Of a stretch of 64,000 bases of DNA, positions 1 through 64,000 are shown one piece after another. Position numbers and translations under genes: made by a program. This DNA is from Thysanoteuthis rhombus. Its lineage: Eukaryota > Mollusca > Cephalopoda > Oegopsida > Thysanoteuthidae. The stretch is taken from positions 55,134,910 through 55,198,909 of the forward strand of contig OY735213.1 in assembly GCA_963457665.1 (NCBI GenBank), read 5' to 3'. Numbering within the stretch: the stretch's first letter is position 1; each line of letters begins with the position of its first letter. The notes beneath the pieces were generated by a model. That model was not told the origin of the DNA. It saw only the letters and a program-made list of their open reading frames with translations, and ran no database searches.

Positions 1-655
1 TAATCCTGTTATCTGTTATCTTAATCCTTAAAGTGTTTATTTAAGGATTCTGATAACGCCATACAAGTTCATTTTAACCCTATATTATGACTAGTGCAAA
101 CCCCAATCCAGACACCAACGAGTAGAAAATCGTATGACTTTTGAAGTAAACACAAATCAGAGACAAACGAACATATATTTTCCATGCAATTTTGATGCGA
201 AGAATTCAGAAAAGAAGGTTGTTATTAGGTTAGACACATCTTGATACTGTTTCAGGTCAGAACAGAAAAAAAAGTTAAAAAATGTTGAGAAATCCAACTA
301 TATATTTTTATATACACATTAGATATCAATTGTTTGTCCGGTAAATTGTTTTTTCTTAATCCTTAAAGAGTTCATTTTATGGTTCTGCCTATTAGCAGAT
401 GATTATAACGTTCCATTGGGTTCATCTCAACCCAGACACCAAAAAATAAAAATATACCTTAATGATGTTTCAAGCAAACATCATTCTGAAACAAATGAAC
501 GTATTTTCCTTACAACTCTGACCCAAACAATTCAGTAAAATGGTTGTTAAGATTTTAATTCATCTTGATTTTATTTCATGTAAAAAAATGCGAAAGATGT
601 TGAGAATTTGATAGTGTTTTCACTTATATGATTGGACAAAAAAAATTTGCATTGA
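1..655. repeat. Diverged direct duplication, about 330 bp period
   Basis: AT-rich non-coding DNA made of two diverged copies of one segment, roughly 19-295 and 354-612. Shared landmarks occur in the same order: CTTAATCCTTAAAG at 19 and 354, CCAGACACCAA near 108 and 433, AATTCAG followed by GGTTGTTA near 204 and 530, CATCTTGAT near 237 and 561, and ATGTTGAGAA near 282 and 597. The array may continue to the left of the window. No coding potential was seen. Confidence 0.6.
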
Positions 656-656
656 G

Positions 657-1130
657 TTGTTATGTCGTGTCTTCTTTCTCTCATTCTTTCATTCCTTTCT
701 CTTCTTCCTTTCTCCCTTCCTCTCGCCCATTTCCTCTCATTCTTCTTTAATTCCTTTCTGTCCTTCCTTCCTCTCTTCCCTTCCCTTTCCTTCCTTCCTT
801 TCATTCCTTTCTCTATTTCCTTCCTTACCCCTTATCTTCCTTCTTCCTCGCATTTTTTCATTTCTTTCTCTACTTCTCTCCTTCCGCCCTCCCTTCCCTC
901 TTCTTCCCTCTTTCTCTCTTTCTCTCATTCTCTCATTCGTCTATCTCCTTCCTTCCTTCCTTCCATCACTTTCCTTCCTTCTTCCTCACATTCTTTCATT
1001 TCTTTCTCTACTTCCTTCCTCCTCTTCCTTTCCCTCTTTCTTGCATTCTTTCACTCTTTTCTCTACTTCATTCCATTTTCTCTCCTTCCTTCCCTTTGCT
1101 TTTCCCTTCCTTCCTTTTCCTTTTTACTGT
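657..1130 (+). repeat. Polypyrimidine tract (CTTCC/TTCT-rich)
   Basis: About 470 bases almost entirely of C and T on the + strand, built from irregular CTTCC, TTCTCT and CATTCTTT blocks. Open frames crossing it are serine/phenylalanine/leucine-rich artefacts of low complexity and are not genes. Confidence 0.9.
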
Positions 1131-1654
1131 CTAAATTTTCCTTACTGTTGCCCATATTGACTTACTCTGGGCTCGACCGGCACGTTAGTACCTACGGCAT
1201 TATTGAAAAGGATTCCCAAAATATTTAAAGTTTGAAGAGCATTGCATCAAGGAATTTTTTTTTTAGATAAATGGCCAAGAATTAATGCAATCGGTAGTGA
1301 CAAATTACACAAATGTTCGGGGAATTTGAATACAGTGAGCAAACCAAATGCAACGTGGACTTTTGATGCTATCCTTTGTGAGTAGTGTCTTCTGTAACCC
1401 AGCATTCAAACGTCAAGCAAGTTGAGAGGCTGCATTTTCAATTACGAGCACCTTTGTAAGGCTGTGTTTTACTGGTTAAGGGATAATCGTGTCAATCGGA
1501 AATTGTTGTTATAAGGAACAGAGAATCTGTATTAAATTTTGCTTTAACCTGCAACAAAACTGGTGCAGAAATCTTCCTAATCTTCAAGGGGCCATTTAAT
1601 GATAATGCTATGAGCCAAAAGAAAATGTTTTTTGTACAAATGTATCAGGGTCAA
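1131..1654. other. No recognised feature
   Basis: Mixed-composition DNA with no convincing open frame, repeat or RNA gene. Confidence 0.5.
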
Positions 1655-1970
1655 TAATGAACATTCTAGGTCAGAGTTTGGGGTCGGCAACACTGGTCCC
1701 TACGATTCTGACATAGTGAATCGTGTGGACGAGAAACAACATCATCTATTGCACAGCCATGGAAAAACATAATTATAAAACACAGACTTGTACCATATAT
1801 CAGAATTCAAATAAAACACAATTTAGGAATAGACATAATTTTTAAAGGTCAAATGTTGCTTATTATTGTAGTTCATTGATTGAAGTCTAAAAAATAAATG
1901 CTAAAAATTGGGGACCGCCAGAATATTTCCTTTTTTTAAAGATGTCCTTGAGCTTTGAAACCACTGTTCT
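1655..1970. mobile_element. hAT-like non-autonomous element remnant
   Basis: The right end reads TTTGAAACCACTGTTCTAG. The left end, CTAGGTCAGAGTTTGGGGTC, is its approximate reverse complement. Possible 8-bp target duplications ATTCTAGG and GTTCTAGA flank the element and resemble the nTCTAGAn target seen for some hAT elements. It has no coding capacity. The assignment rests on weak terminal similarity only. Confidence 0.35.
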
Positions 1971-2945
1971 AGACGACCACCGGCAGGAATGACACCGGAA
2001 AACATTGCAAAAATGTATGAGACTACCCATGCGGATCGTAAACGAACGGAAACTATCCATGATGTTTATGGGATCGCAGGATTGTCGTACTAGACCGTTC
2101 AACACATTTTAGCAGACGCTTTAAACATGAGACGCATTGCTGGAAATATTTGTGTCGAGAGCGGTGATAGACGACCAGAAACGACATCACATTACTGTCA
2201 GTTGGGAATTTAAAGATCAAACCAGTACGGTACAGTTTAGGTACTTGAATTTGAAGCTTTTAGATTCGATGAGTCAGATCTCTTGTGTGATTAATCTTGT
2301 TTTTAAGAGTTGGATAAAACTAGTCTTCGTCTGAGTTTCTCGTTTAGCCTACTCGATTGTAATATCACCCTATAGCTTTGCAATGGGTTTTGATAATAGC
2401 TGGCTTTAGAAATAAAGAAAAACTTAGCTTTGTCAGACTCGTAGTTGGGTGACGACAGGCACAAGCAACATACTTTAGATATTGAGTATCGATATACTCT
2501 TATGATATTTGACTTTAAACAATTCTCTCTTAATCTATGTTGGTATATACGAGAAGAAATTCAGTCTCGTTCTCAAAGTCTGAAGATTTTTTTTACGATA
2601 ACCGCCTTTTATCATCCTTCGAAGGAAACCGAACCAACATGATTCTAGCTTTTAATTTCTTGTTTGATAGGCCTCCAGCATTACATGAAGTCAAACTTCA
2701 TAAACGAGATAATAACCGTTGATGGATCAGAGGATAATAGTTGCAATTCAGAGATAAACTAGTAGTCGGTGCGGCAGAAGTCATTAAAACCATTGCGACC
2801 AAAAAAAAAACAAAAAAACAAGATCACTGCAAGTCAATATTGATCGCTGTTTATTTTGTACCCAAGGTATTTTCTGCAATGAATTCATCCCTTCTGTTAA
2901 ACGACAATTTTGTCAAACTTTTGTCCAAGTCAAATACTAGCAATG
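1971..2945. other. No recognised feature
   Basis: AT-rich sequence with only short chance open frames (under 80 codons) that show no family resemblance. Confidence 0.5.
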
Positions 2946-3345
2946 ATGGGCATAGATTTTTTAAAAAGCTTTATTGATAAACCGCTAAAAAATTAACAGA
3001 AGCAAGTATAACTGCTAACAGCTAACTTTTATTATATGAATATAGCTTCGGTTAGTTTTTGCTCAAAACCCTTACAAACAGACGTAGAAGGCTATGTTGT
3101 AGGTTAGACATAAAGCTTAAGATATACTGTATGTTGAACGTAAACTAATCTTTTATTTCATTTGTTTCTTTAATTACTTGGGTACATCTTGATCATCATC
3201 TGATATTCTCTACCCTTTGGGAAAAGGCAAAACAAAAACGAACTGAAGTTAAATTCATGATAAAAATTAACGGTTAGCAGTTACCTTAGCTCCCGCTAAC
3301 TTTTAGCGATCTATCAGTTTATTGTTTTCGTTAGCTATGCCCACC
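2946..3345. mobile_element. Family D inverted-repeat element, copy 1
   Basis: About 400 bp starting GGGCATAG and ending GCTATGCCC. The inner inverted repeats contain GATAAACCGCTAAAAAATTA on the left and CGCTAACTTTTAGCGATC on the right, and the arms contain repeated GTTAGC/GCTAAC motifs. It is non-coding. The same family occurs at 37559-37993 and, in part, at 32682-32830. It is probably a hAT-type MITE, judging from general resemblance only. Confidence 0.7.
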
Positions 3346-3789
3346 ACTTCAGCTAGAGTTGACTTCATTTTTTTATTGTAACAACAATGACAATAATAGC
3401 AATAACCCTCGCTTAGGGGGGGGGGTAAACTCTTCACCGTTTCACTGTCCCTTTACGTTAAACCAAGCCCATGTATATAATATGATATGTAAGACTGACT
3501 TTTCCTTTTGTGATTGGAAATCACGACCAAGTGATTAGTAAGCGATTCTCTTGCCGTCTGAGCCAAACTGACAACTCTTGCATGTCGACGAAATTGTACA
3601 TTAGAAATACGCCAGGGTTTATTTAATTCTAGCAAGTGAATACGTTTATATTAGAAAATATCTGTTCAATATTTTTTTGTTTGTTTCATATACAACAAAG
3701 GAGTTTCAGAAATCGTTTTCATTCGGAATAGAAGTAGGAGTGGAGTTCGACCCTGCATTAACCAGACTTTTTCATCTTTACCTTTTGAA

Positions 3790-4140
3790 CAGGCTAAGAG
3801 GGGGCATTCGGTGCAGACAAGTGGAAAAACAATGTCCGGGCTCTCCACTATGACAAGGCACTCGCCCACACATCAATCGTTTGTCCGACAGTTATGACTT
3901 CCCAAAAATGTGACAGTCATTCCTCATCCAACATATTCCCCTGATCTTGGCCCTGTGACCTTTTTCCTGTTTCCCAAGATGAAATACTGACTGAAAAGGC
4001 GTCCTTTTTATACGGTTGAGGAGATCCTGGTAGAATCAAGGGAGGTGTTCGACACAGTCATATTTGAGGATTCCAAGTTATGTACAAAATCTAAGGAAAA
4101 CCACCAGGATCGTTGTATATATGCCCAAGGTAATTATTCT
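3790..4140 (+). pseudogene. Tc1/mariner-type transposase C-terminal fragment
   Basis: Translating the + strand with stops ignored gives the typical end of a mariner-type DDE transposase. It contains a HTSIVRQ segment, then VIPHPTYSPDLGP, FFLFPKMK, a TVEEI segment and a DRCIYAQG end. In intact relatives the SPDL region precedes the last catalytic acidic residue, and the protein binds terminal repeats and cuts DNA. Here in-frame stops and lost residues (for example VTFFLF where CDFFLF is usual) show that it is dead. The N-terminal DNA-binding domains are not recognisable upstream, and no terminal repeats were found. Confidence 0.75.
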
Positions 4141-5194
4141 GATGAAGATGGTGAAAACTAAGTGTTAAAGTAAGTAACTTAACTCATGTCAAATTCCCCG
4201 CACAGAAAGAAATGGATTTATGGCTTTCCAAAGACTTGGCCGGGTCAGGGTTGACAGGGGAGTAACAGCTTTTTGCTAAGACTACCTGAGCAGGGACGGT
4301 CATTGTAAAAGATTGATTTGCCTGTTTGGCTCTCTTCTCTGATAATGATCGTGGTATACTAGTGACGAGACATTTTGTCAAGATATCTGACTATGGATAA
4401 GAGAGTAGGAATAAATAGATCATTAAACTTTGCTGCTAAATGAACATAGATACAACTGAGACAGAGTTCGAATTCACTTCACAGATTCCGTGCTAATTAC
4501 CGCTAAGGAAATCTGCACCTCCAGTTTCAGAGAACCTTGATACGGAAACAATCCCAGCAGTAGTCGCGAACATTCGAACCAGGATCGCTGTTTCGTTTTT
4601 CCGACTCGTTAGCAACAAAAACAGTCCTCACCCTTTTCGTTGTCGCAATTTTTTTTTTTTTTTTCAAAGCAAAAGAAAGAGGGGGGATATCTGGAAACAT
4701 GGATAAGCTACATCCGGTTGAAAAAAAAATCCGATAATTTTTCAAGGAGTTAAAAAACAAGAAAAATTAAAAGAAAAAAAAATTCGGAATGTGAAATAAC
4801 TCCCCTCTACCCAGCCCTAACACGTAATGGTCTGATCGCAGACAATTTTTTAAAAGTTTTTTTTTTTTTTTTTCAAATGAACGCAGTGATGTTCGCACTT
4901 CCTGGAAATAATTCAAGAATTGGCGACATATGGCTTCGAGAATTTTCTCAGACGTAATATTTTCCGGTGGGAATATAGTAAGCAGCGACATCCACCACGC
5001 CTCCCTCAGTACCAGTATACCCAGAGAAGTCTCTGGACAGCCATTTTGTATCAGACAGCCACGTGGTACGCATCAGCGCTCTGACGTCAAATGCACACAC
5101 AGCACCACACATGCCGCACAGACATACTCAGACGCCTTTACCAATGTATGTGTACATAAAAAAAACACTCTTGCCTCCATACATCTACACTGGA
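4141..5194. other. No gene; short similarity to 21590-21880
   Basis: A segment at about 4190-4390 shares scattered motifs with 21600-21815: GTAACAGCTTTTT, GGTATNCNAGTGACNAG and an ending TCAnGATAnC. Both may therefore derive from one old interspersed repeat. The rest contains A/T homopolymers at 4650, 4780 and 4856 and no credible gene. Confidence 0.4.
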
Positions 5195-5247
<53 letters not shown>

Positions 5248-5270
5248 CGCATGTGTGTGTGTGTGTACAT
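5195..5270. repeat. (TA)n followed by (GT)n microsatellite
   Basis: About 50 bases of TA dinucleotide followed by a short GT run. Open frames through it give IYIYIY artefacts. Confidence 0.95.
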
Positions 5271-5451
5271 TTATTTTATGTGAATGTTTTTGGATGAATG
5301 TAAACACGGAATTTTTCATTTATATTGAATCCGTTACATCTTAAGTAGCCTGATATTTTATAATTACATTTCTTAGCTGATCTTTTGGAAATTATGTGGA
5401 CAAGGTCTATACCATTATTAATGCGTAATTTTAAGAAACAAGAACAACAAC

Positions 5452-5468
5452 AACAACATCAACAGCAG

Positions 5469-5499
<31 letters not shown>

Positions 5500-5520
5500 A
5501 ATAATAATAATAATAATAAT
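5452..5520. repeat. (AAC)n/(CAG)/(TAA)n microsatellite
   Basis: A trinucleotide array grading from AAC/CAG units to TAA units. It directly precedes the LINE fragment that starts at about 5521. Confidence 0.95.
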
Positions 5521-5853
5521 ATAGGAACTGCGTGGATGCTGAGGAAAGTGCTGGAAATATAAAGACTGCAACACTAATTGTTAACAGTGACCTAACAGAG
5601 GAAGGGAAATGGAAGCGGAAATGAGAACCACAGCACTGGCATGATAGGCAAAAGAGAGAAGAGGTGTTGGCTGAAGACCTGAGGAGACTTATTGTCACTC
5701 AGCCTTCAGCAATGACTACCGGGCAACCGGCGTGAAACTGTAAACCGCAGTATTGCTGTGGTTTATGAGAATGTGGAGGGCTGGAGACTTGAGGAGACTT
5801 GTTGTCACTCAACCTCCAGCGGAAGCCACCAGGCAACTGGTGTAAGATTGCAA

Positions 5854-5855
<2 letters not shown>
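5521..5855 (+). mobile_element. R4/Dong-like LINE 3' fragment in a TAA array
   Basis: The start translates as GTAWMLRKVLEI then stop, matching the LLGTA-ILRKVL ending of the other R4/Dong-like open frames in this window. The 3' non-coding part contains a duplicated block, at about 5670-5732 and 5775-5850, with the motif GAGGAGACTTNTTGTCACTCA. It runs directly into an (AAT)n tail at 5856-5900. With (TAA)n also upstream, the fragment is bracketed by trinucleotide repeat. The same 3' block occurs at 6323, 43917 and 46370. Confidence 0.7.

Positions 5856-5900
<45 letters not shown>
5856..5900 (+). repeat. (AAT)n array, probable LINE tail
   Basis: Fifteen or so AAT units directly follow the LINE-like 3' end. 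They could be the element's own tail, the split target microsatellite, or both. Confidence 0.9.
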
Positions 5901-5901
<1 letters not shown>

Positions 5902-6275
5902 CTATTCCCATGAAAGATATATATGTAAATTAGTTTGTTGTATGCATGTATGATTGTATGTCCTGTCCGAGTCCTGTTGTAGCCTCTAAGTTATAATGGA
6001 TTCGTCCATGTAAAATAGATCAAACTAGCTAATGAGAAGTTACAGATCGTAATAAGAGGAAAATGTCTGGTGTGATGTAACAATGAAGATTACGTTGTAG
6101 AAACTCTTAAAACTTCATGTCTGATCACTGACAAAAAAATAACAGTTTGAGCTGAGATGAGACTTTGGAAAAAATTAAAATTAGGAAACTTCAATTCTCA
6201 AAAATAAATTACTAATGAAATAGTTTTTGGCTCTATAGTGCCGATACATACATGAACAACACTGTCATTCCTCAC

Positions 6276-6277
<2 letters not shown>

Positions 6278-6323
<46 letters not shown>

Positions 6324-6402
6324 GAAGAGATGCTAGCTGGAGACCTGAGGAGACTTACTGTCACACAGCCTTCAGCGATAACCACCGGGTTACAACAACA
6401 AC

Positions 6403-6495
<93 letters not shown>
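6278..6495 (+). repeat. (AAT)n - LINE scrap - (AAT)n(AGT)n
   Basis: An (AAT)n array at 6278-6322 is interrupted by about 66 bases (6323-6388). These match the 3' block of the R4/Dong-like fragment at 5521-5855: GAGACCTGAGGAGACTTACT, then CAGCCTTCAGCGATAACCACC. The trinucleotide array then resumes at about 6391-6462 and changes to (AGT)n up to 6495. This is a very short, 5'-truncated copy inside a microsatellite. Confidence 0.75.
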
Positions 6496-6496
<1 letters not shown>

Positions 6497-7649
6497 ATAC
6501 GAAGAAGAATTCTTGCTGAAATCAAGTTGAGTGTTGGAAAAGATGCTGAGATTTTTTTTTACAATAAATTGATTGCTTTACTATATGATTGTTTCTCTCT
6601 TTTTTTAATAATATACGATATACACTTCGTAAAACACGATATTCATGAAGTTAACCTGAGTACCGCACAAAGCTAGATTTGAGGGAAAATTATGTTATGC
6701 CAATCTTTCGAGTCGAAAAGGCCCGACTAAGAACGAAAATACTTCATTTCAGAATATCAGAAAATGATAGTAAGAACAAGACTGTCTGATGCAGGGCAAA
6801 ACTCCTCTTCAATTTCCATTCCGACTGTAAATGATTACTGTAATTTTGTATTGTATGTATAACGAATAAAAAAATATTTACTTTTTGTGTATATATATTC
6901 ATTCATAATGGTGAAATAAGCCCCCATGTATCTATAAAGTAGACTTTCCGTTCATGTTCAAGACATGTCAATTAGCCCGGTTCGTACGACTGCCAACTAG
7001 TAAACAGTTAGTCATGCGATCGAATCCTCATCACACCAATCAGTTTGATGCTCATGTTGGGCATTATATCAAAGGTGTGAAAATGCAACATCCGGATGAG
7101 AAAGGATAGCACTTGTGCCAAATATGTTTATAATAATTTCATCAACAAAGCAAATTATTATTGTTGTTGTTACTGATCAACGGCGACAGCAGTAGTAATA
7201 GTGATAGCAGTAGTAGTAGTACGCCCAAGTTCAGCTTGCCTTGGGCGCCAAGAACTTTGGGGTCGGTCGTGGTAGTAGCAGTGGTGGTAGCAGTAGTATT
7301 AGATGTGTAATTTCGTACCAGCTAAGTTAAAAGAAATTGGAGTCATTTTCGCGCCTTATCCATTATCAGAGACCAGATGTGACCATTATCGGTGACCCCT
7401 GTGAGCACTTGGGCCATGGGTGGCTCCGTGCCTGGTGTGTGACGTACGTCAATCCACTTCTCTTTTCTGAAATTTCCGAATAAAATCCGGTTGCCCCTGA
7501 CCCTGACCCCTTTTTTCCCCCCATCGACTAGGCTGTTCTCCATGATTCCAGTTTAAAAGCAAAACATTCGGTTAGTTTTTTTAACCTCTATTTCTATTTC
7601 GATTCAAACAAAAGCAATTTCAACATGAAACAGGTCCGGTTAGTCACCC
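6496..7649. other. No gene; possible tRNA-like SINE scrap
   Basis: At 6975-7060 there is a weak tRNA-like stretch with GATCGAATCCTC resembling a B box. A short AGT/GTA-rich stretch lies near 7190-7300. I see no protein-coding signal. Confidence 0.35.
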
Positions 7650-8041
7650 AATAGAAACCGTCACATGACGAACGTCCTTTGGCAGCAAGTCATGTTTGGG
7701 ATGATCAATTGAAAAATTGGAAGAAGGGGTAATCAACTACACCTCAAGAGTACAAATTTTCAATAGACATACATGAACGCTACCAGACATAAACTAAGAG
7801 AAGAATGTAGCATAAAATTACATAGTTGATTGAACTCACATCTGAAAACTTATTATTTGGAATGGTGATTAAAAAGAAACGATTTTTGTAGATATACGGA
7901 ATGTTTAGAATTTCAGCCCTTTAGCCCCACTGATGTGACCTGCATACGTAATACACGCATATATAGCCTGCCTGTCAGCCAAGCAGAATCACACTTAAAA
8001 ATTAAGAAACCTTTGTTGACAGTTTTGGTCGACGGTTTTTT
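7650..8041 (-). mobile_element. Family A MITE, full-length copy
   Basis: Begins ATAGAAACCGTCACATGACG and ends TTTTGGTCGACGGTTTTTTC, giving inverted ends around GAAACCGTC. Inner landmarks shared with the other copies include GGGATGATCAATTGAAAAATTGG, written here in segments GGGATGATCAATTG and AAAAATTGG, and a CAGCCC...AGCC segment. It is non-coding and about 390 bp. It lies in the minus orientation relative to the copies at 12542 and 38907. Confidence 0.75.
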
Positions 8042-8115
8042 CATAGAAAACTGAATCAGAGAAGACGATAAGTCTGTCAAATCACTTTTAGCATGAAATC
8101 ATTTTCTGAACTATT

Positions 8116-8455
8116 GAACAACCGTAGCCACCAAAGGTGGTGGAGGGTTAATTCCTTTTTATTTATGCATTTGTGTGTTCCATCGCTCTTTGCCATACTG
8201 TTTTGTCTATAGACTTGAAAATTGGCATCAGTACTCCACTTGAACCCTTTGAAAAAAAAAAATTATCATTGGAAAAAAAAGCTTTTCTAACCTTTTCGGG
8301 GCCTTATTTTGACGGGTATAGTTCATCTAAATTCTTCAGAATGCAGATATTTCCAGATTTTTTTTTGTCCAATTTCCTATGGAATATCCCAGTGATATCA
8401 TGAATAGAATTCATTCTGACCATATTTATGTGATGGCGAGATTGAATTCTTTTTA
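8116..8455 (+). mobile_element. Family B MITE, 3' end eroded
   Basis: Starts TTGAACAACCGTAGCCACCA and carries family landmarks in order: GGTGGAGGGTT, GCCATACTGTTTTGTC, GACTTGAAAATTGGCATCAG, TACTCCACTTGAACCC, CAGTGATATCATGAATAGAA and CTGACCATATTTATG. The matching right terminal repeat is not recognisable here, though it is clear at 62537. It is non-coding. Confidence 0.7.
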
Positions 8456-8705
8456 AAAGCCTTTTGGTCTTTCATTTTATCACCCGACCTTTCAAAGTAC
8501 ATTATATAGTCAAGGTTGTCTATGGGAGTAACAGCATTCCACTTTTCACTCATCCACTCCCTTCTCTTTCAACTCACGACAAATGACTGTGACGAAACGT
8601 TTCGCCCAGATATTTTGAGTACGGGACAGTATGAAGGTAAAAGTATAAAAGAACATTATAGCAATACAAAACACACACAAGAAAAGAAACCAATACACAC
8701 ACATT

Positions 8706-8743
<38 letters not shown>

Positions 8744-9556
8744 GAATCATAGTTTTATATATATGTGTAGAGGAGAGGGGATGAAAGAGAGAGAACACAC
8801 GCGCGCGTACACAATATATGTGTATTAGGTTACCTGGAAGACGATGCATCTTCTAGAGTTAATTCCCTTGCTAATGTATGATATCACGTAGGTGAAATAT
8901 GGATCTAACTGTTGACATAGGTAGATTCTCGTTCAGAATCCAAAATCTTTTCGGAAAGAAATATAAGAATCAGTTTTCATAGTGGGAAATCGCTAATGAT
9001 TATGATTATCAGTGTGTACGCGAGATAGATTAGTGTAAATGTTTCAGTATATTTTAGCCAAACATCATATTCACAGAAATTCATAACGTCATTATTCAGT
9101 CATCAGATTCTTTTCCTTACTTTTTCTGCCATAACGTGTATTATATCATAAAAGAACAATTTCGGTTTTGATTTGATGAGTTCTTCGAGGATTTTTATCG
9201 ATATATCCAACTTATGGAATTGCTGACCAGAAAAGAAATATTTTGCAGAGTAATACAGGAGATAGCCTACCACAGACAAATCTGAAGTAATTACTGCATG
9301 TAGAAGAACTTCCCTACCTAGATTCATGAACTTTTGCTGCACTGCATTTACAACTCAGGGACAAGCATGACAGAATCACTGATTAAATTCCTCGCCGAGG
9401 AAAATGTGTTTTTGTGTCCAATTGGTCATCCAAATGAGTCAATTGCTCACTGCAGCGTTGTGAGGTTACAGTTTGTCCAAGTTTCATTTATTCGTAATTA
9501 GGAATTTCCTGCAAATCCTACTGAGAACTCCTTCCTTAGTAGATTCCGTTATGTGA
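8456..9556. other. No gene; (TA)n microsatellite at 8707-8741
   Basis: Apart from the TA array and a short AC/GC-rich alternating run near 8795-8815, this is unremarkable AT-rich DNA. The short open frames show no family resemblance. Confidence 0.5.
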
Positions 9557-9930
9557 AGTGGTTCTCAACTAAGGAAGAATCCCCTCGGGAGGGGGGGCTT
9601 CAAAATCCTAAGGAATTTTATTCCATCTCAAAGTATATGTAAATGAGCCGTGGATGTTAGTCTAAATTGTTACGTCCCTGACTGACATATTCTTCCTAAT
9701 TGAATCGACAAAATGGTGTACATTGTTACTGCTGAGTAGATTTCTAGATATTTTTTTGGATACTATGTTGCTAGTACAAATGTTTGGTACCGGGCTGGAT
9801 AATGCAGAAAGTATTGATCAGGGGGGGGGATCGGTTGAATATCATTTATTATGTGATATTTGACAATTTTGATCAGAGGAGAATTGGTCGAATATCATTT
9901 GATATTTGAAAAAGGTCAAGAACCACAGGC
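9557..9930. mobile_element. hAT-like non-autonomous element
   Basis: The left end, AGTGGTTCTCAACTAAGG, and the right end, GGTCAAGAACCACAGG, are near reverse complements. Both match the CAGTGGTTCTCAACC type of terminal repeat common among hAT-derived elements. The element is about 370 bp, non-coding, and contains internal G runs. No clear 8-bp target duplication remains. Confidence 0.55.
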
Positions 9931-10239
9931 TCAGTGCAGAGTGAGCTAAAACTGCAGCCGCTGGAATCTGACCTCTGTTCGCCAATTGAATTTTCCGTAC
10001 TGTTAACCGCGTAACTTTACTTCCTTTACATTATAAATATTAAATACAAGCCCAGTCAACATTCCAAGCCTATTATGATACTAGTAAAATCTATAATAAG
10101 CGAAGTGTTAAGAGTCTAGAGAGAAACTAAAAAAAATTCTGTGACGAATGGGTCAGATATTTAAGTTATGCATTGTCATTGGAAGTCGAGGAAAAGAAGA
10201 ACGGTTTCAATATGCCGTGAATAATTGATGCGAGAGGAG

Positions 10240-10249
10240 TAGATAGATG

Positions 10250-10289
<40 letters not shown>

Positions 10290-10290
10290 T
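10240..10290. repeat. (GATA)n microsatellite
   Basis: About twelve GATA units. A short minus-strand frame across it gives only LSIYLSIY repeats. Confidence 0.95.
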
Positions 10291-10429
10291 CATGGCACAA
10301 GGCCACATTCAGCGGCTGTCGATTAAGATCCAATTGCTTATGAATCATAAATCCAATCAGCTTACTACGTCACAATAAAAACACTCACAGATAATTTCAT
10401 GAATATATACGTATGCATAGACAGGACTT

Positions 10430-10915
10430 CAAAGATGTGGTTTGTCTGCAAAAACAAAAGCAATAAGTCGGACTGCTCAAATTACCGAGGTATCACTTTG
10501 CTTTTGTTAGTAGTCATCGCAAGAATCCTACTAACTAGAACAGCGACTAAGGTTGCCGATGATCATTTTCCCGAGAACTAAAGTGGTTTTAGGGCTAACT
10601 GAGGCAGGACCGACATGGTTTTTGCTCTAACGCAGATCTTAGAAAAATACTGTAAACTAAATAAAAGGCTGTACGTCACCTTTGTTGAATTGGAAAAGGC
10701 GTTCGGCACTGTAAAAGGCCGGGCTCATGGAAAATCTTACAAAATTTAGGTTTCCCACCAGTTTCTCACCATAATCATCCAACTCTACGAGGCTCCGCTG
10801 GGGCAATCAGATGCGGTGGTGACTCTTCCAAAACTTTCCCATGGACAGCATCAAGCAGGGTCGCATGTTGGCCTCCACACTGTCAGAAACCGTCAACTAA
10901 CAATGTCAGTATTGT
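10430..10915 (+). pseudogene. Non-LTR reverse transcriptase pseudogene (jockey/CR1-like type)
   Basis: Stop-tolerant translation shows the order typical of LINE reverse transcriptases. SDCSNYRGITLL is followed by ILLTRTATKVADDHFPEN, then SGFRAN-GRTDMVFALTQILEKY, then YVTFVELEKAFGTV, which corresponds to motif A (usually VDL-KAFDTV). After this comes a degraded LYEAPLG segment. In active elements this enzyme copies RNA into DNA at the target site. Here stops occur after FPEN and in the SGFRAN region, and the motif A aspartates are lost (E-LEKAFG). No YxDD motif was found downstream, so this is a dead internal fragment. The clade call is tentative. Confidence 0.7.
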
Positions 10916-10949
10916 CAACATAAGTTACTTCTGTTTTCCATTGGTTATG

Positions 10950-11040
10950 ACGGACTTGCTGGCGGACTGGCTATGTGACGTGCGTACAGTCTGCAACAAT
11001 AGGCCAGAGGGTTGAAAAATTAAACATTTACTCTTTTCTT
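10950..11040 (+). mobile_element. Family A MITE fragment
   Basis: CTGGCGGACTGGCTATGTGACGTGCG, split as CTGGCGGACTGGC and TATGTGACGTG, then AGAGGGTTGAAAAATTAAAC and ATTTACTCTTTTC, resembles the 5' half of family A. The rest is missing or unrecognisable. Confidence 0.4.
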
Positions 11041-11082
11041 TTGGGGCAGTAATTCCCATTTTCAAAGTCTTGGTCCAATAGC

Positions 11083-11378
11083 CGAGTTGTTAGAGCTTCG
11101 GAAAATAGAAATATTTCAAACTCCGACAGAGAAAGTTCTTTTTTCCTTTCAATTTTATGTACTTTCAAACTATTTGGCCTTCAAACCTCCTCGAAATCTG
11201 TCAGTTTTAATAAAATATTTTTTCAAGTCTCAGATGGGGTTCTTTTTAGAGGATAGTTTTACCGCTAAACTGACCCTAACTTTCCATAAGTCATAGAAAA
11301 ATAATTTTGGCAATAAATCTATTTTTTACAGGACAACTATCGGTTTTTTTTCCGAGCAACGCCGGGTACCCCAGCTAG
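11083..11378 (+). mobile_element. Helitron-like 3' end
   Basis: The segment ends with GAGCAACGCCGGGTACCCC followed by AGCTAG and then T. This is the layout of many Helitron 3' termini: a GC-rich hairpin-forming stretch and a CTAG end next to a host T. Upstream sequence is non-coding, with a tRNA-like AGCCGAGTTGTTAGAGC at about 11080. The left boundary is unknown, so the start given is a guess. A related but degraded end occurs on the minus strand at about 59400. Confidence 0.5.
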
Positions 11379-12540
11379 TATTCTAAAAAGTACATCGACT
11401 TTTTACACGCCTTAACAGGAGAAAAAACGTATTGAGGAATATTCAAGAACAAAAGAGGCATAAAATTAGATGATTTCTTCGTGACTGTAAAATGCAAATC
11501 TATATTCAAGATATTTTGGGCAGGTCAAAGTTTTGAATTTATTTTATCTATATTATTGAATATTCAAAGAAAATTCGTTCGTTTGATCTGATTCAAACAT
11601 ACGTCACAGTAATTTTATGAAGCTGATGATGTTTAACCCATTACCTACGAATGATGGGAATTTCTATTGTCATTGAAATTTTATGGCTATGTCAATGAGA
11701 TCTGTTTCCTTTGTGACCAACGATAACTCAGTTCTATCTGTGATACAGGGTTTTCATCTTGAGGAGTATTATTTGCAATGGATGACTTGTGATTGATCAT
11801 CTTGCAACGGACAAGAACTTTTATCTTGCCATAGATAACTAATATTCTCCTCCACATTCTGCAGTTAATGGATTATTTAATATTTCATGCAGCCCTTATC
11901 ATTTATTGATACACGATTTAGATGAACAGACACAAGTTATTAGATTGATGCAAGAGTTCTACAGCATTTTTTGACAAAATCTTTATTAATATTGATATCC
12001 GTACGTCGCAGAAATGAATCACCGTAGCCTGCATGAGTATCAGAATTGATTATCAAACACATTATCTATGATTATCCTTAGAAATAGATCTTTTATTTGA
12101 TATCATCTTCGAAAAATAGATGTTTTATCTAAAACTATCTAAGAAATATCAGCTCAACTTTCGGGCTTTGTTGGTCCAAAATCATAGAGGTGTGCTAATA
12201 CAATTCTTCAAGGTTGTAACCCGACAAATGTGACCAGGGGTGCCACGGTGCCTTGAGACACACGCACACACACACAGACGAGTAAAGAGAGAAGAATCTG
12301 GAGCCCATTTGACTGGTTAGTTTGGTGAGCCATTTGTGGGGCTACAGTGATTCGATATGGATACATAGTATCATAATTCAGCCATCACAATGTTCTCGTT
12401 GCTACCTTACAGAACCTTTCAAATAGATTTCACCATCAAAATAATGTTATTGTTTGAAACTGTCAACCATAACTGTCACGGAAACGATCAACATAACCAC
12501 ATTAGCTTAGGTTTCTTTCGTTTCAAGTGGCTCTTTCTGT
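11379..12540. other. No recognised feature
   Basis: AT-rich DNA. Near 12070-12140, two similar AGAAATAGATCTTTTAT and AAAAATAGATGTTTTAT phrases suggest a small old duplication. A short AC run lies at 12259-12280. No gene was seen. Confidence 0.5.
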
Positions 12541-12541
12541 T

Positions 12542-12938
12542 AGAAACCATCAATCAAAACTGTCAACTTTGCCGAAATAGGTTTTCTTCAGTTTTTTAGT
12601 GATTCTTGCTGGCAGGTGCGATGGTTGGTTATGTATATGTCCCGCCACAATGGATGTAGAGGGCTAAAAATCAAAACATTAACTCCTTATTTTGTCTAGA
12701 AAAGGCGTTTTTTTTTACCCAGAGGTTTATAGTAGGAGTTCAATTTACAATGAAAGTATTATGCTAAAAGGGTCCTTTAGTGTTTACGCTCATTTTTCTA
12801 ATATTCTGGCTTTTCTTGAGTCATCAGTGTCTAGCAAAAGGTGAGATCAGTCACTCATTCATTGATCATACTTTTTTCCAATTTTTAAATTTATCATCCT
12901 GAACACGGTATGCTGCTAAAATGTGTTGTTTTCTATTG
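12542..12938 (+). mobile_element. Family A MITE, full-length copy
   Basis: Starts AGAAACCATCAATCAAAACT and ends TTTTCTATTGAATGAATAACC. It contains the family landmarks GGGCTAAAAATC, ACTCCTTATTTTGTCTA, CAATTTACAATG, CTCATTCATTGATCATAC and a distal AAATTTATCATCCTGAACAC segment. The terminal repeats have drifted from GAAACCGTC. It is non-coding. Confidence 0.7.
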
Positions 12939-14249
12939 AATGAATAACCAAACCCGATTTTTTGGGGGGTGGGGTTGTTTGATTTTTTTTTTGTTTCGAG
13001 AAATTCTTTGTAATTTTGGATATCATCAGTTTTTTTGACTTGCTGACCAAACAAGGTTTCTTTAGTTTTTATTTTGATCTGGCTGGCTTGTATGGGGCGG
13101 AACAAGTGATAATGTGAAGATGACAGGTCTAAAGAGTATGCCAGATTAGGGAGAACTTCCTATCCCAGCTCTGCTGCGTCGCATTTGCAGCATGTCATGC
13201 AGCAAACCTCAGCAGTCGATTGCTTTCCTCGGAAAAAAGGGTCTTTCTTTTTTCAATGAGTCATTAAAACGAGCCAATTGCTCACCGTTGTATCAAGTAG
13301 TAACGTTGTGTTCAGGTTCTCGCAATTTTTTATAAAAAATGGCCTTGAATGCCATCAAAAGTAAATTTAGGATTTAGAATGCTGATTTTCAAGGTGGGCA
13401 GACCCTTCTCACTTGGAAAATTGACGTAACATAATTTTTCTATGTATTATTCATTCTATGTGCAATACAAAATTTGCATCTCAAGTCGGAATAGAAGTAG
13501 GAAAGAAGTTTGGCTATTTTTTTTTTCAATTTCATCACGTCTGTGATTCTCAGTCATACGTCACTTTCCTCCCCGTGCGATTCCAGATTTCTTCAATACC
13601 TCCCCAATTTTGAATTATCAACAAGTAATGTTTTCACCCTCACACTTTTCAGTATATGTTAGCCTAATTCTTCCCCAATTCCTCCTCTCTCTGATATCCT
13701 ACCCCCTTAGGAAATTCCCACCATGGGAGCCAAGTGCCTTCTGAATGAGATTCACCATACTCTCAGCATAATTTGAGATATCTCTGCGAGCGCATGTGTG
13801 TGTATGGACCGAGATAACTCAACAACTGACCATTATGCGAAGTTGATAATCCTCAGGTCGGTTGGCCTGTGCACTGGTCATTGCACAGTCAAGTTTGTTT
13901 CCGGTTCTTGATATAAAGTAGGGCTCGGTTTACAATAAAAAGGATGTAGTTTATAACCAGAATTTATACTACCTCATCTGTCTGAGCTTAAAGATTCAAA
14001 ATGTTTGATGAGCAGAGAGAGAGAGAGAGAGAGAGAATCATTTTTCTGCCGAGTATTACATAGGGCGAGATAACGTGACGTCATCTTTGAGCATTTCTGT
14101 TTTGATTGTTATCTCTATTAACGACGATATTTCTGTTTTGATTGTTGCTATCAACAACATGATAAGTATCGAACAGCGTTTCTTTATTTCAAGTTTTAAT
14201 GTGTGGGTTTTCATGAAACTGGATGTACTTTTCAAACGGGCGTTCCCTA
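12939..14249. other. No gene; small GA repeat
   Basis: A (GA)n run lies at about 14013-14036. Sequence near 13375-13435 (ATGCTGATTTTCAAGGTGGG) recurs near 49668, so an old interspersed repeat is possible. The open frames are short and featureless. Confidence 0.45.
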
Positions 14250-14587
14250 GTATAATTGTTTCGAAATTTTGAAAGCTCAATCACCCGCTTTTATGGAAGA
14301 AATATCCTGCTAGACCCTTATTCTTAGCATTCAGTTTTTAGACTGGAATCAATTTTTGATCCCCGAGAAAAATCGTTTTTTCAAAATGGATTATACAGAT
14401 TTGAATTCTGATATATGGCACTGGTCAGTGAACGATAATTGTTTGTCTGTTTTTTTTTGATTTTGTAGTAGCGGTGCAATGGATGATGTTCTCTGTCACG
14501 GGTGAAAGGGAACGCCTCTTCGGGTCCTGAGCATAGTTTGACGGATCCCGGTGGTTCGAGGACCTCAGTTTCGAAACCACTGTCCTA
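14250..14587. mobile_element. Family E (hAT-like) non-autonomous element, copy 1
   Basis: The left end has TTGTTTCGAAATTTTGAAAG and the right end CTCAGTTTCGAAACCACTG. The internal order matches the copy at 35055-35408: a GGAAGAAATATCCTGCTAGAC-like stretch, GCAATGGATGATGTTCTCT, and TTTGACGGATCCC just before the right end. It is non-coding and about 340 bp. Confidence 0.6.
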
Positions 14588-15179
14588 ATACATTAATACT
14601 TGAAATTGACAAGAAAGGATTGAATCAGGTTTCTTTAAATGTTAACAATATTGAAAGCTTTTTTTTTTTTTTGCATGAGATTTTTGTGGTTGCGTATTTG
14701 CTTGTATATATGTGTGTGTGAATGTGTATGTACGTGTATGCGTGTGAGAGAGGAAATAGAAGTGTGTCTTCAACGTGTGTGGACACATGCATACCTTTTA
14801 ATGTTTATAATCAACGTTTTAAATCCTTATTCGCATCGTTGAATCCTCACTTTTACGAATGAGTGCATCTGGAATTTACCTTTGCAAAGCAAATCAGAGA
14901 CGATGTGACGATGGGTGGGGGGATCGTGTGGGCTGAAATCCTGTTGGCACCTCAACAGATTTTTTTTTTTAAGAAAAATATTAGGTTGACGAAAAAAAAA
15001 GGTTCGTTCTGTCTTTTTTGCCGTTAAATGGTCTTCTTTGTTGAGAAACATAAAATGTTCCGCGAGGATAGATTCATAATGTTGTCTGAAAGATGACACA
15101 AGATAGGGAAACAAAACAGAAAATATGTTGTTCAAAAAAGTCAATATCTGAACCGGAAGAACTTATATATTATATAACT

Positions 15180-15181
<2 letters not shown>
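14588..15181. other. No recognised feature
   Basis: Contains a TG-rich patch near 14706-14750 and A/T homopolymers. The minus-strand frame at 14827-15144 shows no known motif. Confidence 0.5.

Positions 15182-15260
<79 letters not shown>
15182..15260. repeat. (TA)n microsatellite
   Basis: About 78 bases of pure TA dinucleotide. Confidence 0.97.
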
Positions 15261-15262
<2 letters not shown>

Positions 15263-15559
15263 CGAGCACAGAAAAATCACCTGGATTCAATTAATGTATA
15301 TTCACATAAAAGTGTAAGTGCAGTGGTTCTCAACCTTGGGGCCACGTTTCTTATTGCATGATGTCAGTGGAAATTGTAGTAGAAGAACAACGATTCATAT
15401 ATCTTCTATGATTTAAGATTGCCCCCACCCACCAAAGAACTATGCTCCTATGTATGTTTCTTTGGTGATTGTTACCTTTTCTGCACTAAATTTAAACCAT
15501 AGGGACGGCTTAACTTATTTTTCATAGTGAAGAAAATACAACGGTGATATTGACAAGTG

Positions 15560-16143
15560 TTCTGCTTCCATTTGTTCTGTAAAGCCGGGTGGAACTTGTA
15601 CGCGAAGCAGGGACATTACATTCAGAGTTGTTGCTAATGAATTCTAAAGAAAGCATGCTCACTACAGGCTACTTGTCCCAAGATAGCCAAAACTAGACGG
15701 AGGAAGGACGTTTTCCAACGGATCCACGTATTATGGTATGGGCTGCGATATTTGGCTGAAGATTGATTGGCCCGTATTGCTTTGAAGGTATGCAGAGACA
15801 TACCTCCGTATGTTACGATTTTTTTCTCATCAACCAATTAGACGACATTCCCTTTCTTAAAACTGAGGTAATTGTGGTTTCAATAGGATGGTGCCAACCA
15901 TTTTTTGCTGTTGCTGTGAGAATGTTTTTGAATCAAACTTATCCAAACAAGTGGTTATGTTGAATGGTCACCAAGGTTCTCAGACCTAACACCGGTCAGC
16001 TTTCTTTTAAGGGGTCATTTGAAGTGGGAAGTTCGTTGAAATCGTCCCTAAAACAATCACTACACTTCAGGAAGAATTCATGTCTTCCTGCAATAACATT
16101 TGTACTCAAACGTTAAGTAACGCTCAAAGATCCTACATTTATG

Positions 16144-16145
<2 letters not shown>
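15560..16145 (+). pseudogene. IS630/Tc1-mariner transposase pseudogene
   Basis: Across frames the + strand reads VMVWAAIFG, RLIGPYCFEG, FQ-stop-DGANHF, VRMFLNQTYPNKWL, WSPRFSDLTPVSFLL and RGHLKW. This is the recognisable order of a DDE/D transposase core: the VWG-like block, the QQDGAPPH-like block with a catalytic aspartate, and the SPDLTP block ahead of the last acidic residue. A TTLQEEF segment corresponds to the C-terminal region. Several frameshifts and stops, including one at the QQD block, show long inactivity. The 3' part is cut off by a (TA)n array at 16146. It is a different lineage from the relics at 3790 and 24336. Confidence 0.8.

Positions 16146-16213
<68 letters not shown>
16146..16213. 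repeat. (TA)n microsatellite
   Basis: About 68 bases of TA dinucleotide directly after the transposase relic. Confidence 0.97.
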
Positions 16214-16215
<2 letters not shown>

Positions 16216-16354
16216 CACTTAATTGTAATAAACTCGAAATGGACCTGTCTGGTCCAATTGAGCGACCGCCGTAAAGTGATGCTTGGTTGAAAATTTTCAA
16301 AAGCCATTATTAATAAGTTCAATTTTCACTGCTTAGTACGCTCGCTGACATTTT

Positions 16355-17125
16355 TCCGGTGCAAATAAGCAATATTTGTCACGGCACAGTCAGAAATTCA
16401 TCGTCTAGGTCCTGCAAATAAGCGATATTCGTCTCGACACACTCGGTAATTCATCGTTCCAGTCATGCAGATTAGCAATATTTGTCTCGGGCAAAGTCGG
16501 TAATTCATCGTCCCGTTGTGCAAATAAGCAATATTTGTCTTGACACAGTCGGTAATTCATCGTCCCGTCGTGCAAATAAGCAATATTTGTCTCGACACAG
16601 TCGGTAATTCATCGTCCCCGTCGGACAAATAAGCAATATTTGTCTCGGGCAATGTCGGTAATTCATCGTCCCGTTGTGCAAATAAGCAACATTTGTCTCA
16701 GTACAGTCGGTAATTCATCGTCCCTGTCGTGCAAATAAGCAATATTTGTCTTAACACAGTTGGTAATTCATCGTCCCGCCGTGCAAATAAGCAATATTTG
16801 TCTCAACACAGTTGGTAATTCATCATCCCCGTTGGACAAATAAGCAATATTTTTCTCTGTACAAACGGTAATTCATGTAGATGAGTCATGTAGATAAGCA
16901 ATATTTGTCTCGGGCAATGTCGGTAAACCATCGTCCCCGTCGTGCAAATAAGCAATATTTGTCTTGACACAGTCGGTAATTCATCGTTCCAGTCATGTAG
17001 ATAAGCAATATTTGTCTCGAGCAATGTCGGTAATTCATCGTCCCCGTCGTGCAAATAAGCAATGTTTGTCTCAGCACAGTCGGCATCCCATCGCCTCAGT
17101 TGGGCAAATAAACAATGCCCCGCCT
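16355..17125. repeat. 53-bp minisatellite, about 15 units
   Basis: Tandem units of 52-55 bp start with GCAAATAAGCAATATTTGTC at roughly 16361, 16414, 16467, 16520, 16572, 16624, 16678, 16731, 16783, 16835, 16890, 16944, 16997, 17051 and 17104. A conserved second half reads CAGTCGGTAATTCATCGTCC. Variants are ordered: units ending TTCCAGTCAT are followed by a GTAGATAAGC-type start and then GGGCAATGTCGG. The period is not a multiple of three, so minus-strand open frames across it cycle through three readings and are not evidence of a protein. Confidence 0.95.
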
Positions 17126-17429
17126 CTTGAAGACGTTCTTTTATTTTTGTTACATAACATTTTGAGGGGAAACTTAGAAAGGCATGACACAATTAGAGTG
17201 CATCTTCTTGGTATCTTTTTGTTGTTGTTGTTATTGTTGTTGATTCTGCTGGTGAAGACCACATCGCTACGCAACGGGAGCCACCGACCCATGTGGAAAG
17301 TAGTGCTTCGTGGATGGGAATAGCTGCTTGGTAGGGTGGGTCGTAACGTAGGGCGGGATAGGCAATTTCGTTAAGTCATTAAACACTTCAGATGTTTGTA
17401 TAGATTTGGATAGCGTAAAATGTTCTGTT

Positions 17430-17985
17430 TATGTGAGTGTGTTTTCAGATGTGTCCATACATCTCAATAAGACGCTTTTCTGTCGGTTGGTCGGTCGGTC
17501 GATTCCATTTACGTTAAACAACAGAAAAAAGGAAGGGAGGGTTTTGTGTTTTATTTCCAAGCTGCTATTATGTCAGAAGTATTGTGATGTCATCAGAAGG
17601 TTGGATGTTATTAAAAAACATCTATTCCGTTCAATTTTTATCAAATTCTACGGGAGTCTCAATAGAATGTCTGATATCCATATTTGTGCATTAAAATAAA
17701 GCTAAAAATGGCTTTACACTATTTTTATTGGTTATAGTACTCGTAGAATAACTCCATATCGCAATTGCATGAAAATGATTACCAAAAGACTTTGAAAAGT
17801 TTTTCTACTTGTACATTAATTTTATCTATATGCTTGATAGTACTTTACAATTATGAGAATCAATTGACAATTCTTCCTCCTTCTCCTCCTGCTACTACTA
17901 CTACAACTACGAACGGTGGACACACCGTTGAACTGATGGCTCTTGTATTTAGGGCGTTAATGCTAATGCTGTTGGTTGGATATTA
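17430..17985 (+). repeat. Interspersed repeat family C, longest copy
   Basis: Landmarks in order are CGGTTGGTCGGTCGGTCG, TTACGTTAAACAACAGAAAA, GATGTCATCAGAAGG, AATAGAATGTCTGATATCCA, then, after a divergent stretch, CTACTACTACTACAACTACG and GGTGGACACACCGTTGAACT. The last segment also occurs in the 45230 copy, and the first segments also occur at 36150. It is non-coding and its ends are not defined. Confidence 0.55.
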
Positions 17986-17987
17986 AA

Positions 17988-18150
17988 AAAAGAGGAAAAA
18001 GAGACAGAAATAAAAAATGAAAAAAATGAAACGAAGAAACACTAGAAGAATGACGGAAAAATTCATCTGAAAAAGAAAAAAAAAGAAAGAAAGAACGAAA
18101 GAGCGGAAAAGCTATAGAAAGAAAAATGGAGTGGAGAAAGAATGAGCGAA
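17988..18150 (+). repeat. Polypurine (GAAA-rich) tract
   Basis: A GAAA/AAAG-rich low-complexity tract on the + strand, the strand opposite to the pyrimidine tract at 657. Confidence 0.85.
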
Positions 18151-18177
18151 TGAAAGCGAAAATTATCAGATCGGGTC

Positions 18178-18576
18178 GATCACTCAATTGTAAGACCAAC
18201 GATTTTTGGTAACATGTCATGTTGGGGTGATCAATTAAAATTGGAAGAGGGGGTGATCAGTGGATAAGTTACTTCAAAAAATAAGTTTCTTCACTCCTTC
18301 TCTGTTTGGCAGTGATCACTAAAAGTCTGAATTTAAAACAAAAAAATAACAGAAAACAAGCAGGCACAAAACTATGGACCATATAGCCTCAACCTACACT
18401 AAAAACCTACTTTAGGGGGATTTTTTCAAAGAATTTCTTACTAGATATAATAAGGAGTAAATACTTCAATTTCCAGTCCGCTATCTCCATTGATGTGGCA
18501 TGTACACGTAATGCATACATACTTACATACATAGCCAGCCAGACAGACATGTCGACAGTTTTGGTTGACGGTTTAT
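18178..18576 (-). mobile_element. Family A MITE copy between polypurine tracts
   Basis: Contains GTCATGTTGGGGTGATCAAT, GGAAGAGGGGGTGATCAGTG, AGCCAGCCAGACAGACAT and ends ACAGTTTTGGTTGACGGTTT. The left terminal repeat has eroded. It lies directly between two purine-rich tracts (17988-18150 and 18577-19000), so it may have inserted into a single one. Confidence 0.65.
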
Positions 18577-18914
18577 TATAAAGAAGGGAAAAATGAGGAG
18601 TTTACGGAAAGGAAGACAATAGGGAGGAAAGCAGAATTATATAGAAAGACAAAAAGAAATAAAAAAAGAAAGAAGGAGAAAAGAGAGGAGGAAAGTGACA
18701 AAAAGGAAAGAAAGAAAAGAGCGAGAGAAAAAGGAGAAAAAAAATAGAAAAAAGAAGGAAAAAAGGGAGAAAAAAGAAGGAAAAGGGAGAAAAGAGGAAG
18801 GAAGGAAGGAAGAGACAAAATGAAAGAAAGATGGAAAGATAGAAGAAAGAAAGAAAAATGAGTCTAAAAAGAAAGAAAAAAGAAAGAAATAAAGAGTTTA
18901 AGAAGAGAGAAAAA

Positions 18915-18945
<31 letters not shown>

Positions 18946-19000
18946 GAATAAAGAAAGAAAGGAAGAAAGGAAGAAGGAATAACAAAAAGAGAGAAGAAAA
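18577..19000 (+). repeat. Polypurine (GAAAG/GGAA) tract
   Basis: About 420 bases nearly all A and G on the + strand. Open frames on both strands here are low-complexity artefacts. Confidence 0.9.
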
Positions 19001-19049
19001 GGCAAATGTATTATAAGTATGGAAACTCTCTCGAAAACAAAAACGTATG

Positions 19050-19375
19050 GTAGGGTTCCCTAAATTTTTTACGGTTTTGGGCCCCCAGTGTTCCATCCGT
19101 TATGTCACCATACCCACTAACCATCATCATCATTATCATCTTTTTTTTTTTGAGAAAAAAAAAACGCAATAAAACAAAACAAACAAACAAATACAATCAA
19201 CCAAAACCAACAAACTCTTTCGAACTAGAAATGCTTACATTCGAGATTAACAATATGTATTCATATTTCATTATGATGATAGTCTTTCAATTTTCTCTCG
19301 TCGCATCTCATACCCCTAGAATTTGCTTCCTGTGCCCCAGGGGTTATGGATATCCCAAGTTAAGAATCCCTGTTC
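19050..19375. mobile_element. Possible hAT-like element remnant
   Basis: The right end, AAGTTAAGAATCCCTGTTCT, and the left stretch, TAGGGTTCCCTAAATTTTTT, are loosely complementary. CAGGGATTCTTAACTTGGG is a common type of hAT terminal repeat. It is non-coding and the boundaries are uncertain. Confidence 0.35.
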
Positions 19376-19611
19376 TATAGAATCATCCAATAAAATTATG
19401 AGATGCTGCAATAGGACAGACACCTGGGACCCGAATGAATGTTAAAGCATCTCTCGCCGGAGATTGAAAACTTGACTCACGAACCCTTGCGTCAACAGGG
19501 CGGAAATGCTAAATTATTTTCCTTTTTTGCTGTCAAACATCGTTTCTTTCCAAATTGTTAATTTTCTTGTTAACATCATTCGTTAGTAATTGAATTTTGG
19601 TGGTGGGGGTT

Positions 19612-20045
19612 ATGCATTGGAATTGCAGACAGCCATACTGTCCTGATCTTCCTCAAAAGAGATGCTAGATCTCTTAGCCAGCTCAGATATCTAACCAAAT
19701 ACGGGATCTTATCGTCCAGTGATTTCACCAAGTCCACCCTACTGTCGGAACACTCTCACCAAGGTGCAGCAAACCCCCCACAGCTATCTACCAGAAGAAC
19801 ACTCCTGTCAAACCTATGACCTCGAGGCCCTAATCCTATCTGTAGCACCTCAGTGGACCATAGGGTACTCACCTTTGGCTTGGTTTAAATGGTGAAGTCA
19901 GACATGGGCAAACCAACTTCACACTAAAAATCCATTGCTCAGGCTAATGGGGGTGTTATTCCACACATAGGCCGTCTATAGTCCATGGGAAAATCTCTGA
20001 AATATCTTCGTTTGCGGAGCCAAGCCATTCATTCATACATTTTAT
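19612..20045 (+). mobile_element. R4/Dong-like LINE 3' end with ATTC-type tail
   Basis: The start, TTGCAGACAGCCATACTGTC, continues through frameshifts to a reading like LQTAIL, SSKEML and a stop. This fits the LQTALLGTARILRKVLD ending known from this LINE type. The 3' non-coding region shares order with 28500-28665 and 56480-56850: TTCACCAAGTCCACC, a CGGAACACT stretch, CCTGTCAAACCTATGACCTC, CCTAATCCTATCTGTAGCAC, GCGGAGCCAAGC and CATTCATTCATACA at the tail. It is 5'-truncated and dead. Confidence 0.65.
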
Positions 20046-20846
20046 TACCAGTTTTACTCTATCTTATTATTCTTGCTTTTCATCACGACACTCTTTGACT
20101 ACTAGAGAACAGCGCTAAATCGCTGTTTTCCATAGTTCCAACCTTAGATATTAACGCAGCTCAACCAAATATGGCATACTCAAAGGACCAAGGAGATTCT
20201 AGTCACAGGGATGTTAAACAGATCCCATTCTTTCAGTTCAATATACAGACAAATAGTAGCTCGGAACCTCCCTTTATTCGGATGGGAATTATTCCTTTCC
20301 CAAGGGCATTAGTCCGAAGTGAACATGAACAGTCCTGGCTAGAGTTTGAACGCGCGTCACCGGCTGCATTCTTAGCAGTGTTATCGCTACCCTAATCGCA
20401 ACGAATTGCAAGTAGGTGCTCATTTCCGAACATTACATTGGGTCTACTAGACTGTAACCCATACATAGAGCATTAGACCGTGAAAGGGTGATTAAAAAAT
20501 CATTTTTGTCTCTACGTTTTGCTTTTTCATAATTGATGTACTTGGAATAAAATATACCAATTATAACGGCACTCTCAATTTCACTAGAGTGTCGTAATAA
20601 CGGGAATCTGCTGTAGAACGTAATCGAAGCCCAAATAACAAGTTGTGATATTTATATCGGTCGCTGACACTGAACATTTCGTAATGGAATGTTGCCAGCG
20701 GGCAACAATGTATACGTTTTGACAAATTTCGTAATCTGAAAAAATATGTTATTCATTAAGTTATTAGTTTACACCCATTCAAGAAGCAAGCTTCCACGCC
20801 AAGTGCTATCTACAACATTATAAAGATGGGTCTGGTTTGTCGCACA
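20046..20846. other. No gene; short repeat resemblance
   Basis: The frame at 20171-20395 has no known motif. Its TTATTCCTTTCCCAAGGGCA, followed by an AGTGAACATGAAC stretch, recurs in altered form near 21830 (ATACCTTTCCCAAAGATGTC, AGTGAACACAAG). This points to an interspersed repeat rather than a gene. Confidence 0.4.
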
Positions 20847-21203
20847 ATAGAAACCGTCATGCAACCAATCTGCTTTGGCAGCATGTCGTGTTGAGGATGT
20901 ATGCAGCCGGATACAAAGTAAGGGACGCATTTAGCACAGATTTACATTGCAAATTGAAACCACCACTAAAAGCCTATTCAAGGGGAAGATTTTTGAGAAA
21001 ATAAAAAGCCATATTTTTTTTACACCGTGTAGGGACTAAATGTTCAAATTTCCAACTCTCTGGATCCACTAGTATGATCTTTACACACAGTACATATATA
21101 CAAACATACATACAGCCAACCAGCCAGCCAGATAGACCAGTTTGAAAACTAAAGAAACCTATATTGACAGCTCTTTTGTGACACTTTTGGTTGACAGTTT
21201 CTT
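20847..21203 (-). mobile_element. Family A MITE copy
   Basis: Begins ATAGAAACCGTCATGCAACC and ends CACTTTTGGTTGACAGTTTC, so the inverted GAAACCGTC-type ends are visible. Inside are GGCAGCATGTCGTGTTGAGG, ACATACAGCCAACCAGCCAG and CTCTCTGGATCCACTAGTAT. About 357 bp, non-coding; the GATCA-rich part near the left end has been lost. Confidence 0.75.
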
Positions 21204-21410
21204 AAAGAAAACCACTTGAAAATATTATTAAAAAAATAATAACCGATATATGGGTGCCTCCCTCTACTTAGAAGATTAGCCCACAACACAATCTACTTAT
21301 TCCGCCATGTGTTGCCTTGTGTCAGATTAAACCAAACTTAGTAAATGTCTATATGGCCCAGCTAGCAGTACTGGTTATTTATTACAGTAATTTATACAGT
21401 TGTATTTGAC

Positions 21411-21615
21411 TGGCGCCACGGCCGGTCCTTCTATCAAGGCAAACGTAGGCGGTCGCCTAGGGATCGAAGGTCCTAAGGGCGCACTCCAAACTGGAAAACA
21501 TAATCGTTAAAATACAACCGATGGTGCACATTTCAAGTCACGCATTGAGCGCATGAAACCTTTGTGCATATTTTGAGTCTCACCAAGGGCTCATAAAACC
21601 CTAGCACTGGCCTGC
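21411..21615 (-). repeat. Interspersed repeat family H, copy 1
   Basis: TGGCGCCACGGCCGGTCC, GGCGGTCGCCTAGGGA, AGGGCGCACTCC and CCAGTGCTAGGG-type segments (read on the minus strand) match 49790-49980 in the opposite orientation. The GCCTAGGCG-rich ends suggest a DNA-transposon-derived repeat. It is non-coding. Confidence 0.45.
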
Positions 21616-22377
21616 ACTGGTGGATAATTCCTCCTCAAGGCAGAAAATGTGTGTAACAGCTTTTTACTGTAACTAATGCCTGTACCTGTAGGATATTTGT
21701 AGGAGAGGGTTTTTTTCCAAGCACTCATTCGTAGAGTTTCTGCTTCGTCCGCCATTGTGGTATGCCAGTGACAAGAAATTTTTCTCAGGATACCTAGCGA
21801 TGGAATGGGGTGCATGTAAAGACGGAGTCATACCTTTCCCAAAGATGTCAGTGCTAAGTGAACACAAGTTGCTTCCGCCTAAGATTCGAACTCAGTTTGC
21901 TGAATTTGTTTTTCGATAATCATTACTCAACGACATCCTTCCGTTTTTATCCACTAGCGCGTGCCTAAATGTAGAAAGTAATTGTTGGCAATAGTATCGA
22001 ACATGAATGCTAAGGTAATGGGTTCAATCCTCACTGGTAGTCCGACTTGTTGAAAATCCAGCCCTCAGTATGGATTTTTAGGTAGTTTCTATGAAAGACC
22101 AGAAGAAAGCCTTTGGCACAAATAAGAGATTATGAACTATGAATTCATTGGATCATACTTCATCATGGACTCTTGGATCACATTAAGTTTAATCTAAATA
22201 TCGTGTGTGGGGTGGAAAATCGGGAAAAAATGAGGGTAATTTCAAAGACCAATATGTAATACATGCACCAAAGTCCACTCAGGGATCACAGAAAATTCAG
22301 TGGCAATAGTTTTTGCTTCCCTGGAGTTATGCAATGATCAACAGCTGGACCAAAAGACATTTGGAGGATTGTCAAAT
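21616..22377. other. No gene; possible SINE scrap
   Basis: AATGGGTTCAATCCTCACTG at about 22015 looks like a tRNA B box, with a non-matching tail downstream. The segment near 21650-21815 resembles 4190-4390. No protein-coding signal was seen. Confidence 0.35.
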
Positions 22378-22509
22378 TGACCCGACTGGCAATGTGTATA
22401 TGTAAGTATGTAAGAATCATGCATACGGGCTGTACCGATGGTGCTAGAGGGGTGAAAATCTAAACACACTCCTTGATATGCTTAAAAAATAACGGTTTTT
22501 TGTTTTTTC
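22378..22509 (+). mobile_element. Family A MITE, left part of a split copy
   Basis: CGACTGGCAATGTGTATATG, then GCATACGGGC, GGTGCTAGAGGGGTGAAAAT and ACACTCCTTGATATGCTTAA match the left half of family A. The right half resumes at about 23238 after an RTE-like insertion. Confidence 0.65.
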
Positions 22510-23237
22510 AAAATCACCATCATCAGTCTTTTATCGTCTGTCGTTGGACTTAGACTTTCTCCATAATTTGACACACCTCTCTATCATGGACGTCGCTGAG
22601 CCGATATTTTCTGAACCTTTCCAGTTTGTCTTGCCATCTCATATTCTGCCGACCTCGGTTTTTGCATTTGATCCATATTGTGAGTCGTGATATCAATCGG
22701 TTGTTTGCCATTCTTGTAACATGACCAGCCCATTGCCATTTGAGTTTTCTCAGTAGATCCTATGATGTCTCGGACTCCCGTTTTCCCCCTAATATACTGT
22801 ACTGCCTTGTGTCTCTCCATGATTTCCTCGTGTGCACGTTGTATGTGTCTCAGTTTGAGGTTCAATCCCTTGGTCAGGATGATTTTTGGTTTTATACCCT
22901 TCTTTTTAAAACTGATGTGATTTTCTTTAAGGTTGAGATTGCTCAACCGAAAGCTTACCATCCTAGAATGTTCCCAGCTTTGCGTTAGGGTTTTGATTCG
23001 ATGACCAATGTTTCGCTGAAGTTCATGCCAAGCCTAACTTCCTTGCTTTCTTTGTTCAGTTCGTTAAGCATTAGTTGGAAGTTGTGAAGGTTCTTTGCAA
23101 GAAGGACGATGTTTTCTGCAAATCTGTGGTTACTTAGGTAATCGCTTTCTATCCTGACTTCTGAAGTTCATCTCGAGGCAGGCAGTAGAATGTTTGGGTG
23201 AGCTGTTACCACCTTGTCTGATACCCCCACCCTTGAA
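22510..23237 (-). pseudogene. RTE-like LINE 3' fragment inserted in a family A MITE
   Basis: On the minus strand it opens with a damaged reverse-transcriptase motif B (GVSDKV or IRQG depending on frame). It continues with LRFAENIVLLAKNL, equivalent to the FADDIVL catalytic motif C but with D-D changed to E-N, and then LMLNELNKESKEVRLGMNF. The C-terminal region follows: LRHIQRAHEEIM, AVQYIRGKTGVRDIIGS and a frame-shifted GHVARM-type segment. It ends with a KDRR-like stretch and the tail ACTGATGATGGTG. The fragment is 5'-truncated, with several frameshifts, and is dead. The same C-terminal block occurs at 29404, 30680, 40320 and 51370. The clade assignment (RTE/BovB-like) is from memory of the motif style. 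Confidence 0.75.
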
Positions 23238-23436
23238 CATTTACAAAGTCTATGCTAAATTGATCTCTTTTTGTTGTTGTTGTTGAAAATTCAGACTTTT
23301 TAGTGATCACTGCCCTAACACCAGTCGAGAGAAATGACTCATTCATTGATCAGCACTTTTCAATTTTTTTTCTCAATTCATCACGCCCATACGACATGCG
23401 GTTAAAAGTTGTTGGTAACGTAACGGTTTCCATTGA
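23238..23436 (+). mobile_element. Family A MITE, right part of a split copy
   Basis: TTTACAAAGTCTATGCTAAA, GAAAATTCAGACTTTTTAGT, GTGATCACTGCCCTAACACC, CTCATTCATTGATCAGC and TAACGGTTTCCATTGAGTGA are the right-half landmarks of family A in correct order. They continue the piece at 22378-22509. Confidence 0.7.
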
Positions 23437-23461
23437 GTGACTAACCAGACCTGTCTTTATT

Positions 23462-23860
23462 GAACAACCGTAGCCACCAAAGTGCTGAAGGGTTCTTCCC
23501 TTTTTATTTCTGAGTGCATTTGTTCCAGCACCTCTGGCCATACCGTTTTGTCAACAGATTTGAAAACTGGCATCAGTACTCCACTAGACCCGTCTTAAAA
23601 AAGTTTTTTGTGGCGTGGGAAGATTTTTTGATCTTTTTGAGGACTTTTTTTGACAGGCATGGTTTATTATTAACATCCAGATTATTGCAATGTTTCTTGG
23701 TGTTTTTTTTTGTTTTTGTTTTTTTATATTTCAGGTGTTTTTAAGTGGAAAACGCCAGTGATGTCATACATGTAATTCATTCTGACCATATTTATCTGCG
23801 ATGGAATTATCACAAATTTTAAATTTTGACGCTAAGATTGTTTCATTATAGACCATGATG
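23462..23860 (+). mobile_element. Family B MITE
   Basis: Starts TTGAACAACCGTAGCCACCA, only about 25 bp after the end of the family A copy. It carries GGCCATACCGTTTTGTCAAC, TTGAAAACTGGCATCAGTAC, CCAGTGATGTCATACATG and CTGACCATATTTATCTG. The right end is a degraded AAATTTTGACGCTAAGATTG followed by TTTCATTA, where the 62537 copy has GCTACGGTTGTTCAA. It is non-coding. Confidence 0.7.
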
Positions 23861-24335
23861 ACGAGTTTTATATTATTTTACAAAAATCAATTCACATTAT
23901 CCCGTGACCTAGTAGATAGACAAAGTACCGTGTTTGGTCCTACATAACATTTCTTGGAGAAATTGGCTTACTTGACAGTGCCTCATACTCTCTCTAAGTA
24001 ATGTATGATAAGTTCAACTGAGTGACATAGCACCAGCAGTAAAAATCAATCCCCGATCTGGTCAATCGATATTGGTGGATTCGTGCCTTTTGTAAAGGAA
24101 TGAGTGTGAAGGAAACACAAACTACCTGAGCTGAGAGTTGAATCGTCCTAAATAAGTTGAGTGTAAAAATATTCTCCTGCCAAGTCATGGCTTACTTGGT
24201 AGAGCAGCTTGAGTATTTAAGCAGTCTTTCCTGGCGCTCTTTCGAGTCTCGCATAATTACCTTTATTGTTGATCCGTGCTGTTTATTCATTGTCGAAGAT
24301 CAACGCCCCAGATTAAGTTATGATGAAAACAACTA
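23861..24335. other. No gene; weak tRNA-like stretch
   Basis: At 24189-24260, TGGCTTACTTGGTAGAGCAG with a later TTCGAGTCTCGC looks like A and B boxes of a tRNA-derived SINE. The full cloverleaf does not fold convincingly by eye. Confidence 0.3.
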
Positions 24336-25195
24336 TTAGGTTGGAGCAAACATAATTTCAGTTTTTGTTATGGCTACTCCGATGCTTATTTTTGAAATAA
24401 ACTATTATCGCACTATGCTCATACAATATACCATTTTAAAGCACCAACTCCACTTTATTTATATAAGCTGCACGTTCTCTTTTCACTATTTTATGGTCTA
24501 TTTGAGGCTGCTTAATCAAGTATGAAAAAAAGCAAATTCGAATAACTTTGTTCAATGGGTTTTAAATGGGACGTAAAGCAGCGGCAACCGCTTGCAATAT
24601 TAACCAAGTATGTGGCCAAGGGACCATGAACGAACGTACATCTCAACATTGGTTGAAAAAATTTCAAAACAGAGATGAGAGCCTTGAAGATGCTGACATC
24701 CTTCTGTGGTTTACGACATCCAATTAAGGGACATTACTGAGGTGGACCCACGCAAAACTACTCGAGAATTTGCAATGGAGCAAAACGTTGATCATTCAGC
24801 AGTTGCTCAACATTTGCATCAAATTGGAAAAGCAAAAAAAAAAAAATCAGCATATCGTGCGAATGACCCCGGATGAAAATCAAAAGGCTTGCATGTCGAA
24901 TGACGCAGTAAAAATCGAACTAACTAGGCTACGAAACTCTACCTCATCGTACTCACTCAACAGACATCTGTTCGACTGACTACCCCTTTTTCAAGAATTT
25001 CGACTAATTCTCTGCACGAGAAGGTCTTCAACCACCAGACAGAAGCTCAAAACAAAGAATTCATTGATTCAAGGGTCCAAGAATTCAATGCTTCCAGAAT
25101 AAATGAACTTATTTCTAGTCGGCAAAGATGTATTGACTCAGTAAGTTCTCATTTCGATTCTGAGCTGGGATATACTGCTTTAAAGTAGATGGTGA
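24336..25195 (+). mobile_element. Mariner element, catalytic core deleted
   Basis: It starts with TTAGGTTGGAGCAAACATAA, a classic mariner 5' terminal repeat, preceded by the TA target. The N-terminal transposase region is readable across frames: CNINQVCGQGTMNERTSQHW, LKKFQNRDESLEDAD, then TREFAMEQNVDHSAVAQHL and HQIGKAKK. These are the two helix-turn-helix domains. After about 24905 the sequence jumps to a C-terminal stretch, STDYPFFKNFD, followed by EFIDSRVQEFNASRINELIS and RQRCIDS. The catalytic DDD part is therefore missing. No 3' terminal repeat was recognised. Confidence 0.8.
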
Positions 25196-25599
25196 AAAAC
25201 AGCAATTAAAGGAGGATTTAGATGAGGGAAAATAGTAATAGTCGTCAACGTATAATAATCAAGGGAGTTATAATGTTTTGTCTCATCAGTACGGCTATGT
25301 ATACATAAGCTTCGTAGATTTGCTTTCAAGTTTTGCACCAGGCGGTGAAATTGAAAATATGGAATATATTGTTACATGAAATATCTTCAACGAAGCGATT
25401 TGTGAATCAGCAGAAAAAGTTTCAGAATTATGAATAGTTTTGCTCTGGTTCATCTTTTTTATGTTTCAAAATAACGTGAACGGTGATAGGGTTGTAGTTA
25501 GATTAACCGGCACTTGATCTCTCACAATGTTTCCTGGAGAATTGAAAGACGACAACAACAACAAAAACAACGACAATAATGATAATAATGATAATCTAA
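25196..25599. other. No recognised feature
   Basis: AT-rich DNA ending in an AAC/AAT-rich patch (25547-25595) that precedes the first of three consecutive R4/Dong-like fragments. Confidence 0.45.
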
Positions 25600-25935
25600 C
25601 TATATTGATTGACGAAGTCTTATGCTCAGTTGACAGGAATATTGAACGGAAAGTAAAGGAAAGAATAGGAAAAAATAGGACTTGGGGATAGAACGGCAAA
25701 AATTATGAGAAGATCCGTCGAGATCGTATCAATCGTTATCAGAGCTTTTGAAGAGATGACTACCGATCTCGAAAAGCATCTCCTGAAACCAAACACTGAG
25801 GACATTAGTATCAAACAGATGCAAAGGCAGTACTCTTTAAAAAAAATCAGGAGGCATCTTGAACTGGGATCTAGTTGGTTTCGAGTTTTGAATGAAAAAC
25901 AAGACGACCCGGCATTAAAGCAATGAAAACTGATG
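25600..25935 (+). mobile_element. R4/Dong-like LINE C-terminal fragment 1
   Basis: One open frame, 25705-25923, reads VEIVSIVIRAFEEMTTDLEK, HLLKPNTEDISIKQMQRQYS and LKKIRRHLEL. This corresponds to the conserved LINE ending VPIVIGALGTV-K-LEKHLLKLG, with an MQKAVLLGTARILR-VLEL finish. It lies downstream of the endonuclease domain in full elements. It is followed by a GATAATAATAAT-type tail at 25936-26007. It is truncated at the 5' side and degenerate. Confidence 0.65.
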
Positions 25936-26007
25936 ATAATAATAATAATGATAATAATAACAATAATAATAATAATGATAATAATAATAGTAATAATAAT
26001 AATAATC
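25936..26007 (+). repeat. (TAA)n-type tail/microsatellite
   Basis: Imperfect GAT/AAT trinucleotides following the LINE fragment. The minus strand shows a polyisoleucine frame, an artefact. Confidence 0.9.
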
Positions 26008-26059
26008 AAATTTTGTCATTATTGCTTTGGAAGTTATTGTCAAATCAATAAAGAAAATT

Positions 26060-26401
26060 AGGCTGTACAGATCGGTATCTCATATCCAGCAAACAGGAAC
26101 ACTGAACAGAAAGAAAGGGAAAATATTGAGTATTTCCAAGACGCGACAAACTGCAAAAATCATGGGGAGAATCGATTTAGATCGTACCAATCATTATTGA
26201 ACCATTATCTACGAATCTAAAAAAAAAACCATTCCCTGAAACTGAACCACAAGAATATTCGTATCAACTACATGCAAAAGACAGTACTTCTAAGGTCATC
26301 CTAGATAAACAGGATACCTTAAACTATGATTTAGTTGATCTGTAGTTCGGGATGAAAGACAAGACAACTCTGCATCAAAGCAGAGATACCCCAGGAATAA
26401 T
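26060..26401 (+). mobile_element. R4/Dong-like LINE C-terminal fragment 2
   Basis: Nearly parallel to 25600-25935: AACACTGAACAGAAAG, ATCGATTTAGATCGTACCAA, CAACTACATGCAAAAGACAG and AGACAAGACAACTCTGCATC align with the first fragment in order. It is more decayed, with an A homopolymer and frameshifts. It ends at a short AATAATAATAAT where the larger element begins. Confidence 0.6.
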
Positions 26402-26446
26402 AATAATCCAAAAAGACACAACGTAACACCGCAATGGTTAGGAAAC

Positions 26447-28183
26447 ATGAGAAAAGAACTAGAAGATATAGACAAGGGAGAACCAATATTACTGAATGAA
26501 ACCACATTGAAACATACTCTTAGGAAAGTAGCCAACTGGAAAGCACCGGGTCCCGACGGGATCCATGGGTATTGGTTCAAGAAATCCACAACGTTACACG
26601 GCAGACTCACCCACCTACTCCAAAATTGTCTAAACGAAGGCAAGGCACCAGAATGGATGACTAAAGGCAGAACCACCCTCATCCAAAAAGACCCTGAAAA
26701 GGGGGACGTAGCAAGCAACTATAGACCAATCACGTGCTTACCACTTATGTGGAAAATCCTGACCGGGCAAATAGCAGAGAGAATATACATGTCAATTGAT
26801 AGAAGGGGACTACTACCAGAAGAACAGAAAGGGTGTAGGATAGGAACCAAAGGGGCAAACGATTTACTCTGCATAGACCAGATGATCTTAAGAGAAGTGA
26901 GGAAAAGGAGAAAGAATATTGCAATGGGATGGATAGATTACAAAAATGTGTACGATATGATTCCACATAGCTGGATACTCGAATGCCTTAGAATGTTCAA
27001 AATCAGCGAACCAGTGGTTAAATTCATTGGTAATTCGATGGAAGACTGGAAAGTAGATTTGACAGCCGCAGGGGACAAACTAGCAGAGGTAGGGATAAAA
27101 AGGGGAATCTTCCAAGGAGACTCGTTGTCCCCACTATTATTCGTTCTAACAATGATACCGCTCAACAGAATTCTGAAAAACAGCAAAGGATACCATTTCT
27201 CTAAAACAAAAGGAAAGGTCAACCACCTAATGTACATGGACGATATAAAATTGTTCGCAAAAAACAGGGGAGAGCTTGAGACTCTGTTCAACGAAGTAAG
27301 GGAATATAGTGAGGACATAGGAATGGAGTTTGGAATAGAAAAATGCGCAATCATGGTGATGCACAAAGGAAGGCTTTCAATGACTGAAGGAATTGTACTC
27401 CCGGACAACAGCAAGATTAGGGCATTGACCGCTCAAGACCGATACAAGTACCTAGGTGTCCTTGAATGTGACACGATAAAACGGGAAGAGATGAAGGAGA
27501 AAATAAAGAGAGAATACCTGAGAAGGATAAGGAAAATATTAGAAACCAAATTAAACAGCAGAAATCTAATAAAAGGAATGAACACCTGGGCTGTGTCAGT
27601 AGTTAGGTATACAGGACCATTCCTAGGATGGACAAAGGAAGAGCTCCAATCAATGGATAGGCGAACAAGGAAACTTATGACGATGCATAAAGCATTACAC
27701 CCTAGAGATGACACAGATAGACTATACGTTAAGAGAAAAGAAGGTGGCAGGGGGCTCATCAGCATAGAAGATTGTGTCCAGAGAGCTGAAATAGTCCTAG
27801 AAAGATATGTGGAAACAAATAGAGAAGAAATCATGAAGAGCGCGAGAGATAGTGCAACAAGCAATAAAGTAGAAAACAATGGAACAGTACAGCAAACAAG
27901 AAAAGAAAGATGGGAAGGGAAAAAATTGTACGGCGAGTTTAAAAGACAGATACAAGATGTAGCAGACGAGAAATCATGGACGTGGTTGCGAAAAGGGAAC
28001 CTTAAGAGAGAAACAGAATCGCTCATCATGGCAGCCCAAAACAAAAGCATAAGGACAAACTACATGAAAACAAAAATCAACAGAACACAGACAAACAGCA
28101 AATGCCGCGTGTGCGGTGAAAGAGATGAGACAGTAAACCACATAACTAGTGAATGTAGTCAACTCGCCAAAAAAGGAGTATAA
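26447..28183 (+). CDS. LINE reverse transcriptase with CCHC knuckle (R4/Dong-like)
   Basis: This 578-residue frame encodes the reverse transcriptase of a non-LTR retrotransposon that copies its own RNA at a nicked chromosomal target. Visible motifs are KAPGPDG (32-38), YRPITCLPLMWK (92-103), motif A DYKNVYD (164-170, usually DYKKAYD) with D164 and D170, motif B GIFQGDSLSP (220-229), and motif C YMDD (263-266) with both catalytic aspartates. A long thumb region contains LTAQDRYKYLGV and LDRRTRKLMTMH-like segments. A knuckle of type C-X2-C-X8-H-X4-C follows (C553, C556, H565, C570). The chosen ATG is simply the first in a 5'-truncated frame and is not a natural start. The frame ends at a stop caused by one extra A in an AAAAAA run at about 28171. 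Without it, the frame would run on into the endonuclease domain. Confidence 0.88.
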   Translation: MRKELEDIDKGEPILLNETTLKHTLRKVANWKAPGPDGIHGYWFKKSTTLHGRLTHLLQNCLNEGKAPEWMTKGRTTLIQKDPEKGDVASNYRPITCLPLMWKILTGQIAERIYMSIDRRGLLPEEQKGCRIGTKGANDLLCIDQMILREVRKRRKNIAMGWIDYKNVYDMIPHSWILECLRMFKISEPVVKFIGNSMEDWKVDLTAAGDKLAEVGIKRGIFQGDSLSPLLFVLTMIPLNRILKNSKGYHFSKTKGKVNHLMYMDDIKLFAKNRGELETLFNEVREYSEDIGMEFGIEKCAIMVMHKGRLSMTEGIVLPDNSKIRALTAQDRYKYLGVLECDTIKREEMKEKIKREYLRRIRKILETKLNSRNLIKGMNTWAVSVVRYTGPFLGWTKEELQSMDRRTRKLMTMHKALHPRDDTDRLYVKRKEGGRGLISIEDCVQRAEIVLERYVETNREEIMKSARDSATSNKVENNGTVQQTRKERWEGKKLYGEFKRQIQDVADEKSWTWLRKGNLKRETESLIMAAQNKSIRTNYMKTKINRTQTNSKCRVCGERDETVNHITSECSQLAKKGV

Positions 28184-28503
28184 ACATAGACACGATAGAG
28201 TAGCAACGATGATACACTGGGAACTAAGCAAACAAATGGGATTCAACCATGTGGAAAAGTGGTATCAGCACAAGCCAGAGGCAGTTTTGGAGAATGACAA
28301 CCACAAACTCCTCTGGGACTTAGACATCCAAACTGACCACCTCATCCAGGCAAGAAGACCGAACTTAGTAATAGTAGACAAAAAAAGGAAGGCCTACCAA
28401 ATAGTAGACGTTGCTGTACCTGCAGACCATAGAGTAGAAAAGAAGGAGGGTGAAAAAAGGGAAAAATACCAGGACCTAGCAAGAGAATTAAGGAAGATGG
28501 GTC
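28184..28503 (+). pseudogene. Restriction-like endonuclease domain, frameshifted
   Basis: In the next frame the protein continues as KKEYKHRHDRVATMIHWELS, then a KWYQHKPEAVLEN segment, LLWDLDIQTDHLIQARRPN, LVIVDKKRKAYQIVDVAVPA and KYQDLARELRKMG. This is the C-terminal PD-(D/E)xK-like nuclease of R2/R4-group LINEs, which nicks target DNA to prime reverse transcription. The expected catalytic RRPD appears as RRPN (codon AAC at 28362-28364), while the downstream aspartate in VDV (28407-28409) is kept. The one-base insertion upstream and the D-to-N change both argue that the copy is inactive. Confidence 0.75.
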
Positions 28504-28672
28504 ATTTCACCATTGATTCAACCACCAGTCAGCCTTACCACCGGAATATTCCCGCAAAAAGGCGGCAGAACATTTCTATCAAACCTACGGCCATATAGCC
28601 CTGTTCCTATCTGTGCCAACTCAGCCGACCATTGGATGCAAGCATTGTTTTAAAAGGTGGATTGATTGATTC

Positions 28673-28954
28673 GCTACTCGGGTGCATTTGTGTTTCTGCC
28701 TCTTGAGTCTTCCTCGGGTGATTGGCTAGTTATTTTTTGGATTCCTATCCAAAGTTCAAAAATATTCTCCCATTTATTTTCTTGGGTAGATGGCCCTGCC
28801 CTATTTTATTTATACTTCTTTATTTCGTTTTGTTTGTTTGTTCGTTTGTTTATGATTCTTCTATTCAGAGTATCTTAACTTCCTAATATTGTTAATTCCT
28901 TTTCATCTTATTTTTTCTTTAGAATGTTTATTCTGTTATTAGTTTCTTAATTAT

Positions 28955-28957
<3 letters not shown>
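28673..28957. other. No recognised feature
   Basis: T-rich DNA with a TTTG-repeat patch near 28830-28850. Confidence 0.5.

Positions 28958-29040
<83 letters not shown>
28958..29040. repeat. (TA)n microsatellite
   Basis: About 80 bases of TA dinucleotide, directly left of a palindromic tRNA-headed element. Confidence 0.97.
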
Positions 29041-29044
<4 letters not shown>

Positions 29045-29375
29045 TATTAGGGAAATGTATATGTAATCCGACAGAATATTTATGAATACGTTATATCATT
29101 CGTAATTATATATGAAGTGACCCGTAAGTCACTCAGTCGAGATAAAGTAAATGGAATAAACAATTAAAAAGAGAGGGGTGGGGATACAGTGGTTATTTAG
29201 ACCCTTGCACTTCCGTCAGATGGTTTTGCTCAATGGTTAAAAGCGACGCTACGTTGGAGCAGCAACCTTATTGGTTCGATTCCCGTAGCAGCCCTATTTT
29301 TCTTCAATCATTTATTCTATTCACGCTGTCTAAGCTGAGTGACTCATTCTATACAATCTCAAAAGTTAGTGAAAA
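29045..29375 (+). mobile_element. Palindromic tRNA-headed element (family S), copy 1
   Basis: The left arm has TAATCCGACAGAATATTTAT and later CTCAGTCGAGATAAAGTAAA, GGAATAAACAATT. The centre is a tRNA-like head at 29219-29300: GCTCAATGGTTAAAAGCGAC as A box region, GTTCGATTCCCGTAGCAGCC as B box region. The right arm, CAATCATTTATTCTATTCAC and GCTGTCTAAGCTGAGTGACT, is the reverse complement of the left arm. The head would be an internal RNA polymerase III promoter, as in SINEs. Known SINEs are not normally bounded by long inverted arms. The outermost right arm is truncated here. Confidence 0.65.
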
Positions 29376-29403
29376 GTAAAAATATTTTTCGAAACGGCAC
29401 TTA

Positions 29404-29683
29404 TCATGCTAAACCTTACATGGAGAGATCACAAGACAGCACAGTATATAAGGAAGAAAACAGGTGTTCGTGACATCATAGAAACTATTAAAAATCACAA
29501 ATGGCAATGGACAGGCCATGTTGCAAGAATGAAACACAACTGATGGACATCACGTCTCACAACATGGATCCCCAGAGATCACATGAGAAACCGAGGCCGA
29601 CAGTACACAAGATGGAGCGATGAACTTGACAGATTCAGGAAATACTGTCTCCGCGATGCCCATGATAGCGAATTGTGGCGAAT
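29404..29683 (+). pseudogene. RTE-like LINE C-terminal fragment, cut by the gap
   Basis: Reads LTWRDHKTAQYIRKKTGVRD, IIETIKNHKWQWTGHVARMK, a stop within NRWTS, then frame-shifted RNRGRQYTRWSDELDRFRKY and CLRDAHDSELWR. This is the conserved C-terminal block found downstream of reverse transcriptase in this LINE family. The sequence enters the run of N before the expected GAT-repeat tail. Confidence 0.8.
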
Positions 29684-29883
29684 NNNNNNNNNNNNNNNNN
29701 NNNNNNNNNNNNNNNNNNNNNNNNNNNNNNNNNNNNNNNNNNNNNNNNNNNNNNNNNNNNNNNNNNNNNNNNNNNNNNNNNNNNNNNNNNNNNNNNNNNN
29801 NNNNNNNNNNNNNNNNNNNNNNNNNNNNNNNNNNNNNNNNNNNNNNNNNNNNNNNNNNNNNNNNNNNNNNNNNNNNNNNNNNN
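29684..29883. other. Assembly gap (200 N)
   Basis: Exactly 200 undetermined bases. Flanks are an RTE-like fragment on the left and a family A MITE interior on the right. The missing DNA probably contains the LINE's GAT-repeat tail and the left half of the MITE. A round size of 200 may be a placeholder. Confidence 0.97.
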
Positions 29884-29929
29884 AAATTCAAACATTTATT
29901 CATTTTTTTTTTTAATTTCTTCCCATATT

Positions 29930-30165
29930 ATGCTCTTAATTAGGAGTATAATTTACAATGTAAGTTCATGCTTAATGGATAACTTACTTTATGCACGCTC
30001 GTTTACTGAAAATTCAGACTTTTTCAGTGATAGCTTTTCTAGTGAAGGCTAGAGAAGTAATCCATTCATTGATCACCTCTTTTTGCGATTTTTCAATTGA
30101 TCACCCGACCCGGAAAGCTGCAAAAAAGGCACTCGTTACGTGACAGTCTCTATTGAGCAGCTAAC
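29930..30165 (+). mobile_element. Family A MITE, right part
   Basis: TATAATTTACAATGTAAGTT, GAAAATTCAGACTTTTTCAG, CCATTCATTGATCACCTCTT, TTCAATTGATCACCCGACCC and GTGACAGTCTCTATTGAGCA are in family order. The left part is in the gap or missing. Confidence 0.7.
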
Positions 30166-30679
30166 CAAACATCTCTTTATTCTATTCAAGTTTACTGGGT
30201 GTTTTTTATGACTGTTCTGATTAATTCTGTTTATCTATTCAATTATTTCATTTACTGAATCAAAAAATAAAACAATGAATACCGGAACAAAATGTTTTTC
30301 CCACCCACGTTGTCATCTTTGGCTCGTGAAAAAATATCCTTAAAATAATTCAGAGAGACTCTCAGCGGCACACAGTCAAAAGTCGCATTTTATGGAGAGT
30401 GGGGTCATCCAGAAAATGCTTGGTCCACTCAGCCATTACGGTAAATATCAAGATATACCCTCAAACTTTACCCTTCTTGATTCGATTCGGAGGTACTGCT
30501 GAAGAGATGGATCCTCATTTGGCAAGCTATTGTCAGTTATGTGAATATTTATTTATTTGTTTTGTTTTTTTGTTTTTTTGTTTTTTTTGGTTCATTCCCG
30601 AGAGACCTTAGTGATAAGCTCGCAATGGCTGGTTTGATTCCCTGATTGGAATTAAGATTTGTTGATTTGCTTCCATGTT
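30166..30679. other. No recognised feature
   Basis: AT-rich, with TTTTTTG repeats near 30565-30590. No gene was seen. Confidence 0.5.
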
Positions 30680-31062
30680 TCGAACCTAACCAAGAGACAG
30701 ATCCACAAATTTAGAACTATGCAACGTGCACATGACAGAATTATGCAGAGCCTTACATGGAGAGACCACAAGACAGCACAGTACATCTGGGGAAAAGACA
30801 AGAGTCTGTGAAATCATAGAACCCATTAAAAATCGCAAATGGCAGTCGGCTGTCCGTGTTGCAAGAATGGCGGACAACCGATGGACATCCTGACTCACGA
30901 CATGGATCCCCTGAGATCACATGCAGAACCGAGGCCGGCAGAATATTAGATGGAGAGACGAGCAAGACAAATTCAGAAAGTACTGGCTCCGCGACGCCCA
31001 TGATAGAGAATTCTTGCGAATCCTGGGGGAAGGTCTATGTCCACCGACGGACGTTGAAAGAC

Positions 31063-31063
<1 letters not shown>
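30680..31063 (+). pseudogene. RTE-like LINE C-terminal fragment
   Basis: Across frames: LRTMQRAHDRIMQSLTWRDH-like opening, KTAQYIWGKD, frame change to RVCEIIEPIKNRKWQSAVRV-like text, then NRGRQNIRWRDEQDKFRKYW, LRDAHDREFLRILGEGLCPP and TDVERL before the GAT tail. It contains frameshifts and is truncated upstream of the catalytic motifs. Confidence 0.8.

Positions 31064-31130
<67 letters not shown>
31064..31130 (+). repeat. (GAT)n array, LINE tail
   Basis: About twenty-two GAT units directly following the TDVERL end of the RTE-like fragment. The polymethionine and polyserine frames here are artefacts. Confidence 0.95.
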
Positions 31131-31131
<1 letters not shown>

Positions 31132-32024
31132 GCTTCCCGTTGGATGTGTAGCAAGATAATCAAAATCAAGTTTCTTGGTCAAATCAAAGACAAACTGGCT
31201 CAGTAATATGAAGCAGTGGTTCTCAAATATTTTTTTTTCTTTATATAAGATTTGTTTAGCGGCTCCTCAAGTCAGAAAATATTAACGATTGCATCTGCGT
31301 TGATGTCGTAAGATTATTCAGATAAAAAATGAATCATAAAATTTAAACACATAAAAGTTATAGTTATATAGTGAATTCTTGGGCGAGTTATAGTTATATA
31401 GTTACATAGTTATAAAAAGTATCTTATTTGAATAATCATAATTTATCTTCAATCAGGTCGCAAGAATTAACGGTATATTACTATGCACCGAGAATGTCCG
31501 ACACGGTCCCAGAACAATTCAGAATGTAAACCTTATCTAATCCGAGTAACCAACTCTTTTGAAGCTCAGGTACAGAGTTGGGTCCCACTGGGGACTGTCT
31601 CTCAAGATATCCCGTGGCGTCCCTGAATCACTGATGTAAGGAACTAATTTCTGAGAAGAAACAAACTAAAATGATTTAACGATGAAAAAATAAGAAAGTG
31701 TAAACAAAATAAAAACAGAACAACCCCTGTCAAGGTGTCTAATAAGTATAACAGCGTTATGGTTATTTCTGCATGAGTGGTACATTTGTGTGGGAGGACG
31801 GTTGGTCCAAGTACTTATCAACCACTCTTTCCTCCTTGAGCCATCGTAGCATGACAGGGACGGAACATTTTTGTTATTGGCAATGGGACAAAGTGCAATG
31901 ATTTAGTTTCATGCCTTTCCTTAGAGCACAAGGGCTGAGTGAGCATATACAGCTTCAGACAGAAAACTTATTTTATAGATTCCGTTTTCGATGCTGATGG
32001 CTATTATACTACCCCACACCTGCT
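31131..32024. other. No gene; possible hAT end at 31212
   Basis: CAGTGGTTCTCAAATATTTT at 31212 resembles the left end of a hAT-type element, but no matching right end was found. An internal GTTATAGTTATATAGT motif repeats at 31357-31405. Confidence 0.4.
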
Positions 32025-32340
32025 CAGCAGTAAAGGCTGCACCAATGGAGCTAGAAGACTGAAAAATTAGGTATTTACTCCTTATTATGTCTACGTTTTA
32101 TTGCCCTTTAGAATTTACTCAGACAGGTTTTAAAATTACAATGTGATTTTATACTAAATTGATCCTCTGTGTCGGCTTGTTTTGTTGAATATTCATAATT
32201 TTCTGTTGATCAATGCCTAAACAAATATAGATAGAAGTAACTTATTCATTTATTACCCCATGTTCCAAAATTTTAATTGATCATCCCTCAAAACAGCGTG
32301 CTACCAAAAGACGTTGATCACATGACAGTTTTTATTGAGT
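32025..32340 (+). mobile_element. Family A MITE, left end eroded
   Basis: CACCAATGGAGCTAGAAGAC, TTTACTCCTTATTATGTCTA, ACAATGTGATTTTATACTAA, GTAACTTATTCATTTATTAC, ATTTTAATTGATCATCCCTC and ACATGACAGTTTTTATTGAG are in family order. Confidence 0.7.
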
Positions 32341-32407
32341 GACTAACCAGATCTGTACGTATTCAAAAATCAAACTTATAATGAGAAATACTATTGACCT
32401 TATAAAG

Positions 32408-32540
32408 CAAGATATCTTTGTTTACAAACCTCAGTTCAGTCTGGCGCAAGACCTTAGAGCAGGAGCACCCAATAAGAATCGAACTCAGTGGACTGGCGAA
32501 TTGACCATTGACACAAGCCAGCTAACCATTGTGTTATGAA
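32408..32540 (-). mobile_element. tRNA-derived SINE fragment (family O)
   Basis: On the minus strand, ACACAATGGTTAGCTGGCTT and GAGTTCGATTCTTATTGGG act as A- and B-box regions. They are followed by a tail that contains GCGCCAGACTGAACTG. The CAGACTAAGC-type tail module recurs at 32590, 33460 and 55440. Such SINEs are transcribed by RNA polymerase III and moved by LINE enzymes. Confidence 0.5.
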
Positions 32541-32589
32541 AAGCACACATTTCACACATACCCTCTCACATACGTATACATATAGGTAT

Positions 32590-32690
32590 TAATTAAGCCT
32601 AGTTTAGTCAGGTATAAAGAAATGTGGGGAACCGAAAGATAATCGAACTCACAACAAAGTGGTAATGATTTACCACCAGAGGTGAGCACA
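32590..32690 (-). mobile_element. tRNA-derived SINE fragment (family O)
   Basis: AAGCCTAGTTTAGTCAGGTA then GATAATCGAACTCACAAC on the + strand gives, in reverse, a B-box-like GTTCGATTATC and a CCTGACTAAACTAGGC tail. The head is incomplete. Confidence 0.4.
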
Positions 32691-32830
32691 GCTAACGAAA
32701 ACGCTAAACTGATAAACCGCTAAAAAAATTGGCATAGGCAAAGACAACCGCTAACTTCTATTAAATAAATCTACTGCTATAAACCAACAATCTAAAAAGT
32801 ACATAACCTAGCAAAAACACCGAATTAACT
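32682..32830. mobile_element. Family D inverted-repeat element, left end only
   Basis: GAGCACAGCTAACGAAAACG, TAAACTGATAAACCGCTAAA, ACAACCGCTAACTTCTATT match the left arm of the copies at 2946 and 37559. The right arm is absent. Confidence 0.65.
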
Positions 32831-32869
32831 ATGTTTAGCTGAAAATGGCACGAGATCAAAGTAAAGGAA

Positions 32870-32945
32870 ATTGAACTCAATATGCCAGTGAATTGATCTG
32901 CAATATGCGCTTAACCATTGCGCTACAGTAGGTGCTATAGTACCG
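32870..32945 (-). mobile_element. tRNA-like SINE head
   Basis: The minus strand reads TAGCGCAATGGTTAAGCGCA, then ATTGAGTTCAATTTCC, resembling tRNA A and B boxes. Tail sequence was not matched. Confidence 0.4.
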
Positions 32946-33459
32946 GATCGCCTAATTAGGATCATGTTCACTAACATTGGCAGATCGACCCGGGTGATGA
33001 GTTTTGCATGCGACAACCCTACAACAGACACTAATTTCACACACAAACACACAAGCGAGCGTACACATATTCATATAAACATTCACTCAGCTTGGCTATG
33101 TTTGGTACAGGGACACATAGGGCAACCAGTGAGCTCCAAAAACACTACATAGAAGTAATGGTCTGATAGAAGTGGGGGAAATTACTGTCTTAAGGCTGCG
33201 TGAGATCTTCTAGACCATCACGTGCGGGCTTCAATAACCTTGATGAGCCAATACTTCCTTGTGAATTAGGACAGGTGTTTTTGACTAAACATTAAGAACA
33301 CTGGATTTTGCTGTAAGCGTATCAAAAATATTTTTGAGTGCAATCTTATTGGAAGTTAATAATTTTCAATTTAGCCTTTAAACATAAAAAGGCTCTCCAC
33401 CCCTGAAGTAGTCCACGTACCCAGGTGGGCATATATCTAACCTAGCAACAGGCTTAAGC
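32946..33459. other. No recognised feature
   Basis: Unremarkable mixed sequence; no motif found. Confidence 0.45.
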
Positions 33460-33545
33460 TACTAGGCTCAGCTTAGTCTGGTACAAAGCCACAATAGTGT
33501 ACCATTTACTGGGTAGACCAGCGTTGACGGGATAACTACGGTTGG
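33460..33545 (-). mobile_element. SINE family O tail module
   Basis: GGCTCAGCTTAGTCTGGTAC and AAAGCCACAATAG on the + strand match the tail module at 55450 and 32420. Confidence 0.4.
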
Positions 33546-33749
33546 TGTCCACGCACGCACATACACACACGCAGGTGGATAAAAAGATAGATAAAATGAA
33601 AAGATGGATGATGAAAAAGGTCGAAGATCCCTGGGGAAGTTTTATCTACTTTTAGACAAGCCAGGAAATAGAGTGATGAAACGTCTCCAACAGTTTATCA
33701 CAGATCGTGGACTCAGTAAGAATACAGTGATTCCCAAGGACACACATAC

Positions 33750-33758
33750 ATACACATG

Positions 33759-33789
<31 letters not shown>

Positions 33790-33825
33790 GTATATGCGTG
33801 TGTATGTGTGCGTGTTTTTAGGTAA
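33750..33825. repeat. (CA)n/(TATG)/(TG)n compound microsatellite
   Basis: CA dinucleotides followed by a TATATG-like stretch and TG-rich sequence, directly left of a family S element. Confidence 0.85.
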
Positions 33826-33826
33826 G

Positions 33827-34272
33827 GGATATATGATCCGACAGAATGATTATAAATTACATTTTTTTATATTGAAAGTCTTATTTGGAATGATCTCCCC
33901 TTATTACATGGTGATTATATGCTAAACAGACGCCGGTGATGCACAGATCCAAATTTCAACACAAAATTTTAATTTTGCTCATTCACGGTCTATATCTGCT
34001 CTATTTGTTTCTCTCAACGCTACAGTCATGTTATTAAGAAATGTACAAACAGTTCTTTGGGCCTTTGCTTTACTGGTGGCTGTTTAGCTCAATAGTTACA
34101 GCAAAGCTACGTTGAAACGGATACCCTATCGGTTACAGGTTCGATCCTTGCTGCAGCCCTATTTTCTTTGATTATTTATTCCATTTACGTTGCCTTGGTC
34201 AAATGATACATTCACCGTCCAGTAAGGGGAAATCATTTCAAATAAGAGTTTCAATATGATGTAACGCAATTT
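33827..34272 (+). mobile_element. Palindromic tRNA-headed element (family S), copy 2
   Basis: Left arm 33827-33917: ATATGATCCGACAGAATGAT, TTGAAAGTCTTATTTGGAAT, GATCTCCCCTTATTACATGG. The tRNA-like head at about 34073-34165 has GGCTGTTTAGCTCAATAGTT and CAGGTTCGATCCTTGCTGCA. Right arm about 34180-34272: CAAATGATACATTCACCGTC, AATCATTTCAAATAAGAGTT and TCAATATGATGTAACGCAAT, the reverse complement of the left arm. The head, TTTATTCCATTTACGTT junction and arms are shared with copies at 29045 and 58736. Confidence 0.75.
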
Positions 34273-34297
34273 TTTTTTTCATTTTTAGTTTTATATT

Positions 34298-34345
34298 TAT
34301 ATTTATATTTATATTTATATATATATATTTATATATATATAATGA
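34298..34345. repeat. (ATTTAT)n microsatellite
   Basis: Repeated TTATAT and ATTTAT hexamers directly after the family S copy. Confidence 0.85.
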
Positions 34346-34605
34346 AGTCTATGGTTAAGCAGCAGCAGTTGGTCTTGGAGAGGACAAAATGTCTCAGGGT
34401 AGGAGGGAAGTGATGTGGAGTTAGATTTTGTGGGTATGTTAGGAATAGTATAAACGCTGGGGTGATGAGGTTAAGGAACTACGTAGGTTTCAACCTTACA
34501 AGACCAATATGTTGGCTATGATTTAAACAAGTGATATGACTGGCTAAGGTAGATTTTGCTATGGGTCTGGTTGACTTTGAAGTTCCCAGTATTGAATGTA
34601 TCAGG

Positions 34606-34606
<1 letters not shown>

Positions 34607-34697
<91 letters not shown>

Positions 34698-34790
34698 TGT
34701 ATATATATATATATATGTGTGTGTGTGCGTATGTGCGTGCGTGTGTGTGTGTGTGTGCGTATGTGCGTGCGTGTGTGTGTGTGTGTTGGG
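34607..34790. repeat. (TA)n(TG)n compound microsatellite
   Basis: A TA array followed by GT, TA and two near-identical GTGTGCGTATGTGCGTGCGT blocks. Open frames give only IY, CV and TH repeats. Confidence 0.97.
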
Positions 34791-35054
34791 AAAAAAGCTC
34801 AAAATAAATGGGGAATTTATAAAGATGATGGACTCTTCCAAAGTGTAAAAATTAAATTCAAGATTTTGGAATAGGGAAAAATCCACCTCCGCTTACTGAG
34901 TGCACTAATTAGTTCACACTGACGTCTCTCAGCAAGATTCACCAGATCGTTAGGGTTATTGGGTACAAGATAGAGGTTTCTTACGCTTGCTTTAGTGAGG
35001 CAGGGGACAATAGTGGCTGGGCTTCACTCCTTGAGGCCCGGCCTTTCATGCGTT
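34791..35054. other. No recognised feature
   Basis: No gene or repeat recognised. Confidence 0.4.
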
Positions 35055-35408
35055 CTAGACCAGTTTCGAAAATTTGAGAACTCAAGGATCCCGCCTATAA
35101 CAGAAATATTCTGGCAGACCCCCATTTTAAACATTTGGTTGTAAAACTAATAAAAGAACTACAATAAGAAGCAAATTTTGACCTTTAAAAATCATATTAA
35201 TTTGAAAAGGATTACTTTTACTTGGTTTATGATATATAGTACAGATCAGCGTACAACAATTATGTTTTTGATAGCTATGCAGTGGATGTTATTTCTCTTA
35301 TACAAGATTCGCAATCTCAGGTTCAGAGGGAACACTGTTGCGAACCCCCGAGCATTATTTGACGGAACCCCAGGGGTCTACGGTCCTCAGTTTCGAAACC
35401 ACTGCTCT
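35055..35408. mobile_element. Family E (hAT-like) non-autonomous element, copy 2
   Basis: The left end, CCAGTTTCGAAAATTTGAGA, and right end, CCTCAGTTTCGAAACCACTG, are approximate inverted repeats. The left flank, GTTCTAGA, fits the nTCTAGAn target of some hAT elements. The interior aligns with 14250-14587: ATATTCTGGCAGACCCCCAT, TATGCAGTGGATGTTATTTC and ATTATTTGACGGAACCCCAG. It is non-coding. Confidence 0.65.
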
Positions 35409-36149
35409 TAACAAAACTTAAAATTTATATGCAGGCTGTATTTTTACAGACTTTTCTTACTGTTTAGAGTGCACCCCAAAGACCTCTGCGTCCTTGGTGA
35501 CGGCTTTGATTCGTCCAATGGACAAGATAAGCGTGCTGACATTTTCCCAAAGACAAGAAGGTATTTGTCCGTCTCCAAAAGAGAGTGGAATGTGAAACAT
35601 GATCAAGTTCAAATTGAAGACCCTTACGTGTACGGCTTGTTGATTCCAGAGATTGTCCAGTTCCTTCGGCACTTCTGTTTCTGTGATGTCTCAGGCATCG
35701 GGGAATGTCCTTGACCCAATCCATCTAAGCGCAATTGGGAGGTGCAACGTGGGGGTACAGCGGAACTAGACATAATTATCCTTTGGAGATAATAAGGTAA
35801 TCATGTGCCTGGTAAGAACGACGAGGATGTGTCAGGTTGATACATTGATTGGCCCTTTGATGGGGTTAACAACCTTTTAGTAAATACGACAATAGGACAG
35901 TTATCGGAGAATGATTTGTCTAAGTGTCAAATGCTAATTCAGCCATTCTTTTTTCCATTAAATGACGAGTTATTGCTTGGTGATATCAGACAATAGAAAA
36001 AAAGGATTCACGTTTTTTTTTCCAAAGTGTACGAAGTGAACTTAAGTAGCCGTGGAAGGAATTCGAACCTGCAGACTCTCTGTTTCTGTGCTGATAAGCG
36101 TTACGTCGATTCCCACCGTCTAACAGACGTTGGGAACGAGTAAAAGATA
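35409..36149. other. No gene recognised
   Basis: Overlapping open frames at 35457-35724 (70-86 codons on both strands) show no family resemblance. GGAATTCGAACCTGCAGACT near 36058 could be part of a tRNA-derived repeat. Confidence 0.4.
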
Positions 36150-36430
36150 TTCAAAATAAGCAGAGTTTTTAGATGCGTCCAAAAGACTCTACAAGACGTT
36201 GTCGGTCGGACGGTCGGTTGGTCGGTCTGTCGGTGGGTCCCAGTTATGTTAAACAACAGAGATAGGAAGGAATGTGTAATATCATTAAAAGGTATGATGT
36301 CATTAAAAGGCATGGCGTCATTGAATTGCGTAACATATATTCCGACCAATTTTTTTACCAGTGGCTAATCATGTCATGATAGAATGTCCAAGATCTGCAT
36401 AAAAGCCTACTTGCTCTTCGTTGGGTTTCC
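36150..36430 (+). repeat. Interspersed repeat family C, copy 2
   Basis: GGACGGTCGGTTGGTCGGTC, CAGTTATGTTAAACAACAGA, GATGTCATTAAAAGGCATGG, TAATCATGTCATGATAGAAT and GTCCAAGATCTGCATAAAAG parallel the copies at 17430 and 45230. Confidence 0.6.
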
Positions 36431-37558
36431 TTCAACAATTTGTAACGGTTTACTAACTAGTAATGAAACGAAATATTTCTCTTCATCGAAATATTTTTAA
36501 GTGAGTTTGATTCTCACTGTGTATACCACATTTGTGATTTCGAGTGAGTCATGGCTAATCTTGGTATGTATCTATCGGGGTGCCATAGTGAGCAAGTTAG
36601 TCTCCTAAATCATTCCAGGCCACTGAAGGGGATCCACATTTTCTAGTGCAGGGATGAGTGTATTTATATCGCAGATAGTCGACTATGAGTCCGATCCTTG
36701 GTAGGTATTCTAAGAATAATTTAGGTGTATGCTAACTTTTGTCCTATTAAATCCATTATTAGCTTTCTAACTAGCTAACATGATTTTTATTCACTAGAAT
36801 CAGTAAACTTATTGAATGTAATGTATATTTTTACCATTTAAGGCAAAAACAAGCCTTGCAAGAACTGCCAAATTCACCAAAATGACACTGGACAATCTAA
36901 GTCCAAAGCCTATTCCTGAACTGATTGAGCAGAAAACAGCTAAAAATGGATTTGTTTATTCAAATGTTTATAGTGACTTCAATGTTTACAGTGTCTATAT
37001 TTGTGGATAGATAGTTGTGAAAATAGGCAGTATAGCAAGGAAGACTTTTTAATATGATACAGTCATGTGTGCTAAAAATAATGTTGCACACACGTGGTTG
37101 TTGGTTAATAATATAATCTTTTTTTAAATAGGTGCGTTCAATAGAGACAACGTGTGGTGTGTTTGTTAGTAATACATTTAAATGCAATTTGTTATAGACA
37201 CGGTCATACAAACATCACAAACTCAGAACATGTTTTTCTTTTATGCAGCTTATTTATGAAGAAATTCACTGGTGTGCACGAATCTCATAAACACACATAA
37301 GCAAAAAGTTGACAAATCCGTTCTGTCCTTCATACAAGATAGTTTGATCGGCGATCTTTAGTATCAAAGCCAACGGAGAAAGTTGAGAAAATACTCAACA
37401 GTCATTGAATGTCCGACCATTCTGCAGGTGAAATTTCGTCTGGGTCGCTTGACGAAAATCCACCTGGTTCAAAGTCAAACAAGTCACCTGTGTGCACCGA
37501 AAAAACAGATGAATCACTCTGCTTATGATATCCAAGCCCTACAATCGTATCATATGTA
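36431..37558. other. No gene recognised
   Basis: AT-rich. A possible B-box-like GTTTGATTCTCACT lies near 36506. Open frames are short and featureless. Confidence 0.45.
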
Positions 37559-37993
37559 GTGGGCACAGCTAACGAAAACTCCGAAGCGGTAAACCGCTAA
37601 AAAAATTAGTAGAAGCAAATACAACCGCTAAGTTTTATAATATGAATTTAGCTTTGGTTCAGTTTTCCGCTTTAAAAACAGACCAAGAGATATGTTCTAG
37701 CTTAGACTTGGAGCTTTTCAAAAACGTAAAGCATGTTAGATGGTGATGATCAAGGTGTACATGAATAATTGATCGATAAATTGAAATTAAACATCAGTTT
37801 ACATTCAACAGTTTATATATTACGTATATATACATATTAAAATGTTAGCGCTCTGTGTCAGTGTTTAAGGGTTTTAGAGTGAAAAACAGAATGAGGCAAA
37901 ATTCATAAAATGAAAGTTAACGGTTAGCGGTTATCCTTGCTTCCGCTTAATTTTTAGCGGTTTATCAGTTTAGCGTTTACGTTAGCTGTTCCT
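37559..37993. mobile_element. Family D inverted-repeat element, best copy
   Basis: The left arm is GTGGGCACAGCTAACGAAAA, GCGGTAAACCGCTAAAAAAA, AATACAACCGCTAAG. The right arm is TTAACGGTTAGCGGTTATCC, CTTCCGCTTAATTTTTAGCG, TTTATCAGTTTAGCGTTTAC, GTTAGCTGTTCC. Each arm is about 75-80 bp. The interior of about 270 bp is AT-rich and non-coding. The type resembles hAT MITEs in general layout, but no autonomous partner is in the window. Confidence 0.8.
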
Positions 37994-38906
37994 TCTACTT
38001 TCTATCGGTCATTAATCCGTCGATCAAATCGTTGTCAGTTGAGTGCCAAGCTGCCATTATTGCTGGAAAATAGTTGTTGGAAAAACTTTGGAAAAAATCG
38101 ATCAAAACTCAGCAACATGTGCTCGATACAGGCCGGAAATGAACAATAAAGGAAATGAATAGAGTTATGTCCCTTACATCAGAGACCACTCTCTCCCTTA
38201 ACAACGAGTTTGAACAAAGCACTTCGATTCGTGCGATATTGCTCGGTCCAGGGTAATAGGAGTTTTAATATATTTGGAGAGGAGAGTTGTTGTCGTTGGA
38301 TTGGGTTTTAAGAAAAATGTGGTTGCAAATCTTTGTCCTGTGTAAGTTATCTTGTGACAACTTGTTCCAGGTAGCGTGAAGAGATAAGCTTGAAGGAAGT
38401 CCAGGCTCTTGTTGTAAAGAAGAAATACTTCTTCGCAACATTCCTCTGAACAAAGAAGTTGAAGAAGATATAAGGGTAATTTTTTGGTACGACTACATTA
38501 AAACATTCTTGTCACATTTTGCAAGGGAGATAACTTCTCAGCAAACACTCTTATTAGCTGATGCTGTCCCGGGGACAAATGAATAGAGGAAACTCTTGAC
38601 ATTTGGAACTGTATTTTTTCAAATTCAACTACAGAAGATATAATTTCGGGTTAGCTTTTGGGGTTTAAGGTAAGTGTTTCTTTTTAAGATGTTAATTGCA
38701 ACCTGGATCCTCGCACTAACCGTTACAGGATCTTTGCCAAATATAGCAAAATATTTTTAATGTATCTATTCCAACCAATTACCGATATAGGATTTGGGTG
38801 TGAAGAGGATTATTATAAATTTTTCTTAATTCTTTAGTTGTCTTTCAATTCGGGCCATCAATGTATGGCAGTGACTGAAAAAATCACGGTCTCATCGAGA
38901 GCTCAT
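37994..38906. other. No gene recognised
   Basis: No motif or repeat identified apart from scattered homopolymers. Confidence 0.45.
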
Positions 38907-39221
38907 TAGAAATCGTCGACCAAAACTGTCAAAATGGGTTTCTTCAGCTTTCAAGCTAGTCTAGCTCTAAGTAGTATCAAGAGTATAGGTCATACCAAAG
39001 GAGCTAGAGGCTTGAAATCGTTGACATTAACTCCTCATTATGTCTACAAAAACCTCATTTTTTATCCCATTATTTCAATTCAGACTTTTTTAGCGATTAC
39101 TGCACAACAAAGGGTGGGAGAGGTAACTGATTCATTGATCACCTCTTTTTCCATTTCTTTAATTGATTACACCTAACACGGCATGTGGTCAAAAAACCTT
39201 GGTCACATGACGGTTTCTAAA
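38907..39221 (+). mobile_element. Family A MITE copy, shortened interior
   Basis: Starts TAGAAATCGTCGACCAAAAC and ends ACATGACGGTTTCTAA. The inverted ends are visible. The interior has GGAGCTAGAGGCTTGAAATC, TTAACTCCTCATTATGTCTA, ACTGATTCATTGATCACCTC and AACACGGCATGTGGTC. At about 315 bp it lacks the AATTTACAATG segment found in longer copies. Confidence 0.78.
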
Positions 39222-40319
39222 GAGTAACTGACTAGACGTTCTCTAGTTTTTCATCCACATTGTTTACTCACTGTCGTAGACTGATGGCACAAATTGATAT
39301 AAAAAAAACAACTAAAAAATTAAGATGAAAGTAAATTGTAATCAAAAATGAATAATAATGATTTATGATACTTCACCAAGAATGATAAATAAAATCATCT
39401 CAAAGAGGATGTTTTATATCAGCGAACACAGTGATGGAGATTACTTTAGATTTTAGACTGAAGCAAGATACCCGTTTCATCTGATAACCATAAAGAATAA
39501 TTTTGCTTGAACTGGGATCCTATCCGTCCACAGGCACAACTGAGGATAGAAGAGTTGATCTGATAAGCTTGAGTGTCTCGAATTTATTGGAGTAATTACA
39601 GCACTGGTTTCGATAATTGGTACCCTCAAACCTTTCGTATAACCTGTACAATATCTTCAGAGATAAATAGAAAACCAACAAGTTTTTATCATCAGAATAT
39701 TTCAAGAGGATGGCCAAAGTAATTTGATAAAAAAACATTTTTTTCAATCTAAATATAGTGATGTAAAAGAAGAAATCGGAAAATATGAAATATTGACACA
39801 CTTCCTTTATACTAGGTTGAGGGCCCTCTTTTGCAACAATGGCTTCCTATTATGTCTCTTGCATTTATCGGCCCTTGAATGTTTGCAATATTTTTGCTGT
39901 GTCTGGTATGCCTTGAGATTATGACTCTTGATTACCGCTCGCTCTAAAGATTTCCAATGGTTTAAAGATTAGGACTCCTTTTTATTCAGTCTAAAATAGT
40001 TCATTTCTCTCCCTTCCAACCATTCTTGCGTACTTTTGGATGCGCTTTAGTATTTTTACTACTAGAGCACCCTCGATCTTCGGTACAAACCCAGTTTTCA
40101 TTCACTGGGAAGCACATTTTGCATCAAAATCTTTCGATAATCCTTTGATTTCATGATTCCTTTGATATGACCAGAGCCTCGAGTATCAGAGTCAGCCAAA
40201 CAGCCCTATATCATAATGGAATCCACCATGCTTAACTTTGTGTCGGGTATTCTATTCTCTACACGCCCCATTTCGTCTTCAAAAACAATCTACCCCTGAA
40301 AATGCTTCTCTTTGATCTT
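39222..40319. other. No gene recognised
   Basis: A minus-strand frame at 39520-39801 has no known motif. The rest is AT-rich. Confidence 0.4.
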
Positions 40320-40750
40320 AGTGAGGTCCCGATGGTCACCTATGGAGCTGAAAAGTAGAACTTAACCATGAGATAGACCTGATAATTGAGAAGCATGCAA
40401 CGCATGCATTAGAGAATCATACTCAACCTCACATGGAGAGATCACAAGACAGCACACTATATCAGGAAGAAAATGGGAGTCCGAGACATCATAGAATCCA
40501 CTATAAAAACTTAAATGGCAATGGACAGGCCATGTTGTAAGAATGACAGACAACCGATTGGCATCACAACACATAACATGGATCCCCATAGACTACATGT
40601 GAAATCGAAACTGACAGAATACAAGATGGAGAGAACTAGACAAATTTAGAAAATACTGGCTTTGCGACGCCCATGATAGAGAAATGTGGCGGATCCTGGG
40701 GAAGGTCTATGTCCAACGACGGACGTTAAAAGACTGATGATGATGAAAAA
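40320..40750 (+). pseudogene. RTE-like LINE C-terminal fragment
   Basis: PMVTYGAEK opens the piece (usually YG-E-W), followed by LRSMQRMH, RIILNLTWRDHKTAHYIRKK, MGVRDIIEST, frame-shifted WQWTGHVVRMTDNRL, NTRWRELDKFRKYWLCDAHD and REMWRILGKV. It ends in KRLMMMKK-like ACTGATGATGATG. Stops and frameshifts are present and the tail is short. Confidence 0.8.
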
Positions 40751-40939
40751 GAACCTTTCGCTGAAGTCAAGACAAACCGTTACCGTGTAACACTAAAGTG
40801 ATCAATTGGCTCGTTTGAATAATGCACTGGATTCGTGATTCTTGGTGATTTAGTTGAGGTGAGGTCAACGGCAAGACATGGATTATTTTGTTCGTGAGCA
40901 AAGAACAACACAACAGTCAGCAGCGTTGTTGTTACAGGT

Positions 40940-41110
40940 AATGCTTGTGCAGTATTCTGTTCAAGAGATACCTCCATCCAAGCCACACAGCTTAGAGTGT
41001 ATTCACTTAGCTGCTGAATGCATAGAAGAGTTTTACTTTCTCTCAAACTGGGATCGAACCCGTGACCATCTGTGTGTGAGACAGACGTGCTAACCATTAT
41101 ACCATCAGAG
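40940..41110 (-). mobile_element. tRNA-Val-like SINE head
   Basis: The minus strand reads GATGGTATAATGGTTAGCAC, CTGTCTCACACACAG with a CAC anticodon position, and CACGGGTTCGATCCCAG, so most of a tRNA-like fold is present. The acceptor stem pairs poorly and the T stem has a mismatch, which argues against a functional tRNA gene. The downstream tail is unlike family O. Confidence 0.5.
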
Positions 41111-41499
41111 CGGAAACTACTAGGTGCACCATGCAAGCGGACACTTTCAATTGTTTTGCTCTGTGTAATTCTCCTTGCTTGGTCAGCCGTCCCAACAAGT
41201 CCAAGACACCAGAAAATGTGGTGCAAAGTCATAGGGAGCCAGGGAAAATATATTGACAACTGAATTACTGAATTATGCGATTATAAATGTACATAAGTGA
41301 ATGATCTTGTCAAAAAATACTGGAAACCTTTGCATCGGCCTAATAATACTGAATTCAATTGAATCATACAGCTCAAATCGCGGTTAATTATTGGTTCAAA
41401 TCCCACCAGTGTCAGCTACTGATTATTTCAGCTTTTTAGATTCTGTTGGTTTTGTTTTTTTTTACAAATTTGTCGGAAGATGAAAGACAGATTAATCAC
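41111..41499. other. No gene; B-box-like scrap
   Basis: ATTGGTTCAAATCCCACCAG at about 41391 resembles a tRNA B box. No other feature was seen. Confidence 0.35.
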
Positions 41500-41943
41500 T
41501 CAGTGGAAACCGTCTCGTGAACAACGTTTTTCTTTTTTTGCAGCATGCTATATTGGTGGTGATGATCGATCAAGAAAATGGAAAAGGGGGTGATCAATGG
41601 AAAACTTACTCCCCTCCCTCGCCTATTGTTGGATCAATAAAAAAAATACAAATTGAAAAAAAAGCATGGATACAGCCTGGCACAATCTAGTGACCAATTT
41701 AGCATACACTTACATTGTGAATTGAACCCTATAACCCAACCCCAGTGAAAACCTATTTCGGAGGGGGATTTTTTAAAAGTTTTTTAAATAGACATAATAA
41801 ATAGGATTTGTTTTAATTCTCAGCCCACAAATACCATTGGTTTGGCCTGTTCGCATGATACCTACATACATAGCCAGTCAGCCAGCTGGACCAATTTAAA
41901 AACTAAAGAAACCCCTGCTGGCACTTTTGGTTGACGGTTTCTA
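41500..41943 (-). mobile_element. Family A MITE, longest copy
   Basis: Begins GGAAACCGTCTCGTGAACAA and ends CACTTTTGGTTGACGGTTTC, giving clear inverted GAAACCGTC ends. Inside are AAGGGGGTGATCAATGG, TACACTTACATTGTGAATTG, CATACATAGCCAGTCAGCCA. About 444 bp and non-coding. This copy best defines the family's length. Confidence 0.85.
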
Positions 41944-42179
41944 ATATACTAAGTAGAGGAATCTGCTTTATTCAATGCGCTACTTTATGTCTCAAGGGAG
42001 ATAGCTATTAGATAATAATAGAGTAGTCTCCCTCATTTATCCATTTAATTATTCATTTTTGCTTATGTGTATGAAACATTCTTATTCCATGTAAACAAAA
42101 GAATGCAGAGCATAATTTTGTTTGTTATTGGTAAAAGGGGATCTGCGCCAATTACAGTTTCTACCAAGAAAGTTACCTT

Positions 42180-42380
42180 GTAGGTTGTCAGATTGAGTTG
42201 AAATTTGGCACTGGACACTTCTGGACCAAGGCACAACTTTAGTATACATGAGAAGTGTCCTGGCTATGACTTCAGTCGTTCCTGCTTATAAAATTGATCC
42301 CCTGTCATACCTTACAGATTTTAGGATTGAGCTGAAATTAGGTACAGGACACGTTTAGACCAATAGAATCGCCCGATTCA
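42180..42380. repeat. Two-copy degenerate direct repeat
   Basis: CAGATTGAGTTGAAATTTGG, CACTGGACACTTCTGGACCA at about 42190 recurs in altered form near 42318 as AGGATTGAGCTGAAATTAGG, TACAGGACACGTTTAGACCA. The spacing is about 128 bp. It is non-coding. Confidence 0.6.
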
Positions 42381-42585
42381 AATGTTCTTGCGTAGAAAAC
42401 TAAACCCTACATAATAGTCTAAACTGGCTCCTTTTGTGCTAAAATATCTTGATGTATAAAGATGATTGAAAAAAATATTACATTTAAGATTTATTGTAGG
42501 TGCAAGAAACTGGCTTGCCTACTGACTCCGCTAGCAGTGATACTACCACATTAAGGTGGATCCGAAGTTGTGGCTGCTTAGTATT

Positions 42586-43092
42586 TTCTTTTTAAGTACA
42601 ATGCAATTGCAAAATTATTTAAATACTACCGTCATTTTTTTTTTCGGTGGTATGGATGAACTAGTTTAAAATAAAATGAGAGAGAGTGACGAAGTGAGAG
42701 AAGGGCGTATCTTGTCGGTAAAGGACATTTACGTGCCATAGTATGGAATATTGAATTGTTGCCGTGAAAGATGAATTTGTGATTACTTTCAGATCAAAAT
42801 GGGTGTTGCCGTTAACGAATTTTGTACATACCATCAACCATCCCCGCCATCGGAACAGTCGCCACCGACAACACTACCCGTTTTAAGAAGCTGAGGGCGG
42901 GCGCAAGAAAATAGTTTCGTTTCATAATGGCGGCTTAAATTTGCATACGACCAATTTACAAAACACTTGATAAGAATTTATATTACAACAGCGACAACAA
43001 CAATACTTATAATTATTAGTAGGTTACCCATGCAGTCAAAAATGGCGCCAGTATTTGAATAATTTTGCAATTGCAGTGTACTTTTAAAGATA
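42586..43092. mobile_element. Singleton inverted-repeat (fold-back) element
   Basis: The left arm has TTTTTAAGTACAATGCAATT, GCAAAATTATTTAAATACTA. The right arm has CAGTATTTGAATAATTTTGC, AATTGCAGTGTACTTTTAAA, its reverse complement over about 50 bp with few mismatches. The interior of about 400 bp is less AT-rich than its surroundings. It carries a 31-codon open frame from 42799 that is too short to call. No second copy was seen in the window. Confidence 0.7.
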
Positions 43093-43267
43093 TCAAAAGC
43101 GTGAATTCGCTCTGTATTTTTTGTTTATGTTCAGCCATTAACGAAGCACATTTTCAAATGAATGAATGAATGAATGAATAATGGAGACGACTCTATAATT
43201 AACATTTAATACTGATCTCCCTAGACTCATTTTACGAACCAATAACCAATAACGTGGCATTTTATAT

Positions 43268-43309
43268 TGAATAATAATAATAATAATAATAATTATTATT
43301 ATTATTATA

Positions 43310-43355
<46 letters not shown>
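43268..43355. repeat. (AAT)n(TTA)n palindromic microsatellite
   Basis: AAT units switch to ATT units, forming an AT-only palindrome. Confidence 0.95.
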
Positions 43356-43358
<3 letters not shown>

Positions 43359-43845
43359 CTTGACTCGCTGTTTAATACAATCATTTACCAAGTCTTTGGA
43401 AGTTATTGAACATTTTCTTCTCTTACTGCTTCTCCCCTCTCTCTCTTCTTTTTTCTTTCTTTAATCTGATTCGTTTGCCTTCCAATCTCTGGATGCAGAT
43501 ACTTACATATAAACAAATGCAAAATTCAAGAAAAGAAAAATATAGAGAGAGTGTTTCACACATGGACATGTAATTTTGGTATCATGTTTAGGCATGGACG
43601 ATAGAATTTGGAAAAGTTGGTGAGCAGTGCTGATAAGCACGATCTTTTGCATCCCGGGTAAAGATGGATTTCCTGGACTTTTTCAATGGTGCACATTAGT
43701 ATTTTCCTTAATCATTCCTAGCTCTCCTCTCCTTACACTACTGGGATGGTGATTATGTTTAATACCACATTTTTGCAATTTCTATTTCCAGATCCTTCGA
43801 AAGTTTTTCAAATTCTTTAGCTGAGATGTTTCTATCAGACAGGAT
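43356..43845. other. No recognised feature
   Basis: C/T-rich patch at 43425-43465; otherwise nothing recognised. Confidence 0.45.
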
Positions 43846-43916
43846 TATTGTTATTATCATTATTATTATCATTACTATTATTATTATTATTATCATTATT
43901 ATTATTATTATTATTA
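43846..43916 (-). repeat. (ATT)n array, tail of a minus-strand LINE fragment
   Basis: ATT/ATC trinucleotides directly adjoining the 3' end of the minus-strand R4/Dong-like fragment. Confidence 0.9.
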
Positions 43917-44262
43917 GCAATCTCACACCAGTTGCCTAGTGGTTGCAGCTGGAGTTTGAGTGACAGCAAGTCTCCTCAAGTCTCCAGCCCTCCTCTCCAC
44001 GTTCTCATAGATCACACCAATACTGTGGTTAACAGTTTCATACCAATTGCCCGTTGGTCATTGCTGAACGCTGAATGACAGTAAGTCTCTTCAAGTCTTC
44101 AGCCCTCATCCCTTCTCTCCCTTGCCTATCACGCCAGTGCTGTGGTTCATATCTCTGCTTCCATTTTCCTTCTTCTGTTAGGCCACAGCTAAAATTAAGT
44201 GTCGCAGTCCTTAGCACTTTCCTCGGTATCAGTGCAGTTCCTAGCAGTGCTGTGGTCTGTAC
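43917..44262 (-). mobile_element. R4/Dong-like LINE 3' fragment in a TAA array
   Basis: The minus strand opens with IETVQTTALLGTALIPRKVL, the conserved protein ending, and continues into the same 3' non-coding block as 5521-5855. That block is duplicated here too: CTCAAGTCTCCAGCCCTCCT and TTCAAGTCTTCAGCCCTCAT, about 117 bp apart. (ATT)n arrays bound it on both sides (43846-43916 and 44268-44330). Confidence 0.75.
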
Positions 44263-44267
44263 AGTCT

Positions 44268-44270
44268 CAA

Positions 44271-44329
<59 letters not shown>

Positions 44330-44330
44330 G
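44268..44330. repeat. (ATT)n array
   Basis: About twenty ATT units between two minus-strand LINE fragments. Confidence 0.95.
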
Positions 44331-44369
44331 CAGTTGTTGTTGTTGTTCTTGTTGTAGTAGTCATTGAGT

Positions 44370-44600
44370 TTACAAACTAGTATTCATGGGTGGATCAAGG
44401 GAAGACATGCTGATTTTAGCAATACCATCATCTGGATGGTCTCAATTCTCTATTGGATTTTGAATTGTTCGAGTGTCTTCAGGACTGATCAAAGTGTCCC
44501 AATGACGATGGGCACAACTGATATCTTCATTTTCCACAATTCTTCCTGTTCTCTGGCAAAGTCTATATCTTATTATAGCATAATACTTATTTTCTAAAGC
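44370..44600 (-). mobile_element. R4/Dong-like LINE C-terminal fragment
   Basis: The minus strand reads VPIVIGTL, stop, SVLKTLEQFKIQ, then RIETIQMMVLLKSACLP. This fits the PIVIGALG-V-K-LE...LLGTA ending of the family. Its tail meets the TAC/AAC/AAT trinucleotide region at 44268-44365. Confidence 0.6.
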
Positions 44601-44636
44601 TAGTCTAAGTAATATGTTTTAAAAATAGATTTCAAG

Positions 44637-44885
44637 TTTGTCTGGCTGGCTGGCTGGTTATGTAAGGAAGTATCACCCACACAGGCCACTACAATGGAGC
44701 TAGAGGCTGAAATTTGAATATTTATTCCTTATCATGTCTAAAAAAGTTGTTTTTTTTAATTAACTGTCCAACAAAAGGCAAGAAAAGTAACTTATTCATG
44801 ATCGCCTCTTTTCTCAATTTTCAAATTGATCATCCCCAACATAACATGCAGCCAAAAGACCCATTTCTATTGAGTAACAAAACAT
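44637..44885 (+). mobile_element. Family A MITE, left end missing
   Basis: CTGGCTGGCTGGCTGG, TACAATGGAGCTAGAGGCTG, TATTCCTTATCATGTCTA, GTAACTTATTCATGATCGCC, CAAATTGATCATCCCCAACA and CATTTCTATTGAGTAACA are in family order. It carries a longer CTGG run than most copies. Confidence 0.7.
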
Positions 44886-45229
44886 TATTTGTTATTTTCT
44901 TTGTTTACAATGGTTGGATCTTATCTCTTGACCTAGATTATGTGATCTGTTTGGGTTTAAAATTGCATAAAATCTTTTTTTTTTCTTTTCTCAAGGACAG
45001 ATTCTAGTTAGTGCATAATCCGTCAGCTTTCACGGTCAACACCCAGTCATTTGCACAATTTCTTCTAGATCACCACACCTACCCAGTGATGTGCATTTGT
45101 TTTGTTTTTCAATCCGATTGAACTAATTGTCTGCAGCCACTTATTTTATGTTTGGAATTCTCATCTATGAATCCAACTAGGTACAAATTATTATTTTGCT
45201 GTATCCTTTGCGCAACCATATCCATTTTA
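44886..45229. other. No recognised feature
   Basis: Nothing recognised. Confidence 0.4.
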
Positions 45230-45600
45230 TCTCGTCTGGAATTCCTTCCTTTTTTTTATCTTCTTCAGTTATGTCCAACAACAGCAACAGGAAGGAAGAT
45301 CGACATCATTAAAATAATTTTTTTTTTTACCCGCAGCTAATGAATTCATAATAGAATGTCCAAGGTCCGCATTCATGTATTTCTAAAAAGCTAAGGATGA
45401 CTGCAAAAACGCCAAAAGTGTCCGTTTACAATTTTCCACGCTGGAATATTTTACAAGTATGAAAATCAATTGATTGAAAGAAAGACTACGTGCTTATCTT
45501 TTTGTTCTCCTCTAACTCTTCCTCTTTATGCTACTATTATTACCACGAATGGTGGACGCATCGTTGAACTTGTGGTTTTTGCTGTGAAAGATGAATAGGT
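45230..45600 (+). repeat. Interspersed repeat family C, copy 3
   Basis: CAGTTATGTCCAACAACAGC, AGGAAGGAAGATCGACATCA, TAATGAATTCATAATAGAAT, GTCCAAGGTCCGCATTCATG, TATGAAAATCAATTGATTG and GGTGGACGCATCGTTGAACT follow the order seen at 17430-17985. Confidence 0.6.
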
Positions 45601-45619
45601 TCTTCCTATTTTTGTTTCC

Positions 45620-45715
45620 CCCTTGTGTGTGTGGGTTGTTTTTTGTTTTTTTTTTCGTTTGTTTTTTTTTTTTGTTTGTTTTGTTTTGTTTTTTTTTTTG
45701 TCTGTTTGCTCCCTC
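45620..45715. repeat. T/G-rich low-complexity stretch
   Basis: Irregular TTTTG runs. Frames here give FF/KK artefacts. Confidence 0.85.
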
Positions 45716-46339
45716 CCGTCAATTTTACGGTAACTTTTGATTGTCATCATCAATCATTCAATACTCCATCTTGTGTAATCCTTAAATCAATTGAAAGAAG
45801 TGTTGTCACAATTATCAGTGCTTGCAAACCATCCTCCCCTACTCCCTCCTTTTCACAGTTTATCATGCCTCGTCTGAAAAGCTTTATGCACTGTGTTATC
45901 TGTTTTCTCGATCCGATTTTCTCAATTCTTCACTTGTCCAGTTTAGGAAGGGCCTCGAATATCTCACGATGGATACTGCTCATATGCCTATGCTTTTGAT
46001 AAGGTTTCTACTATAGAGTCTGGTCTCCAAAATCTACTTTTTGCTCATTTCCAAAATGGCAGTTGTGATAAGTACATTATTACTTTTTATTTATCATTTG
46101 CATATAGGTAGGTATCCGGTGGACACTCACTCCAACATCAGCTGGTAAACTTGCTCACTTTGATACAGGCATACGCTAATATCCAGCCGATTGTCAGTAG
46201 ATTTCAGAAATTTTTAAGTTCCCCTCGTATGGTCAGATTTGTCTCAATTATTTTCTGATTTCTAATTCTTTCAATATCTTCGCAAGCTTTTCTTTCAAAC
46301 TGTTCCTACTAATCCTATCATTATTATTAATATTGTTAT
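45716..46339. other. No recognised feature
   Basis: No feature recognised. The frame at 45625-45999 begins in low-complexity sequence and shows no domain. Confidence 0.45.
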
Positions 46340-46880
46340 TATCATCGTCATGAACATCATAATTTGCAGTTTCACGCCAGTTGCCTGCTAGTTGTTGCTG
46401 AGAGCTAAGTGACAGTAAGTACCATCAGGTCTCCAGCCTTCCTCTCATTGTCTTCACATATTACAGCAGCTGTTTCGGCCATGCTTTTTTTCATACTAGG
46501 TGTTAGACCATTGCTGGTAACTGGCCGAAGATCTCATATTTCCTAGTACTCACCCCAGTAATTGTGCAGACCTCAGTAGTGCTGCGGTATGCATAGTCAC
46601 AGTCCTCCCTCTTATACCCAGCTCCTCCAATCTCGTTTTCAACGTCTTTGGCACAGAATTTTCACATCTGATGATCATCGTTAGTGATCAAATGACAACA
46701 AGTCTCCTGCTATTCTAGTATTCGTATCGATTTTAATGATATTTTTTTCGAACAAGTTCCAATTCTTCCATGGCCTTGGATCTCCCAATCTTTTTTGCAG
46801 AGGTCTGCGAGACTGTTCCAAGCACTACAATGATGATAGGCACACTTATCAGCTTCATACGTAACTAATTCCAATAAGAT
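46340..46880 (-). mobile_element. R4/Dong-like LINE 3' end with TAA-type tail
   Basis: The minus strand gives VPIIIVVLGTVS, then, after an insertion or rearrangement, VPKTLKTRLEELGIRGRTVT and MHTAALLRSAQLL. This is the PVIVGALGTVPK...LLGSAQILR ending. It is followed by the same 3' block as 5521 and 43917 and a TAA/TGATGA-type tail at 46315-46350. It is disrupted by stops. Confidence 0.65.
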
Positions 46881-47555
46881 CCACCTATTAATGCATCTGC
46901 TCTTCTTTTATTTCGATTTCAACCAGTGATCTTCTAGAAAAGCTACATCCAACTCGTAAATATTTTTGCTCTAGTTTGACTGCCAAAAGCTTTAAAAAGC
47001 GCTAAGTATTTTTAGATAGCAGAAAAGGTGCCAAAATGGCAAAAATACACCGAAAAGATGCAAAAAATGTTTGTATTTGAAAAAAAAAAACACGCAAAAA
47101 TATGACCAAAATGTTTGAACACGCCCACGCTAATTTAGTGCCTTTTTGAACTGCCAAAGCAAGAAACGCACTGAATATAGTGCTAAATTAGAAACACTGG
47201 ATACATCCATGGACAGATTTTCATCTCTTTCCTTACGATAACGTGATCTTGTCTCTTAGTTTGAATCTCATTGGATTTCCCAAAGTATTTTACTTTTTCT
47301 GTTCTCTGGTGCTGTTTTTATTCGTATCATTTGTGTGACTGATAAAATCTGAGACGATTGCACAATTTTCAGTGGGTCATAGTTCCTACCCTATCATGGT
47401 TAATTCAATTCTCCTTCTGACTTAGTTTGCTACGTTCACTTATTACTTGATTTACCGTTTCATTTTTAACTCTGTACTGTACTTTTTGGTCTTGATCAAG
47501 ATTATCATTGTTATCACCAGTTTACCCTTTGCCGTCTAAAATGACGGCATACATT
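46881..47555. other. No recognised feature
   Basis: AT-rich with repeated GCAAAAA/CCAAAA phrases near 47020-47110. Confidence 0.4.
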
Positions 47556-47559
47556 AAAT

Positions 47560-47760
47560 AAATGGATACACATTGCATTTCATACACGAGGATAATTGAG
47601 ATTTGCATTGCAGCGAGCTTGGAGAATAGCCTTCTGTATACATTGCATTTTATAGACGTGGATAATTGAGATTTGCATAGCAGGGGAACTTGGAGAATAA
47701 TCTTCTGCATACATTGCATTTTATAAAATGGATAATTGAGATCTGTCCTGCAATTCCCCC
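47560..47760. repeat. Tandem repeat, about 70 bp unit, three copies
   Basis: ACATTGCATTT marks unit starts at 47571, 47640 and 47711. Each continues with GATAATTGAGATTTGCAT-like text and GGAGAATANNCTTCTG. The last unit is truncated. Confidence 0.85.
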
Positions 47761-48187
47761 AAATTCAACTTTTGCAGTTTTGTTTGTTTTGTTTGTTTTT
47801 TTTTGTTTTTCGCATGGTTCCATGTGCAACTGTAAATATGGACACGCCCTTGATCCTATCCTCAACAATAGTGTGTCACAACTTTCTCCCAAGTGTGCTG
47901 CGTAAACTTTTCAAAATACGCGAATAAATATTTCGAGCCTCGAACAAATTCAAAATGTGTATTATGTCCGTCCCGCTTCCGTCACAGAGTTGCCAATCCA
48001 GTGGCTTTTACATAAGACTCATTGAGTTATTAACCTCCTTAGCGACAGCTAAAAAGAACAAGTGGTGATGAGTACTTATATCTGTTTGATGATATGAAAA
48101 TTTCGTTCATTGACTACTGAAATGTTTTGGTCTAATTCATTTCATTTTCACATTACGCCGACTTACTCATTATTTTCAAAGGAGTTG
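47761..48187. other. No recognised feature
   Basis: T/G-rich run near 47776-47810; nothing else recognised. Confidence 0.45.
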
Positions 48188-48240
<53 letters not shown>

Positions 48241-48326
48241 CCACACCCTAATTATGGCCTAATATAAGCCAATATATGTTTATATCTTAAGTCAAATATA
48301 TTTCTTAATGTGTCCTCATACAATAC

Positions 48327-48418
<92 letters not shown>

Positions 48419-48555
48419 TGTAGGTGGATGACTGAATGGAATGTCTGGAGCACAAGAATAGGAATATTAAATTGCTTCATATATACATATATGTATATGT
48501 GTGTGTGTGCACATGGATTTTCCCTCAAAAACTCTCTCACTCTCGCTTTCGTTTT

Positions 48556-48613
<58 letters not shown>

Positions 48614-48625
48614 TCTCTCTCTTTT
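48188..48625. repeat. Cluster of (TA)n, (GT)n and (CT)n microsatellites
   Basis: TA array at 48188-48238, TA then GT array at 48328-48417, and a CT array at 48558-48622, with ordinary sequence between. All open frames crossing these are dinucleotide artefacts. Confidence 0.95.
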
Positions 48626-49517
48626 TACCTGTCCGTCTATTAGGTATGTATGTAAACGCCCCGATAGTTAAATAAACCACATCGACAATATACTCTAGAA
48701 TCTCACCTAAGAAAGACGTCGGCCAGGTGACCAACCAAATTTTACCAACCAAAATATTTTATTTTGAAGAGGGTGCCGCAGAGAATAAGCCCCGAAAAAA
48801 CTACATTCAGTACTTTTCACTGTTGTTTCTTTTGTATGATCGGTCGGGGAGCAACGAATCTGCCAGGTAAGTGAGCTTCTGTTCAATCATAGATTTCGTC
48901 TGTTTTTACGATACAACAACAGCCTAAATTTTTTTTTAAAATGAAACGATTTTAAATGATGGAATTTCGCTTCTTTGTGCTAGCGAGAGCGCAAATAATC
49001 TTTTGTTTGATGTATATAGACAGGCGTAGTTACATAGCTAGCTATATACATATATAATTTAGACGGATACCTATGCGTGAGTGTATCTATCTGAGCGTGT
49101 ATGTGTATGAGTTTCTGAGTAAATGTTCTTTTGAATATTGTAAAATACCAAGTAAATAATTTACTCATACGGATGCTATGCATAAGATATCATAAAACAT
49201 TTACAGCCATCTTCTCACAACCTATACATAAAGTCTCGAAAGCTTTAGAGCTTTGAATAAAAAAATACACTTCATAATTTATGTCATTCTTGTCAATTAT
49301 TTCCAAACATCTGTTAATGCAATTTCTTTAAGGTTTTCAGTTGGTTTTGTGTCTAAAATGGAATTAGATATCTTGGTACTATTTATGAATTTTTCTTTTT
49401 TGGGTCCTCAATTGTTTACCATGTAACTATTTCGGGGATTCGAAAACAAAACAGTTTTATTAACATGGCTCCCCAGAATTTCTGATCAAACACCATCTCC
49501 CCTCAAGCTATGATTTA
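48626..49517. other. No recognised feature
   Basis: No feature recognised. Confidence 0.45.
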
Positions 49518-49537
49518 TCTATCTATCCATCTATCTA

Positions 49538-49594
<57 letters not shown>
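49518..49594. repeat. (ATCT)n(TA)n microsatellite
   Basis: ATCT/CTAT tetranucleotides grade into a TA array. Confidence 0.95.
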
Positions 49595-49597
<3 letters not shown>

Positions 49598-49789
49598 TTA
49601 GTTATCTATTTGCCATTGACAGCAAAGACTGGCATTCGAATCGAGATAAAAAGCCAGAAATTTCGAATGCTGATTTTCAAGGTGGGCTGTGTCGTTCCAG
49701 TTGGAATATTAGCATAACACACTTATCATCGCCCCTATTTTTCTTTGTACATGACTCAGCAAATCCAACGTAAATATACATCACATCTG

Positions 49790-49980
49790 GGCCAGTGCAG
49801 AGGTTTCAGTCGCCCCAGGCAACACTTAAAATTTGTGCAAGGGTTTTATGCACGCCAGACGAATCTTAAATTTGTTTGATTATCTTTCAAAATGTTCTCC
49901 TGAAATGCCAGCACTGCGCCTCTCTTAGATTTGCGCCCGAGGCGTCTGCCTATAGGCCTTATGATGGCTCTAGATCAGCA
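49790..49980 (+). repeat. Interspersed repeat family H, copy 2
   Basis: GGGCCAGTGCAGAGGTTTCA, CGCCCCAGGCAACACTTAAA, GCGCCCGAGGCGTCTGCCTA match the minus strand of 21411-21615 in order. Confidence 0.45.
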
Positions 49981-51132
49981 TTTATATGCCAAAATATCAA
50001 TTCATGTATGATAGTTTATCTGCTTTTGTTTTAATTCTAATATGGTTATCCAGTTAATGATAGACGAAAAAAAAGATCCCCCTGCCCCTGTCTATATCCC
50101 TTGATTGACTTTCTCCCTTGCATTTGACGGCTAGGCTCCGGTGTCAGTATACGCGAAATCAAAACGGCTGCACTATTTATCCCTGCCACTCCCTGCTCTT
50201 CTATCGCATTCCCTGCCACACGTTGATTAGGTATATAAGATACAACAGCTACCCCCATAATTTCCTGCCACGCTTCAATGATATGAATATGCACTGATCA
50301 TTATGTATGATATTGTCGGACTATTATCTCCGTCTATGAGTTCATTTATCCACAACTTTCAAGCCGTTTACCCTCCGGACTTCGTTGGGTATTATTAGTT
50401 ATTGAATGTGGAAAGCACACGGTCGGAACATTGTGAGTAAATAAGCACATAAGCGAGTAAAATAGTCCGACCATGTCATACTTAATGATTATTACACCCG
50501 AGGGTGGACATCGAGAGGACATTCTTTAATTCTGGTAACAATAAAATTATCGACTTCAAAACTATTGTGTGGGAAAATTAAATTCCCCAGAGGAGAAGTA
50601 GAAAAATAAGATGAAAAACGATGAATTAAAAATATTTTGAATCAAAACGCTTCTTTAGCGAGTGGCAGGTGTAGATTCCATGAACATCTATGATTCTGGT
50701 TTACAAATGGCTTTTGTTCAGTGGTATATGCTTTATTAGAAATTCATTGATATTCTTACCAAATTATTTTCCTTAATAAAAACCTTTGAATTCTATGTTG
50801 ATGTTTTTCTTTATATAGACAAACTACCGCATGTCTCATATTAATGAGTCATTAATGTTCAAACTACATGGGGCGTTGACATGTAGCTAGGTGTCATGGG
50901 ATAGGCGCTGGACTCAAAAAAAGGTTGAGAAACTCAGTATTGAACAAATAATGGACACAATAAGCCCAGTGAATAATTCAGTTTATATGTCGATTCGTGC
51001 GTTACATCATAAACCTCAAACGCCACAACGTTGAATTTTGAAATGCAAAAGTGAAAAATGATTAAAATCCAAAGGCTTTGTCGTTCAATTTGAATATATA
51101 CGACTTGTGGAGTATATTTCACCAACACACAC
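49981..51132. other. No gene; possible hAT end at 50922
   Basis: AAAAAAAGGTTGAGAAACTC at 50918 resembles the right end of a hAT element, but no left partner was found. The minus-strand frame at 50046-50294 shows no known motif. Confidence 0.4.

Positions 51133-51207
<75 letters not shown>
51133..51207. repeat. (TA)n microsatellite
   Basis: About 74 bases of TA dinucleotide. Confidence 0.97.
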
Positions 51208-51208
<1 letters not shown>

Positions 51209-51369
51209 TTCTCTTCGTAAAACGTAGGACACAGATATTCAATGATAAAAAGGGACAGTGATAGCGAAGATAGAGGGTTAAATGCAAGCCAAAAAAGACA
51301 CTTTGGTTTATGATGAGACTCTGATAATTTGTAACGATACCCATTTTGCTAGTTTTAAAAAGAAAGGTC

Positions 51370-51750
51370 TACAACCAATACATCCTCCCGATAGTCACCT
51401 ATGGAGCTGGAACATGGAACCTAAACATAAGTTTGACTCTCCCATGGAAAGATTACAAAACAGCACAGTATAATACAGAAAAAACAGGGGTCAAGATATC
51501 ATAGAATCCATTAGAAAACTCAAATGGCAATGGACTGGTCATGTTGCGATTAGCATAACAAATTACAACGTGCATCCCCTGAAATCATATGTGAAACTGA
51601 GACTGGGAAAATATAAGATGGCGTGACCAGATAGACAAGTTCAGAAACTATTGCCTCGATGAGGCCCATGTTAGAGCGGTCAGGCGAATCAAGGGGAAAA
51701 TCTGTCCAACAACGGACGCTAAAAAGCTGATTATGATGATGATGTCAGAG
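51370..51750 (+). pseudogene. RTE-like LINE C-terminal fragment
   Basis: PIVTYGAGTWNLN is followed by LPWKDYKTAQYNTEKTGVK, a decayed GHVA region, then WRDQIDKFRNYCLDEAHVRA, VRRIKGKICPTTDAKKL and an ATGATGATG tail. Here the piece extends further 5' than 29404, into the YG-W region. Multiple stops and frameshifts are present. Confidence 0.75.
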
Positions 51751-51944
51751 CTTACAATGGATATGCATGACCCTTTGAATTATATTCTATTTTCTTGTCA
51801 TTGATCAAATATACATGTACTATTGCATGATAATTATGTATATCGACGCTTTTAACTGAAATATGACATTTCATAACTGCCGATGCCTGCAAATTTACGT
51901 ATGAGTAGGATTTTTTAGGTAGATATTTTTCTCATCACGATCAT

Positions 51945-51948
<4 letters not shown>

Positions 51949-52001
<53 letters not shown>
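51949..52001. repeat. (TA)n microsatellite
   Basis: About 52 bases of TA dinucleotide. Confidence 0.97.
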
Positions 52002-52003
<2 letters not shown>

Positions 52004-54054
52004 TACACGAACAAGTGTGTGTTTCTGCCCTGTTTGGGCTTCTTCAGACAAAAGAGATCAATTGTGTGAAAAAGCCCAAAGAGGACAAAAACATAAACGT
52101 GTTTGTATAGTGAACCCTCTACTTCATGATATTTTAATCTCTGTTCTAACTCAACTCAATGTTTAACGTTGAATGCATCGATCACTTCATGAAATTAACC
52201 CATCACACATCAGATATTGAATTATATTGCATTCCTGATTACATAGATATATGTGTGTGCGTGTGTTGGTGAAAGTGACTATTGGAAGGGGAAAAGAAAA
52301 CACACACACACACATATTGCGTTATATTGTATATAATTTTGTATATCAATAATGTACTGTTATTCCCTAAATACCATTATACTAATATCAATCGAGATAA
52401 TAAACAGTTTGACTTTTTGTTTGTTCTTTGTTTTACACTCTTTAACTCTCGGTAGATCACACATCTACAACAACTATGATCTTACGTTGGGGAGCCTGGA
52501 ATGTAAAAACGGTCACTGCGAAATACGTGTGCTTAATTTTAGTTTTTAGTGTGGGAATATAGCTAAGATTTAAGAGCAGAAAATGGCTGGATCCGCTCCA
52601 AAATTTAACCACTTCTCTTTTACCCCATTGCCCAACATTCCACAAAATTTCACTGAAATTGATTCAGAACTTTTGGAGATATTTTATTGATAAACGGAAT
52701 AACACGGATGAATACACATATCTCTTCTAACTTTGTTGGTAGAGATTTAAGAGAAAAGGGCAAAACCAGCAAAAAAGTTTCAAAACAGTGACGTTGTATA
52801 TACAATTTTTGGCAATATTGGGCAACGTTCGTTTCTCTTATAAAAGTATTCCCTTCTAATTGAGTTTTTGAGGTAATCCCCGTTAAAATAAACAATAATT
52901 ACATCAAAAATTGAAAGAAAATGTAATTTATTGAAAAAGTCATGAATACATACATTAAGTATAAACACTGTATAGTCTGCTTTCTTCATCTTTTTTTTCT
53001 AACTTTTTCTTCTTGTACTTCATTTTTTTTTATCTCGATGATTGATTTAAAAAAAAAGATTAGCATGACGTAGTGTGACGTGAAAAAATATTCCTCTTTC
53101 TTTGCCCGTTACCAACGCGTTCTCTTTTTTATCATACCCTTTTTATTGAGATTTCAGCTTTCTTTCTTTATTAAGAATGCTGTCTGTCTGCATCTCTTTA
53201 ACCACCTTCTCTTCGTGTAACTTTATCCCTAATGAACCCCATTTAAATGTGATCTTAACATGATATTTTTTTTTCCCCTTTCGTAGAACTGCCGACTTAC
53301 GTCGCAGTAACAATTTTTTTTTCCCGGAGTTAAGAAGCACGAAAGACGTACCGGATTTGGTCAAAACTATTTGGGGTATCATAGCTCGGCTTCTTCACAT
53401 CATCACAATTATGTGCCGGTTATCGTTTTTACTTATTTATTAATGTTCTATTGTCTAGCAAAACATATTCAGAAAATCTTCATCCATTCCTGAGATGCTC
53501 TGAAAATGAGTTAATCTTTGCTTATACGGATGTATGATAACATTATGCCGAGCCTAACGATGAATTTTACCCTTGTACTCTAAATATGTGGTAATATTTG
53601 TTTATACGGATGTAAAATAATTTTGTCTGTGTGCTGCATCAAGACACTGTATTTTATATCCGTTAAAGCAAGCGTTACCAAAAATGATATGCTTAAAAAA
53701 AATCACTATATTTCCCCAAATACTGGAAAATGACAAATCTTTAAAAAATGTGCAATCGACTGGTGAAAAATGCCGCATTTTTATCTTCATTGGTGTCTGA
53801 GTTATTAAGCTCCCAAAATCTGGACAAACAGACCGAAAAAAACGAATCTTCAAAACTCGTCTTATCGAAAGGTGAAAGCTGCATGCTTCTATCTTTGATA
53901 ATTTCCTAGCTATGTGACAGTTCATTGACCAATACATTCGCTAAAAGCGAAAAAAATTGAAAAAATAAGTATTTGTTGTATAAAAGGCATTAGACTATCG
54001 ACTTATTGGTGTGCCTTTGTAAATATATGATTGGTATTAGACGATTCTTTATTT
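52002..54054. other. No gene recognised
   Basis: AT-rich with T homopolymers at 52990-53040 and 53266-53325. GCTTATACGGATGTATGATA at 53520 recurs as GTTTATACGGATGTAAAATA at 53600. The minus-strand frame 53602-53937 contains repeated phrases and no domain. Confidence 0.45.
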
Positions 54055-54555
54055 AATCGTTGCATCAAAATTTGAAATCATGTAAAAAATTCAATCGAAG
54101 AATAAATATGGACAGAATAAATTCTATTTATAACATCACTGGCGTAAAATGGTGTAAAAATGCATTTAGAAACATCTGGAGAATCTAGCTGTTATTTCCA
54201 CTGGAAAACATCAAAGATAGAGTTTTAAAAAAAACATCTAGAAACATTTTGAGAATCTAGATGTTATTTCCACTGGGAAACATCCAAAATAGAGTAAAAT
54301 ACATCTAAAAACATCTAAATTCCAGAGAATCTAGGATATTGATAAAACCGTCAAAATAAAGCCCCCAAAATATCAAAAAAGCTTTTTTAAAAATTTAGTT
54401 GGTGTTTAGTATAGCACTGATGCCAATTTCAAGTCTGCAGACCACAGCATGTCCAGGAGCGCTAGAACACACAATCACACGAACACACGCACATATGAAA
54501 GAGGGATAGAAGCTTTAGCACCCCTTTGGTGGCTACGGTTGTTCAACTGCACTTG
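54055..54555 (-). mobile_element. Family B MITE with internal duplication
   Basis: The right side, GGTGGCTACGGTTGTTCAAC, is the inverted form of the family start TTGAACAACCGTAGCCACC. The left side, TTGCATCAAAATTTGAAATC, matches the inner part of the other end. Internally a block with GAGAATCTAG, TTATTTCCACTGG and AAACATCNAANATAGAGT occurs twice (about 54180-54222 and 54249-54296). This copy is therefore about 500 bp long. It is non-coding. Confidence 0.72.
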
Positions 54556-55439
54556 TGAGAAAGGTTATTTACCACATTATATTTTCTAACATAAATTATA
54601 ATCGTCCTGTTTCTGACACATTCACTGAACTTACTGCACAAGAATATTTGATACGAACCCCGGAGATTTCTTCAAGTCAATTTCAACAAGACATCGGCAG
54701 GATATGACTTTGATGATATATTTATGAAAATTCGCGGAATCTGAGGTAATTCCAAGGATATTGACTAAGATATCATCATTGCTTTCGCAAATATATTTCT
54801 GCTAATAGAGTATATTATTTTGTTGAAATAATATATTACATACGGAATGCAAAGGCAGATGATAATAATCTATATCTGTAGTTATTGATATTGTTGTTCA
54901 TTTTTGCTACCTGTGTATATTCCTGTCGTCTAATACTACCATGACGTATTTTTATGCTTCAAACTTGCGAGGTAGGAGTAATAAATGAATGGCAGTTATA
55001 GTGAAGGTTGAGTGCCTTTTGCTCCCATTCAAACATAAGCATTCTGCCTCATTCTTAATCTTTTTCATTACATCGTAAAGGTGGGTAGGTATAAGAGAAA
55101 GGATGAAAGACAAGAGCATAATGAATAATAATCAGGAAGCGTAATGGTCGTACATACAAACAAGTAGAATAATAGTATCATTTTTAAATGCGTAATGCGA
55201 CTCCTGCCTAAAGAAATATCTAGCAATTTTAACCATTTATTCACATTTTACGATTCATACCTAAATAGTGAACATAATTCGAATAAATTTTATTTTAGCA
55301 CGCAAATTGTGTTAATTAAAAACTTGAAGCAAATAATTTCCCTGATCAACCATGCGTGTCCAAATGTGAAAATTATCTTTCTCAAATAACATTTTTTCGA
55401 ACGTAAACTTTCAGTCTGTATCCTATACATACAGCTATA
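54556..55439. other. No recognised feature
   Basis: Nothing recognised. Confidence 0.45.
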
Positions 55440-55560
55440 AACAAAGCTTAGCTTAGTCTGGCACAAATCTATAGCATTGGGGCTCTAAATGACGACCGGA
55501 CTCACTGTTCACCGCTCACCGTGACCAACTTGCCAACCATTACGCTCCGGTGAGCACTCT
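55440..55560 (-). mobile_element. tRNA-derived SINE fragment (family O)
   Basis: The + strand reads AGCTTAGCTTAGTCTGGCAC, AAATCTATAGCATTGGGGCT, then GACCAACTTGCCAACCATTA and CGCTCCGGTGAGC. On the minus strand these become a tRNA-like GCGTAATGGTTGGCAAGTTG head with a GTGCCAGACTAAGCTAAGCT tail. Confidence 0.5.
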
Positions 55561-56479
55561 CTGCCCGATTAATATATTTGACACTAACGCGTGATGCTTA
55601 TTCTGAGTTATTTGAAAACCAGCTGACTTGGGTTCAGCAATATGATTCCTGGTCATTTACGTGGTGGAGATACTGAAGACAAGAATTCCAAGTTTAGTAG
55701 GTAAATAAAAAGTTCATACAATACCGGAATGAAAGGTCTATAAATATATTATAAAAGGGATAGAGCTGGTTCGCGTATCGTATTTGCAACTCGAGGAATA
55801 CACCCACCCACACACATTCATTTGTATATACCCGCCGAATACTCGTCCTACAGCAAGTATATATATTGGGTGGTGTAATGTGTTTTCTATTTGTTTCTAC
55901 GTAGTAATTTCTGATAACAATTTCGCTGATCTGCTACCCTTAATTTGGAATAATGTACTCTTCCACTTGGTTTTTGTTACATGGTTCTGTGCGTTTAGAT
56001 TATTATCGAAGATAGAAGGAACATTCTCTGTATTGCTCTAATTTTTGTGTATCTTCTGCCGAGGCGAGTGGATCAGGATTTACTGCCGAAAACGCTGTCT
56101 TTTGGAAAATATCTATATACATTGAAGCCTGAGATTCGTTCAATTGTGCGGAAACAAGAAAAGAGTAGTGAAAAAAATTAATAAGGTGCTCTTTTCCCGT
56201 CATTTTTAATATGTATCCATTGATAGCCCAACCACCACACCTGCGGAATAAAACTCAAAATCCACCCAGCGAACCATCAACAAGTTCCCAGAATGAAGCA
56301 GAGTGAATAGATTCATTTTCCTTTGAAGAAAAATTTTCCTTGTTTTTTTTCCTATTGGATATATTCTGCAATCAACTCAATAATCTTTTACAGTCTGTTC
56401 GCAATATTGATGTTGTGTCTTTAGTTTGGTACTAAGATCTGCACTTAAAGCTGTTGATAGGCACCTTGTCCCACGGACT
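55561..56479. other. No gene recognised
   Basis: Nothing recognised; open frames lack motifs. Confidence 0.45.
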
Positions 56480-56850
56480 TGAGCTTAAAGTTGTAGACAG
56501 CCGTACTGTGTTGATTCAAAGAAACGGTAGAACCCTAGAGCCAGCTCAGGCATTTATAGATGTAGGATGTTATCGTCTTGTGGTTTAACCACAGGTCAGC
56601 CTTACAATCGATACACTTCCTAAGAGGGGTGATAGACCCACATAGCTGGCTTGCATCAGCTACGCAAAGGACACTCGTGTCAAACCTGCGACCTTAGTCT
56701 TGTTCCTGTCTTTGCTACTTCGTTTGACCATATGATGCAGATCCTTGGTATAAATGTTGGGCCGACCTTGGGTATATGGTATTGCTGTGAAATACTCTCC
56801 AACAATCTTCGTTCACGAAGCAAAGCCATTCATTCATTCATGAATATATT
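56480..56850 (+). mobile_element. R4/Dong-like LINE 3' end with ATTC-type tail
   Basis: GTTGTAGACAGCCGTACTGT parallels TTGCAGACAGCCATACTGTC at 19612. The 3' region follows the same order: GGTTTAACCACAGGTCAGCC, CCTGCGACCTTAGTCTTGTT, CAATCTTCGTTCACGAAGCA, then AAGCCATTCATTCATTCATG. It is truncated at the protein C-terminus. Confidence 0.65.
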
Positions 56851-57024
56851 CTTACTGTGTACAAGGATATGCAGAATTTCCTACTGACTACGCCTACATG
56901 CAGACCTACCCGAAAATATATATAGAAAGTTATGCAACTCTTTTTGTTCGTTCTTCCATCAAGACAAATAGAAGATAGATAATGAATAGATGGTAGGAGA
57001 AACAAACGACCACACACATATGCA

Positions 57025-57028
<4 letters not shown>

Positions 57029-57098
<70 letters not shown>

Positions 57099-57132
57099 TA
57101 TATATATTGTGTGTGTGTGTGCGTGTGTGTGT
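57029..57132. repeat. (TA)n(TG)n microsatellite
   Basis: Long TA array, short break, then TG-rich run. Confidence 0.97.
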
Positions 57133-57454
57133 ATGTTTATATGATTACACAAGTTGGTATTCACAATCGAGGGTCACCTAGAACAGATCGAACTCGCTAT
57201 ACTAACAATTAACAACGCAACACACACACACACACACATACATGTATATATAATGTGTACTTGGGCAACAGTCTTTCATTAATACAAGTTTGGACAATAC
57301 TTACATCTATTGGGTCGAGACATACAATCTCTTCTGCATAAGCAAATACTTTGTGTGTGTCTACATAGGAAGATTGTGTCGGCGGTTATATATATATCAT
57401 AGGGTGGGGTTATCTACTTATATATGTACATCTTTAACTTTCATTTGACTCTTG

Positions 57455-57491
<37 letters not shown>

Positions 57492-58262
57492 ACGTGTGTG
57501 AATATTTGAAAAATCTATTATGCATAATATTTTTATTGCTTTACATATGTCAAACTCTCAATGAAGATAATTTTATGATCTCCAAACAAAGAGTGAACTT
57601 CACAAAGTAAAACAAATGTCGTACAGATGGGGGGGGGGGGCTTCTAATCCACAAATAGATTCAGCTTTCAAGGTGGGTGTCTGAAGGAGTGCGTATGGGC
57701 CTAAAAATATTCCGCAAAAAGAAAGTATATCAATATACAATGTATGTGTCACTCTTCGTGCGTCTCTCTGGAATGCCAAATGATTAAGCAGAAATATTTA
57801 TCGCACTCCACCCGTTTAGTATTGGGGTGGCGGTCAAATATTTCGAGGAGCCTTAGGTGAGGGGCGTGTATCCGCGTGTTACCGCACAGGTAAGACAGGT
57901 CACCCATAGAGACTTTAGACACGGAGGGGAATGTTGGTACCATTTCACTATTCGACATTGTTGATATTCATCTGTCACTGTTGTCAATGTAAGTATTCGG
58001 GTGTGGAAAAGTTGTTATATAAATACATATATACATATATATAATTCTTCTGAGAATAATCGGCGCGACAACGATCCGTGGCTAATGGTATTTCCTGCAT
58101 GTTTCAGATAGTTTGCCCAACCGTATCTGAAAAATCTGAAATCACATTCATCTCAAATTATGCAACGGCGGATATCTGTGCGAGTGTTACGAGAGTTGGC
58201 CCCCGAAAACACCTTAACTGCAGTTTTTGGCTGGTGATGAAAGAGCAACAGTGAATCCTCTC
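57133..58262. other. No gene; short microsatellites
   Basis: Small CA run at 57222-57240 and TA/TG run at 57456-57500. The minus-strand frame 57749-57958 has no known motif. Confidence 0.45.

Positions 58263-58312
<50 letters not shown>
58263..58312. repeat. (TA)n(TG)n microsatellite
   Basis: TA array followed by GT array. Confidence 0.95.
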
Positions 58313-58629
58313 ATGAAAAATAAAGATGTTTTTCGCTGATGGTACATTCTTTAAAATATTCACATGTCCTTTTTTACCATTTATACCCCTCTGGAATTCC
58401 AACTCCGCCCACTTTGTTGGGGGGGGGGGCTGACCCATCGTGTTACGTTATTGGTCGGTCTAGTTAGGCTGCCCTATCACATGCTATGGGGTTTAAAATG
58501 GGGGAGGAAGGCCAGATGTTTTTGTATCGAGATTGTGATAGAATTCAAAATATTTGGTTTTTCTAAATTAATTTTTTATGTTATGTTAAAAAGCAACATC
58601 CAAATCTATGATCGGTTTCTTCAATTTTA

Positions 58630-58735
58630 AAGTTGGTTCCGCTGGCTGGCTGACTGGCTGGCTGGCTGGCAGGCAGGCCGACTGACTATGTATGCATCAC
58701 GCATCCATGGAGCTAAAGGGCTGAAATTTGTAAGA
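58630..58735 (+). mobile_element. Family A MITE, left fragment with CTGG expansion
   Basis: GCTGGCTGGCTGACTGGC, GGCTGGCAGGCAGGCC, ACTATGTATGCATCACGC, CATGGAGCTAAAGGGCTGAA. It stops where a family S head begins at about 58738. Confidence 0.55.
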
Positions 58736-59726
<991 letters not shown>

Positions 59727-60048
59727 CAATCAAAAAGAGCTCTTTGGTAGATAACATTTATTGTTCGGTGATTTGATGCTCTGGTGAATAGCTGTCTGCT
59801 TAACTCAACACGTAAGCGTCCGACATAGAGCTGGCCATGAGAGAAACATGGACATGTTAAGTCAACTCCCACGACCTTGAAAGACTGCCCCTGCCTGAGC
59901 AAATTATACCCTCATTGGAAATTGTAGGCGCTTGAACTGAAATAACATATCTGTAGGGATGATGTAAAACCCTGAAATGAAAACATCATCTCCCTTGGCG
60001 AAACCAGTTATTCTATATACCAATCGAGAGAGTTTGTTTTGTTTTTTG
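59727..60048 (-). pseudogene. Helitron PIF1-like helicase, C-terminal end
   Basis: The minus strand reads RLVYRITGFAKGDDVFISGF, YIIPTDMLFQFKRLQFPMRV, a frame change, then GQSFKVVGVDLTCPCFSHGQ, LYVGRLRV, and LFTRASNHRTINVIYQRALF followed by D and a stop. In intact Helitrons this is the end of the Rep-helicase protein. The QFKRLQFP and GQSFK-V-G-DL blocks and the FSHGQLYV-SRV segment belong to the last helicase motifs; SRV appears here as LRV. A frameshift or stop between FPMRV and GQSF and the absence of upstream Rep and helicase motifs in readable form mark it as a 5'-truncated relic. Confidence 0.82.
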
Positions 60049-61411
60049 TTTTTTCGGTTATTTTTTTCAAAAAGATAGCTAAATAGCAATATCTAATGCC
60101 TATAGACGTGAACATATGATTTTTTTAAAATGATCTAAATAGCAAATGGCAAAAGATTATCTTTGTCTATCAAAATTCTTATTATCGCACGAAGCTTTTT
60201 ATAAGTAAAATTAGTCAAGAAAAAAGTTTGGTTTAATTTCTTTAAAGAATGTAATTAAAACGTAACTTTTTTCATATGAAAAATTGAGTAAAAAATATTA
60301 AGAAAATAAAAAAGAATATAATTGAAAAAATAAAACCTAGATAGCATTATGGTATAAACAAGGTGGGATTAAATTGATGAGGTAAAATATTTATGACGAT
60401 AGATATTACTTTATAACTTGATCTACTCGTTTATATCTAATCTTAACGAATTACTTAAAAAATGAAAGGATGTAGTAATATTATGGCTGATTTTATCTGA
60501 TGAGTCGTATTATTAGTAGTAGGTCTGTTTACATATGAGCAAGGGATGGCTCTTATTACTAGTGAGTGCTGATTCATTTAGAAAAAGAGAGTGAAAGTTT
60601 GTAGGAGAGCGAGGAATATTCCATGTTTCTTTCTCTCTCTTAAGTGGTCAACATAGACGATCGCAACGGAAGCATAAAATCAGTAAATGCTGTTTGCATA
60701 TACACTGGAAAAGATGCCGATATCAATGTGCAGACAGAAATGAAAGTAGAAACAATGATTTGAATAACAAAGTATGTATTTATCGAGATATTCAAAATAT
60801 AGAATGAATGATGCGATTGTAGCTCTCATTATAAAAGTAGTGAATACGTGTATACATCTTTTCTTTAAAAAAAATATAATGTTCACGTGTAACTTTAAAA
60901 AAAATATATACTTGAATAAATTCTATGATTGCTGGTATGAACAGATACATTTCTCTAATCCACGTGAGACAAAACCGAAAAGCCTTTGGACTAATTATGT
61001 TTAAAAAATGTAAGAACATATTGAAATGAATCGAAAATGCGCCAATGATGAAAAAATATTACTGGTATCAATTTTTGTTGACGATAACTTAATAAAAAAA
61101 AATAGTATTTACTAACATGAACAGGCATTTTGAGCGCATCCGTTTGCTTAGTCTGACTGGCCTCGGAATGTCAGGTCCACTCTGAACTGGAAGTGTATCA
61201 GTAAAAAAAAGAAGCTCTCGAAGTCAAAACTTCCTAAATGGAAAAGTCGGGACCCAGTTTAAATTCATAGTTACTTTAAAAGTCGAATTATCCCGTAAAA
61301 GCTTTAAAAACTCCTGCTCCCAATGTCCTCCGCCATGAAAAGATGTAACGCTAAGCAAAATTTCAGATTCTTACCTGAAAGATTGTGGCAAACAGAATGG
61401 AGCAGAAAAAA

Positions 61412-61412
<1 letters not shown>
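60049..61412. other. No gene recognised
   Basis: Very AT-rich. Further upstream Helitron motifs were not recognised on the minus strand. Short open frames only. Confidence 0.45.

Positions 61413-61495
<83 letters not shown>
61413..61495. repeat. (TA)n microsatellite
   Basis: About 82 bases of TA dinucleotide. Confidence 0.97.
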
Positions 61496-61499
<4 letters not shown>

Positions 61500-61658
61500 A
61501 AGTACAAATCTATAATTCAGTACATGATGTGGGATTGGTTTATTTCAGTACTAGATACTAAAACATTCAGTTAGAGTAGAGCTTAAAATATGATAAATTA
61601 ACTGATTCACTACCCAAACACACCGTGGAGTGTGCTTGTGCATCCAAACAATTATTTC

Positions 61659-61659
<1 letters not shown>

Positions 61660-61704
<45 letters not shown>

Positions 61705-61715
61705 GTATATATATA
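61660..61715. repeat. (TA)n(TG)n(TA)n microsatellite
   Basis: Short TA, TG and TA blocks. Confidence 0.93.
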
Positions 61716-61974
61716 TTGATTTAAATTATAAAGATAGTTTGTCGTATTCGATTTATATATGTTCTAAACTATATACAATGTAATACAAATTCTCTGCCAT
61801 TGTAATTAATATTTTGAGGTTAATGCCCTGAGGCACAGTGGTATGATTTTATTTGTTAAAAAGATAACGCGATCAGATAGGTTAGGGATCCTCCGATTTC
61901 CAATCATTTGTATCAAAATATCAAGTATGCACAAATGAAATAAATGAACGAAAGAACAGACACTAATACCGAAT

Positions 61975-62166
61975 AGGGTGGCCGAACCGATTCAATACAG
62001 CACCATGGAGTGTCCACGTCCCGCGGTTTAACTTCCTATGTCAGCCAAACTGCAAAGGGACGGCAGAACCCAACCCTATCTAGCTTGGAACAAGGTATGC
62101 TGTCTAAGATCCTACCCTCGGGGAAAACCCTCCGAATATCTTTTTTGCTAAGCTAAGCCTTTTAAT
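61975..62166 (+). mobile_element. R4/Dong-like LINE 3' non-coding fragment
   Basis: GGTTTAACTTCCTATGTCAG, ACGGCAGAACCCAACCCTAT, TACCCTCGGGGAAAACCCTC, TTTTTTGCTAAGCTAAGCC follow the general order of the 3' ends at 19612 and 56480. It directly abuts a family B MITE. Similarity is moderate. Confidence 0.45.
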
Positions 62167-62537
62167 GAACAATTGCAGCTACCAAAGGTAGCGGTGCCTT
62201 CTTATAGGTGCGTGTGTTTGTGTGTTCGAGTGCTCCTGGCCATACCGTTTTGTCTCCAGTCTTGAAAATTAGCATCGGTACTTCACTAGAACCCTTCTTA
62301 AAATGTATTTTTTGAATTTTTGCTCTTTTGACCCTTGGGGGACATATTTTGATGTGTTTATTAAATCTAGATTCTCCAGAATCTAGATGTTTTTCGATGA
62401 TTTTCCACTCTATTTCATATGTTTTCCTGTGGAAAACACCAGTGTTCCCATGAATACGATTTATTATTACCATATTTATTCTTCGATACATTTATTCTCA
62501 CATGACTTCAAATTTTGATGCTACGGTTGTTCAATTA
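62167..62537 (+). mobile_element. Family B MITE with both ends visible
   Basis: The left end is ATGAACAATTGCAGCTACCA and the right end GATGCTACGGTTGTTCAATT, so the TIR consensus TTGAACAACCGTAGC is recoverable by comparing copies. Inside are GGCCATACCGTTTTGTCTCC, TTGAAAATTAGCATCGGTAC, a palindrome CTAGATTCTCCAGAATCTAG at 62369-62388, and CACCAGTGTTCCCATGAATA. It is non-coding. Confidence 0.75.
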
Positions 62538-64000
62538 TTAACTGCGATGACAAGTTGATTTATTCATCGATATAGCATCGGAGATATTTTTCCCTGATCA
62601 GAATTCTGAATTTTGATAAATTCTTGAATTCAACTTATTATGATTATACTTTTTCAACACCAAATTTTTTTTTCATTTATTTTTTAATCTATCTTTTAAC
62701 TCTATGGGAAGCGTACTCTCTCTCTCTCTCTCTTTCAGAAACACACACCAAAAGAGAGACTGTAAGCGTAGATTTTTAATTTTCTTATTTCATATTTAAT
62801 TCAGTTGTAATATGTCACTAAATACAAGAACATAAACAGTAACTTTTTAAAAATTATGATAAAGGGGACATCAAGTTTTCTGAGCCATTAAGGTGGGTCA
62901 TGAAGCAAAAACGTTGAGAACCACTGATGTGAATAGTCTGGCAATGTTTTTCAGGTAGTTATCAAGCTTAAAATCCACGACCGACCTATATAATTCGGGG
63001 CGTATTGTAGCATATCCTTATCCAATATTTTACGATAAGACTCATAATCCAAGATTCACTTCATTCAACACAGCAGACTGATAAATACACTTCGGTGCCT
63101 ACGACCCCCATCCCAGCTCATTATTTTTTGAAAATATTTCCATCTCTTCCGTTTTTATTAGGATATCCTGCTAATTAATTTTTGAGATTCCCACTCTACT
63201 CTCTCCTCCCTAACTGTTTGTGGGGGTGGGGACACAACCATAGATTTGTCAAAATTTCCCCATCAAAAGAAAACTATCAAAAAGGAGAACTTGGATTAAC
63301 CAAGATCAATTGTATCCGCTAATAGCAGCGATTTGGAAATTTTGTACCACCAAAAGACTCTTCAGCATAATTTTTTTTTCGAAAACAAAAAAATTTTCAT
63401 GTTCCTTTAAATACTATCGTTACTTCCCATATGCCTATCCTACTCAATTATAAATCTTTCTCTAATGACACAGTTTTGTTCGGTTCCTGTTAAATCGTAT
63501 CGGCAATAGTTCCTGGCTTATTATCCGCCCCCGCTTATTAAATTGTAACTATTTCCCAACGCCATGCTTATTTTAACGAACCCCCGAGAATTAAGCACCT
63601 AAGAGTACGAATACACAGTATGGCACTCCCTCCTGCGTGTTCAAACGCTGCACCGCTGGTGGTACTCTTCACTTAAACTCCTTTTAATGTACCTAAATCA
63701 GACAAGACGATGTTAAATTCAGATTCGTTACTCTATGTCAGTTTAGACTATTTTTCAAAGCTCAAGACCTTCTGTTCTTTGACGAACTGGACGCTTGCTT
63801 TCCAATTCTTCCAGAAAAAGAGTGGATTTTTACAGGTCACATGTTCCTATGAGGCCAAATAGCTCCAGGCAAGTTAGTTTTTCTCTATGATTGCCATACC
63901 TGTTTTCAAATTATGTTTTTTGACTTACATCATTTCTTATAATCACAGAAGTCGGCAAGGTTAAACCTTTCGGCTTTCAAAAACGGATCGTCTTATTCAT
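62538..64000. other. No gene; possible hAT end at 62912
   Basis: AAAACGTTGAGAACCACTGA at 62908 matches the right end of a hAT-type element; its left partner is not clear. A CT run lies at 62718-62734. No coding signal was seen up to the window end. Confidence 0.45.

Follow-up and report, generated by a model that had tools for sequence, protein, structure and literature searches.

Octopus genomes are rich in SINEs, which are reported to make up about 40% of their transposable elements (PMC8967140), and the tRNA-derived families treated in that part of the work, the tRNA-Core and tRNA-Deu groups, are short, very abundant elements with a tRNA-like head bearing A and B boxes and a simple repeat near the 3' end. 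The family that we describe here from another cephalopod, Thysanoteuthis rhombus, is like them in each of these respects. In the arrangement of its copies it also recalls the twin priming known from L1 (PMC4245944, PMC2912911), where, as those accounts of it have it, two opposed pieces of one element share a site, with a variable joint between them and a 3' end facing outward on at least one side. In the primate data reported, 5'-inverted copies account for 639 of 2,068 L1 insertions, compared with 1 of 5,554 Alu insertions (PMC2912911). Alu pairs are described as showing a local excess of the head-to-head over the tail-to-tail arrangement (PMC3215922), which is the pattern found here. In the open-access literature, we met no description of head-to-head SINE pairs as a regular cephalopod product.

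The window considered here is the whole stretch of 64 kb that was analysed, C16:55134910-55198909 of a 2.73-Gb assembly in 514 contigs. A sequence-only reading of it had proposed that in three places, here c1 (29045-29375), c2 (33827-34272) and c3 (58736-59300), a SINE head lies between long inverted arms with a common outer edge word, and that head and arms together might be a composite mobile element whose transcript forms a long hairpin. All three were aligned against a single c3 unit taken as the reference.

That description fits c2. Its left arm is an inverted tail (33818-33920, minus strand, E 9e-21) in which the edge word, GATCCGACAGAATGA, is exact at 33835-33849. Past an internal gap the left side continues into a linker, also inverted, and ~11 nt from the start of a second head, most of which is absent (33921-34017, minus strand, E 3e-11, inverted-repeat pair I4). 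On the right, the alignment shows part of the linker, the head (34078-34160) and the tail, all on the plus strand (34028-34272) and without the edge. The arms at 33854-33920 and 34206-34272 are 78% complementary over 67 nt, and the arm-to-arm local score of 59 compares with a maximum of 30 in 200 shuffles. Because the left side of c2 carries a tail, a linker and the start of a second head, each side of c2 is a copy of one unit, and head, linker, tail and edge thus form a single repeating unit.

At c1 the description holds weakly. The left arm (29045-29168, minus strand), made of the inverted tail and a degenerate edge of the unit (reference 332-189), is real but weak, with 64% identity over 145 columns (blastn E 5e-8; nhmmer places unit 210-361 at 29050-29179) and an arm-to-arm score of 31 against a shuffle maximum of 27. 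Its edge, AATCCGACAGAATAT, has 3 mismatches, and a (TA)n microsatellite (28957-29039) abuts the outer end of the locus. The right unit (29192-29348, plus strand, E 4e-22) consists of the end of the linker, the head (~29219-29296, by eye from the alignment) and the start of the tail, and it fades near 29348 without an edge.

At c3 the description fails, as both arms lie 3' of the head. A partial extra head (58728-58802, plus strand; repeat pair D1, 83%, and alignment) adjoins a nearly complete unit (58797-59128, plus strand) with linker, head (58896-58977), tail and edge (59095-59109), and this head matches the Rfam tRNA family with 30.1 bits (cut-off 29). A second piece, of inverted edge and tail (59138-59229, minus strand; inverted-repeat search and alignment), stands tail to tail with that unit, and a third, a tail identified by alignment (59211-59305, plus strand), stands head to head with the second and runs into the (TA)n microsatellite that bounds the locus on its 3' side (59301-59395, tandem-repeat call). 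The best inverted repeat outside the microsatellites, 59037-59128 with 59138-59229, has its arms adjoining on one side of the head, and a comparison of the two halves of c3 gave no arms flanking the head above shuffles (22 vs 27).

The inverted copies themselves are real. An arm profile gave 7 matches in the window at E<=3e-8, the next being at 1.4, and no match at E<=10 in the reversed window, while a head profile gave 4 matches at E<4e-20, the next at 0.055, with a best of 0.48 in the reversed window; both profiles were built from these same copies. The window also contains a tandem repeat of 13.7 copies of a 53-bp unit (16359-17083), two short tandem repeats (47570-47742, 70 bp x 2.5; 54156-54295, 72 bp x 1.9) and a tRNA-Val(CAC)-like sequence (41039-41112, minus strand; ARAGORN, and Rfam with 35.6 bits), which is perhaps the head of another SINE.

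To describe the unit across the genome, we used the first 80 of 100 listed places of the edge word, all of them on contig C1, and counted as a locus the cluster of pieces at each sampled edge. We built a first consensus on 26 long pieces from the first 60 loci; the profile then used 97 pieces taken from the 80 loci together with the three loci of the window. This profile finds 209 unit pieces in 82 of the 83 records and none in the reversed-sequence control; the one record missed, L013, has a short match to the edge only. The profile has a period of 329 bp, with the linker followed by the head (132-213), the tail (214-329) and the edge (330-344), a 3' end near 365 and a GC content of 37.7%. 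The consensus of the head forms a complete cloverleaf when folded (-28.4 kcal/mol) and contains an A box, TAGCTCAATGG, and a B box, GGTTCGATTCC, assigned by comparison with the canonical forms, and single heads reach 47.6 bits against the Rfam tRNA family. The edge word occurs exactly 4,434 times in the 2.73-Gb genome (control 3). With a tRNA-like head carrying both boxes, and with short, interspersed copies in high number, this is a tRNA-derived SINE, and to that extent the earlier description was right.

Head and arms are therefore, on good evidence, parts of one 329-bp SINE-like unit, which is also found head-to-tail in tandem. What looked like arms of a separate fold-back component is the tail and edge of the SINE itself, in a second, opposed and 5'-truncated copy. 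Units may be truncated at the 5' or the 3' end. Identity to the consensus is 84-90% in the 40 best copies, and a partial unit lies upstream in 27 of these 40 as scored. The family is old, so the detail of its junctions is blurred, and it may already be catalogued. An apparent fixed 5' end at 279-289 was an artefact of the scored window, nhmmer having placed it at 265, 126 and 193 in three fetched copies (L104 = 289).

A head-to-head joint is present in 34 of the 80 loci, while 25 have tandem joints only, 20 are single pieces and 1 lacks the unit; loci with two intact edges are drawn twice as easily by the edge word, so that the figure of 34 may be high, but the same bias would favour tail-to-tail pairs as well, and these are seen in 3 loci. 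At least 55 nt of head is present in 47 loci. Over the 80 loci and the three window loci together, we counted 43 head-to-head, 4 tail-to-tail and 65 tandem joints (binomial p 3e-9), or 28, 1 and 28 under a strict count. The excess of head-to-head over tail-to-tail is strongest where the copies abut within 10 nt (38 against 1) and is absent at gaps of 61-500 nt (2 against 4). Genome-wide pairs of exact 12-mers from the edge, in slices of 31 spacings, gave 18 and 8 head-to-head and 3 and 1 tail-to-tail places, with 0 in the controls; one of the tail-to-tail places is locus L062 of the C1 sample, and a stricter 15-mer head-to-head slice gave 1 place. With so lopsided a count of joints, above all of abutting ones, the opposed copies do not look like independent insertions.

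Where the opposed copies meet differs from locus to locus, and the breakpoints, which are profile ends and not base-exact, are far from evenly distributed along the unit. After the joint count we left out L027, a pair overlapping by 100 nt, so that 42 of the 43 head-to-head joints entered the tests of breakpoints, 3' ends, (TA)n and shared joints. Of the resulting 84 breakpoints, 47 lie at unit 180-269 (p 3e-8) and 6 at 120-179; outer 5' ends are spread more evenly, with 20 of 58 and 17 of 58 in these two intervals. The head occupies 132-213, so the breakpoints fall as if copying had often halted at the tRNA-like fold. In 31 of 42 pairs, each arm extends at least to position 300.

On balance we favour a variant of twin priming, in which SINE RNA is reverse transcribed from both ends of one DNA break, although the support for this mechanism is moderate where that for the anatomy is good. 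RNA of the unit, or of multimers of it, would be copied from the two exposed 3' ends of the break, both of which would pair with the RNA near its 3' end, where it is rich in A+U. The two cDNAs would end at variable points, mostly at the stable tRNA-like head or slightly to its 3' side, and their 5' ends would then be joined, leaving an inverted pair whose outward 3' edges are the "arms". The opposed pieces are indeed joined at variable points, as in twin-primed insertions. The process would depart from usual twin priming in that both ends prime near the 3' end of the RNA; a second piece primed internally, adjoining the first in the RNA, is not what we see, as most arm pairs run to position 300 on both sides. 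TTTT tends to stop pol III and stands just after the head, where it may do so, and this counts against pol III as the maker of multimers.

Further points that weigh against this account are the lack of a clear target-site duplication and of a partner LINE, the distribution of (TA)n at the 3' ends, one joint that two loci apparently share, and the slightly greater likeness of arms within a locus. In 10 of 97 clusters the two flanks share a word of at least 8 nt (shuffles average 5.3 and reach 12; the copies are old and the flanks microsatellites), and in 6 of 97 one of at least 10 nt (shuffles average 2.1 and reach 6), all six A/T-rich. Aligning genomic copies, as the sequence-only reading had suggested, gave the anatomy and period of the unit, but neither constant ends nor a clear duplication.

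The window does contain a LINE that seemed by eye to be a candidate partner. This element (26339-28598) has an RVT_1 match at E 4e-27 and a zf-RVT match below the cut-off, and its nearest solved chains are of R2, which points to the R2/R4 clade. One survey reports that, of the molluscs it covers, R4-Dong and R2-Hero occur almost exclusively in cephalopods (PMC10294476). A further 149 matches to the window LINE across the genome were scored, out of 41,233 first-look candidates, and most are 92-94% identical over the matched part. In 8 relatives that were fetched, the 3' ends, judged by eye, run into an AAT/TAA-type repeat in 7 (6 clear and 1 impure) and into more LINE sequence in 1, and the 3' stretch of the window copy differs from that of all 8. 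The best match of the window copy to the SINE unit is 25 nt, A/T-rich, at 88% and E 0.014, and the relatives have no convincing match to the unit; no LINE sharing the unit's 3' tail was found among the window copy and these 8 relatives, and we no longer propose this element as the 3'-end partner.

A different source for both the tandem and the inverted pieces would be multimeric or circular RNA of the ~330-nt unit, made as in retrozymes or with the help of a Penelope-like element, and captured at breaks. The 329-bp low-GC tandem monomer, the 65 tandem joints and the partial units upstream of the best copies all suit such RNA, and metazoan non-LTR retrozymes are likewise described as ~300-bp low-GC tandem repeats (PMC7229834). 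What that account of retrozymes describes differs from the present unit, which has a tRNA-like head, is frequently inverted and matched no known ribozyme family: in 8 loci, neither the hammerhead nor any other known family was among the matches at E<=5. A plasmid search gave no match, as was to be expected. As to Penelope-like elements, the unit is present in 2 of 7 loci with a GIY-YIG gene (chance alone would give about 1 of 7 at the density of the window, which has 3 loci in 64 kb and was picked for them), and in each of the two it interrupts or adjoins a truncated gene and does not bound it, so that we rejected these elements as hosts. The broken gene pieces concerned, at L092 1465-1773 (minus strand) and L093 1363-1605, are interrupted or bounded by the SINE unit. 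We regard a retrozyme-like or Penelope-assisted origin as improbable.

Snap-back synthesis, in which a cDNA folds back and primes its own second strand, would yield head-to-head and not tail-to-tail palindromes, and two further observations agree with it. Opposed arms resemble each other slightly more within a locus than arms do between loci (0.750, n=39, against 0.725, n=7,886; p 0.007), although two RNAs of one source would give this too, and the 3' ends of a pair lie within 8 nt of each other in 13 of 42 pairs. A cDNA folded on itself should reach the same 3' end on both sides, however, and the ends are more than 15 nt apart in 27 of 42 pairs (16 of 31 where both arms reach 300). It should also copy into the flank, and in none of 39 clusters does palindromy extend beyond the element by our criterion (a score above the shuffle maximum plus 8; L057 scored 19 against 17). 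Nor are left and right breakpoints significantly correlated (rho 0.21, p 0.19). We think it quite unlikely that the pairs arose in this way.

Among the outcomes that the sequence-only reading had named as fatal to its own proposal are arms that turn out to be two independent, oppositely oriented insertions of one SINE; the form considered here is that such insertions, of either orientation, are nested in a single microsatellite. Two opposite copies of one SINE are largely what we see, but their independence is strongly disfavoured and must be considered very unlikely. A run of (TA)n of at least 8 nt lies within 40 nt of 64 of 136 3' ends and 15 of 58 5' ends, compared with 122 of 2,484 control stretches, and this enrichment at the unit ends, like the lack of bias at the wider gaps, is what nested insertion would produce. 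It also predicts equal numbers of the two opposed joints, contrary to the abutting ones, and (TA)n between the copies, where a run of 8 nt is found within 15 nt of 0 of 42 head-to-head joints. Among the matches listed, 3' ends recur near 326-335 and 358-365 and often pass straight into (TA)n, a repeat that may serve as target, as tail or as both. We had first explained the pairs by a self-complementary (TA)n target, but this has no specific support: (TA)n is about as common at the 3' ends of clusters with two outer 3' ends (34 of 78) as at all remaining 3' ends (30 of 58), and no clear association links the two sides of a cluster. One sequence abuts the unit 3' end in each of L025 (left of 1481), L067 (right of 1510) and L079 (right of 1505), and is either another element or a preferred target.

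That head and inverted arms move as one composite fold-back element, as first proposed, now seems highly improbable. The head does lie between arms in c1, in c2 and in 8 of the 80 loci, counting in the last the head-to-head pairs with both arms reaching position 300; such pairs are headless in 20 of 80. Joint positions vary among loci, but in 16 pairings the joints coincide within 11 nt on both sides, which reflects the clustering of breakpoints. Of 69 alignments spanning two joints, 2 are free of gaps within 20 nt of the joint and 6 have one gap column. Of the ungapped cases, L062/L068 are 73% identical there and probably share their joint, while L015/L051 are 63% identical with left breakpoints 42 nt apart. 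In the genome-wide count, which covers the L062/L068 joint only, the joint word occurs at 3 places with <=1 mismatch and 20 with <=2 (control 3), several of the 20 resembling ordinary tail variants, and it is not amplified. Fold-back elements or MITEs would have constant terminal inverted repeats and an internal joint shared by many copies; here ends and joints vary, and one joint is probably common to two sample loci. The MER6 MITE, with its SINE V domain, does have SINE sequence between inverted repeats, but the passage describing it gives it 24-bp terminal repeats and TA duplications (PMC6887750), where we saw neither constant ends nor a clear duplication. As joints vary, flanks are non-palindromic and paired copies often have unequal 3' ends, the inverted structure itself is probably not a mobile unit, and each pair appears to be made anew. 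The composite reading is thus unneeded for a SINE family with inverted pairs, and such loci should not be annotated as fold-back elements.

Inverted duplication of the DNA after insertion, by a hairpin or break-fusion at (TA)n, is scarcely credible, for while (TA)n is hairpin-prone, the process would carry flank into the palindrome, which none of the 39 clusters shows by the criterion used, and would not favour outward 3' ends.

Copying from both ends of a break, the reading that we prefer, would have consequences for the transcripts as well. The long hairpin first envisaged is upheld as far as predicted folds go, with -123.6 kcal/mol (z -7.3) for c2 and -116.4 kcal/mol (z -6.8) for the stretch 58896-59305 of c3, and read-through of such copies would yield hairpin RNA. 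Cephalopods are known for heavy RNA editing, and a SINE family of this kind would be a large source of genomic hairpins in such a lineage. As a tentative extension, which may well prove wrong, two-ended insertion could be the normal route for this family, with the tRNA-like fold stopping reverse transcription and so setting the length of the arms, and many ready-made hairpin genes being seeded as potential ADAR or small-RNA substrates.

The SINE family is real and abundant, and its habit of inverted pairing is unusual. From the octopus tRNA-derived SINEs, as the cited part of that work portrays them (PMC8967140), it differs in that its 329-bp unit frequently occurs in tandem and frequently, too, as head-to-head inverted pairs. 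The Alu pairs, in the account cited, are of full-length copies with a spacer of 24-36 bp (PMC3215922), whereas the copies here are truncated and abut. In the twin priming of L1, as outlined in the sources cited, one of the two ends primes at the 3' terminus while the other does so internally (PMC2912911, PMC4245944), while here both pieces usually have the 3' tail. The 5'-inverted fractions reported for L1 and Alu compare with head-to-head pairs in 34 of 80 loci here, although the sampling differs. Inverted insertions of a SINE, which are rare in Alu (1 of 5,554 in the figures given by PMC2912911), occur here as head-to-head pairs in about four of every ten edge-sampled loci, and a family of this kind would be a natural record of the use of both ends of a target break.
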